DNA of 45,614 nt, taken from an uncultured bacterium (GTDB lineage: Bacteria; Patescibacteriota; Minisyncoccia; UBA9983). The position numbers were made by a program, and so were the translations under genes. The notes beneath the pieces were generated by a model, which saw only the letters and a program-made list of their open reading frames with translations, had not been told where the DNA came from and made no database searches. The stretch is taken from the NCBI GenBank assembly GCA_913009575.1, contig CAJVWH010000002.1, positions 1 to 45,614 on the forward strand. Reading direction: 5' to 3'. How positions within the stretch are numbered: position 1 is the stretch's first letter; each line of letters opens with the position of its first letter. Shown piece by piece: positions 1 to 45,614 of this stretch.

Positions 1-1496
1 CCCGCCACCTTAAAATCCATATCGCCGTGGTGGTCTTCCGGGCCCTGAATGTCCGTTAGAATTTTATAATTCTTCTCATTCCCCAACATCAAACCAATGG
101 CTATTCCCGCCACGGGATTTTTAATTGGCACGCCGGCATCCATCAACGCCATCGTTGAAGCACACACAGACCCTTGAGAGGTGGACCCGTTTGAAGCCAT
201 TGATTCCGAAACGACCCTGATAGTGTAAGGAAAATCGTCTTTTGAAGGAATGACCGCTGAAAGAGCCTTCTCCGCCAATGCGCCGTGCCCTATCTCTCTT
301 CTGCCAGTTCCGCCCATTCTGCCGGTTTCGCCGGTTGAAAATGGCGGAAAATTATAATGGTGCAAAAATCGTTTGGTTGTCTGCACCTCCATCCCTTCAA
401 TTAATTGCCCGTCCTTTGGTCCGCCAAGGGTAACAACGGAAAGAATATGCGTCCCGCCCCTGTAAAAAACCCCAGAGCCGTGGACAATCGGCAAAATTCC
501 GGCGTCCGCGAAAACAGGCCGCAGCTCGTCAATCTTCCTGCCGTCCGGCCTTTTTTCTTTTTCTATGATTTCCTTATGGATTATTTCGCTAATTTTCTCT
601 TCAAAAAGGTCGTCCGCCGGCAGATTATTCCCCTCGCCGATGCTTTCTTCAACGGCTTTCAGCCATTCGCTCTTCAAATCATTCAACCCGCCCATTTCAC
701 CGCCAAAAATAATTTCATTTATTTTTGACAAAAACTCTTCATTAAAAAGGCTTTTCATTCCTTCCGGGTCTTCCTTAATTTCCACGCCGAGCTTTTCTTT
801 ACCGATTTCTTTTATGATGTCTTCCTGAAATTTTTGTATTTTTTTAATTTCGTCAACCGCTTTTCCCATCGCCCCGATAACAATGTCCTCTCCGGCCTCC
901 CCAGCTCCGGCCTCAATCATATTTATTTTTCCATCTCTCCCGCAGACGACAATATTAAGTTTTGATTTTTCCCGCTCCTCAAAATACGGATTGGCAACAA
1001 ATTCCATGTTTGGAGGTTGAACCTCCAAACATCCGATTCTTGCGGCGCCAACTGGACCTCCCCAAGGAATATCGGAAATGCCGAGCGCCAGCGAAGCGGC
1101 GATGACAGCCGGAATATCGGGGTCATTCTTATCGTCAATGGAAAGAGCCAACACAATAACCTGCACTTCGTTTCTTATTTTCTTGTTAAACAGCGGTCTG
1201 ATGGTGCGGTCAATGAGGCGGCTCGCCAAAATCGCCTCTTCCGAGGGCCTGCCCTCCCGGCGCATAAACCTGCTTCCAAGAATCTGGCCGGCCGCGTAAA
1301 ACTTCTCTTCATAATCAACGGTCAAGGGAAAATAATCCAAGCCCTCGCGCTTGTGCTTTGACATTACGGCAGCAGCGAAGACCGTGGTTTCGCCATAGCG
1401 GACAAGCACCGAGCCGTTTGCCTGCTCCGCCAAGTCGGAGATTTCAACGGAAAGCTTTTTCCCGCCAAAATCAGCGGAATATTTCTTTTTCTTCAT
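1..1496 (-). CDS. pnp: Polyribonucleotide nucleotidyltransferase (PNPase), 3' part truncated by window edge
   Basis: Minus-strand reading from ATG at 1494-1496 gives MKKKKYSADFGGKKLSVEISDLAEQANGSVLVRYGETTVFAAAVMSKHK...PLTVDYEEKFYAAGQILGSRFMRREGRPSEEAILASRLIDRTIRPLF, characteristic of the PNPase N-terminal RNase PH domain; continues off the left edge. Confidence 0.95.
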   Translation of the reverse strand, partial: MKKKKYSADFGGKKLSVEISDLAEQANGSVLVRYGETTVFAAAVMSKHKREGLDYFPLTVDYEEKFYAAGQILGSRFMRREGRPSEEAILASRLIDRTIRPLFNKKIRNEVQVIVLALSIDDKNDPDIPAVIAASLALGISDIPWGGPVGAARIGCLEVQPPNMEFVANPYFEEREKSKLNIVVCGRDGKINMIEAGAGEAGEDIVIGAMGKAVDEIKKIQKFQEDIIKEIGKEKLGVEIKEDPEGMKSLFNEEFLSKINEIIFGGEMGGLNDLKSEWLKAVEESIGEGNNLPADDLFEEKISEIIHKEIIEKEKRPDGRKIDELRPVFADAGILPIVHGSGVFYRGGTHILSVVTLGGPKDGQLIEGMEVQTTKRFLHHYNFPPFSTGETGRMGGTGRREIGHGALAEKALSAVIPSKDDFPYTIRVVSESMASNGSTSQGSVCASTMALMDAGVPIKNPVAGIAIGLMLGNEKNYKILTDIQGPEDHHGDMDFKVA

Positions 1497-1519
1497 AAAT
1501 TTTTGATATTGTTAATTTT

Positions 1520-2038
1520 TTACCCTTTTAATAAAAACTTTTTCGGGTTTTCGTCCAAATCAACGAAGTCGTCCGTCACCTCCTTTAGTTTTGAGGAAGT
1601 TGAACGGCCGAAAGCCATCACCTCAACCCTTCTTCCTTGATTCTTCAGGTATTCAACAAGGGGAACATAGTCGCCGTCTCCGCTCGCCAAAACAATTACA
1701 TCCACTATTTCCGAGGTTTTGATGGCGTCCACCGCGATTCCGACATCCCAATCCGCCTTTTTCATTCCTCCGTAATATTCCTGCAAATCTTTAACCCTCA
1801 TATCAATACCTAAATTTTCCAGCGCCTCAAAAAACGGCTTTTCTTCCCCGGTTTTGGTGCGCACCACATAAGCAAAAGCGCGAATCAACTGCCTTTGACC
1901 CACTGATGAATCCAGAAGCTCTTTAAAATTAACTCTTTTTTGGTAAAGAGCCTTGGCGGAATGGTAGAGATTTTGTACATCAATAAAAACGGCCACTCGC
2001 TGATTTTTGTATTTATCCGAACTTGTTATAGGAAACAT
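1520..2038 (-). CDS. NYN domain (LabA/DUF88-like, PIN-fold) protein
   Basis: ORF 172 aa with VAVFIDVQNLYHSAK, KADWDVGIAVDA, VIVLASGDGDYVPLVEYLKNQGRRVEV. Confidence 0.85.
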   Translation of the reverse strand: MFPITSSDKYKNQRVAVFIDVQNLYHSAKALYQKRVNFKELLDSSVGQRQLIRAFAYVVRTKTGEEKPFFEALENLGIDMRVKDLQEYYGGMKKADWDVGIAVDAIKTSEIVDVIVLASGDGDYVPLVEYLKNQGRRVEVMAFGRSTSSKLKEVTDDFVDLDENPKKFLLKG

Positions 2039-2056
2039 GACAATTTTATTTTTTAT

Positions 2057-2332
2057 TTATTTCTTTGTCTTTTTCAGTCCTATCTTCTTAATCAAAGAGT
2101 CATATCTTTTCTCATCTTTTTTTTGAAGATAAGTGAGCAGTCTTCGGCGGTCCGCCACCATTTTCAAAAGACCTCTGCGGGAATGATTATCTTTGTGGTG
2201 CTTCTTCAAATGTTTGGCGAGAACGCTAATTTCCTCAGTTAAAATAGCCACCTGTACTTCAGGCGAACCGGTATCCACTTCATGAATCTTATGTTTTTCA
2301 ATAATAGATTGTTTTTTCTTGGTCGTTAACAT
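2057..2332 (-). CDS. rpsO: 30S ribosomal protein S15
   Basis: 91 aa, [51 protein letters not shown]. Confidence 0.97.
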
Positions 2333-2350
2333 TATTTATACTGTACCAAA

Positions 2351-2372
2351 AACCGCCAAATTTTGCAAATTT
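2351..2372. repeat. 22-bp perfect direct repeat, copy 1 (AACCGCCAAATTTTGCAAATTT)
   Basis: Identical to 3800-3821. Confidence 0.9.
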
Positions 2373-2373
2373 A

Positions 2374-2406
2374 TTAAAAAAGGGGCGTGTCCAAAGACCG
2401 CCCCTT
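2374..2406 (-). terminator. Rho-independent terminator of the 3729-2412 gene pair
   Basis: Minus strand AAGGGGCGGTCTTTGGACACGCCCCTTTTTTAA: stem AAGGGGCG/CGCCCCTT followed by T-tract, just after the stop at 2412. Confidence 0.8.
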
Positions 2407-2411
2407 AAAAT

Positions 2412-2771
2412 TTATTCTTCCACATCCCTGAAAATTCCCGGGTAAATTGTATAATCTCCAAACTCTTCATGGGAAATACTACTTCTTAAGGCATCAGAAA
2501 ATTCAGGATCGTCAGGCTTTTTAAGAACTATGTATTGAACATGCTCTAAAAGCTCTCCGCTCTTATCTCTCTTTTCCCTGCTTTTTTTAAGATATAATCC
2601 TCCCTTATTCGCCAACATTTTGTTAAGTTCTTTCTGCAGTTTGTCTGCGTCTTTTTTATACTTTGACTCCACCACTATCTTGCCGTTTTTGACATAGACA
2701 TCAGCTACCACTTTCTCTATTTTCCTGCCAAGCCAGCCCTTTTTTATTCCCACTAATTTAATCTTTTTCAT
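2412..2771 (-). CDS. Small conserved-looking hypothetical protein
   Basis: MKKIKLVGIKKGWLGRKIEKVVADVYVKNGKIVVESKYKKDADKLQKEL...; start codon overlaps the 3' end of the upstream gene (translational coupling); listed ORF start 2909 is within that gene and unlikely. Confidence 0.7.
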   Translation of the reverse strand: MKKIKLVGIKKGWLGRKIEKVVADVYVKNGKIVVESKYKKDADKLQKELNKMLANKGGLYLKKSREKRDKSGELLEHVQYIVLKKPDDPEFSDALRSSISHEEFGDYTIYPGIFRDVEE

Positions 2772-3729
2772 TGTTTTTTTCTCCTGTTTTCTCCAAAGTT
2801 GAATAAACTTTCTTAATGAAATCATACCTTGCTTCGTCAAACTTCTCAAGCTTTTTTGGTTTAACCTTAAACATGGCAAAACATTCGCAAAAATCATCCG
2901 CTCTGCCATACTCAGCTTGAGCTGTGATGAATCTTTTATTCAACATACTTGCTTGATACACCTCACCCCACTTCCAGCGCGATTTATCATCCATGAACTT
3001 TTCAAAAACGGTATGCCCCACCTCATGCGCGATTGTCATTTTGAATTCTTCAATCATCTTCTCTTTTGATTTTTCTTCCCGAAAGAGATCTCTAAACATT
3101 GTAATCACAGATTTATTAGTTCTGCGATCTTTGTGCGATATGCCAAGCCGCATTTCAAAAGAATTTCCCGAGACATTGTCACTAAACCGGATAGACTCAA
3201 TTTCCTTGAATATCTTCTGCGGAAATTCATCAAGAAATTCTTCAATCTCTTCATTGTTAATAATTTTACTGGCATTAAATCCCCTGACAGGAGTTGGGCG
3301 CAGCGCTTCGGCTTCTTCTCTGTAATTTCCGGATTGAGTTTCTAAGTCCTCGGCTTTCTTATGAAAATTACCAATTTGATTAAGAATGTTCTTGAGCTGC
3401 GCGCGCATTGCGTTGGTCTCGGCATTAACGGCTTCGCATTTATCCTGGACGGCATGCCCTTGGATTGAAAGTATTTTTGCCGAAGCTCCGTCACCTTCTG
3501 AATACACTTCTTGGGATTCTTTGTACAGGCGTTTAAATTCTGGCGCTAAATTGTTGGCTATGGACTGCAGATTATCAATTCTGGGCTGAAATTCCTCAAG
3601 GAGGGTCTTATATTCGCTTTTTAATATCTTAGCCTGAGAAATCAGCGCTTGCCTTTTAGTATGCAATTCTCTTGATTTTCTTAACAATTCAACCTTGCCG
3701 AAATTTTCTTTCCCGTCTTGTCTTCCCAC
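2758..3729 (-). CDS. Coiled-coil protein with putative HExxH zinc metallopeptidase domain
   Basis: Long Gln/Glu/Lys-rich helical N-terminus, then EFKMTIAHEVGHTVFEKFMDDKSRW (HEVGH) and downstream AEYGRADDFCECFAMF (candidate third ligand Glu). Confidence 0.7.
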   Translation of the reverse strand: MGRQDGKENFGKVELLRKSRELHTKRQALISQAKILKSEYKTLLEEFQPRIDNLQSIANNLAPEFKRLYKESQEVYSEGDGASAKILSIQGHAVQDKCEAVNAETNAMRAQLKNILNQIGNFHKKAEDLETQSGNYREEAEALRPTPVRGFNASKIINNEEIEEFLDEFPQKIFKEIESIRFSDNVSGNSFEMRLGISHKDRRTNKSVITMFRDLFREEKSKEKMIEEFKMTIAHEVGHTVFEKFMDDKSRWKWGEVYQASMLNKRFITAQAEYGRADDFCECFAMFKVKPKKLEKFDEARYDFIKKVYSTLEKTGEKNNEKD

Positions 3730-3799
3730 TATTCACACCTCCTAATTTATTTGTTTTATTAACTTTTCAAAGGTCATCTCTAGGTTCATACTTACACCA

Positions 3800-3821
3800 A
3801 ACCGCCAAATTTTGCAAATTT
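3800..3821. repeat. 22-bp perfect direct repeat, copy 2
   Basis: Identical to 2351-2372. Confidence 0.9.
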
Positions 3822-3823
3822 TT

Positions 3824-3831
3824 GGTATAAT
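3824..3831 (+). promoter_or_regulatory. Extended -10 (TGGTATAAT region) of mutM
   Basis: TTTTTGGTATAATGAGCTTATG; -10 ends 6 nt before ATG 3838. Confidence 0.6.
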
Positions 3832-3837
3832 GAGCTT

Positions 3838-4743
3838 ATGCCCGAATTGCCGGAGGTGGAAACAATTGTAAATGATTTGAAAAAGGTTTTGCCTGGATTG
3901 AAAATCCGGGATGTTTGGACTGATTTCAAAAAATACATAAAATATCCGAAAAATTTCAATAAGTTCAAAAAAGAAATTATTGGCAAAAAAATCCTGAATA
4001 TTGAAAGAAAGGGCAAAAATATCTTGGTTCACTTATCAGGAAACGCGACGCTTTTGGTCCACCAAAAGATGACCGGCCATCTGCTGTACGGCAAGTGGCA
4101 GTTGGAAAATGGCGGGGCAAGCGCTCCGCCGAGCGGGGTAAGGTGGAAAAGCGCGGTTCCCGGCCCCCTGCGCGACGACCCTGAAAACCGTTTCATTCAT
4201 TTAATCTTTTTTCTTTCCAACAATAGGCAAATGGCGCTATGCGATATGAGAAAATTCGCCAAGGCGTTATTGTGGCCCACTGACAAACTGGCAGAGCTTA
4301 AGGATATTAAGGAATTGGGGCCCGACCCTTTTGGCAAAAATTTTACTTTCAAAAAATTCGCTGAGCGGCTACACGGCTCTCGCGCGATTAAACAGGTCTT
4401 GATGGATCCGAAAATAATCGCCGGTATCGGTAATATCTACGCAGATGAAATTTTGTGGCTGGCCGGAGTGCATCCGCTCAAACAAACGAATAAACTATCT
4501 AAAAACGAGATTAGAAAAATTTATCAATCAATAAGGCCTATTCTTAAGCGGGCCATTAGTGCGCGAGGCAGTTCTTATATTGACTACCGCGACGCCTTCG
4601 GCGCGATGGGGCGTTACCAAAAAATGCATTACGCCTATCAAATGACAGGGACAAAATGCCGAAAAAAAGACGGCGGCGTCATCAAAAAAATCAAAATCGG
4701 CTCCCGTAGCGCCCATTTCTGCCCTGTTCATCAAAAATTATAA
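3838..4743 (+). CDS. mutM: Formamidopyrimidine-DNA glycosylase
   Basis: MPELPEVETIV N-terminus, MTGHLLYGKW, MDPKIIAGIGNIYADEILW, C-terminal zinc-finger-like segment. Confidence 0.95.
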   Translation: MPELPEVETIVNDLKKVLPGLKIRDVWTDFKKYIKYPKNFNKFKKEIIGKKILNIERKGKNILVHLSGNATLLVHQKMTGHLLYGKWQLENGGASAPPSGVRWKSAVPGPLRDDPENRFIHLIFFLSNNRQMALCDMRKFAKALLWPTDKLAELKDIKELGPDPFGKNFTFKKFAERLHGSRAIKQVLMDPKIIAGIGNIYADEILWLAGVHPLKQTNKLSKNEIRKIYQSIRPILKRAISARGSSYIDYRDAFGAMGRYQKMHYAYQMTGTKCRKKDGGVIKKIKIGSRSAHFCPVHQKL

Positions 4744-4759
4744 ATGATATAATCGTTTT

Positions 4760-5635
4760 ATGGATGATGCGAAAAAAGATTTGTTTTGGGTAGTAATTAT
4801 ACTTCTTGCGCTTGCGGTTGTTTGGTTTTACACCGGCGGACCGGCACGCCCTTCCGCCACCAACAGCCCTTTTCTAAAAAAACCCCTGCAAAAACACCAA
4901 ACTGAAATCCAAAAACAAAGCCAGAAAATAATTGGCAACGTTTCCAGCCATGAGAAAAAGCCATCTGAAGCATCTGAGGAATCTGCCTATAAATACAAAG
5001 TTATTTTACACGCGGGCTATGCGGCAAGAAAATCAGACCCACAAAAAGAATACGTTGAAATACGCGCCTCATCAAACAATAAAAAGCCGCTACTTGCCAC
5101 CGGCTGGACGCTGGAAGGTAAAAAAGGGCTTGATATTAAAATCGGGGAAGGCGCCTATCTGCCTTATTCCGCACGCGTCAACCCGCAACAAGCGATTTTT
5201 CTACAACCCGGAGCAAAAGCATATATTATTACGGGAGAAAGCCCTATTGGCACAAGTTTCCAATTAAACAAATGCACCGGATATTTTGCGCAATTTCAAA
5301 ATTTTACACCTTATCTTTCAAAACAATGCCCTTATCCGAAAGACGAAGATTTACCCGAAAACTTAAGTGACAAATGCCTTGATTATATTGATCGGCTGCC
5401 GAGATGCGAAATCCCGCTAAAAATTCCGTGGGGGTTGCCTTCTTCTTGTGGAAGTTATATCGCCCAAAAAATAAATTATAACAGCTGCGTTAAACTTCAT
5501 AAAAACGACCCCGATTTTTACAAACCCGAATGGCGAATTTACTTGGGGAGAGGTGATGAGTTGTGGAAAAAAGAAAGGGAAACAATAGTGCTCAAAGACC
5601 AAAACGGAAAAATCATTGACTGGTCCTCATATTAA
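4760..5635 (+). CDS. Membrane-anchored secreted protein, possibly lamin-tail-domain-like
   Basis: N-terminal TM (VVIILLALAVVWFYTGG); KEYVEIRASSNNKKPLLATGWTLEG and ETIVLKDQNGKIIDWSSY resemble LTD-type strands; multiple Cys. Confidence 0.5.
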   Translation: MDDAKKDLFWVVIILLALAVVWFYTGGPARPSATNSPFLKKPLQKHQTEIQKQSQKIIGNVSSHEKKPSEASEESAYKYKVILHAGYAARKSDPQKEYVEIRASSNNKKPLLATGWTLEGKKGLDIKIGEGAYLPYSARVNPQQAIFLQPGAKAYIITGESPIGTSFQLNKCTGYFAQFQNFTPYLSKQCPYPKDEDLPENLSDKCLDYIDRLPRCEIPLKIPWGLPSSCGSYIAQKINYNSCVKLHKNDPDFYKPEWRIYLGRGDELWKKERETIVLKDQNGKIIDWSSY

Positions 5636-5651
5636 TAATATAATACTCTTA

Positions 5652-6005
5652 ATGCTAAGTATTTTCCCACAACTTTTTAATTATTCTTATTTCGCGCCTT
5701 TTATCCTGCGTGTCGCTTTAGCGTTTATTTTGCTGGCGAATGGTTATTCTCAAATGGGAGAGTCGGGAAAATTCCAAAAAGCATTTGGTATAACAAAGAT
5801 TTTGGGAGCTGTTTTTTTTGTGGCTGGATTTTTAACCCAACCTACTGCAATATTGGTCGGCGTAGCGGTCTTGGCGGAAATTTTGCGATTAAAAATAAAA
5901 AAAATCAGCATACCGACAAAAGGTTTAAAATTTTTAATTCTTGCCATTGCCGTATCACTGATACTTTTGGGTCCAGGAATCTTTGCTCTTGATTTGCCGC
6001 TTTAA
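5652..6005 (+). CDS. DoxX-family membrane protein
   Basis: Hydrophobic, FILRVALAFILLANGYSQMGESGKFQKAFGITKILGAVFFVAGFLTQPTAILVGVAVL; ATG 5652 preferred over upstream TTG. Confidence 0.7.
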   Translation: MLSIFPQLFNYSYFAPFILRVALAFILLANGYSQMGESGKFQKAFGITKILGAVFFVAGFLTQPTAILVGVAVLAEILRLKIKKISIPTKGLKFLILAIAVSLILLGPGIFALDLPL

Positions 6006-6012
6006 TAAAACC

Positions 6013-6507
6013 ATGGAAGATAACATACAATTTTACAATGAAACACTTGGACGTCGCCTCGGATTTGAAGAATTGATTGAGGAACTTATTGGTTACGTCA
6101 ACGCCGAGCCGAATAAAGACTATAAAATAACAGTTGGAACGGATTCCCAAGGAACGAACGACACTCAATTCGTCACTGCCATTGCCATTTTAAGAACAGG
6201 AAACGGAGGGAGATATTTTTGGACAAAGTCGGAAAAAACATATTGTCCCACTCTTCAAGATAGAATTTACAAGGAAACCATGCGCTCCATAACATCTATG
6301 CAAGAATTGAAAAGCCGCTTGAAAGACAAATTGGGAGACGAATTTTTCTGGGATCATAAAGTCAGCGTGCACATTGACGTTGGGAAACACGGCTCCACTA
6401 GAGATTTGATTGACACCGTGGTGGGAATGGTGAGAGGATATGGATTTGAGGCAGTCATAAAACCGGACGCTTTCAGCGCGTTTTGTTTGGCCGACCGCCA
6501 CACATAA
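6013..6507 (+). CDS. YkuK/DUF458-like RNase H-fold protein
   Basis: YKITVGTDSQGTNDTQFVTAIAILR, VSVHIDVGKHGSTRDLIDTVVGMVRGYGFEAVIKPDAFSAFCLADRHT. Confidence 0.75.
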   Translation: MEDNIQFYNETLGRRLGFEELIEELIGYVNAEPNKDYKITVGTDSQGTNDTQFVTAIAILRTGNGGRYFWTKSEKTYCPTLQDRIYKETMRSITSMQELKSRLKDKLGDEFFWDHKVSVHIDVGKHGSTRDLIDTVVGMVRGYGFEAVIKPDAFSAFCLADRHT

Positions 6508-6517
6508 ATTTTAATAT

Positions 6518-6590
6518 CCGCCCATAGCTCAGTTGGTAGAGCAGCGGCCTTTTAAGCCGAGTGTCCCAGGTTCGAGTCCTGGTGGGCGGA
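6518..6590 (+). tRNA. tRNA-Lys(TTT)
   Basis: Cloverleaf: CCGCCCA/TGGGCGG acceptor, anticodon loop CTTTTAA, T-arm CCAGG TTCGAGT CCTGG; no encoded CCA. Confidence 0.93.
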
Positions 6591-6613
6591 CACGAACGAA
6601 GTGAATGAAGGAA

Positions 6614-7510
6614 CTAAAAATTTATCAAAAACTTTTCAAGGCCGATTTCAAACTCGGCTCTTCCCTTTCTAATATCGTGGTATAGATTGACTAATTGCGA
6701 CGAGTAACCGTTCAGTTCTTTGCCCGTAAAATTTTTCAAGGCGGTTAAAGTCTTTTTAACAACAAAGGGATGTAAACCGCTTTCTTTCCGTAAGTTTTTC
6801 ACATTGGATTCAGACAATTTTTTAATCAAAAGCAAATTTTTTACCTGCCACCAGATTTTCCAAAAAACATCTTCCGCCGCCACGCCCCGCAAAAGTGCCT
6901 GCTGAAAAAGCACCCATGTTTTGTTTTTGTTTTTGGCAACAAAAGCATCACATATATGAAAAGGGTTATAATCATTCTTGGTTCCCCAAAATTCAATTTT
7001 TCCGCCCAAGACATATTTTTCAATTTCTCTTGAGGCACACCACAAGTCAAAACCGCAAATGTTTATGATATTTTCCTGTTCTTCTTGCGACACACTTTTC
7101 ACTCCTGATTTCCGTATTTCCTCCATAATCCATTTTCTCATTTCATGCCCCGAAAGCACGTTAAAAGACTGTATTTTTTCCGCTTTTTCTTCAAATAATT
7201 TTAAGTCCTCACTATTAATTTCTTTTTCCCAAAAAATAAAAACATTGTGTGAAAGAAAAAACTTGGTGATGTTTTCAGAAACAAATTTTGAAGAATTTTT
7301 ATTCTCCATCATTGCCTCGCAAACCACCAAATGTTTTTTCCTAAATAATATTTGCGACTGCAGCAACTCTTCAAGTTCAAACGAATTAAAATCCTCCCCG
7401 CTAATTCTAAAAACCCCCATTCTGTCTGTTTTAGAAGAAAAAAAATCAAGGAGGGTTTTTAACTTCCTTTTACTTCTAAACGTATCTTTGCCATAAAGTA
7501 AATAAAACAT
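6614..7510 (-). CDS. holA: DNA polymerase III delta subunit
   Basis: MFYLLYGKDTFRSKRKLKTLL..., LLLIKKLSESN...GLHPFVVKKTLTALKNFTGKEL...LYHDIRKGRAEFEIGLEKFL. Confidence 0.8.
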   Translation of the reverse strand: MFYLLYGKDTFRSKRKLKTLLDFFSSKTDRMGVFRISGEDFNSFELEELLQSQILFRKKHLVVCEAMMENKNSSKFVSENITKFFLSHNVFIFWEKEINSEDLKLFEEKAEKIQSFNVLSGHEMRKWIMEEIRKSGVKSVSQEEQENIINICGFDLWCASREIEKYVLGGKIEFWGTKNDYNPFHICDAFVAKNKNKTWVLFQQALLRGVAAEDVFWKIWWQVKNLLLIKKLSESNVKNLRKESGLHPFVVKKTLTALKNFTGKELNGYSSQLVNLYHDIRKGRAEFEIGLEKFLINF

Positions 7511-7517
7511 CCCAATT

Positions 7518-7901
7518 TTATAAATAATGATTTTTAAGGGTCTTTTTCACTTTTTCTACGATTTCTCCGGGAGTGAAATTAACCTTAATCATAAAATCAA
7601 CAACTCCCAAAAATTTAGCCTTGGCAATATCTTCCTCTTGCCCCAAATTGCTCAAAATTATCACCGGTATAGCACTTGTTTTTTTATCCTTCTTTATCAT
7701 TGAAAGAATTTCAAAACCGTCCAAACCCGGTAAAATTAGGTCTAAAATTATCAATGACGGTTTTTTTTCTTCTAAAAGCTTGAACGCCTCTCCGCTACCG
7801 GAAGCCGCCCAAACTTCATAGCCCTCTTTCTCCAGTTTCTTGGAAACAAGGTCTCTGAAAAATTTATCGTCTTCAATTACTAAAATACCTTGCATTGCCA
7901 T
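7518..7901 (-). CDS. Stand-alone response-regulator receiver (CheY-like) protein
   Basis: ILVIEDDKFFRDLVSKKLEKEGYEV...PSLIILDLILPGLDGFEIL...PVIILSNLG. Confidence 0.9.
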   Translation of the reverse strand: MAMQGILVIEDDKFFRDLVSKKLEKEGYEVWAASGSGEAFKLLEEKKPSLIILDLILPGLDGFEILSMIKKDKKTSAIPVIILSNLGQEEDIAKAKFLGVVDFMIKVNFTPGEIVEKVKKTLKNHYL

Positions 7902-7924
7902 ATAATTATAATGTTAATTGTTAA

Positions 7925-10162
7925 TTATTTATATAATATCATATCTTCCCAGTTTTTACCTACTGCGACATTAACTTTGATAGGTACGTCGTTTTTATAA
8001 ACTTCCTCCATTTCCCTGATTATGAGGGGGATGCATTGGCCTATAATTTTTTCATCTATCTCAAAAAGTAATTCGTCGTGAATTTGAAGCAGTAATCGCG
8101 CTTTACTTTTCAATTTTTTGTCTCCAAGCGCTTTATCCGCCCTCACCATTGCCAATTTTATAAAATCAGCGGCAGTACCCTGAATTGGCGCATTTACCGC
8201 CATCCGCTCCGTCTCCTTTCTCACATATTCAATCGGGGAATTAATCTCCGGAAAAAATCTTTTTCTGCCGAACAGAGTTTCGGTATAGCCGTTTTTGCGG
8301 GCAAACTCTTTTATATGTTCAACATATTCAGCCATTCCGTTAAAATTTTTGAAATATTCTTTATAAAAAATCATGGCCTCTTCCCGCGAACATCCAAGAT
8401 TCGCCTTCAGTGCGTTAATTCCCATCCCATAAATAATTCCAAAATTAATGACCTTGGCCCTTCTGCGCATCTCGGCGGTAATTTTATCCGGCGTCACATT
8501 AAAAACTTTTGAAGCCACTGCGCTGTGAATATCCTCCCCTTTCTTAAAAATTTCCGACATTTTGGAGTCCTTGCTGAGAATCGCCGCCACTCTCAGCTCA
8601 ATCTGCGAATAATCAAAGGCGGCTAACTTGAAACCTTTGCCGGCAATGAAAGCGCGGCGAATATTCCTTCCTAATTCGGTTCTCTTGGGAATATTTTGAA
8701 GATTGGGGTCTTTTGAAGAAATTCTGCCCGTGGCCGTGCCGGCCTGGTCAAAAGTCGTATGAAGCCTGTTGTTTTCATCAACCAATTTCGGCAGAGCATC
8801 AATGTAAGTTGAAACCAGTTTCGCGAATTCACGATAAGAAATAATTTCGTTTATAATCGGATGCTCGTTTTTTAATTTTATCAATTCGGAAATATTGGTT
8901 GAATAAGAACCGTTTTTTGTTTTTTTTTGCCTTTTCACCCTTAACCCAAGCTTATCAAAAAGAATTTCACCTACTTGTTTCGGAGAATTAATATTAAATT
9001 CTTCTCCGGCCATAACCCATATTTTTTTCTCAAGTTTTTTAAGTTTAGAATGGTACTCTTCTGACAATTTTTTTAAATGTTCAATATCCAGCAAAATACC
9101 TCTTTCCTGCATCCCGGAAAGTACTCTTGAAAGCGGAATTTCAATTTCCCTAAATAATTTTTCCGGAACCGCGCCCTGAAATCTTTCATGAAGAAGCTCT
9201 TCTTCGCTTCCAAGGACAGTCCTTGGAAGCATCCAAGGACTGTCCTTGGAAGCATCGCCCAATCTTTCAATCAAGCTCCTGAAACCTAATTCGTTAAAAA
9301 GGATTTTTACTTTTTCAATATCAAATTGTTTTTTCCATTCAGTTTCTTCAAGAGAAAATTTTATGCGCGCGTCACGTCTGATTTCCGCCAATGTCTTGGA
9401 AAACAGTGATTCTTCTTCGTTCTCCTCCAAAAGTTTTATTATTCGCGGTTTAACGCCGGCTTTTTCCAGCGCCGATTTATTTTTTTTAATGGTTTTGTAT
9501 AAATTTTCAATGGTGTTGAATTTTTGTATCAACAAACTTGCTGTCTTGTCCCCTATGCCGGGTACGCCGGGAATATTATCTGAGGGGTCTCCCTTCAGCC
9601 CTTTAAAATCCGGCAAGAGTTTCGGTTCAAAACCATATCTCTTTTTTACCTTGTCTTCATTATAGATAACTGTGTCCTTTATACCCTTACTTAGAGTGTA
9701 AACAACAATATCATCATCTTTTACGAGTTGAAGGGTATCTAAATCTCCAGAAGCAATAATAGTTTTTAGTTTGTAGTTTTTAGTTTGTAGTTTCTCAACG
9801 ATTGTACCCAGCATGTCGTCCGCCTCAAACCCGGGCAAACTGTAAATCGGAATTTTAAAAACATCAAGAATGTCCCGCGAACGGTTAATTTGTTTTGCTA
9901 AAGCATCTTCCATTTTTGGCCGCTGGGCTTTGTATTTCTCGTAAGCGATGTGACGAAAGGTCGGTTCCGGCAAATCATAACAGGCAGCGATATAATCCGG
10001 CTCAAGTTCGCGGATTACCTTTAAGAGAAAGGCGGTAAAACCGTACAGAGCGCCAGTCGGTTCGCCCTTCGGGGATGTGAAATCCGGCAGGGCGTGATAG
10101 GCGCGATGCAAAATCGCGTGCGCATCCAAAAGTACCAATTTTTTTTTCTCACATTTTCCCAT
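7925..10162 (-). CDS. polA: DNA polymerase I (5'-3' exonuclease plus polymerase)
   Basis: LLDAHAILHRAYHALPDFTSPKGEPTGALYGF, GDPSDNIPGVPGIGDKTA, DYSQIELRVAAILSKD, RRRAKVINFGIIYGMG, LLQIHDELLFEI. Confidence 0.97.
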   Translation of the reverse strand: MGKCEKKKLVLLDAHAILHRAYHALPDFTSPKGEPTGALYGFTAFLLKVIRELEPDYIAACYDLPEPTFRHIAYEKYKAQRPKMEDALAKQINRSRDILDVFKIPIYSLPGFEADDMLGTIVEKLQTKNYKLKTIIASGDLDTLQLVKDDDIVVYTLSKGIKDTVIYNEDKVKKRYGFEPKLLPDFKGLKGDPSDNIPGVPGIGDKTASLLIQKFNTIENLYKTIKKNKSALEKAGVKPRIIKLLEENEEESLFSKTLAEIRRDARIKFSLEETEWKKQFDIEKVKILFNELGFRSLIERLGDASKDSPWMLPRTVLGSEEELLHERFQGAVPEKLFREIEIPLSRVLSGMQERGILLDIEHLKKLSEEYHSKLKKLEKKIWVMAGEEFNINSPKQVGEILFDKLGLRVKRQKKTKNGSYSTNISELIKLKNEHPIINEIISYREFAKLVSTYIDALPKLVDENNRLHTTFDQAGTATGRISSKDPNLQNIPKRTELGRNIRRAFIAGKGFKLAAFDYSQIELRVAAILSKDSKMSEIFKKGEDIHSAVASKVFNVTPDKITAEMRRRAKVINFGIIYGMGINALKANLGCSREEAMIFYKEYFKNFNGMAEYVEHIKEFARKNGYTETLFGRKRFFPEINSPIEYVRKETERMAVNAPIQGTAADFIKLAMVRADKALGDKKLKSKARLLLQIHDELLFEIDEKIIGQCIPLIIREMEEVYKNDVPIKVNVAVGKNWEDMILYK
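9206..9254. repeat. Two tandem copies of a palindromic element inside polA
   Basis: GCTTCCAAGGACaGTCCTTGGAAGC (9206-9230, 12-bp arms, 1-nt centre) and TCCAAGGACtGTCCTTGGA (9232-9250); also a 23-bp direct repeat 9209-9231 / 9232-9254 with one central mismatch. Confidence 0.95.
9760..9794. repeat. Five tandem heptads TAGTTTN inside polA
   Basis: TAGTTTT TAGTTTG TAGTTTT TAGTTTG TAGTTTC. Confidence 0.9.
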
Positions 10163-10168
10163 TCTTTA

Positions 10169-10174
10169 ATTATA
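10169..10174 (-). promoter_or_regulatory. -10 box of polA
   Basis: Minus strand TATAAT ending 6 nt before the ATG at 10162. Confidence 0.6.
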
Positions 10175-10216
10175 ACATTCTCTCGCCTCAGGCATAATGA
10201 AATAAAAAAACCTGAT

Positions 10217-10246
10217 TTGACAATGATTTTTATTTATATATACTAT
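10217..10246 (+). promoter_or_regulatory. Sigma70-type promoter of nusA
   Basis: TTGACA (10217-10222) and TATACT/TACTAT (10239-10246) with 16-18 nt spacer. Confidence 0.75.
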
Positions 10247-10263
10247 GAATATAGATAGATGAT

Positions 10264-10291
10264 AGTCCGTTTTTTGAAACGGACTTTTATT
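10264..10291 (+). terminator. Hairpin with short U-tract in nusA 5' leader (candidate attenuator)
   Basis: AGTCCGTTT TTTG AAACGGACT then TTTATT; lies between promoter and nusA ATG. Confidence 0.6.
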
Positions 10292-10309
10292 AAATAAAAA
10301 AAGAAAAAT

Positions 10310-11527
10310 ATGGATTTAAAATCACTAAAATCAGCGCTTGAACAAATGGAAAACGATAAGGGAGTTGCAAAAGAAAAAATCATTGAGGCGATTGAAATGG
10401 CCTTGGCGGCCGCCTATAAAAAAGATTTTGGGAAAAAAGGGCAGATTATTCGGGCCAAGTTTAATATTGAAACAGGAGAAACCGAATTTTCCCAAATTAA
10501 AATCGTTGTTGACGAATCAATACTGAAGCCGGAGGAAGAAGGAGAGGAATTAAAATCCGAGCAGCAGAAAGAACAAAAGAGCGAAAATGAGGATAAAAAC
10601 GAGGGAGAAGAAGGAGAGGAGCAGAAAGTCCGTTTCAGTCCTGAACATCACATAATGATAGAAGAAGCGAAAAAAATCAAAAAAGATATTCTTCCCGGGG
10701 AAGAAATCGTTTTCCCTTTGGAGTCCAAAAAAGACTACGGCAGAATTGCCGCCCAAACTGCCAAACAAGTTATTATTCAAAAAATCAGAGAGGCGGAAAG
10801 AGTTTCCATATTTAAAGAATTCAAAGACAGGGAAGAGGAAATAATAACGGGAATTGTACAACGCGTTGACAATGGCAATGTTTTTATTGATCTTGGACGC
10901 ATTACCGCAATTTTGCCAAGAGACGAACAAATTAGGGGCGAAAGATATCGCATTGGCGAAAGAGTTAAATCATTGCTTTTTCTTGTTGAAGAAACACGAA
11001 AAGGAATAAATTTATATCTTTCCCGCTCCCATCCTAAATTTATCGCCAAACTTTTTGAACTGGAAGTTCCTGAAATAGCCAATGGAATTGTGAAAATTAA
11101 GAATATCGCGAGAGAATCGGGTTCAAGAACAAAAATTTCCGTTGATTCCAATGAAGATGGTGTTGACCCGGTCGGCTCCTGTGTTGGACAAAAAGGGACT
11201 AGAATCAATATTATTATTTCAGAATTAGGGGGAGAAAAGATTGATATAATAGAATGGTCTGAAGACACGGAAAAATTTATCGCAAACGCGCTCTCACCCG
11301 CGAAAGTCATTGATGTTGAAATCAATGAAAAAAACAGGGAAGCGAAAGTTATGGTTGATGAAGACCAGCTTTCTTTAGCAATTGGCAAAAGCGGGCAAAA
11401 CGTGCGTTTGGCGGCCAAACTTACTGGTTGGAAAATAGACATACGCTCACGCGAAGGCAAATCAGTGGCAAAAGCAACGGAAGAAGGGGATATGATGGAA
11501 AAAGAAACCTCCAATGGAGACGCCTAG
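10310..11527 (+). CDS. nusA: Transcription termination/antitermination factor NusA
   Basis: KIIEAIEMALAAAYKKDFG, GIVQRVDNGNVFIDLGRITAILPRDEQI, GSCVGQKGTRINIIISELGGEKIDII, LAIGKSGQNVRLAAKLTGWKIDI. Confidence 0.96.
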   Translation: MDLKSLKSALEQMENDKGVAKEKIIEAIEMALAAAYKKDFGKKGQIIRAKFNIETGETEFSQIKIVVDESILKPEEEGEELKSEQQKEQKSENEDKNEGEEGEEQKVRFSPEHHIMIEEAKKIKKDILPGEEIVFPLESKKDYGRIAAQTAKQVIIQKIREAERVSIFKEFKDREEEIITGIVQRVDNGNVFIDLGRITAILPRDEQIRGERYRIGERVKSLLFLVEETRKGINLYLSRSHPKFIAKLFELEVPEIANGIVKIKNIARESGSRTKISVDSNEDGVDPVGSCVGQKGTRINIIISELGGEKIDIIEWSEDTEKFIANALSPAKVIDVEINEKNREAKVMVDEDQLSLAIGKSGQNVRLAAKLTGWKIDIRSREGKSVAKATEEGDMMEKETSNGDA

Positions 11528-11535
11528 GGGAAAAA

Positions 11536-12774
11536 TTATCTGATTCTCAAGCTCCATAAAGTATTGTCCTTTTTATTCATAAAAACAAGATAATGTCCGC
11601 CATCAACCCAGAAAGGATTTGTAACGTCAGTGCCCGTGTTTTTCAAAATCATTTTTGTTTCACCCGTTGAAATGTTTATGCTCCAAATTGAATCATTGAA
11701 AGAAATTAAACCTTGATACCAAGTGTCAGGATATTTTGACGAGGGAAGTTTGTTTGGTACTCCGCAATAAATCACATCGGGGCGCGATTCACCCCACACG
11801 CATTTTTCAGGAATGGTTTTTAATCCAATATCTCTTGAACTTTTTTTATTTACGTCAAATACTTTCGTATTAAATATTCCGCCAACACTTTGACTGTAAA
11901 TCACATTTTCTCCGCTTGGCGACACCAAAGCGGTAAGTCCCTTAATTTTACCCAATATTTTCTCCATTTTTGCCGTTTTGGGGTTTAAAAAATATAGGAA
12001 ACCATCTGCCAAGCCAGATGGTTTCGTAAGCAAAGAAATAATATTCTTATTTGGCCAATTCACGTTAAATCCTCCGAAAGGCATTGAAAATACTACTTTT
12101 TGTTTTTCATTATCAAAATTGGCAATTATTCCCGTGGTTTCCGCGCCGGAATTATTTAAATAAAAAACTTTGTCTTCCGCCGGAGAAACAGCTACAGCAG
12201 TTGTGTTTTTGGGCAGAAAAACACCCGCCAAAGAAGAAAAAGGCGTGGTCGTTCCGCCGGATGATTCACCGCCTTCCCCGCCATCCTTCTTAATTGAAAC
12301 GGAAAAAGTTTTTGCCAAGGAGATAATGTTATCGTCATCAAGGTAGCGAATCACAACCTTATCCGCGCCGGGAGACCAGAAAGATTCAAAAATTTTAAGA
12401 ATGGTGGTGTTGGTAATACGCGTTCTGTCTTTGCCGTGTGGGCCAACTTCATAAATATTTCCCGTTGATTTCTCAATATAGCGGATAGTAGTACTCGCGG
12501 ACTGTTCTCCGTTTCCGGAAAAAACGGCGGCCCCCGCAACAGCTTGCGGGACTATTTGAATAAAATCAGCAGTCTTGGCATTTTCACCCGGTAAAAGTTT
12601 TCCGCCTGGCAGCAAGCCGTTTATATTCCTTTCTCCACTTGAAGGAAAAGAACCGCCACCTGTATCCGAACCGTTTCCTCCAGACTTTTGGGAGGAAAAC
12701 CAAAAAACTCCGCCCGCTGCCGCCAGAAGCAAAATCAAAACTGTTGATAAAATTATAATTGTTTTTTTATTCAT
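11536..12774 (-). CDS. Membrane-anchored extracellular protein, possibly beta-propeller-like, end of T4SS-like block
   Basis: MNKKTIIILSTVLILLLAAAGGVFWF signal/TM then repeated strands (VSPAEDKVFYL, VSPSGENVIYS); ATG 12774 chosen over 12819. Confidence 0.6.
   Translation of the reverse strand: MNKKTIIILSTVLILLLAAAGGVFWFSSQKSGGNGSDTGGGSFPSSGERNINGLLPGGKLLPGENAKTADFIQIVPQAVAGAAVFSGNGEQSASTTIRYIEKSTGNIYEVGPHGKDRTRITNTTILKIFESFWSPGADKVVIRYLDDDNIISLAKTFSVSIKKDGGEGGESSGGTTTPFSSLAGVFLPKNTTAVAVSPAEDKVFYLNNSGAETTGIIANFDNEKQKVVFSMPFGGFNVNWPNKNIISLLTKPSGLADGFLYFLNPKTAKMEKILGKIKGLTALVSPSGENVIYSQSVGGIFNTKVFDVNKKSSRDIGLKTIPEKCVWGESRPDVIYCGVPNKLPSSKYPDTWYQGLISFNDSIWSINISTGETKMILKNTGTDVTNPFWVDGGHYLVFMNKKDNTLWSLRIR
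11998..12025. repeat. Intragenic palindrome
   Basis: GAAACCATCTG CCAAGC CAGATGGTTTC, 11-bp arms. Confidence 0.9.
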
Positions 12775-12782
12775 ATTATTTA

Positions 12783-13418
12783 TCAAGAACCTCCAGTTCC
12801 TCCACCATTTTTCTTGCAATTGGCAGTTTCATCTAGGCAGCAATCTTCTCTTGTCTTGTATTGGCTGCCAGATGTACTGCAATAGCCCGTATCCACACTT
12901 CTCTGAATACATTCACGGTCTCCATTTTGCACCACCCAACAATTTACTGAACTATTTCCATTTCCACTATCATTTCCACTATTTTCATTTTCAATGTTAA
13001 TTCCCGGTATTGTAAGCCCTTTTTTCACCAAATCGGGATTAATAGTACTGAGAATAAGCACAGACGATATCGCCAGCAATAATCCCCAAAGTGCCATTTC
13101 AATCATTTCTTTGCCTTTTTTCCGCGCGGTTTCGCTGGCACCCCCAACAACAATATTCATTGCTCCGATAATAATCTTCAGAACAGCAAGAAAAGCGGCC
13201 GCTGCCAAGGCAAAATGAAAAATCCAACTTAAATACTGCGATAAATTTGGACTGTCTCCGCCTTGAATGCCCGGCAATGGCTGTAAAAGGCTGTAGGCGG
13301 AAACAAATGAAAAACTAAGGGCAAAGAAAATGAAACAGAAAAACAGAATAGAAAAAATTTTGAATTTCATGCCGCTATTTTTATTTTCACGTTCTATAAT
13401 TCGCATTTTATTGTCCAA
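12783..13418 (-). CDS. VirB2/TrbC-like two-TM pilin candidate with C-terminal Cys-rich tail
   Basis: YLSWIFHFALAAAAFLAVLKIIIGAMNIVVGGASETARKKGKEMIEMALWGLLLAISSVLILSTINPDLV, then NCWVVQNGDRECIQRSVDTGYCSTSGSQYKTREDCCLDETANC. Confidence 0.7.
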   Translation of the reverse strand: MDNKMRIIERENKNSGMKFKIFSILFFCFIFFALSFSFVSAYSLLQPLPGIQGGDSPNLSQYLSWIFHFALAAAAFLAVLKIIIGAMNIVVGGASETARKKGKEMIEMALWGLLLAISSVLILSTINPDLVKKGLTIPGINIENENSGNDSGNGNSSVNCWVVQNGDRECIQRSVDTGYCSTSGSQYKTREDCCLDETANCKKNGGGTGGS

Positions 13419-14388
13419 AATTTACCATAAAATTATTATTGGCGAATTGGAATTCCCTAAAAAGATTTTTGGCATTGAGGGTGATGGTTGACTGCCCGGA
13501 TTCCCTGTTTTTGTTCACACGTAAATTGACCACGTTTGGTTTTTCAGTTTTGATTTTTTTTCCGTTTATTGCCCAATTAAAAGAAAACTCTTTTCCTTTT
13601 TTCGGGAAGGAAAAGAAGAACGGTTCGGCTCTGACTGAAACTTCATCTCCTTTTAATTGGAACATTTTTCCGATTGCCGTGTTATAAGACGGACCCTCCA
13701 GCGGATAATCTTCGTAAAAGATTAATTTCGGTTCCAAATTTTTAATTTTCACTGAATTCTCGGCAGTAATTTTTTTATTGTAATTTGAAACTTTCACGCC
13801 GACCGTGCTTTCATTGAAAGGCCCTGCCGTTCTGAATGTGAAAGAATTTTTCCCGGTCCCGGAATAATCCGGCTGATTTTTATGGCTCAACTTCCAATAA
13901 TAAACAAAATTTGACGGGTTGGTAATGGAATATTTTCCAAAACGCGGAATGGCCGTGACGGTTATCAAAGAACCGGGGACGGGCATTGCCTTGCCTTTGT
14001 AGGGAGCGGGGGTGTAAGTTTTCACCTCCCACAGCAAATCAACTTCTGCCGGAATAACCTTCAAAGTTTTGTTCAATTTTAATCCTTTTTCCGTTTTTAA
14101 AGAAACAAAAATATCCGTTTCTTTGCCGGCATCCCCTGTCTTAAAATTAAACGCTTTTTCTCCCCTGCCGGATAATTTTACCGTTCCGTTAACGGACCAT
14201 GTGATATACGACCTATCCACATCAATGCTGTAACTTTTCATGCTGACGTTAACCGGCATATTCGGACCCGGAAATTTCGGTGACACTTCTGCAAAAAAAT
14301 CCTCGCCAATCGCCAGCGCCCTGCCGAAAAAAGCCGTTGCCGACACAATCGCGACCAGAAATAAAATTTTTATGATTTTTTTTCTCAT
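13408..14388 (-). CDS. Secreted protein with probable Ig/PKD-like beta domains
   Basis: Signal peptide; PGPNMPVNVSMKSYSIDVDRSYITWSVNG, KEFSFNWAINGKKIKTEKPNVVNLRV. Confidence 0.55.
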   Translation of the reverse strand: MRKKIIKILFLVAIVSATAFFGRALAIGEDFFAEVSPKFPGPNMPVNVSMKSYSIDVDRSYITWSVNGTVKLSGRGEKAFNFKTGDAGKETDIFVSLKTEKGLKLNKTLKVIPAEVDLLWEVKTYTPAPYKGKAMPVPGSLITVTAIPRFGKYSITNPSNFVYYWKLSHKNQPDYSGTGKNSFTFRTAGPFNESTVGVKVSNYNKKITAENSVKIKNLEPKLIFYEDYPLEGPSYNTAIGKMFQLKGDEVSVRAEPFFFSFPKKGKEFSFNWAINGKKIKTEKPNVVNLRVNKNRESGQSTITLNAKNLFREFQFANNNFMVNFGQ

Positions 14389-14741
14389 ATTGCTTTCGCT
14401 TCCAAACCTGCCATTGCTTTAGGCAAAATTTCTTTGGTTTTATTTTTAATCATTATAACAATAATCACGCCTGTCCAAAAGGGCAAGGCGGCGATGACAG
14501 GAATAATCTCAGCAATTCCTCCTATAGCAAGCCACCCTCTAAAATTCTTTACTCCTTTTATTTTCAACCAAAGATAAAAAGTAAGCCACGCCCAAATACT
14601 TATAAGTCTGTTTACAATCAACCCGATTAGAACTACGTCAAGAAAAAACTGGACTCCGTCAAAAAGCAAAGCGACGCCTATCATTAATCCCCATTCAATA
14701 TTTGAAATTTTACTTTTCTCATTACTCATTGCTTTGCTCAA
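14385..14741 (-). CDS. Small multi-TM membrane protein
   Basis: Hydrophobic segments; overlaps both neighbours in the operon. Confidence 0.6.
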   Translation of the reverse strand: MSKAMSNEKSKISNIEWGLMIGVALLFDGVQFFLDVVLIGLIVNRLISIWAWLTFYLWLKIKGVKNFRGWLAIGGIAEIIPVIAALPFWTGVIIVIMIKNKTKEILPKAMAGLEAKAI

Positions 14742-16551
14742 ATTCTTCCTTTGATTTTTTAATCGCCAATAATTGCGCCGGGTCGGAAGTTATAATTTGG
14801 TCTTCGGTATAAGACGCTAAAACCTTTATCGCCACATGTTTCATTCCCGCGAAGAAAATCCCCTCACCCACATCGGATTCCAAAAGCAAAAATTTCTCTT
14901 CCTCGGTAAGATTAAAAGTCTTTTGAACCATATCTATTGATGCCGGCGACTGTTTCAAGAGAAGCTGCATAGAAGAGTTCGTTATGATGGGAAGCCCATA
15001 AGGCGAAGATAGAAAATCATTGACATTTTGAGTAATGGTAGCCAATCCCAAATAATATTTCCTGCATCTTTTGGCTATGCCAAACAGAAAAGAAGCGGTG
15101 TCTTTTGACTTCATCATCCACCAAGCTTCATCAATTACGAGAAGCCTTTTTCTTATATTTTTTCTAACGGTATTCCAAATAAAATGAGTGATAATATACA
15201 TTGCCACCGGCCGAAGTTCATCCTCCATGTCCCTCACGGAAAAAACCACAAGCTTTTTATTTATGTCAACATTGCTCGGCTGATTTAAAAAACCCGACCA
15301 TGTTCCCTTTGTATATTTACTAAGGCGTTGCGCCAAAGATTCTCCACCCTCCATACCCGCTAAAACAAGCTCTAAATCGGACAGTGTCGGAGGGGGAATG
15401 TTGGAAAAATCCGCCTCTGGAGTTATATCTCTAGCGGCATAAGTTTCAGTAATTGCTTTATCCATTATTGAATCCTCCTCGGGGGTCAAACCGCCAAGCA
15501 TCAAACGGAACAAACCAACCAAAGTAATAATATTAGAGCGCAAAACATCGGAAGGGGATTCATCTTCGCCCACGGGAGGGAGGTCAAAGGGATTAATGTG
15601 GTGTTTGGATGAAAGAGAGATGTCAAAATATCTTCCGTCAACCGCTTCGGCCAAATATCCATATTCGCGTTCTGGGTCAATAACGATCACTTCAGTATCA
15701 AACATTAAAGTTCTAAGTATTTGCAGTTTGGTTGTGTAGCTTTTTCCCGAACCGGATTTGGCGAAAATAACCGAATTATAATTTTCCAGTGAGAAGCGGT
15801 CAAACAAAACAAGGCTGTTGTTATGGCGGTTGATTCCGTAAAGAATACCGCTATCCGAAGAAAGATCAAAAGAAACAAAGGGGAATATACTGGAAAGAGG
15901 AGAAGAATTCAGGCGGCTGTGGACTTCAATCTTGTCAGTACCGAAAGGGAAGACACTTTCAATCGCTTCTTTTTGCTGAAAAAGCGCCGGCTTAACATAA
16001 ACAAGTTTTGATTCAAGAATTGATCTAATTTCCGATTCAATTTCGTTGAGTCCTTCCAAATTATTGGAATAAAGCGTAATGTACAGCCCGACGGAAAAAA
16101 GCTTTTCCTGCGCCTGCTGAAGCTGGTCCCTAAGCATCTCAAGGTCCTGATAAGCGGTATCTAAAATGGGGTCGCGTACCAATCCTTTCTCTTCCCGCAT
16201 ATGTATCTGCGATTGAACTTCGGCAACTTTCTTCTGCAGCTGACGCAACACCGTAGAAGTGTCAATGGGGTGGATAAAAATGGAAATATCAAAAATTTTA
16301 TCTAAATTAATAATGGGAGAAAACCAATTTGAAGCAAGAAAACGCGGATAAGACATCACAAAAATAGTTCTGGCGACTTTGTCACCCAAACGGATAAAAT
16401 TAGAATTTATCTGCATCGCGGAGGGAGCGATAACATCCTGTAATTCCAAAACCCCGCTCTCATAGATTTGCTGCGGAATAATCGGGGAAATTTCTTCACC
16501 CATTTCTTTATCTTTTGCTTTTTTAAGTTTTAATGCGTCTAATAAACTCAT
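14722..16551 (-). CDS. VirB4/TraC-family type IV secretion ATPase
   Basis: Walker A NSVIFAKSGSGKSYTTKLQ, Walker B KRLLVIDEAWWMM, VIVIDPEREYGYLAEAVDGRYFDI, LGLATITQNVNDFL. Confidence 0.9.
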   Translation of the reverse strand: MSLLDALKLKKAKDKEMGEEISPIIPQQIYESGVLELQDVIAPSAMQINSNFIRLGDKVARTIFVMSYPRFLASNWFSPIINLDKIFDISIFIHPIDTSTVLRQLQKKVAEVQSQIHMREEKGLVRDPILDTAYQDLEMLRDQLQQAQEKLFSVGLYITLYSNNLEGLNEIESEIRSILESKLVYVKPALFQQKEAIESVFPFGTDKIEVHSRLNSSPLSSIFPFVSFDLSSDSGILYGINRHNNSLVLFDRFSLENYNSVIFAKSGSGKSYTTKLQILRTLMFDTEVIVIDPEREYGYLAEAVDGRYFDISLSSKHHINPFDLPPVGEDESPSDVLRSNIITLVGLFRLMLGGLTPEEDSIMDKAITETYAARDITPEADFSNIPPPTLSDLELVLAGMEGGESLAQRLSKYTKGTWSGFLNQPSNVDINKKLVVFSVRDMEDELRPVAMYIITHFIWNTVRKNIRKRLLVIDEAWWMMKSKDTASFLFGIAKRCRKYYLGLATITQNVNDFLSSPYGLPIITNSSMQLLLKQSPASIDMVQKTFNLTEEEKFLLLESDVGEGIFFAGMKHVAIKVLASYTEDQIITSDPAQLLAIKKSKEEFEQSNE

Positions 16552-16557
16552 GTTATA

Positions 16558-17235
16558 TTAAGATTTTTCCCCGCCGCTTATTTGTAATTCCTGAACACTG
16601 TTTTTTTCAATCTCTCCGGGATTAAATAATTTATAAAATAATTCTATCAATTCTTCCGTATTTAACGAAACCGCCCTGATGCCGGCACTGCGTAAACCTT
16701 GGCGAACAACATCGGCTCTTTGCTGCAATTGGAGCCGCGATTCTTCAAAACTTACATCTTTACCGGAATCATTCTTCTTTCCACCTCTAAATATCTTCAT
16801 GATGGCGCCGAAAGGATTTTTTTTAATACTGGATACCGCGCTTGAAACCGGATTATAAGCGACAACTACATAAAAAGTTTTTGACATAATATTCGTTGAT
16901 TTCACGAAATTTTTTATAAAATCAATATATTCTTTTGTCTGAATTTTAAGAAGTTCGTTTGTCTGCTCCGCTTTTGCGTCCTCAAGCGTCTTTATATAAT
17001 TTCCTATATCAAGTTTCCTGGACTCAATAAAAAATTGAATGGGAAAATCAAGCGAATTAAGAAAATTTTGATATTGCATAATAATCGCACTCTGTTCATC
17101 TTCTGATTTCAAAGCAAAATTCAAGGTGGATGTCATTAAAATCATTTTCAAAGAACCATCCTTGAAAACGGCGACGCCTTCGCGAATTTCATTGATTGGA
17201 ACAATTTCCTGCGTTGATTTTGATGATATTGCCAT
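16558..17235 (-). CDS. Detached VirB4/TraC N-terminal-domain-like protein
   Basis: VPINEIREGVAVFKDGSLKMILMTSTLNFALKSEDEQSAIIMQYQNFLNSLDFPIQFFIESRKLDIGNYI, no P-loop. Confidence 0.65.
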   Translation of the reverse strand: MAISSKSTQEIVPINEIREGVAVFKDGSLKMILMTSTLNFALKSEDEQSAIIMQYQNFLNSLDFPIQFFIESRKLDIGNYIKTLEDAKAEQTNELLKIQTKEYIDFIKNFVKSTNIMSKTFYVVVAYNPVSSAVSSIKKNPFGAIMKIFRGGKKNDSGKDVSFEESRLQLQQRADVVRQGLRSAGIRAVSLNTEELIELFYKLFNPGEIEKNSVQELQISGGEKS

Positions 17236-17241
17236 ATTATT

Positions 17242-17646
17242 CTATTTTACTTCTTCTTTTATATTTAAACTCCATGCCAAATCTTTTAATTTGCTTTTAG
17301 TTAATTTTGGGGCATAAATTTGCGCAGGAGATGTAATTTGCCTTTTTTTTATCAAATTGTCTTTCTTCTCTTTTTTCTTCCATATATAAATTTTAGCATC
17401 TGACGCATAATGCAAGGCATTCTCAACCATTTTTATGAACGGTCGGTTGTTGGGTTTGTAAAAAGCAAGAGCCAAAGCAAGTGCTCCGACGGGAATGGTA
17501 AACAAAAACATCAAGAAAAAAGGCAGTATCACATACAGCAGAAAAATTATTCCCGCCCCTCCCGCCAAATAAATAAACTGTTTGAGCGTTAGAGGCCCGA
17601 ATATCTTGCTTTCTACTTCAATAAATTGTGGAACTTGAAATCTCAT
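17242..17646 (-). CDS. PrgI family (VirB3-like) protein
   Basis: MRFQVPQFIEVESKIFGPLTLKQFIYLAGGAGIIFLLYVILPFFLMFLFTIPVGALALALAFYKPNNRPFIKMVENALHY. Confidence 0.85.
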   Translation of the reverse strand: MRFQVPQFIEVESKIFGPLTLKQFIYLAGGAGIIFLLYVILPFFLMFLFTIPVGALALALAFYKPNNRPFIKMVENALHYASDAKIYIWKKKEKKDNLIKKRQITSPAQIYAPKLTKSKLKDLAWSLNIKEEVK

Positions 17647-18257
17647 TATTTTATCGGCTCTTGATAAGGATCGCCTTCCAGATAGTGTTCTGAAACCTGA
17701 AGCGGTTTTCTGTGAATTTCTTCGCTTGTCTTCGCTTCAAACGGACCTTTTTCCGGTTCGGGAATATTTAACCCTTTCAATATCTCCGGAACATTTGACT
17801 TTTCATCTTTATTAATTTCTTCGCTTTCAATTTCTTTAAGCATATCTTTTTTAATTTCAGTTTTTGCGCCTCCTAATTCGTAATTCCCGGTTTCCACCTG
17901 TCCGGCAGCAAAATCATTTTGCTCCGAAGTCCCTGTTATATTATGTATTTTTTTTAATGACTCTCTTACCTTGGCAAAAATCTGCTTATTTATATCTTCG
18001 GCAATCTTGCGCGCAGTTTCCCTGTCACCTCCGAGTCTACGGGAAAGGTTGGAAATAAAATCTTTGGGAGGAGTCACGCCAAACATTACCATTCCGGTCT
18101 CATCAGCCAACTCGCCGATTTTATCAATCATTAAGTTATATTTTTTCCCTACCTGCTGAATAACATTCGCTGAATCAACGCTTAAAATCGCATCTTTCAG
18201 ATCTTCAGGAAGTTTTTGGTAAATTTCTCTTGTTTGTTGCGGTGTTAATTTTGACAT
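17646..18257 (-). CDS. Hypothetical protein, paralogous to the next upstream gene
   Basis: QKLPEDLKDAILSVDSANVIQQVGKKYNLMIDKIGELADETGMVMFGVTPPKDFISNLSRRLG...IFAKVRESL aligns with 18280-18675. Confidence 0.65.
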   Translation of the reverse strand: MSKLTPQQTREIYQKLPEDLKDAILSVDSANVIQQVGKKYNLMIDKIGELADETGMVMFGVTPPKDFISNLSRRLGGDRETARKIAEDINKQIFAKVRESLKKIHNITGTSEQNDFAAGQVETGNYELGGAKTEIKKDMLKEIESEEINKDEKSNVPEILKGLNIPEPEKGPFEAKTSEEIHRKPLQVSEHYLEGDPYQEPIK

Positions 18258-18279
18258 AATTTTTATAACGACAAATTGT

Positions 18280-18675
18280 CTATTTTTCTTGGATTAATAT
18301 TCTCCCCGGTAGAGCATTGAGATGTGACGCCATCTCCGGGTCTTTATATTTTTCAACTGCCGACATTATGGAGAGTGCCCCGCGAATTTTCGCGAAAATC
18401 CCCTCGTCAATTTCGCGCTGAATTTGGGCGGCAATGTCCCCGCTAACTCCGGCTGATTCTGAAATATGTTTTGCGAAATCTTTGAAGCGAATCATTCCGA
18501 ACATAACCATTCTCGCGGCTGACTCAATTTCATAAATTCCGTCCTCATCAATCTTGTGTTTGTCGGCAATTTTTCTCATAGCGTTTTCCATATCATCGCC
18601 AAACATCGCTTCCTTTATTTCTTCGGGAAGCTGCTGATATTTTTCTTTTAATTCTTGTTCCGTATAATTTTTCAT
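18280..18675 (-). CDS. Hypothetical protein, tandem paralog
   Basis: QQLPEEIKEAMFGDDMENAMRKIADKHKIDEDGIYEIESAARMVMFGMIRFKDFAKHISESAG...IFAKIRGAL. Confidence 0.65.
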   Translation of the reverse strand: MKNYTEQELKEKYQQLPEEIKEAMFGDDMENAMRKIADKHKIDEDGIYEIESAARMVMFGMIRFKDFAKHISESAGVSGDIAAQIQREIDEGIFAKIRGALSIMSAVEKYKDPEMASHLNALPGRILIQEK

Positions 18676-18684
18676 AATACTATT

Positions 18685-20553
18685 TTACGCCTTTTCCGTT
18701 TTGGGTGCGAGTTTCGGCGCTTCTCCTCCGCCGCCGGATTGCGCTTTCTTTATAAGTTTTTGCGCCTCTCCTATAATAGCATTTTCTTTTTTCTTATTTA
18801 ACTTACTGTTAATTCCATTAATCTTATCATACGTGGATTTCATAAATTCCGCCATTTCATTGTCTAATTTTTCCATTTCACGCTCCCAACTCCCGGGACT
18901 CCCATATTCAAGTTTGTTTGTTTTTTTATGTACTTCAATCTTGTCTTGAATCTTTTTCCTCCCTTCATCCCAATTTTCGGATTTTTCCCTTAGTTTTAAC
19001 CCTTTCCTTTCATTCTTAAGTTTTTTAATCTCTACTTTTTCCTTGTCTGCCTTCTGTTTACCTTCAAGTTTTTCCTCTATAACCTCGCGCCTTGACGGCA
19101 TAATCATTCGTTGCGCCTGCAAAGCCGCCAATCCCGCCGTGCTGTAAGACCCGTAAACTTTCTCGCGCCTTTTTTTCGTTTCCGCTTTTTGTTTCTCTCT
19201 CCAAGAAGACGCCCTAGCCGCGCCCTGAGCCGCGCCCGGAATCTTCAAGGCGGCCCTGAGCGCGACTGCCGTTTTACCCTTATTCTTGAAATTACCCTTT
19301 TCATCGGTGCCATAGGCATGGTTCAACGCCTTTTCAGAAGCAAAACCGACCCCCCTTCTTCCAATCCTTCCCGCATAACTTTGGCCCCACTTGCGGGCGT
19401 TAGTCCCCAATTTCTGCATTGCACCCGCGCCGTGAGCACCCATTTTACCGGCTATTATCAAACAAGCAACTAATAAAACCGCCAGTATTGAAAATTGCAT
19501 AATCACAACGGCAATACTCTTGAAAAAACTCACAATGCCGCCGGCAACACCCCCGCTAGAAGATGCTGACGTTGATAAAGTAGCTGCCAAGGAAGCCAAA
19601 AACCCTTCCCCTCCGGAAGGACCGACAATAAGCATCGCCACAAGATAAAATAAAAACAAAAATATGGGGGCGAAAAAGGATTGGCTGAACAATTTACCCC
19701 ACCATTCTTTCGCGTATCTTCCGGTGCTTGGCAAAATCATCGCTAAAAAGGCCAGAGGCGCCAAAATCATAATCAGCCAAAGTGCAACGATACGAACTAT
19801 AAACAAAATAGCCGCGGCAAAAAGCACAAAAGCGGCAATCACGTTTATTATGGATGCGACGAGAAATATTATAAATATAACCAAAAGAGAGCCGTTGCCT
19901 CCAACCACCCATTTTTGAAAAGAATCTTGGCTTAACAGGCGCTGCGGGTTAAAGCCGCTGATAAATACGGCGGAAACTCCCTTTACCTGCACTCCTCCAA
20001 CTGTCACGGCGCTTTCCTGCGGCGCGGATATTTTGCTGTAAAATTCCATCGCTAAGACATTTGACGCGTCAATGACCACTCTTGTAAACACCAAACTAAA
20101 ATTCACCAATAAAGCAACAATAATAACTTTTACCAATAAATCTTTCATACCGTATCCGCCAATTTGCAGAATGGTGGCAATGGATATGTAAAGCAATATA
20201 AAAATAAAAAACAGATTTACCAGATTACGTGTGATTTTCCACCCTTCTTTCACCATATTTGTGTTGAGGGTTTTTGAATCCAGGGCAAAAGAAACGGAAA
20301 CATCCAATATTTGCCCTGAAAACCACAGAAGCGCTGATGTTGGGACAAAGAAAATATAATAAGAAAGCGTAGCGGCACAAGCTGGGAGGTGTATTCTACC
20401 GGGAAAAGAGAGGCAATTGGTCTTGTCAAGCTGGCTTTCAATACTGCCTGAAGAGACGGCTGTGGGGGTAGAGGCGGCAAAAGTGCCCAAAGGAGCCAGC
20501 ACGTTTACGGCAAAAATCACAGTTATTAAAATATAAGGTAAAAATTTCCGCAT
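18685..20553 (-). CDS. VirB6/TrbL-like polytopic membrane protein with long charged C-terminal tail
   Basis: Multiple TM segments incl. VNLFFIFILLYISIATILQIGGYGMKDLLVKVIIVALLVNFSLVFTRVVIDASNVLAMEFY; ALWLIMILAPLAFLAMILPSTGRYAKEWW. Confidence 0.75.
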   Translation of the reverse strand: MRKFLPYILITVIFAVNVLAPLGTFAASTPTAVSSGSIESQLDKTNCLSFPGRIHLPACAATLSYYIFFVPTSALLWFSGQILDVSVSFALDSKTLNTNMVKEGWKITRNLVNLFFIFILLYISIATILQIGGYGMKDLLVKVIIVALLVNFSLVFTRVVIDASNVLAMEFYSKISAPQESAVTVGGVQVKGVSAVFISGFNPQRLLSQDSFQKWVVGGNGSLLVIFIIFLVASIINVIAAFVLFAAAILFIVRIVALWLIMILAPLAFLAMILPSTGRYAKEWWGKLFSQSFFAPIFLFLFYLVAMLIVGPSGGEGFLASLAATLSTSASSSGGVAGGIVSFFKSIAVVIMQFSILAVLLVACLIIAGKMGAHGAGAMQKLGTNARKWGQSYAGRIGRRGVGFASEKALNHAYGTDEKGNFKNKGKTAVALRAALKIPGAAQGAARASSWREKQKAETKKRREKVYGSYSTAGLAALQAQRMIMPSRREVIEEKLEGKQKADKEKVEIKKLKNERKGLKLREKSENWDEGRKKIQDKIEVHKKTNKLEYGSPGSWEREMEKLDNEMAEFMKSTYDKINGINSKLNKKKENAIIGEAQKLIKKAQSGGGGEAPKLAPKTEKA

Positions 20554-20562
20554 AAAAACAAC

Positions 20563-22140
20563 TTAATCACTGTTTTGTAAATTGCTCAAATCAGTATTGC
20601 ATTGCCCGATCTGCTCTTCTATCCCGCCTGTTCCATTAATTTTATCTTCAAGATTTTGTTTAACCACAAAATATTCGTCCAGTGCGTTGTTTGCATCTTG
20701 CGGACTATGTAGGGATGACCCGCTACCGTTGGTAAAGTCTGTCATAGCTTTTTGTAGATCTACCAACGTAACAGCGCTTGATATAATGTTCTTATCCTCT
20801 TCACCTTTATTTATCATTAAAGTGGAAATTGCAACAGCGGCGACAAATGGAGCTTTTTCAGATTCAAGAGAATCTATTAAGGGTTGCGTTTCATTGTCTA
20901 TTTTTGTCCGGAGAGCATCCGCCTGCAGGGCTTCGTTTTGGCAAGATAAAGAATCCGCGGGCGTGCAACTTTTAAGAATTGTAATTTGGTCCTCATAACA
21001 TTGCTTTAATTCGTTTACTTTTCCTATGGCCCAATCATATTTATCAACAGATTTTTGTTCGGCATCCCTAAAATTAATTTCTGGCGTGAGTTTGCGGTCA
21101 ATTATATTTTTTGCACTCTGTTTCATCTCTGATGTAACTTCCGGAACTGAAGCAACTGAATCGTAACTTGATCCACCATCCCTAAGATTAGACATATAAT
21201 GATTAATTAAAGCGACAATAATCTCGTCAAGTTCATCGGCAACACCGAGAGTCTTCACATCCTGACCTAAAACCGATTCAAGGCGACCCTCTATTACCTT
21301 GCCGGGTGTCGTATTTTGCATCTGCCCGCCGGTCCCTTCGCAAATTGTTTCCGCGGGAATATTCGTCGCGTTACAATTAGAGACACAACTGTCATGGTCG
21401 GCAGAGGATGCATTACTGCATTGCAATTGGCAAAAATCATTTTTGTCCGCCGAAGAATCATAACATTTTTTCATGCTTAAAAATCCCTGACCTGAAAGAA
21501 TTTCCTGCTTGCCCAAACTGACCTTGGTACTCACTCTGGCGCTCATTTCATCTGTCGCCATAAAATAAGCGCCATAAGGATTGTTTTGCGGTTCCAGAGT
21601 CGCTGACAGCCAATTGTTCCATCCGCCATTGTTAAAATTCCCCATAAAATTATCCCAATTGGCAACAGCATCTTTAAAGGTGCAGCTGAATTTTTTCAAT
21701 GCGGGGGCGGCAAAATTATATCTTAAACTGAACAAAATTTGTGCCTTAAAAGGCGAGCAAATATCTTCAAGTCCCAACTGTTGCATAAAAAGGCCTGATG
21801 TTTGATTCGCTAAACCCTCAAAATAAGTTTTCGGATTGGTAACAAACGCAGGATTTCCGTTAAATCCTGAATTTATCCAATTAACCAAATCATCCGTTAT
21901 GCTCTGAATCATCGCCTTGGCGAAATACCAGGCAAGAGGGTCAAGGATATTCTCCTTTGTCCATGAATCCCCTTGCATATAAGAATTATAAACATTTTCA
22001 ACCCAGTTTGTCGGATCAAAACTTATATCCTCAACCCCCCACCATGCATCGGCACGCTTTGCCGGCAAAAAGAAAAAACTGGAAGATAATGCTAACGTTA
22101 TAAAAATTACAATTATGTATTTTTTATAAAAATTACCCAT
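20563..22140 (-). CDS. Secreted Cys-containing protein of the T4SS-like block
   Basis: Signal peptide (IVIFITLALSSSFFFLPAKRADA), large helical extracellular region, Cys cluster CQLQCSNASSADHDSCVSNC. Confidence 0.55.
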   Translation of the reverse strand: MGNFYKKYIIVIFITLALSSSFFFLPAKRADAWWGVEDISFDPTNWVENVYNSYMQGDSWTKENILDPLAWYFAKAMIQSITDDLVNWINSGFNGNPAFVTNPKTYFEGLANQTSGLFMQQLGLEDICSPFKAQILFSLRYNFAAPALKKFSCTFKDAVANWDNFMGNFNNGGWNNWLSATLEPQNNPYGAYFMATDEMSARVSTKVSLGKQEILSGQGFLSMKKCYDSSADKNDFCQLQCSNASSADHDSCVSNCNATNIPAETICEGTGGQMQNTTPGKVIEGRLESVLGQDVKTLGVADELDEIIVALINHYMSNLRDGGSSYDSVASVPEVTSEMKQSAKNIIDRKLTPEINFRDAEQKSVDKYDWAIGKVNELKQCYEDQITILKSCTPADSLSCQNEALQADALRTKIDNETQPLIDSLESEKAPFVAAVAISTLMINKGEEDKNIISSAVTLVDLQKAMTDFTNGSGSSLHSPQDANNALDEYFVVKQNLEDKINGTGGIEEQIGQCNTDLSNLQNSD

Positions 22141-23151
22141 TTACTTTTGTTTAAATATTTTATTTATAATGCCCCCCGGCTCATTTTCTTTGAAGAAAAC
22201 TCCCTTATTCCTTAAATTATCAAATATGAAAGTTACCGAATTTACAAACTTTCTCTGATTACCGTAATACTGTTTTAAGGACATCAAGGCACCTATTGAA
22301 TCCTGAGGATAATTCTTCAAATATTTGGTAATTTCCATAAATTTAGAAAGGGCGTTTATAAGGACAAGATGTTGGCTTGCCAAGTCAGAAGGGACTTTAA
22401 TCGCTAAAAAATCTTTTATAATATTTTTATAAGTACTTATATTTTTATCAAGTTTGGCAAACCCATTTTTGTCGTTTTTTTCAATGGCTTCTTTAAAATA
22501 TATAATTTCTGTCTCTGGAGAATACGGTCCGTTATATTTTTCCATAGTGGCACCAAGCTGATTCCCATAAATTTTTAATGCTTTCTTGCTGTTGTTTTGC
22601 GATATTTTAATATCAGAAATTTTATAAATCTTGCCGGAGATATCACTATTTGCATCGGATAGAATGGAATCTATTAATCTTTTTTTTGTTAATTCGTCAA
22701 TCTTTCCGCCGCTTGACCGTTTCGCCATAAGATATCTTGAAAGAAGGTCTTTGGAAATGCTTCCTGTCAGAGAAGTCTGTCCGGAATTTGAACTGGAAGA
22801 GGCCACGTTTTTGCCCGGAAAAGCCACTTCCAATTTATCATCCGGGCCGGGTTTTGTCGGATCCCTGCCCTCTTTAACTTCTTCGCCGTCTTTTGTTCCG
22901 TCTCCGTCGGTATCAGGATTATTAGGGTCTGTTTTCCAAAGCGCCTCTTCCCAGTCCGCCAAACCATCGTTATCGGAATCTTTTTGCACATTTTGGAACA
23001 TTTTTGAAGCAATTCCGTTTTTTTCATAAATATTAAAAATTTTTTTTTGGGCTCCTTTGTTGTTGGAAACCAAAAACCATCCTCCCAATACTACAAGGAT
23101 TGCAATAAATATAATCGTAAATTTTTTGTTGGGCAGATAAGAAAAAACCAT
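22141..23151 (-). CDS. Membrane-anchored protein with thrombospondin type-3/Ca-binding repeats
   Basis: N-terminal TM; DSDNDGLADWEEALWKTDPNNPDTDGDGTKDGEEVKEGRDP. Confidence 0.75.
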   Translation of the reverse strand: MVFSYLPNKKFTIIFIAILVVLGGWFLVSNNKGAQKKIFNIYEKNGIASKMFQNVQKDSDNDGLADWEEALWKTDPNNPDTDGDGTKDGEEVKEGRDPTKPGPDDKLEVAFPGKNVASSSSNSGQTSLTGSISKDLLSRYLMAKRSSGGKIDELTKKRLIDSILSDANSDISGKIYKISDIKISQNNSKKALKIYGNQLGATMEKYNGPYSPETEIIYFKEAIEKNDKNGFAKLDKNISTYKNIIKDFLAIKVPSDLASQHLVLINALSKFMEITKYLKNYPQDSIGALMSLKQYYGNQRKFVNSVTFIFDNLRNKGVFFKENEPGGIINKIFKQK

Positions 23152-23169
23152 GGCTTTTGCACCGCCTTT

Positions 23170-23178
23170 ATTATAGCA
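23170..23178 (-). promoter_or_regulatory. Extended -10 (TGCTATAAT) upstream of the T4SS-like block
   Basis: Minus strand TGCTATAATAAAGGCGGTGCAAAAGCCATGG: TGNTATAAT, then AGGCGG SD-like sequence 10 nt before ATG 23151. Confidence 0.55.
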
Positions 23179-23240
23179 TTTTTAAAATTAAATTTTGTAC
23201 TTTTGTGGATAAATAAGTAAATACAAGATAATATTAGAAT

Positions 23241-24071
23241 ATGGCAAAAAATTTTAAAGAAAAGCACGCATTCATTGCCTATTTTTTTCTTGCGATTGTT
23301 TTTACTTTGGCGATTTTTTTTTCCAGTTCCGCTCTCAATGCCCTTAAAAAGGAATCCGTGCTCTCAGCTCAAAATGGATGGAAATGGCTTTACAATTATC
23401 AAGGCAAATTTTTAGACCCGGGAATTCTTCACATTATAAGAATAATCAACGATGATTATTGCGATTCTTCACCCAAAATAGAAAATTTTTGGAAAAACAA
23501 ACTGAAAGAATTTGAAAAAAAACCTTATCTGCCTGTTTTTGAAAGGTTGTTTGCGGGACCAAATTATAAAATCAGTCCCCGGGTAAAAAAAATACTGCGG
23601 ACACCGCAGGAAAAATACAACGATATTCTCCCCCAAGCGCTTTATTGCGATCTATTCCCCGTAAAGAAAGATTTCGCGAAAAACACTTTTGGAAACATAG
23701 AAAAAGAAACCGGCTACAATCTTACCCACAAATTTTGGTCCGCCGTTCTTTTTAAGAAAAACGGGTGTTCCGCAAAGGGCTACGATATTGATAGAATAAT
23801 TTTATCCGGAGCGAAAAAAATTTCCGAAGAAGAAGAGAAAAGCAAAGGCAAATTCAATGATTTATACGCCGAAAGAGCCGCGTTTCTTTTTTACTATGGT
23901 TTTAAAGATATGGCAAAGAATGAATGGATAAAAAATATTTTGAAAAACCAGATGCCTTCCGGCGCGTGGGCGACACCGGTTTACTTTAATCAAAAATATG
24001 AGAATCCGCACACGACCGCCTTGGCAATATGGGTGCTCACCCAATATTCAAAAACTTGCCCCTTCAACTAG
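23241..24071 (+). CDS. Membrane-anchored protein, possible alpha/alpha-toroid (cyclase-like) fold
   Basis: N-terminal TM, C-terminal NQMPSGAWATPVYFNQKYENPHTTALAIWVLTQYS resembles repeat ends of alpha/alpha barrel proteins. Confidence 0.45.
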   Translation: MAKNFKEKHAFIAYFFLAIVFTLAIFFSSSALNALKKESVLSAQNGWKWLYNYQGKFLDPGILHIIRIINDDYCDSSPKIENFWKNKLKEFEKKPYLPVFERLFAGPNYKISPRVKKILRTPQEKYNDILPQALYCDLFPVKKDFAKNTFGNIEKETGYNLTHKFWSAVLFKKNGCSAKGYDIDRIILSGAKKISEEEEKSKGKFNDLYAERAAFLFYYGFKDMAKNEWIKNILKNQMPSGAWATPVYFNQKYENPHTTALAIWVLTQYSKTCPFN

Positions 24072-24827
24072 ACACTTCCATTGTTCTACATTCAACTCTT
24101 CCGCTCTTGCTTTTTCTCCAATCCCGCACTTTGTTAGGCATTGAGTGTCTGATATTTGTAAATTATTTTTTATCAGTTTGCGCTTGCTTGAAAAACCTTT
24201 TTTGACGGCCGTAAAAAATTTTTCTTCATTAATTTTTTTCGCGCCGCAAAGGGAGAAGAAATCTTTTGAAATATTGTCAATCAGTAAAATAGCGGAATCA
24301 ACTTTCGGTTTTGGCGAAAAATATTTTGCCGGAACCCTCTTGATAATCCGAGGGCTGCCATATGCTTTGACACTGATTGAAAGAATACTTTCTTTGCCGT
24401 TTCGCGCCACAATCCTTTCGGCCACTTCTTTCTGAACCATCAAAACCATCCTACTCGGCCGGCAGTCACTTTCTAAAAACTTACGCAAAAGGTGCGAAGT
24501 AATGTAATAAGGGATATTTGCGATAATTTTATAACTTTTAGTTTTTAGTTCGCAGTTTCTAGGATTAAATTTTAAAATATCCGCGCGGACAACTTCCAAT
24601 TTTTCCCGGTCAGCGAATTTTTTCTGCAAAAACTCCGTCAAATGTTCATCTTTTTCAACCGCAATCACACGCCCCGCCTTTTCCAACAGCGCCTTGGTCA
24701 AAATTCCCTTTCCGGGACCCACCTCCAAAATGACATCATCAGACTCAACAGCCCCGGCTTGGATAATTTCATTGACTATTGCTTTTGATGTTAAAAAATT
24801 TTGCCCCAATGATTTTTTTGCTCTCAT
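24048..24827 (-). CDS. rsmA/ksgA: 16S rRNA (adenine1518-N6/adenine1519-N6)-dimethyltransferase
   Basis: KKSLGQNFLTSKAIVNEII, ILEVGPGKGILTKALLEKAGRVIAVEKD, IIANIPYYITSHLLRKFLES. Confidence 0.95.
   Translation of the reverse strand: MRAKKSLGQNFLTSKAIVNEIIQAGAVESDDVILEVGPGKGILTKALLEKAGRVIAVEKDEHLTEFLQKKFADREKLEVVRADILKFNPRNCELKTKSYKIIANIPYYITSHLLRKFLESDCRPSRMVLMVQKEVAERIVARNGKESILSISVKAYGSPRIIKRVPAKYFSPKPKVDSAILLIDNISKDFFSLCGAKKINEEKFFTAVKKGFSSKRKLIKNNLQISDTQCLTKCGIGEKARAEELNVEQWKCLVEGASF
24532..24559. repeat. Degenerate heptad TAGTTTN element inside ksgA
   Basis: TAACTTT TAGTTTT TAGTTCG CAGTTTC, aligns with 9774-9794 in polA. Confidence 0.75.
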
Positions 24828-24837
24828 ATTTTAAAGC

Positions 24838-25440
24838 TTAAAACAAAAATTTTATGGCGAGAAAAACGGCAATCAACAAAATAACAAATACGATTGAAAG
24901 AATATTAAAATATTTGTAAATCAGCCGGCTGACGCGTACGCCGAAAACTTTGACAAAATAGGCAATGGCAAAATAACGCATACCCCTTCCGATGACGGCA
25001 GCAAAAACAACCTTCCAGAATGAAACCTTGAAAAGACCTGCCGCAATAGTGATAACCTTAAAGGGAATCGGCGTAAAAGCGGCCGTGAAAACAGTGAGAA
25101 AAACATTGGCCCCGAACTTTGTTCCGATAAAACTGATTGTTTGCTGAAGATGGTAAATTTCAACTATACGCGCACCAATCATATGATAAAAACCCCATCC
25201 GATGGCATATCCCAACATCGCCCCCAGAACGGAACCAAGAGAGGTAATACCGGCATACCACCACCAGCGTTCCGCACCTACCATAAGAATGGCTATCATT
25301 AAAATGTCCGGCGGAATGGGAAAAACAGAGGCCTCAAAAAAAGCAATCAAAAAAAGCGCTACAGCCATGTGGGGAGTGTGCGCCCAATGCAAAGTCCAAA
25401 CGCGCACCCGTTCAAAAATTTTCAGGACAAAAAATTTCAC
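24838..25440 (-). CDS. YqaA/DedA-like VTT-domain membrane protein
   Basis: FFEASVFPIPPDILMIAILM, GSVLGAMLGYAIGWGFY, FTPIPFKVITIAAGLFKVSFWKVVFAAVIGRGMRYF. Confidence 0.85.
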   Translation of the reverse strand: MKFFVLKIFERVRVWTLHWAHTPHMAVALFLIAFFEASVFPIPPDILMIAILMVGAERWWWYAGITSLGSVLGAMLGYAIGWGFYHMIGARIVEIYHLQQTISFIGTKFGANVFLTVFTAAFTPIPFKVITIAAGLFKVSFWKVVFAAVIGRGMRYFAIAYFVKVFGVRVSRLIYKYFNILSIVFVILLIAVFLAIKFLF

Positions 25441-25474
25441 TATAAATAATCATAGCAGAAAAAACCGGAAAGGA

Positions 25475-26530
25475 TTAGAGGGAATTCCGTAAATTCTCCG
25501 CCGCCCGCTCGGGCGAAACCGCAACCACTTCAATGCCGGTCCCGAGTTCAAGCCCAGCCCACTTATCGGTACGAGGCAAAATCTCAATATGCCAATGGTA
25601 ATAAGGAACATTTTTCACTTTTGCCGAGGCGGTGTGAATGAAAAAATTGTAATCAGGGTTGTTCAATGTTTTGCCAATGCGGCTGAGGGCGTCTTTGAGG
25701 GATTCAGCGAGATACGGTATTGCCTCGCGGGAAATCTCTTCAAAATCAGATGAGTGCTCACGGGGGAAAATTCTGACTTCATATGAAACCCGCGAGGCAT
25801 AGGGAGTGAAAGTGGTAAAATGTTTATTTTCAAAAACAATTCTTTTTTTCTCTTTTCTCTCCCAATCAAGCATCACGCAATGGACGCATTTCTTGTTTTT
25901 CTCAAAAAAATTGATGCCTCCGTTTATACTCCTGGAAACATCGGGCGGGACAATAGGAAGGGCAACCAACTGAGAATGAGGATGAGCAATTGAAGCGCCC
26001 GCCAACTCACCCTTATTGTGGAAAATCAAAATGTATTCAATACATTGTTCTTTCTCAAGCATTTTATAGCGTTCCTTGTACGCTTTCAATACCAAACCGA
26101 TCTCATCAATGGACATTTTTTTAAAATCTCGGCCGTGATCGCGAAAAACAATCACCTCATGGAAACCCATCCCATCAATTTTTTCATAAGGGCCGAGAGC
26201 ACTGGTCGTCGGGCAAACACTTCCCTGAGGAAAAACGGGGTATCTATTGGGAATAATTTGGATAAACCAATCTTTAATTTCTTGCGAGGCTGATTTCGGA
26301 GATGGGTACCACAATATTGGAGAAGAATTTCCGCTTTTTTGAGGATTTTCAAAAGGGCAGTCTTTCTTTAATTTTTGGTTCTGGCGCTGAGATTCGGCGC
26401 CATGCCTCACATTTGCGGACTTCAAAAAATGCGGTCTCATTCGACGCATTGAAGAAATAAGAACCCATTCCCCGCTCACCGTGTCTTTTCTGAACTCCGA
26501 TATGAAATTTTGCTTTTTGTTTTTCGCCAT
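25475..26530 (-). CDS. galT: Galactose-1-phosphate uridylyltransferase-like (HIT superfamily)
   Basis: EFRKDTVSGEWVLISSMRRMRPH, HNKGELAGASIAHPHSQLVALPIVPP, YHWHIEILPR. Confidence 0.88.
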   Translation of the reverse strand: MAKNKKQNFISEFRKDTVSGEWVLISSMRRMRPHFLKSANVRHGAESQRQNQKLKKDCPFENPQKSGNSSPILWYPSPKSASQEIKDWFIQIIPNRYPVFPQGSVCPTTSALGPYEKIDGMGFHEVIVFRDHGRDFKKMSIDEIGLVLKAYKERYKMLEKEQCIEYILIFHNKGELAGASIAHPHSQLVALPIVPPDVSRSINGGINFFEKNKKCVHCVMLDWERKEKKRIVFENKHFTTFTPYASRVSYEVRIFPREHSSDFEEISREAIPYLAESLKDALSRIGKTLNNPDYNFFIHTASAKVKNVPYYHWHIEILPRTDKWAGLELGTGIEVVAVSPERAAENLRNSL

Positions 26531-26576
26531 TGTTGCATTTACCCTTCCTTAAACTTCAACGGATTTTACTTACGTC

Positions 26577-27038
26577 TTATTCTACCACTTTTTGTTTTTC
26601 AATAAAACTTCGCAGGATGATGGCAGCTGCCGATGCGTCAATTTTTTTCATTTTCCCCTGCCATCCTTTTCTTTTTTTATTTGACAAAGAATAGCGCTCT
26701 TTGCCGATAACCGGCACCTCTTTCGCTTCATAAGTAGTCAATGTCTCCTCTTCATATTCCACAGCCAGACCGGTTTCTTTTTCCAAAAGTGTCTTGAAAG
26801 GTTCTATTTTTTTCATAACGGGATTAGGATAACCATGATAGTCAACTGACTTTCCAAGAATTATTTTTCCAACCTCATTCTCCTCACAAATTTTCTTAAT
26901 TTGTGCAAGGCTGAGCCTTGCACATTTTTGAGTGGGACAATTTTGAATCACGGAATGCGGAAAGGCAAACTTACCCCTTTCATCCGAAAGGGCAACTCCA
27001 ATCCTTTTTATCCCGTAATCAATGCCAAGCAGTCTCAT
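26577..27038 (-). CDS. ruvX: Putative Holliday junction resolvase / pre-16S rRNA nuclease YqgF
   Basis: MRLLGIDYGIKRIGVALSDERGKFAFP, IILGKSVDYHG, YEEETLTTYEA, DASAAAIILRSFIE. Confidence 0.9.
   Translation of the reverse strand: MRLLGIDYGIKRIGVALSDERGKFAFPHSVIQNCPTQKCARLSLAQIKKICEENEVGKIILGKSVDYHGYPNPVMKKIEPFKTLLEKETGLAVEYEEETLTTYEAKEVPVIGKERYSLSNKKRKGWQGKMKKIDASAAAIILRSFIEKQKVVE
26902..26924. repeat. Intragenic palindrome in ruvX
   Basis: TGTGCAAGGCT g AGCCTTGCACA, 11-bp arms, 1-nt centre. Confidence 0.95.
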
Positions 27039-27067
27039 AATAAATTCTGTTTCGCAACGAACTTGCC

Positions 27068-27832
27068 TTACTTCATGGTCAGCACTTCCGCACCTGATTT
27101 GGTGACAGCGACCGTATGCTCAAAATGAACTGAAAGAGAGCCGTCTTTTGTCTCCCAAGTCCAGCCGTCTCCGGATAAAATAATATCATCGCCCCCTTTG
27201 TTTATCATCGGCTCCAAGGCCAAAACCATTCCTTCTTTCAATCGCGGTCCGGTGCCCAGTTTCCCGTAATTTGGGATTTCCGGCTCTTCGTGCACTCCAT
27301 AGCCGACTCCGTGACCGACCAATTTTTTCACCACGCTGAAGCCTTGTAATTCGGCATACTGTTGAACTGCAAAACCGATATCGCCAATATGCGCGCCATC
27401 TTTGACGGCGCTTATGCCGGCATCCAAAGATTTTTTCGCCGCCTCAACGAGGCACCGGACTTCTTCGCTTACAGCGCCGACCGGAACCGTTATCGCCATA
27501 TCGGTATAAAGACCTTTGTGTCTCAAACCCAAGTCAAGGCCGGCGATATCGCCTTCTTTCAGAATTTTATCTTTGGACGGAATGCCGTGAACGATTTCGC
27601 TGTTTACGGAAACGCAAAGCGACGCCGGAAAAGGTTTATCGCCGCCTGTCTTGTAATTTTTGAATGACGGCTCGCCCCCGGCGCGTCTTATCAATTTTTC
27701 CGCCAAAGCGTCAAGTTCAATTGCCGTAATGCCTGGCTTTGCCGCTGCGGAAACCTCATTCAAAACCAAAGCGAGAATGTTGCCCCCTTCGCGCAAAATT
27801 TTTATTTCTTCTTTTGACTTAATTGTTATCAT
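27068..27832 (-). CDS. map: Methionine aminopeptidase type I
   Basis: MITIKSKEEIKILREGGNILALVL, SVNSEIVHGIPSKDKILKEGDIAGLDLG, VGHGVGYGVHEEPEIPN, EPMINKGG. Confidence 0.96.
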   Translation of the reverse strand: MITIKSKEEIKILREGGNILALVLNEVSAAAKPGITAIELDALAEKLIRRAGGEPSFKNYKTGGDKPFPASLCVSVNSEIVHGIPSKDKILKEGDIAGLDLGLRHKGLYTDMAITVPVGAVSEEVRCLVEAAKKSLDAGISAVKDGAHIGDIGFAVQQYAELQGFSVVKKLVGHGVGYGVHEEPEIPNYGKLGTGPRLKEGMVLALEPMINKGGDDIILSGDGWTWETKDGSLSVHFEHTVAVTKSGAEVLTMK

Positions 27833-28424
27833 TAAAAATCTTCTGGATTATTTCTCTGTGCACTTCTCCTATTGCCTGCTCGCCGTTTATCGCGATTAAT
27901 TTATTCTTGCTTTCTTTTTCGTAATAGGCCACCACCGGCTGAACATACTTTTCAAAATACTTAAGTCGGTTTTTGATTCTTTCTTCCGTATCGTCAAATC
28001 TTCCTCTCGCTTTCAGTTTTTCCGCAGACCATTCATAGCTCACATCAAGTAAAACCGGAAAAATTTCGTCTCTTTTATAAAACTCAAGCGCCTCATCCAA
28101 AATTTTTGCCTCCAGTTCCGTTCGCGGAGAACCGTCAACAGCTAAATGTACATCCTTTTCCAACTTCTCAACTAATTCCTGAGACCAAGCCCAAATCGCC
28201 AAAAAATTCGGCTGTTTTCCTCCCAAAAGCATAATTTCTTTCGTTAATTTGGCAGTTAAATTTTTTTTATTTTCAATCAGTTCACGCATTTTTTTGCCGG
28301 CATAAACATGTAGAATCAACCTACTATCGTTTTTCTCCAAATATTCGCGTAATAATTTAATTTGCGTGCCCTTTCCGCATCCGGAGCGGCCGATAAAAAG
28401 AAAAGTTAACGGATTTTGTATCAT
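27819..28424 (-). CDS. adk: Adenylate kinase-like nucleoside monophosphate kinase
   Basis: LTFLFIGRSGCGKGTQIKLL, AVDGSPRTELEAKIL, ARGRFDDTEERIKNRLKYFEKYVQPVVAYY. Confidence 0.88.
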   Translation of the reverse strand: MIQNPLTFLFIGRSGCGKGTQIKLLREYLEKNDSRLILHVYAGKKMRELIENKKNLTAKLTKEIMLLGGKQPNFLAIWAWSQELVEKLEKDVHLAVDGSPRTELEAKILDEALEFYKRDEIFPVLLDVSYEWSAEKLKARGRFDDTEERIKNRLKYFEKYVQPVVAYYEKESKNKLIAINGEQAIGEVHREIIQKIFNDNN

Positions 28425-28499
28425 ATAGATTGATTATAAGACATATCGTCACAAAAACAAAAGGGTGGTTTTCGCATTATGGCAAAAAAGTGGGGTAAT

Positions 28500-28525
28500 T
28501 AAAAATATCCGCGGTTAACGGATAT
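28500..28525 (-). terminator. Rho-independent terminator after secY
   Basis: Minus strand ATATCCG TTAACCG CGGATAT TTTTAA. Confidence 0.65.
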
Positions 28526-28590
28526 CAAAATTTTTATTTTTGGGATCTGATTTTTTTATTTTAACCAAGCAAAGCAAGTGAAATGTGGAC

Positions 28591-29865
28591 TTACTCGTAT
28601 TCTCTCATCACCACCTGGGATTCAATTTGTTTGATTGTCTCTAGAATCACAGAAACAGCAATTAAAAGAGCAGTTCCGCCGATTGCCAAAGACCTCATAC
28701 CTGTAACCACCTGCATCCCCAAAGGCAAAACGGCGATTGCTCCCAAAAAAAGCGCACCCACCAAAGTAATTCTGTTCAAAATCTTCCCGATATATTCGGC
28801 GGTTGGCCGGCCCGGTCTGATGCCCGGAACAAACGCTCCGCTTTTCTGTAAATTAGTGGAAATGGCCTCCGGATCAAAAGTAACGGCAGTGTAAAAATAT
28901 GTAAAGAGAAAAACAAGGATAAAATAAAACGAACCGTAAAGCCAAAGATTATTCATAAAAACTGAAAGAGCTTTTGATATCGCTTGAACAACTGAAGAAT
29001 TCACATTTGCCAAAACATTAGCAATCATTTGCGGAAACAAAAGGATGGAAAGGGCGAAAATAATGGGGATTACCCCGGCCTGATTAACCCTTAGGGGCAG
29101 ATGTGTTGAAACTCCGCCATACATCTTCATCCCTCTCACTTGTTTTGCATAAGAAACGGGAATAAGTCTTTCGGCCTCTGTTATTGCCACAACCCCGGCC
29201 ACAATTAAAACCGCAACTATGGTGAAAGCGAAATACAAGGGGATTTGAGAGGGCTCAAAAGTAAAAAGAAGATGTGTTATCGTGGTTGGCAAACTCGCCA
29301 CGATGCCGGCAAAAATTAAAAGAGAGATGCCATTGCCAATTCCATATTCTGAAATCAGCTCTCCCAGCCACATCAAAAGAACCGAGCCGGCGATAACAAT
29401 TACAATATTTGTAATTCGGTCAAAAATTCCTAAATTTATCAAAACATGCTGGCGTTCCAATAATACCAAAAGCCCAAATCCCTGTAATGCGGCCAAGGGA
29501 ACGGTGAAAAGCCGAGAATATTGGTTAAATTTTTGTCTGCCAGCTTCGCCTTCTTCATGGTAAAGCTCTTTCAGTTTCGGAAAAATCATCGTCAATAATT
29601 GCATTATAATGGTAGCCGTAATGTAAGGAGCCACACCAAGCATCATAATGGAAAGTTTGGATAATCCCCCGCCAGAAAAAATATTTAAAAAACCAAAAAA
29701 CTGGTTGCCGGCCAAAAATGACTGCAGGCGCAATTGGTCAATTCCGGGAATAGGGATATTTGCTCCCAATCGAAAAAGCGCAAGCATAAAAAGCACAAAG
29801 AGAATCTTTTTGCGTAAATCCGGGTCTTTAAAAACAAGTTTTAATCTTCTTAAAAAATTATTCAT
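28591..29865 (-). CDS. secY: Preprotein translocase subunit SecY
   Basis: LFRLGANIPIPGID, GVAPYITATIIMQLLTMIFPKLKEL, YGIGNGISLLIFAGI, LPLRVNQAGVIPIIFA, GIRPGRPTAEYI. Confidence 0.97.
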   Translation of the reverse strand: MNNFLRRLKLVFKDPDLRKKILFVLFMLALFRLGANIPIPGIDQLRLQSFLAGNQFFGFLNIFSGGGLSKLSIMMLGVAPYITATIIMQLLTMIFPKLKELYHEEGEAGRQKFNQYSRLFTVPLAALQGFGLLVLLERQHVLINLGIFDRITNIVIVIAGSVLLMWLGELISEYGIGNGISLLIFAGIVASLPTTITHLLFTFEPSQIPLYFAFTIVAVLIVAGVVAITEAERLIPVSYAKQVRGMKMYGGVSTHLPLRVNQAGVIPIIFALSILLFPQMIANVLANVNSSVVQAISKALSVFMNNLWLYGSFYFILVFLFTYFYTAVTFDPEAISTNLQKSGAFVPGIRPGRPTAEYIGKILNRITLVGALFLGAIAVLPLGMQVVTGMRSLAIGGTALLIAVSVILETIKQIESQVVMREYE

Positions 29866-29867
29866 AC

Positions 29868-30302
29868 TTACTCAACTTTTCCCCCCGCTTTTTCTATTTT
29901 TCCTTTGGCAACAATGGAAACCTGACATTCGGACACTAAAAGTTTTTTAGTGATATTCCCGCTTGCTAAAAGTTTAACCGCAGGCATTCTTCCTTTTTTC
30001 TTTTCAATAACCTTTTTTTTCAAAAGGGTTGTCGGCGTAACTTTTTCATTGTCGCTAAATATTTTATCTAAAACAGCGAGATTAACCGGTTTCGCTTTTT
30101 CTCTGAAAGATTTAAAGCGGTATCCGCGTTTTTTTGGCAACTTCTTTATCGTATCCCTCATTTCCGGGCGCATTTTTCTGCCGGCGCGCGACTTCTGCCC
30201 CTTAATTCCGCGACCCGAATAAGTTCCGCGCTTGCCTCCTCGACCAATGCGTTTCTTCCCCTTCTTTTTAGTCTTCGGTTTTATATCATGAATTTGAACC
30301 AT
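29868..30302 (-). CDS. rplO: 50S ribosomal protein L15
   Basis: KKRIGRGGKRGTYSGRGIKGQKSRAGRKMRPEMRDTIKKLPKKRGYRFKS; start MVQIHDIKP at 30302 preferred. Confidence 0.95.
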   Translation of the reverse strand: MVQIHDIKPKTKKKGKKRIGRGGKRGTYSGRGIKGQKSRAGRKMRPEMRDTIKKLPKKRGYRFKSFREKAKPVNLAVLDKIFSDNEKVTPTTLLKKKVIEKKKGRMPAVKLLASGNITKKLLVSECQVSIVAKGKIEKAGGKVE

Positions 30303-30403
30303 AACTCTCACATCTTACCAATTTTAGCCCAAAAATGCAAATCCTGTATTATTCAAGTTTTTTGAATTTGTAGTGCCGAGTAAATAGAGGTAGAATAAAA
30401 TCA

Positions 30404-30982
30404 ATGATATCTCATTTGACCGGAAAAATATTGATGCGAGGAAATAAGTTTATAGCGCTTGATGTCAACGGAGTAGGATACAAAATTTTTGTGCTGCCGG
30501 ACACTCTTAAGGAAGCGCGCAAGAAACCTGAAGATTTCTCCTTGTGGACACACCTTCACGTGCGGGAGAACGCGTTGGAACTTTACGGATTTATGGAATA
30601 CGCCGAAGTGGAATTTTTTGAAATGCTCATCCAGATTTCGGGCATCGGACCAAAATCTGGGCTGGGTGTTTTGGCTGTCGCTCCCTTGGATACAATAAAG
30701 CGCGCGGTTTCAATCGGTGATACCTCTTATCTCACAAAAGTTTCCGGAATTGGCAGAAAAATCGCCGAGAAAATAGTTTTGGAGCTGAAGGAAAAAATGG
30801 GGGGGCTTGACCTTGGTGAAATTGGGAATGCCGCGCTTAAAGAGGATGGCGATGTTCTTGAGGCGCTGCAGTCCCTCGGATATTCATTGGGAGAGGCGCG
30901 CGAGGCGCTCAAAAAAGTGCCGGCGGAAATTGACGGCGCCAACGCCCGTATAAAAGAGGTGCTGAAAAACTTGGGTAAATAA
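30404..30982 (+). CDS. ruvA: Holliday junction branch migration protein RuvA
   Basis: MISHLTGKILMRGNKFIALDVNGVGYKIFV, LYGFMEYAEVEFFEMLIQISGIGPKSGLGVL, VSGIGRKIAEKIVLELKEKM. Confidence 0.96.
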   Translation: MISHLTGKILMRGNKFIALDVNGVGYKIFVLPDTLKEARKKPEDFSLWTHLHVRENALELYGFMEYAEVEFFEMLIQISGIGPKSGLGVLAVAPLDTIKRAVSIGDTSYLTKVSGIGRKIAEKIVLELKEKMGGLDLGEIGNAALKEDGDVLEALQSLGYSLGEAREALKKVPAEIDGANARIKEVLKNLGK

Positions 30983-31004
30983 TTAAAGGCCGCGTTAAAA
31001 ACTC

Positions 31005-31027
31005 CAAACGACATCGTAAGTCGTTTG
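31005..31027. repeat. Intergenic palindrome ruvA/Mur ligase
   Basis: CAAACGAC ATCGTAA GTCGTTTG. Confidence 0.8.
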
Positions 31028-31032
31028 ATACC

Positions 31033-31581
31033 ATGACAAAAATCAACTTGGAAACATTTTTGAGTTTTGGAAGGAAGGTTATTCCGAAAAAACTTTTTAG
31101 GATGGGGCAGCCGGTTTACCATTGGCTGTTGGCTTTTGCGGCCGCTTTGATTTATCGCTTCCCGTCGCGGAAAATATTCGTGCTTGGCATTACCGGCACC
31201 AAGGGAAAAACCAGCGTCATAGAAATCATCAGCGCCATTCTTGAGGAAGCCGGATACAAGACCGCCCTCGCCTCTTCCCTGCGCTTCAAAATCGGCAGGG
31301 AATCGGAAAAAAACGAGAAAAAGATGACCATGCCGGGCAGATTTTTCATGCAAAGATTCTTGCGCAAAGCGGTGAGGGGAAAATGCCAATACGCTATTTT
31401 GGAGCTCACTTCCGAGGGCGCCGCCCAAAGCCGTCACAGATTCGTCAATTTCAACGCGCTCATTTTCACCAATCTGGCGCCTGAGCACATTGAATCGCAC
31501 GGCTCTTTTGAAAAATACCGCGACGCCAAATTAAAGCTTTTTAAGTCGCTGGAAAATCCCCCAAAAAAGGAAAAATTATAA
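31033..31581 (+). CDS. Mur ligase (MurE-like) N-terminal part; ORF ends at a frame disruption
   Basis: FVLGITGTKGKTSVIEIISAIL, ELTSEGAAQSRHRFVNFNALIFTNLAPEHIESHGSFEKYRDAKLKLFKSLENPPKKEKL*. Confidence 0.85.
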   Translation: MTKINLETFLSFGRKVIPKKLFRMGQPVYHWLLAFAAALIYRFPSRKIFVLGITGTKGKTSVIEIISAILEEAGYKTALASSLRFKIGRESEKNEKKMTMPGRFFMQRFLRKAVRGKCQYAILELTSEGAAQSRHRFVNFNALIFTNLAPEHIESHGSFEKYRDAKLKLFKSLENPPKKEKL

Positions 31582-31583
31582 TT

Positions 31584-32348
31584 GTGAACGAAGATGACCC
31601 CAACGCCGAACTCTTTTTAAATTTTAACGTTGAAGAAAAAATAAAATACGGACTGAAAGATGTTTCTTCCCGCAGTCTTACTGAAGACGGCATGGATTTT
31701 ATAATTGACAATGTTTCCATTCATTCAAAAGTCGCCGGCGAATTTAATTTATATAATATTCTTGCCGCGATTGTTTTTGCCAAATCGCAGGGAGTGGAAA
31801 TGGGAGCGATAAAATCCGCCATTGAAAAATTCAGAGGAGTTGAAGGAAGGGTGGAAAAAATAGACGAAGGCCAAGATTTTAAAGTGGTAGTTGATTACGC
31901 CCACACGCCGGATTCATTGGAGAAAGTTTATGAAACTTTTCGGGGTTCGCGGAAAATCTGCGTGCTCGGTTCGGCGGGCGGCGGGCGGGACAAATGGAAG
32001 CGGCTGGAAATGGGAAAAATTGCCTCTAAACATTGCGACAAAATTATTCTCACCAATGAAGACCCTTATGATGAAAATCCCCGCGCCATTGTGGAAGATG
32101 TCGCCAAGGGGATCGACCAGCCGATTTGTGAAACAATAATGGACAGGCGCGAGGCGATCGCAAAAGCCGTATCGCTCGCAAAAACCGGCGACACGGTCAT
32201 CATCACCGGCAAGGGCGCCGAGCCATGGATGATGGGTCCGAAGGGAACAAAAATAAAATGGGATGACCGCGAAGTAGCGCGAGGAGAGTTAAAAAATTTT
32301 AGAGAAAAAATAATCTCTACGAAATCTCATATTTTGTTGGAGCGATAA
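31584..32348 (+). CDS. Mur ligase (MurE-like) C-terminal part in the -1 frame
   Basis: NEDDPNAELFLNFNVEEK, GEFNLYNILAAIVFAKSQG, VVVDYAHTPDSLEKVYETFR, CVLGSAGGGRDKWKRLEMGKIA, ITNEDPYDENP; continuous with 31033-31581 after a -1 shift. Confidence 0.85.
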   Translation: MNEDDPNAELFLNFNVEEKIKYGLKDVSSRSLTEDGMDFIIDNVSIHSKVAGEFNLYNILAAIVFAKSQGVEMGAIKSAIEKFRGVEGRVEKIDEGQDFKVVVDYAHTPDSLEKVYETFRGSRKICVLGSAGGGRDKWKRLEMGKIASKHCDKIILTNEDPYDENPRAIVEDVAKGIDQPICETIMDRREAIAKAVSLAKTGDTVIITGKGAEPWMMGPKGTKIKWDDREVARGELKNFREKIISTKSHILLER

Positions 32349-32396
32349 GGGGAGTTGGGTATGAAACTAAAGGGAAAATATGATATTCTATAGATA

Positions 32397-33452
32397 ATGA
32401 AAGTGGAAATTATTGTTGGAGTTCCTTCGTATAACGAGGAAAAAAATATTTCTTTTGTGACAAGCCAAATTGACAAAGGGCTTGTTAAATATTTCCCGAA
32501 TAAAAAATGTGTTATCGTAAACGCCGATAATTTTTCAACCGACAACACTAAGAATAATTTTTTAACGACAAAAACAAAAACGCCGAAGCTTTACCTCTCC
32601 ACCCCGAAAGGAATCAAGGGAAAAGGAAACAATCTGCGAAATCTTTTCAGGCTGGCCATTAAGCTCAACGCCAAGGCGGTGATGACGGCCGACGCCGACC
32701 TTAAAAGCATCACTCCCGAATGGATGAAGGCGATGCTCAAACCTCTTTTGGATAAAAAGTTTGATTTTATTCTCCCCCTCTACGAACGCCATCCCTATGA
32801 CGCCACAATTACCAACCATATTTGCTACCCCTTAATTTACGGTCTCTTGGGAACGGATATTCGCCAGCCAATTGGCGGAGAATTCGCCTTTAATCAAAAA
32901 ATGATAAAATACTGGCTGGGCAAAAAATGGGACAGCCACATAAAAGACTTTGGGGTGGATATTTTTATGACTCTCAACGCCCTGTTTGGAAACTTTAAAA
33001 TTGGGCAGGTATTCTTGGGCGCGAAAATCCACCGCTCAAGCGGGCCGAAACTGGACAATATGTTCAAGCAAGTTGTTCTAAGCGCGTTCAAAATAATTTG
33101 GGAAAATAAAAACAAGTGGCGCAGAAAAATAAACAAGGTTAAAACAATTCCGACAGTTTCCAAAACGAAACCGCGCAAAAAGAAAATTCCTCCGCCTTCC
33201 GGACTTGAAAAAATAATGCGCAGAAAAAATTTTATAGGAGCCGAACAATGGATGGAAATTCTTTACGGCTTGCTGGCCGAGTACGGCGAAACAAAATCAG
33301 CCACCAAAATAATCGCCAAACTTGAACCGTTATATCTTGACCGCGCCGCCTCTTTCATAAAGGAAACAAAAAAACTGCGACTCAAAGGGGCGGATGAATT
33401 GATAAAAAAACAAGCGAAAATTTTTTTCAAAAAAAGAGATAAAATGATATGA
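32397..33452 (+). CDS. Glycosyltransferase family 2-like protein
   Basis: EIIVGVPSYNEEKNISFVTSQID, KGIKGKGNNLRNLFRLAIKLNAKAVMTADADLKSITPEW, PIGGEFAFNQKMI. Confidence 0.8.
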   Translation: MKVEIIVGVPSYNEEKNISFVTSQIDKGLVKYFPNKKCVIVNADNFSTDNTKNNFLTTKTKTPKLYLSTPKGIKGKGNNLRNLFRLAIKLNAKAVMTADADLKSITPEWMKAMLKPLLDKKFDFILPLYERHPYDATITNHICYPLIYGLLGTDIRQPIGGEFAFNQKMIKYWLGKKWDSHIKDFGVDIFMTLNALFGNFKIGQVFLGAKIHRSSGPKLDNMFKQVVLSAFKIIWENKNKWRRKINKVKTIPTVSKTKPRKKKIPPPSGLEKIMRRKNFIGAEQWMEILYGLLAEYGETKSATKIIAKLEPLYLDRAASFIKETKKLRLKGADELIKKQAKIFFKKRDKMI

Positions 33453-34627
33453 AATCAAAATTTATAATCTGCCACTACGACGAGATTGGGCTTAAGGGGA
33501 AAAACCGAAAATTTTTTGAGGAAAAATTACGCGACAACATAAGACAAAACTTAAAAAAGATTATGTCTGATAAGGTTGAAGGCTTTGAATATATCAAAAG
33601 AATCTCCGGGAGGATTATCGTCAAACTGACGGAAGACGGAGAAAAAAAAGAGGAAGAAATCAGCCGCGCCCTGCAGAATGTTTTCGGCATCGCTTACTTC
33701 GCTTTTGCCGTTAGCTGCGGGCAAAAAATGAATGAGATAAAAAAAACGGCGTTGGAAATTTTATCCGAGAAAAAATTCAAGACATTCAGAATTTCTTGCC
33801 AGCGCTCAAAAAAAGAATTTCCGCTGACTTCGCAAGAAATAAATGAGCAAGTGGGAGCGCATATAGTTGAAAGACTGAACGGCAAAGTGAAACTGGAAAA
33901 CCCTAATGTTGATTGCTTTATTGAAATAGTGGACAGTTTTACTTTTCTTTATCTTGAAAAAATCAGGGGCGCGGGCGGATTGCCGAGCGGAACAAGCGGA
34001 AAAGTCATTGTCCTGCTCTCCGGAGGAATTGATTCACCGGTATCAACTTATTACATTTTAAAAAGAGGCGCGACAGCGATTTTTTTGCATTTCCATTCAC
34101 TTCCATATACTTCACCAGCCTCCCTGGATAAAACAAAAGAGCTTGCCACGGCGCTCAATAAATTTCAATTAAACTCAAAACTTTACCTCGTCCCCTTCAT
34201 TGAAATTCAAAAACAAATTATGACAAAAGCTCCCGCCAAAATGAGAGTTATCCTCTATCGGAGATTTATGATGAGGATTGCGGAAAAAATTTCAAAAAAA
34301 GAAGGTGCGCTTGCCATAGTCACTGGCGAATCATTGGGACAAGTGGCGTCCCAAACCATGGAAAATATGGCCGCCATTGAGGAATGCGTAAAAATCCCAA
34401 TTTTAAGGCCTCTCATCGGCTTTGATAAAAAAGAAATTATCGTAAAGGCGGAGGAAATAGAAACTTACGAAATTTCAATTCTCCCGCATGAAGATTGTTG
34501 TTCGCTCTTTGTGCCCAAACACCCAGAAACCAAAGCAAAAATTCAAGAAGTAATAAAAGCGGAAAAAGATTTGGATATAAAAAAACTGGTGGAGGAGGCG
34601 GTAAAAACTTTGGCTATTTCGGAGTAG
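33449..34627 (+). CDS. thiI: tRNA 4-thiouridine synthetase ThiI
   Basis: FIICHYDEIGLKGKNRKFFEEKL, FKTFRISCQRSKKEFPLTSQEINEQVG, VIVLLSGGIDSPVSTYYILKRGATAIFLHFHSLPYTS, TGESLGQVASQTMENM. Confidence 0.95.
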   Translation: MKSKFIICHYDEIGLKGKNRKFFEEKLRDNIRQNLKKIMSDKVEGFEYIKRISGRIIVKLTEDGEKKEEEISRALQNVFGIAYFAFAVSCGQKMNEIKKTALEILSEKKFKTFRISCQRSKKEFPLTSQEINEQVGAHIVERLNGKVKLENPNVDCFIEIVDSFTFLYLEKIRGAGGLPSGTSGKVIVLLSGGIDSPVSTYYILKRGATAIFLHFHSLPYTSPASLDKTKELATALNKFQLNSKLYLVPFIEIQKQIMTKAPAKMRVILYRRFMMRIAEKISKKEGALAIVTGESLGQVASQTMENMAAIEECVKIPILRPLIGFDKKEIIVKAEEIETYEISILPHEDCCSLFVPKHPETKAKIQEVIKAEKDLDIKKLVEEAVKTLAISE

Positions 34628-34689
34628 GCAGAATCGAACTGCCGCTACGGACTCCCGAAGCCCGCGTACTGCCGCTATACTATACTCCG
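34619..34689 (-). tRNA. tRNA-Pro(CGG)
   Basis: Minus strand CGGAGTA...TACTCCG-A, anticodon stem CGGGC/GTCCG, loop TTCGGGA; no encoded CCA. Confidence 0.9.
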
Positions 34690-34702
34690 GCAATTTTTAT
34701 CC

Positions 34703-35215
34703 TTATGGATAAATTTCCAATCGACTTTTTAATTTTTTTTTGCCGCTTTTTATTATAACCGATTTTGCTGATTTATAAAGAACAAACGCGACAATCGCGG
34801 CAATAACCATACTCCCCAAAACATCAATCGGATGGTGAACGCCGACATATATTCTTGATACTCCAACCATGGCTGTAATAAACCATAGTAAAACGCTCAA
34901 CCTCTTATTAAATGGGTAAATTACGGCGGAAACGGCGGCGCTTATTAATGTATGGTCCGAAGGGAAACCATTGTCCCCTTTGTGGGATATAAGCGGAGCG
35001 AAATGGCTTTGTATAAATGGCCGCGGGTCGTAATAAAATAAACTTATGAGTTTTGCCGTTATGTATATGGTCGGCAGGGCGAATAACCCAAAAATTAAAA
35101 TTTCTTTTTTCTTATCTTTCGGCTGTTTCAAGAACCAGAAAAAAGCGAGCGCCAAAACAAGCAGATAAAAATATTTCGCCCCAAAAATAAAAAAGTAGTC
35201 CATAAAATTCCGCAT
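34703..35215 (-). CDS. PAP2-family phosphatase
   Basis: YYDPRPF, GFPSDHTLISAAVSAVIYPF, SRIYVGVHHPIDVLGSMVIAAI; ATG 35215 used because the longer ORF runs into the upstream tRNA. Confidence 0.88.
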   Translation of the reverse strand: MRNFMDYFFIFGAKYFYLLVLALAFFWFLKQPKDKKKEILIFGLFALPTIYITAKLISLFYYDPRPFIQSHFAPLISHKGDNGFPSDHTLISAAVSAVIYPFNKRLSVLLWFITAMVGVSRIYVGVHHPIDVLGSMVIAAIVAFVLYKSAKSVIIKSGKKKLKSRLEIYP

Positions 35216-35227
35216 AAATTTAAATAG

Positions 35228-35298
35228 TCGGGATACCCAGACTCGAACTGGGACTAAATCCTCCCAAAGGATTCGTGCTACCATTACACTATATCCCG
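35228..35298 (-). tRNA. tRNA-Pro(TGG)
   Basis: Minus strand CGGGATA...TATCCCG-A, anticodon stem AATCC/GGATT, loop TTTGGGA. Confidence 0.92.
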
Positions 35299-35300
35299 AT

Positions 35301-35672
35301 TTATAAAATTACATTCTCCGTGATTCTTATTTTAGCTTTTCTAGTTTTAAAATCAAGGAAAACCGCCATTACATCCAATTGCCACTCTGTTTCATCGGAA
35401 ACTTTATTTTCCAAAAGATATGTTTGAATCGCCCTCCCCAATCTTTTTAATTTCCACGAATGCACATTTTCTTCGGGCAAATATCCCGTTTCATGAGAAA
35501 CGGCCTTTACTTCAATAAAATGTATTTTTTGAGCTTTCTTGGAAACAATATCAATTTCTCCCCATTTCTTGCGATAATTCCTATCCAAAATTTCATATTC
35601 CTGTTTCACTAGAAACTTACACGCAACACCTTCGCCAATTTGCCCGATTTTCTGTTTTTGTGTTTGAGGCAT
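35301..35672 (-). CDS. UPF0102/YraN family protein (endonuclease-like fold)
   Basis: GQIGEGVACKFLVKQEYEILDRNYRKKWGEIDIVSKKAQKIHFIEVKAV. Confidence 0.9.
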   Translation of the reverse strand: MPQTQKQKIGQIGEGVACKFLVKQEYEILDRNYRKKWGEIDIVSKKAQKIHFIEVKAVSHETGYLPEENVHSWKLKRLGRAIQTYLLENKVSDETEWQLDVMAVFLDFKTRKAKIRITENVIL

Positions 35673-35686
35673 AAATTATCTTTTAG

Positions 35687-35932
35687 TCATTTTTTTGTTA
35701 TTTGTTTAATTTCAATTTTATCCACATTTGCCAAAGCGGGACCTGTTTTACACCATTCAGTTACACAAGAAACATTCTTCTCTTCCCCCGCAAGCATAAC
35801 TTCCACGGTTCCATCAGGTATGTTTATCGCTTCACATGAAACATTTAATTCTTTTGCCTTTCTTTTAACAGATTCTCTGAAGAATACCCCTTGTACCTTT
35901 CCGTAAACCTTGATTTTAGTCTTAATACCCAT
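35687..35932 (-). CDS. acyP: Acylphosphatase
   Basis: KVYGKVQGVFFRESVKRKAKELNVSCEAINIPDGTVEVMLAGEE. Confidence 0.93.
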   Translation of the reverse strand: MGIKTKIKVYGKVQGVFFRESVKRKAKELNVSCEAINIPDGTVEVMLAGEEKNVSCVTEWCKTGPALANVDKIEIKQITKK

Positions 35933-35947
35933 AAATTTCTAATGGAC

Positions 35948-36008
35948 ATAACGGACAAATTTTCTAACGGACATCCCAACGAACAATGTCCGTTAGGGTG
36001 TCCGTTAT
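35948..36008. repeat. Nested inverted repeats of (A)TAACGGACA
   Basis: Outer ATAACGGACA 35948-35957 / TGTCCGTTAT 35999-36008; inner TAACGGACAT 35965-35974 / ATGTCCGTTA 35986-35995. Confidence 0.9.
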
Positions 36009-36043
36009 ACACATAATCCACAAGTTATTCACATTTTTAAATA

Positions 36044-36115
36044 TGCCCCTGCCAGGATTTGAACCTGGAACAACAGATCCGAAGTCTGTTGTGATATCCG
36101 TTTCACCACAGGGAC
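36044..36115 (-). tRNA. tRNA-Arg(TCG)
   Basis: Minus strand GTCCCTG...CAGGGGC-A, anticodon stem ACAGA/TCTGT, loop CTTCGGA. Confidence 0.92.
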
Positions 36116-36181
36116 TGAATTTCAAACATTTTTATTTTACCATAAAAATGCTATAATTCAATGATATTTGAAAATAATTCT

Positions 36182-36253
36182 GTCCCTATAGCTTAACGGA
36201 TAAAGCGTAGCCCTCCGGAGGCTAAAATCGAGGTTCAATTCCTCGTAGGGACA
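36182..36253 (+). tRNA. tRNA-Arg(CCG)
   Basis: GTCCCTA...TAGGGAC-A, anticodon stem TAGCC/GGCTA, loop CTCCGGA. Confidence 0.92.
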
Positions 36254-36262
36254 TATTAAAAT

Positions 36263-37729
36263 ATGCCATACAAAATTCCTCAAATTGTTCTCAAAACAAC
36301 AAAATCCCTTATTGACGCCAGTTTTGACGCCTATTTGGTTGGCGGATGCGTTCGCGACTTATTGTTACACAAGAAACCAAAAGATTGGGATATCACCACT
36401 AACGCCAATCCGGAACAAATTCAAAAACTTTTTTCAAAAACCGTTTATGAAAACAAATTTGGTACGGTTGCTGTAATAAATGAATCGGTTTCTGATGAAA
36501 CACTAAAAGTTATTGAAATAACACCTTATCGTCTTGAATCTAAATATTCTGACAAAAGACACCCTGATGAAGTGCGTTTCACAAGTAACCTAAAAGATGA
36601 CCTAAAAAGAAGAGATTTTACCATCAATGCTATTGCCTTAAATCCGGTTTCCGGTGAAATTATTGATCTTTTTAGTGGCCAAAAAGACCTTGAAAAGCAA
36701 ATGATTAAGGCGGTAGGAAACCCTGAAGAACGCTTTAATGAAGATGCTTTGCGGGTTTTAAGGGCAATTCGCCTGGCAACGGAACTTGATTTCATTGTTT
36801 CCGGTGAAACAATGAAAGCTATTAAAAAATATTGCAATTTACTAAAAACAATCGCAAAAGAGCGAATAAGAGACGAATTTATAAAAATTTTGATGTCTAA
36901 AAAACCAAGCAAGGGCATAGAAATGATGCGTGAGTTGGAAATTTTAAAGTATATTGCTCCGGAACTGGAAGAGGGCATTGAAATAAAGCAAAATAAAGCC
37001 CATAAATTCACGGTCTGGGAACATAACCTTAGAAGTTTGGACCATGCTGCAATGAAAAATTGGCCTTTTGAAATCCGTATGGCGGCTCTTTTACATGATG
37101 TCGGCAAACCGGCTACCAGGCGTTGGAGCAAGGAAAAAAACGATTGGACATTTTATGGACATGATGTAGTGGGCGCCAAAATGACGGCAAAAATTCTTTC
37201 TCGCCTAAAATTTTCCAAAAAAATGATTAACTTAATAACCAAACTTGTTCGTTGGCATTTATTTTTTTCGGAAACAGAAACAATCACCTTGTCGGCAGTG
37301 CGTAGAACCGTCCGAAATGTGGGACCGGAAAATGTTTGGGATTTGATGAAAGTGAGATTTTGCGACCGAATAGGCATGGGCAGACCGAAAGAAACTCCTT
37401 ACCGACTTCGTAAATATGAATCAATGATTGACGAGGCGATGCGAGCGCCTTTGTCTGTAAAAATGCTTAAAATCAACGGGAAAAAAGTGATGGAAATAAC
37501 AAACGAAAAAACTGGTCCTAAAATAGGTCATATTTTACACGTTCTTTTGGAAGAAACCCTTGATAACCCTGAGTTAAACAACGCTGAATATCTCAAAAAA
37601 AGGGTAAAAGAATTGGCCAAATTACCTGAAAAACAATTGGAAGACATGGGTAAAAAGGGAAAACTTACCAGAGAAAAAAAAGAGGGAAGAGAAATAGAGA
37701 GTATACGTAAAAAATGGTATGTGAAATAA
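36263..37729 (+). CDS. cca: CCA-adding enzyme / tRNA nucleotidyltransferase with HD domain
   Basis: FDAYLVGGCVRDLLLHKKPKDWDITTNANPEQI, RRDFTINAIALNPVSGEIIDLFSGQKDLEKQMIKAVGNPEERFNEDALRVLRAIRLA, MAALLHDVGKPATR. Confidence 0.95.
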   Translation: MPYKIPQIVLKTTKSLIDASFDAYLVGGCVRDLLLHKKPKDWDITTNANPEQIQKLFSKTVYENKFGTVAVINESVSDETLKVIEITPYRLESKYSDKRHPDEVRFTSNLKDDLKRRDFTINAIALNPVSGEIIDLFSGQKDLEKQMIKAVGNPEERFNEDALRVLRAIRLATELDFIVSGETMKAIKKYCNLLKTIAKERIRDEFIKILMSKKPSKGIEMMRELEILKYIAPELEEGIEIKQNKAHKFTVWEHNLRSLDHAAMKNWPFEIRMAALLHDVGKPATRRWSKEKNDWTFYGHDVVGAKMTAKILSRLKFSKKMINLITKLVRWHLFFSETETITLSAVRRTVRNVGPENVWDLMKVRFCDRIGMGRPKETPYRLRKYESMIDEAMRAPLSVKMLKINGKKVMEITNEKTGPKIGHILHVLLEETLDNPELNNAEYLKKRVKELAKLPEKQLEDMGKKGKLTREKKEGREIESIRKKWYVK

Positions 37730-37732
37730 CTA

Positions 37733-37780
37733 AAAAACTAAAACAGCCGCGCATTTAAACGCGCGGCTGTTTTAGTTTTT
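37733..37780. terminator. Strong bidirectional rho-independent terminator between convergent genes
   Basis: 20-bp perfect stem AAAAACTAAAACAGCCGCGC / GCGCGGCTGTTTTAGTTTTT, loop ATTTAAAC. Confidence 0.92.
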
Positions 37781-37806
37781 ACCTCATCTCACGGTTTTAT
37801 ATCTTC

Positions 37807-39876
37807 CTATTTATCTTTTTTCCCAATCGTAAATTTAGATCTGATGGATTTAATTCTTTTGATAAAACCTGATACGAGATAGATACTATTATTCTTTTTG
37901 CGTCTTTGCCATATTGAGATTTGAATAATCCACGACGCCACAAGGAGAAATAATAATACCAAAGAAAATGTGGATGTTATCTTGTTGTCGGCAAAAAAAG
38001 CCAGCGCGGCAGACAAAATTTTTCCCTTGCCATTCCCGGTTTTACTTCCAGGTATATTTGGTGGCGTTAAATTCGCTGATCCGGCAATTGCCGCGACTGT
38101 ACTGGTAGAAATGCCTTCTGCACCGGCAGTAACAACATTTTCTTTTTCAGATTTTCCTATTTCTTTCCTGATTTTTTTAATCTCTTCGCCGGCAGGAATA
38201 CTTCCCGCCTCGTGTTCCGCTCTCAGTCTTCTAATAAGGCCGTTATATCTTTCTATTTCCACCAAATCACTTTTTGTAAGAGGGAATTGCTTTTGGCAAT
38301 AAATCTCATTAACTTCTTTTTTGGTGGTGATATAAACATACCCCGTAGAATCTTTAAGCGCCCACGGATCCAGAATATCTTTTCTATGTTTTTTCTGAAA
38401 CTCGGAAACAGCGTCAAAGCTTGCCTTGTCATAAATTCCTGTAACGGCAAGACTGGAAAAACCTTCAAAATCCCTTAAAAATACCTGCAATTTGCGTACC
38501 TCATCAGGATTATTGTTTCCGCCAAGCTTGATGTATTCAAGAAGGTAGTTGCATGTTGAAGGAATAGGCGTCTCTTCAGGTAATTTTGGCAAAGTAATGG
38601 ACAATTCTATTCCGCCAACTTCTTCGTCTGTTCTGCCGGCAAGTGGACGGAAATAATATGGGACGCCACTTTTAAGGCCAGAAATAGTCACGGAATGGCT
38701 TGTTGCGTAAACTGAAGTTGTGGCCGTGGAAAACTCATATTCGTTGAACGGCTTAGTGCTTGAAGCGTATGATTTTAATCCATAAAGGACAGAGCTTGTC
38801 GCTTGCAGATTTGTGTCCCATGTGACCAAAACCGTGCTGGTTGCGGCATATTCAACTTTTTCATTTGTAATTTCCAAGTGGATTGGAGTTCCGCCCCCTC
38901 CGCCGCCTCCTCCGCCGCAATTGCTTACGCATCCGCTTGGTGGTGATGGAGGTGGTGTTGAGGGTGAACTCATCTCAACAGTCCTCAGGACTTCATCAGC
39001 AGTGGCTCCGTCGGAGTCGGAAACATTGTAAGTGATAGTATAAGTTCCGACGGCGGAAGTGTCCACCGTGTCTCCTCCAACGACAATATCAGAGGTGATA
39101 TCACCGTCTTCGGTGTCAGTCGCGGTGGCTCCGGGGTCGGTAAAGGTGTCTCCAACCGTCAAATTTATCGGGTTGTCGCCGAGAAGCGTGATAACAGGAG
39201 CCTGATTTTCGTCATTGTCATCCGGAGAATCACACCCTGGATCATTTGGATAATCCACTAATCCGTCCCCGTCATTGTCTACTCCATCGGAACATTGGGG
39301 CAAATTAACGGCATCTAAGGCAAGACATACCGCCTCTACGCTATTTGCGCTTGAATTATCGGGCCAAAAGGCATGCAATGCTGAAACACTGTCAGTATCC
39401 TTACTGATAACAAGCGCTTGGTCAACAACCTCCGCAGTGCTTGCCTCTTCCGCACAGTCAGCAAGATCGCTGATTGCAGAAGAAGTGGCAATACTTGACC
39501 CGTTTTTGTAAAAAACCGCCTTCCATTGCTCGTGAGGCTGAAACACGTTAATTCTACTATCATATCCGTCATAAGAGGCAAGAGAAACAGAATAAGTTCC
39601 TTGAGGAATACTCGCGCTCTGGGGACCGCAAGTTGCTTCATCAATCGTGCCACTGGAAACAATCTTTCCGCAAGACAAAGGCAGAAAATTCACAATAATC
39701 CTTCCTTGTTGCTGGTTAAATGGGCAAATTGGCGTATATCCTTGGCTTTCAGCGAAAACTGGGGAGGCCACCGCAAAAAATACGCTGACGGCAAATAAAG
39801 CCGCAAGAGAAAATTTAAGCATGATATTGAGAGAAATAAGACCATAATGCCCATTTGTTTGTTTGATTGTAGTCAT
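37807..39876 (-). CDS. Multidomain surface protein (DUF5011/Ig-like, fibronectin-like, peptidoglycan-binding, C-terminal TM)
   Basis: Signal peptide; CSDGVDNDGDGLVDYPNDPGCDSPDDNDENQAPVITLLGDNPINLTVGDTFTDPGATATDTEDGDIT; GGGGGGGGG linker; VRKLQVFLRDFEGFSSLAVTGIYDKASFDAVSEFQKKH; TM near C-terminus. Confidence 0.85.
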   Translation of the reverse strand: MTTIKQTNGHYGLISLNIMLKFSLAALFAVSVFFAVASPVFAESQGYTPICPFNQQQGRIIVNFLPLSCGKIVSSGTIDEATCGPQSASIPQGTYSVSLASYDGYDSRINVFQPHEQWKAVFYKNGSSIATSSAISDLADCAEEASTAEVVDQALVISKDTDSVSALHAFWPDNSSANSVEAVCLALDAVNLPQCSDGVDNDGDGLVDYPNDPGCDSPDDNDENQAPVITLLGDNPINLTVGDTFTDPGATATDTEDGDITSDIVVGGDTVDTSAVGTYTITYNVSDSDGATADEVLRTVEMSSPSTPPPSPPSGCVSNCGGGGGGGGGTPIHLEITNEKVEYAATSTVLVTWDTNLQATSSVLYGLKSYASSTKPFNEYEFSTATTSVYATSHSVTISGLKSGVPYYFRPLAGRTDEEVGGIELSITLPKLPEETPIPSTCNYLLEYIKLGGNNNPDEVRKLQVFLRDFEGFSSLAVTGIYDKASFDAVSEFQKKHRKDILDPWALKDSTGYVYITTKKEVNEIYCQKQFPLTKSDLVEIERYNGLIRRLRAEHEAGSIPAGEEIKKIRKEIGKSEKENVVTAGAEGISTSTVAAIAGSANLTPPNIPGSKTGNGKGKILSAALAFFADNKITSTFSLVLLFLLVASWIIQISIWQRRKKNNSIYLVSGFIKRIKSIRSKFTIGKKDK

Positions 39877-40034
39877 ATCAGTATTGTTAAATTAACCGAT
39901 AATAATCGACCTTCCTTGTTGTTCAATAGTTAACGAGCAGTAATCTCATATTTTATTTTAAAAGACCAAAATTAATAGATGTTTAAAGAGCAAAAAAATG
40001 AACTAATACTAATTATATACAATACATTTAATTT

Positions 40035-40934
40035 TTAATTTGTCAACCTGCGCCTTGAATGAAATGCCTTATGGACATCGCGAAGCTGTTTGTCCGTTAT
40101 GTGGGTATAAATTTGCGTGGTAGTAATATTGGAATGGCCGAGGAGAGATTGGACCGAGCGCAAATCAGCCCCGGCGGACAATAAGTCAGTGGCAAAACAG
40201 TGACGAATCACATGGGGTGTAACTTTTTTGGAAATTCCGGCTTTAATAGCATAATATTTTACGATTCTTTCCACGGAACGCGGAGTAAGACGAGAAGTGT
40301 CGGAAACTCGGTTTCCGACATGGATAAATAGGGGTTCATTTGTGTCAGTTCTTTTTTCCAAATAGTTTTTTAATGATTTCTTCGCGCTCTCGGACAAAAA
40401 AACAACTCTTATTTTATCTCCTTTGCCGCGTACCGAAAATTCTCCCGTTTTCGCTTCAACAATACGATCTCTATTCAAAGAGCATAATTCCGAAACTCTC
40501 AATCCGGTTGAAAACAAAAGCTCCAATATGGCCTTGTCGCGTAATGATTTCAATCCATTGCCTTGGGGAGCATTAAGCAATCTTCCCAACTCCTCTTCCG
40601 TTATCAAATCCAATTCACGTTGGGGAACTTTGGCAAGTTCTATTCTTTCCGGAGCCAAGGATTTAATTCCACGCCTTGCCAGATATTTCAAAAACACACG
40701 GAGAGCGATTAAATAATAATTTTGCGTTTTTCTCTTTAATTCTTGCCTATTAAGCCTTAATCTAAACTTGCGCACCGTTTCATCAGTGATTTCCTCCGGT
40801 CCCTTTATTTTTGAGAACTCCAGAAACTTGCTTAGATATCTGCCGTAATTTTCCACTGTTTTTACGCTCCTTCCTTTTTCTATTTCCAAATATTCCAAAA
40901 ATTCTTTTCTTAAATTCTTAATGTCGCACAACAT
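40035..40934 (-). CDS. Tyrosine recombinase XerC/XerD family
   Basis: LEIEKGRSVKTVENYGRYLSKFLEF, LRDKAILELLFSTGLRVSELCSLNRD, TPHVIRHCFATDLLSAGADLRSVQSLLGHSNITTTQIYTHITDKQLRDVHKAFH; ATG 40934 supported by TATACT 7 nt upstream. Confidence 0.95.
   Translation of the reverse strand: MLCDIKNLRKEFLEYLEIEKGRSVKTVENYGRYLSKFLEFSKIKGPEEITDETVRKFRLRLNRQELKRKTQNYYLIALRVFLKYLARRGIKSLAPERIELAKVPQRELDLITEEELGRLLNAPQGNGLKSLRDKAILELLFSTGLRVSELCSLNRDRIVEAKTGEFSVRGKGDKIRVVFLSESAKKSLKNYLEKRTDTNEPLFIHVGNRVSDTSRLTPRSVERIVKYYAIKAGISKKVTPHVIRHCFATDLLSAGADLRSVQSLLGHSNITTTQIYTHITDKQLRDVHKAFHSRRRLTN
40298..40320. repeat. Intragenic palindrome in the Xer recombinase gene
   Basis: TGTCGGAAAC TCG GTTTCCGACA, 10-bp arms. 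Confidence 0.93.
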
Positions 40935-41057
40935 TAAAAATAGTATACAACAAATTTTGAAAGTTATCCACAATGGAATATCTGAGGTAATGCTTTTTTA
41001 ATTATACTTAATGTAATAGAATAATTATATTGGTTAACGTTTTTGTAATTTTATATA

Positions 41058-41555
41058 ATGCTTAAAAAACCCGCGACTATCATTCTTTTTTTATCGCTAG
41101 CGCTTGTTCTTTTTTCCTACTTTTTTTTCTTCCATAAAACACCCGAAAAACACCAAGCGGAAGAAATTAAACAAGGGCTGATGGAAATGGTTGCGGGAAC
41201 GGTTGTTGGAATTGACCAAAGTCAAAATAACTTTGATGTTGATATTGACCCATTGGGCACCAATAAAACTTACACAATTTATGCCGATAATGGCACAAAA
41301 TTCTTTTCCTTGCGCTACCCAAAGCCGCAAATCGGCAAATTTAAAAAAAATAATTCCACCTCTCCATCTGAATTTGAAGAAGGGCAATCGTTCATAAGGA
41401 AGCCCGCTAAGAAAATTTCCGTTAATTTTGATTACCTGAAAAAAAGAATGTTGGTTGAAATATATTTTTACAAACGCCTTAACCCCAAAAAATCCAAATT
41501 GATTGCCAAAAGCGTTAATATAATTGAACATGGAGAGAGTACCCCGCATCATTAA
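41058..41555 (+). CDS. Hypothetical membrane-anchored protein
   Basis: N-terminal TM (IILFLSLALVLFSYFFFF), MVAGTVVGIDQSQNNFDVDIDPLGTNKTYTIYADNGTKFF; 3' end overlaps next gene. Confidence 0.6.
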   Translation: MLKKPATIILFLSLALVLFSYFFFFHKTPEKHQAEEIKQGLMEMVAGTVVGIDQSQNNFDVDIDPLGTNKTYTIYADNGTKFFSLRYPKPQIGKFKKNNSTSPSEFEEGQSFIRKPAKKISVNFDYLKKRMLVEIYFYKRLNPKKSKLIAKSVNIIEHGESTPHH

Positions 41556-44500
41556 AAAAATTTTTGTTTATTTGTTTGCCGCGCCCTTCATGGGTTTATT
41601 GTTTCTTTGTCCCAATTTTAACGCGGTTTCCGCTCAAACCGAATCTGTAAGTTTAATCCGCGAAGATTGCACCGGCTATACAAATTGCTACACATCGCTC
41701 GCGGACTGGGAGGCAAATTACGGAAATATAAATTTTGGAGGATGTTCAACAGGCGACCTTGTCTGTGCCGACAAAATAGCCGTGGCCAAAATTGAAGGCG
41801 CTTGGACCAATCCTGACACCAACCCGCTGAGTATAGCCGGGTGGAATACGGGGCCAAACAATTACATCAAAATTTACACCACCTCTGAAGCCAGACATAG
41901 CGGGGTGTGGAATAATAATGCTTATAGAATCCAAATATCAACGGGTATCGCCATAGATAATGAAGAAAATTATGTAAAAATTGACGGTCTCCAGATAAAA
42001 GTAACATCAAATTCCAGCTCAGGTTATGGGGTTTTATCCGAAGGAATCAATGGCGGGGGAGATGTTGAAATATCAAACAATATTATTGTGGGTCCGAATA
42101 TTGTTTCCGGCCCCGGATATGACGGGGTTGGAATATTTATGTATTCCAATGATTCCGACACCACGCATAAAATTTGGAACAACATTATCTATAATTGGGG
42201 GAGCGGGGACTCGGTTTATGGAATTTTGTTATGGTACACAAACGATATCGCCTATATTTACAATAATACAATTTACAATTCCACTTTGGGAATATCCGCG
42301 GACGGGGGAAATGCCACATTAAAAAACAACATATCAATTGCCGACTTTCCATCAACCGGATTTTATTCCTTAGAAAATTTCAATATTGCCAGCTCCACAA
42401 GTAACGCTTCCAATAACGGGGACATTCCGGGATTAAATCCAATAATTCTTTCAAGCGGCAGTCCCAATGATTATTTCATCAGCAGTACTGAATTTCATAT
42501 TAATCCCACCGCGCAATACGCCCAAGAAATCACAGATGCCGGAGAAAATCTTTCTACAGACGCCAATCTCGCGTTTCAAAATGATGCCGGCGGAGAAATC
42601 AGGGGCGCGGTATGGGACATAGGGGCAGACGAAAAAGATACAACACCGCCAAAGCGCAGCAATGGTTCTCCGCAAGGAACAATATACTTGGTTCCGGGTC
42701 CGACGAACAAAATAATCACCTTAAATACGGACAAGAACGCCACCTGCAAATATTCAACATCCCCCGGAATAAATTACAACTCCATGGCCAATATCTTTTC
42801 GGCAACGGGGGGAACTTTCCACTCCACCATTGTTTACAATCTCAACCAAGGGGAGACATATTCTTATTACGTAAAATGCCAAGACGTTTTGGGCAACGCC
42901 AACACGGACGACTACATAATTAATTTTTCCGTCAGTCCCATCCCTATTGGCGGCCTTTGGGGAAACTACAATAAACTGGGAACTGATGATTGGACGGAAT
43001 TCAAAACGGCGAAAGTGGAAAATATTGATTTTCTAAACTTTGACGCCACGCTTTTGAGCAGAATCGGACAAATAAACGATGCGGAGATTATTTGGAGGGG
43101 AGCCATTTTGGCCGACACAAGCGGAACATATAATTTTCGCATTGACACATTGGGGCAATATAGCAGGTTTGACATCGATGATACCTACCTTTGGCCAAGA
43201 GGCGGCTGGTGGGCGTACGGCGATAAATCCAATTCCATTTATCTTACGGCCGGTTGGCATTTTTTCTACCTTCGTTTCCAAGTGCCGTCATATCAATCAG
43301 ACTCTCAAGCCCAACTTTATTGGACACCCCCCGGACAATCGGAAGAAATTATTCCAACCGACCATTTGAGTCCGCAATTATGGTCAAACAAAATAATCAC
43401 CATTCCTGATATTTCAAAACCGAAAGAACAAATCAATTATATTACCGCGGGCGTCGGAACGGCAGACCTGCCAAATCCAACCATTGAGATTACTCTTCCA
43501 AACAATGTACTAAAAGACGAAGTCTGGATTATATGGCTTAATTCGCAAAACCCAAACATTACCGTTACAAATACTCTCAGCGGAGTGAGTGAAAGTATTG
43601 TCGGAACCCGACTTACCACCGTTCAGGGACTGGGTTTGGATGGCGTGGTAGCAAAACTCCCGCAAACTCTGATTCCCGATTCGGGTACATTGGAGCTTTC
43701 TTTCAGTGAGCAATTTCCCAGCAGGCCGGCAGGTATAGGAATAATCGTTCCATATGTTGACCCCAGCCGTCCTTTGGGGAGAATTTCCATTAACGCGATG
43801 GCCAATTCAATATACCGCCGGGTAAGCCCCGTTTTTATTTTTCCCGTAAACCTGGAGGTCAGCAATAATATCCAGCCGCTTTTTATGTTCAGCGACGGCG
43901 AAACTAAAGTGACGGCTCCGGGTAGTTACCGCCCGAATTATCTGGTAATGCTCGCCGGAAAGGGAGCGCAACCTTCGCAATTTGATATATTGCAAAATAT
44001 GGGAGGAACAAAAATTGTGCCCCAAGATCTAAGCGTGCCCATTGACCTGAATAATTCAAACACATGGTATCCAAGTTTTGGAAGAGAGGGCCCCCAGTTT
44101 GATGTGGTTTCGCCAAATTATGTTCCGAATCAATGGTCCGGCGCGGCGGATACGGGAGGGGGTCAAATTAACTCCATCAGTATTCCTTTGGACAGCGCAT
44201 GGGTGGCTTTCCAAATTTACTCAAGTAATTTTGACGAGGACGGTGTCTGGGGAGACGCCGAATCCGGCACTTCAATTGTCGGAGGAATTTTCTCAACTCT
44301 GGCGCTGGCAAAAGAATCCGTTCCCGACGCCCCCGCAAACCTCACCGCCACTGCGGGAAGCGGGACCGATTGCGAAACCATAAATTTGAATTGGACTGAT
44401 AATTCAACCAATGAAATTAAATTTGAGATTGAAAGAAAGAATGACGGAGGAACATTTGCTTGGATTGCCGACGCTCCCGCCGACGCGACTTCTTACCTTG

Positions 44501-44994
44501 ACAGCAACTTAATAGGAGGGAACGATTATTCTTACCGCGCAAGAGCCTGCAACAACGACAATTGCTCGTCTTATTCAAATGAAACCGCTTCCACTACTGC
44601 GATAAATTGCTCGGATTTCAATCTTTCAAACTCAAACGCCATTTACTCCACCATTGTTAATGGGCTTGATTCAGTTTCAACGGAAACCGCGATTAGCGCA
44701 ATCAACGTGGTAAATTTTTCAGACAGCATAAATCTGTCAGTTGATTCAATAAGCCCCGCCATTCAAGGAGCCACTTACAACTTTAACGGCATAACATGTT
44801 CCATTGGGGAAATCTGTGACACACTCACGTCTTCTGAATATGCCACGGGTTCGGTATTCAGCGTTAATGTTCCCGGAGATACTAATAAGGGGCTTTATAC
44901 CATAACCATTAAAGGAGAGGGAGGCGGGTTAATCAGAACAACAAAAGTAAATTTAAACATAGAAATTCTTGAACCAAATTGGAGAGAATTTTAG
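41530..44994 (+). CDS. Large secreted surface protein: parallel beta-helix, PA14-like and fibronectin type III-like regions
   Basis: Signal peptide; beta-helix rungs (VEISNNIIVGPN, HKIWNNIIYNWG, AYIYNNTIYNSTLG); GGLWGNYNKLGTDDWTEFKTAKVENIDF...GAILADTSGTYNFRIDTLGQYSRFDIDDTYLWPRG...QLYWTPPGQSEEIIPTDHL (PA14-like); PDAPANLTATAGSGTDCETINLNWTDNSTNEIKFEIERK. Confidence 0.8.
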   Translation: MERVPRIIKKIFVYLFAAPFMGLLFLCPNFNAVSAQTESVSLIREDCTGYTNCYTSLADWEANYGNINFGGCSTGDLVCADKIAVAKIEGAWTNPDTNPLSIAGWNTGPNNYIKIYTTSEARHSGVWNNNAYRIQISTGIAIDNEENYVKIDGLQIKVTSNSSSGYGVLSEGINGGGDVEISNNIIVGPNIVSGPGYDGVGIFMYSNDSDTTHKIWNNIIYNWGSGDSVYGILLWYTNDIAYIYNNTIYNSTLGISADGGNATLKNNISIADFPSTGFYSLENFNIASSTSNASNNGDIPGLNPIILSSGSPNDYFISSTEFHINPTAQYAQEITDAGENLSTDANLAFQNDAGGEIRGAVWDIGADEKDTTPPKRSNGSPQGTIYLVPGPTNKIITLNTDKNATCKYSTSPGINYNSMANIFSATGGTFHSTIVYNLNQGETYSYYVKCQDVLGNANTDDYIINFSVSPIPIGGLWGNYNKLGTDDWTEFKTAKVENIDFLNFDATLLSRIGQINDAEIIWRGAILADTSGTYNFRIDTLGQYSRFDIDDTYLWPRGGWWAYGDKSNSIYLTAGWHFFYLRFQVPSYQSDSQAQLYWTPPGQSEEIIPTDHLSPQLWSNKIITIPDISKPKEQINYITAGVGTADLPNPTIEITLPNNVLKDEVWIIWLNSQNPNITVTNTLSGVSESIVGTRLTTVQGLGLDGVVAKLPQTLIPDSGTLELSFSEQFPSRPAGIGIIVPYVDPSRPLGRISINAMANSIYRRVSPVFIFPVNLEVSNNIQPLFMFSDGETKVTAPGSYRPNYLVMLAGKGAQPSQFDILQNMGGTKIVPQDLSVPIDLNNSNTWYPSFGREGPQFDVVSPNYVPNQWSGAADTGGGQINSISIPLDSAWVAFQIYSSNFDEDGVWGDAESGTSIVGGIFSTLALAKESVPDAPANLTATAGSGTDCETINLNWTDNSTNEIKFEIERKNDGGTFAWIADAPADATSYLDSNLIGGNDYSYRARACNNDNCSSYSNETASTTAINCSDFNLSNSNAIYSTIVNGLDSVSTETAISAINVVNFSDSINLSVDSISPAIQGATYNFNGITCSIGEICDTLTSSEYATGSVFSVNVPGDTNKGLYTITIKGEGGGLIRTTKVNLNIEILEPNWREF

Positions 44995-45008
44995 CTTTCC
45001 CATATATT

Positions 45009-45614
45009 TTATTCTACCACAAGTCCGATCGGAGGAGAGGGAGGGGTGGTGTCAACAATTGGAGTGCTCGCGTACACTCCATTCAGTGTCTTCCATAGCC
45101 CGCCACCTTTAGCACACCCGGAATATCCATTTTCATAAGTAACACTATAGCCGGTTTCTTTGCAAATCCTTGCTTCCATGGGCCACGGCCATAAAGGAGT
45201 GGATGTAAGAGTTCCATCCTGATACCGGTACAAGACTTCAGCTCCTATATCTGAGCCTGACTCACCCTTGCCTTTTAAGGCCGAAGGCACCATTAAATAG
45301 GCACCATTACCATAAGTTGCTGTATCATATGAAGGATTGACATATATCTCACCCGTCCCGGCGGAAGCTAATCCGCCATAATTAGTGGCCATTCCGTAAA
45401 GGTTGTTATATGTATTTGTAAAATATAAAAAGTGGATATTATTATTTACAAAGAATCCCGTTCCTGTTGACAATATAGAGAATATAGATGAGTTTTTAAG
45501 TGTCGTACCAATCCCAAAACCCGGGTTTTTTGTATATGCAGCATCCTCAGCCGACACAAAGGCATTATGTGCAGCATTTACTATCGTCATATGATTTAAT
45601 GTCAATGATTTATC
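45009..45614 (-). CDS. Surface protein with beta-helix-like repeats, N-terminal part beyond window edge
   Basis: Open to the right edge on the minus strand: LTLNHMTIVNAAHNAFVSAEDAAYTKNPGFGIGTTLKNSSIFS...FVNNNIHFLYFTNTYNNLYGM. Confidence 0.65.
   Translation of the reverse strand, partial: DKSLTLNHMTIVNAAHNAFVSAEDAAYTKNPGFGIGTTLKNSSIFSILSTGTGFFVNNNIHFLYFTNTYNNLYGMATNYGGLASAGTGEIYVNPSYDTATYGNGAYLMVPSALKGKGESGSDIGAEVLYRYQDGTLTSTPLWPWPMEARICKETGYSVTYENGYSGCAKGGGLWKTLNGVYASTPIVDTTPPSPPIGLVVE

Follow-up and report, generated by a model that had tools for sequence, protein, structure and literature searches.

A slippery heptamer at a frame break in a Patescibacteria murE gene: a probable one-base lesion or assembly error rather than programmed frameshifting

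The MurE-like gene at 31033-32348 (+) of the stretch of DNA analysed here (the window: 45,614 nucleotides, contig 2 of 39 in a genome of 652 kb that is 94.6% complete) passes from frame 0 into frame -1 at 31558-31590, where a slippery A_AAA_AAG heptamer lies in phase. This raises the question of whether ribosomes slip there to make the enzyme, or whether the gene, or its assembled sequence, has lost a base. Programmed -1 ribosomal frameshifting of the dnaX type combines A_AAA_AAG with an upstream Shine-Dalgarno (SD) sequence and a downstream stem-loop; the first-pass annotation of the window had offered such frameshifting and a one-base deletion as alternatives. The comparison with relatives described below leads us to put at about 90% the probability that the break is an ordinary lesion or artefact: a one-base assembly or consensus error, or else a polymorphism between strains or a recent indel. 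The frame break is present in the sequence but of low interest, and a programmed reading of it is not supported.

The two reading frames together make up one Mur ligase (Table 1). Frame 0, read from the ATG at 31033, encodes the P-loop GTKGKT and a YRDAK motif and ends ...CTG GAA AAT CCC CCA AAA AAG GAA AAA TTA TAA; the -1 segment covers the end of the central domain plus the C-terminal ligase domain. In Pfam terms the break cuts Mur_ligase_M: the first ORF matches profile positions 1-115, and the second matches 118-199 as well as Mur_ligase_C. The top NCBIfam models for both parts are MurE (TIGR01085 and NF001126), each part alone scoring below the full-length cut-off. The sequence, the ORFs and Pfam thus agree with the first-pass annotation that a Mur ligase is split at an in-phase A_AAA_AAG, that the heptamer has the X_XXY_YYZ phase with a stop close behind it, and that the -1 frame, open from 31569, continues to 32348; the A run, which that annotation counted as five, has six residues (31563-31568).

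Table 1. Positions of the features at the murE frame break, in window coordinates.
Feature	Position	Strand	Basis
Frame-0 ORF, N-terminal 182 aa of the MurE-like Mur ligase, stop TAA 31579-31581	31033..31581	+	ORF, Pfam, NCBIfam
Likeliest site of a one-base frame loss, GAAAAT	31552..31557	+	HMM crossover at 31554; Ser column
Frame -1 segment, with homology to the remainder of MurE	31554..32348	+	ORF, Pfam, NCBIfam, HMM crossover
A_AAA_AAG heptamer	31563..31569	+	slippery phase relative to the broken frame 0 only
GTG, in principle a candidate for re-initiation	31584..31586	+	sequence

A complete N-terminal Mur ligase domain is missing, the MurE match starting at profile position 70 of 472. MurE-like relatives have comparable lengths (mostly about 400-450 aa), so an incomplete N-terminal domain appears to be usual for the group, whose MurE-like proteins lack most of this UDP-binding domain (window 31033-31190). 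The P-loop of the window protein lies at about residue 53, after a hydrophobic stretch, YHWLLAFAAALIYRF.

The closest public relatives of the genome are Parcubacteria-type Patescibacteria. About 100 usable relatives of the gene came from 55 related genomes that were searched and from 84,980 species genomes that were scanned. Wherever the assemblies of those 55 genomes span the break site, the gene that matches is one open frame; among the approximately 100 relative genes, the N- and C-terminal parts share one frame in one gene, the only exceptions being the window's own copies. No break is present at the site in the nearest relatives, which share 69-75% identity with the window gene over its length, and some of their assemblies stop further on within the gene. 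The first-pass annotation had proposed checking sister genomes for the same break, and had named orthologues with an intact single frame as evidence against its reading; about 100 relatives are of this intact kind and none shares the break. Among the 40 closest relatives, A_AAA_AAG was seen at the corresponding site in one alone (L010), where the sequence reads CGA AAA AAG AGG and the gene is intact. Neither the break, among about 100 relatives, nor the heptamer, among the 40 closest, is conserved in orthologues.

In one related genome (G006), the assembly itself forks inside murE (L014 2278-2418, L073 1-141, L087 1-141): a single N-terminal contig shares exactly 141 identical bases with each of two C-terminal contigs, and these two share 91% identity. 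The pattern suggests two strains and a k=141 assembly graph, and murE is accordingly a site at which an assembly of the group broke. The same murE contains, in frame, a hairpin-like sequence, CCTCGACTTCGCTCGG (L014 2334-2349; L073 and L087 57-72), in the loop before VDYAHTPDSL; neither the window nor any other locus compared has it.

The position at which the homologous frame changes bears directly on the role of the heptamer. We scored each possible switch point against family HMMs built from all relatives (100) or close relatives (10). The best crossover falls after the codon at 31552-31554, between LE and KS, with 690.0 bits for the all-relatives profile and 799.3 bits for the close-relatives profile, compared with 686.5 and 794.7 bits for a crossover at the heptamer, a small gap of 3.5 to 4.6 bits. 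Frame 0 agrees with the family through LE (31549-31554), and frame -1 agrees from 31554 onwards (KSPKKGKIIIV). Close relatives read approximately LEKS-x-x-K-x-K-I-I-I-V-N-E-D-D, where frame 0 of the window reads LENPPKK; in frame -1 the window gives KSPKKGKIIIVNEDD, in agreement with LEKS..K.KIIIVNEDD in the nearest relatives. The column after LE-x is serine in 49 of the 52 relatives with the same linker length and proline in none, and the window has proline there by frame 0 and serine by frame -1. Given that this serine is encoded by frame -1 at 31554-31559, the homologous frame is already -1 upstream of the heptamer.

The lesion is therefore most likely the absence of one base within or next to the A run at 31553-31556, a placement that draws mainly on a single nearly invariant serine and a few HMM bits, both of which point to the same site. 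A lesion within the A run of the heptamer scores below the upstream lesion and leaves proline where relatives show serine; a two-base insertion in place of a one-base loss scores lower at every position. Of the one-base deletion proposed in the first-pass annotation, the deletion or assembly error itself stands, and its site moves upstream from the heptamer to 31553-31556.

How, then, does a phased slippery heptamer come to lie next to the break? The linker at this site is Lys-rich across the MurE family, and in the homologous frame the heptamer is AAA AAA G, that is, Lys-Lys; only in frame 0 is it read through the codons AAA (31564-31566) and AAG (31567-31569). The window contains 70 copies of AAAAAAG where chance predicts 58 +/- 7, so the heptamer as such is common, and its phases in coding sequence are AAA AAA G in 30 cases, the second phase in 12 and A AAA AAG in 4, the last being rare at 4 in 13,745 codons. 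Loss of a base upstream turns AAA AAA G into A AAA AAG, so the slippery phase follows automatically; the rare in-phase form is then a consequence of the frame break itself, and selection is not needed to explain it. A stop shortly after the heptamer is unsurprising in a stretch that is out of frame and AT-rich. We infer the following sequence of events: a single-frame murE of a Parcubacteria-type genome would have lost one base from the short A run at 31553-31556 or from a position adjoining it; the shifted frame would then cross the downstream Lys-Lys codons, giving the look of an A_AAA_AAG slip site, and would reach a stop about 25 bases past the lesion.

The readings in which the break is functional (programmed or corrective frameshifting, a split enzyme and transcriptional slippage) are improbable even when taken jointly. 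Frameshifting by -1 on A_AAA_AAG, programmed or corrective, would yield the 182-aa short form together with full-length MurE, and it has in its favour the correct phase of the heptamer, a -1 frame that stays open until the gene ends, the scarcity of the in-phase motif in the coding sequence of the window and the high rank of A_AAA_AAG among shift-prone heptamers in E. coli (PMC4066793). The best such heptamers, however, reach only about 0.3% frameshifting in E. coli when stimulators are lacking (PMC4066793), and stimulators are lacking here, as the first-pass annotation had itself observed: pseudoknot-free folding of four segments at or after the heptamer gave structures no better than those of shuffled sequences (z-scores of +0.66 to +1.91, weaker than shuffles), and inspection of the sequence before the heptamer found nothing more SD-like than GGA, inside CTGGAAAATCCCCC. 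The genome also encodes tRNA-Lys(CUU) beside tRNA-Lys(UUU), and the CUU isoacceptor is expected to lower slippage on AAG without precluding such motifs (PMC4066793). The short form would equal half an ATPase domain; no relative is split, the one relative with the heptamer at this place being unbroken; and family agreement with frame 0 is lost before the heptamer is reached. The locus thus resembles dnaX-type systems in heptamer sequence, in phase relative to the 0 frame and in the nearby stop, but differs from them in having no conservation, stem-loop or SD, in a homologous frame that switches upstream of the heptamer and in the gene concerned, murE. Uniqueness, crossover position, missing stimulator and missing conservation together lead us to reject the programmed frameshifting put forward in the first-pass annotation, and -1 frameshifting in general is very unlikely. 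Slippage may still supply a trace of full-length protein, and nothing suggests a programme; that a real indel in the only copy of murE is tolerated through low-level corrective -1 slippage at the adjacent heptamer is a shade less probable still.

A truly split MurE, made as two polypeptides that reassemble, the second re-initiated at the GTG, would be aided by the position of that codon 2 nt past the stop and by AAGGA (31567-31571) 12 nt upstream of it. The break, however, lies inside the central ATPase domain (between Mur_ligase_M positions 115 and 118), a start at the GTG would omit the KIII segment, and the split form occurs in no relative. Of the re-initiation suggested in the first-pass annotation, the GTG and its upstream AAGGA are real, and the omitted KIII and unsplit relatives make a split enzyme highly improbable. 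Transcriptional slippage on the A runs, restoring the frame in part of the mRNA, is the least probable of all. Precedents come from reduced genomes in which poly(A) runs are long: a review cites insect endosymbionts whose frameshifted cell-wall genes are reported to be rescued in this way (PMC5009743). The window murE is like those genes in its reduced genome, its cell-wall function and its one-base break near A runs. Its runs, however, are just A4 and A6, far shorter than the runs of 9 or the long poly(A) tracts of the bacterial slippage cited in that review (PMC5009743); there is no sign of rescue; and the source here is an environmental Patescibacteria metagenome assembly.

We return to an error or a recent mutation. 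Both halves of the gene show differences weighted towards third codon positions, the window branch carries no surplus of changes, and murE contains no second lesion. Such coding-like evolution gives no sign of an old pseudogene, a reading that we reject on these observations. In the window, no other split gene with a recognisable domain was seen. A second, intact murE was not found elsewhere in the genome, so the split copy is the only one detected. The absence of a second lesion and of other split genes in the window, together with the single murE, is consistent with an assembly error, or with an indel that arose very recently. The genome also has murF, murG, mraY and a transpeptidase gene; given these and a sole murE, a true knockout would be costly, which favours an error or residual expression. 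Between the two, we infer that an assembly or consensus error is somewhat the likelier, at a little better than even odds, and that a recent indel or strain polymorphism inactivating or lowering MurE is a substantial but lesser possibility.

A similar class of breaks is known from the GeneTack survey, in which singleton frame breaks with BLASTp and Pfam support were regarded as probably due to sequencing errors or indel mutations (PMC3711429). The window murE belongs with these: its break occurs in one genome, with homology and Pfam matches on both sides and no conserved frameshift site. It differs from them in having A_AAA_AAG a few bases past the lesion.

Several other features of the genome may be recorded here. 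Besides this MurE, searches with the middle and C-terminal domains found just one other Mur ligase, a MurF-like protein on contig 29; MurC and MurD were not seen by these searches in the 94.6% complete genome. The bin holds a full rpoC (contig 9, 4551-8081; L149) and a second, partial one (contig 30, 432-1289; L150) with no detectable nucleotide similarity to it, which suggests that the small contig is a stray from another organism. On the minus strand of the window, 14722-18257 carries type IV secretion system-like genes (a TraG/VirB4-type ATPase, a TraC-like protein and PrgI), and after this run lie large proteins at 18685-22140 with no Pfam match.

Programmed frameshifting here, if true, would make murE a newly recognised recoded gene of the cell wall. 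As matters stand, the lesson of this locus is methodological: a base lost before a Lys-Lys pair encoded as AAA AAA G mimics a phased dnaX-type heptamer with a near stop, and, where such heptamers lie beside frame breaks in A-rich genomes, the point at which the homologous frame switches needs to be checked.
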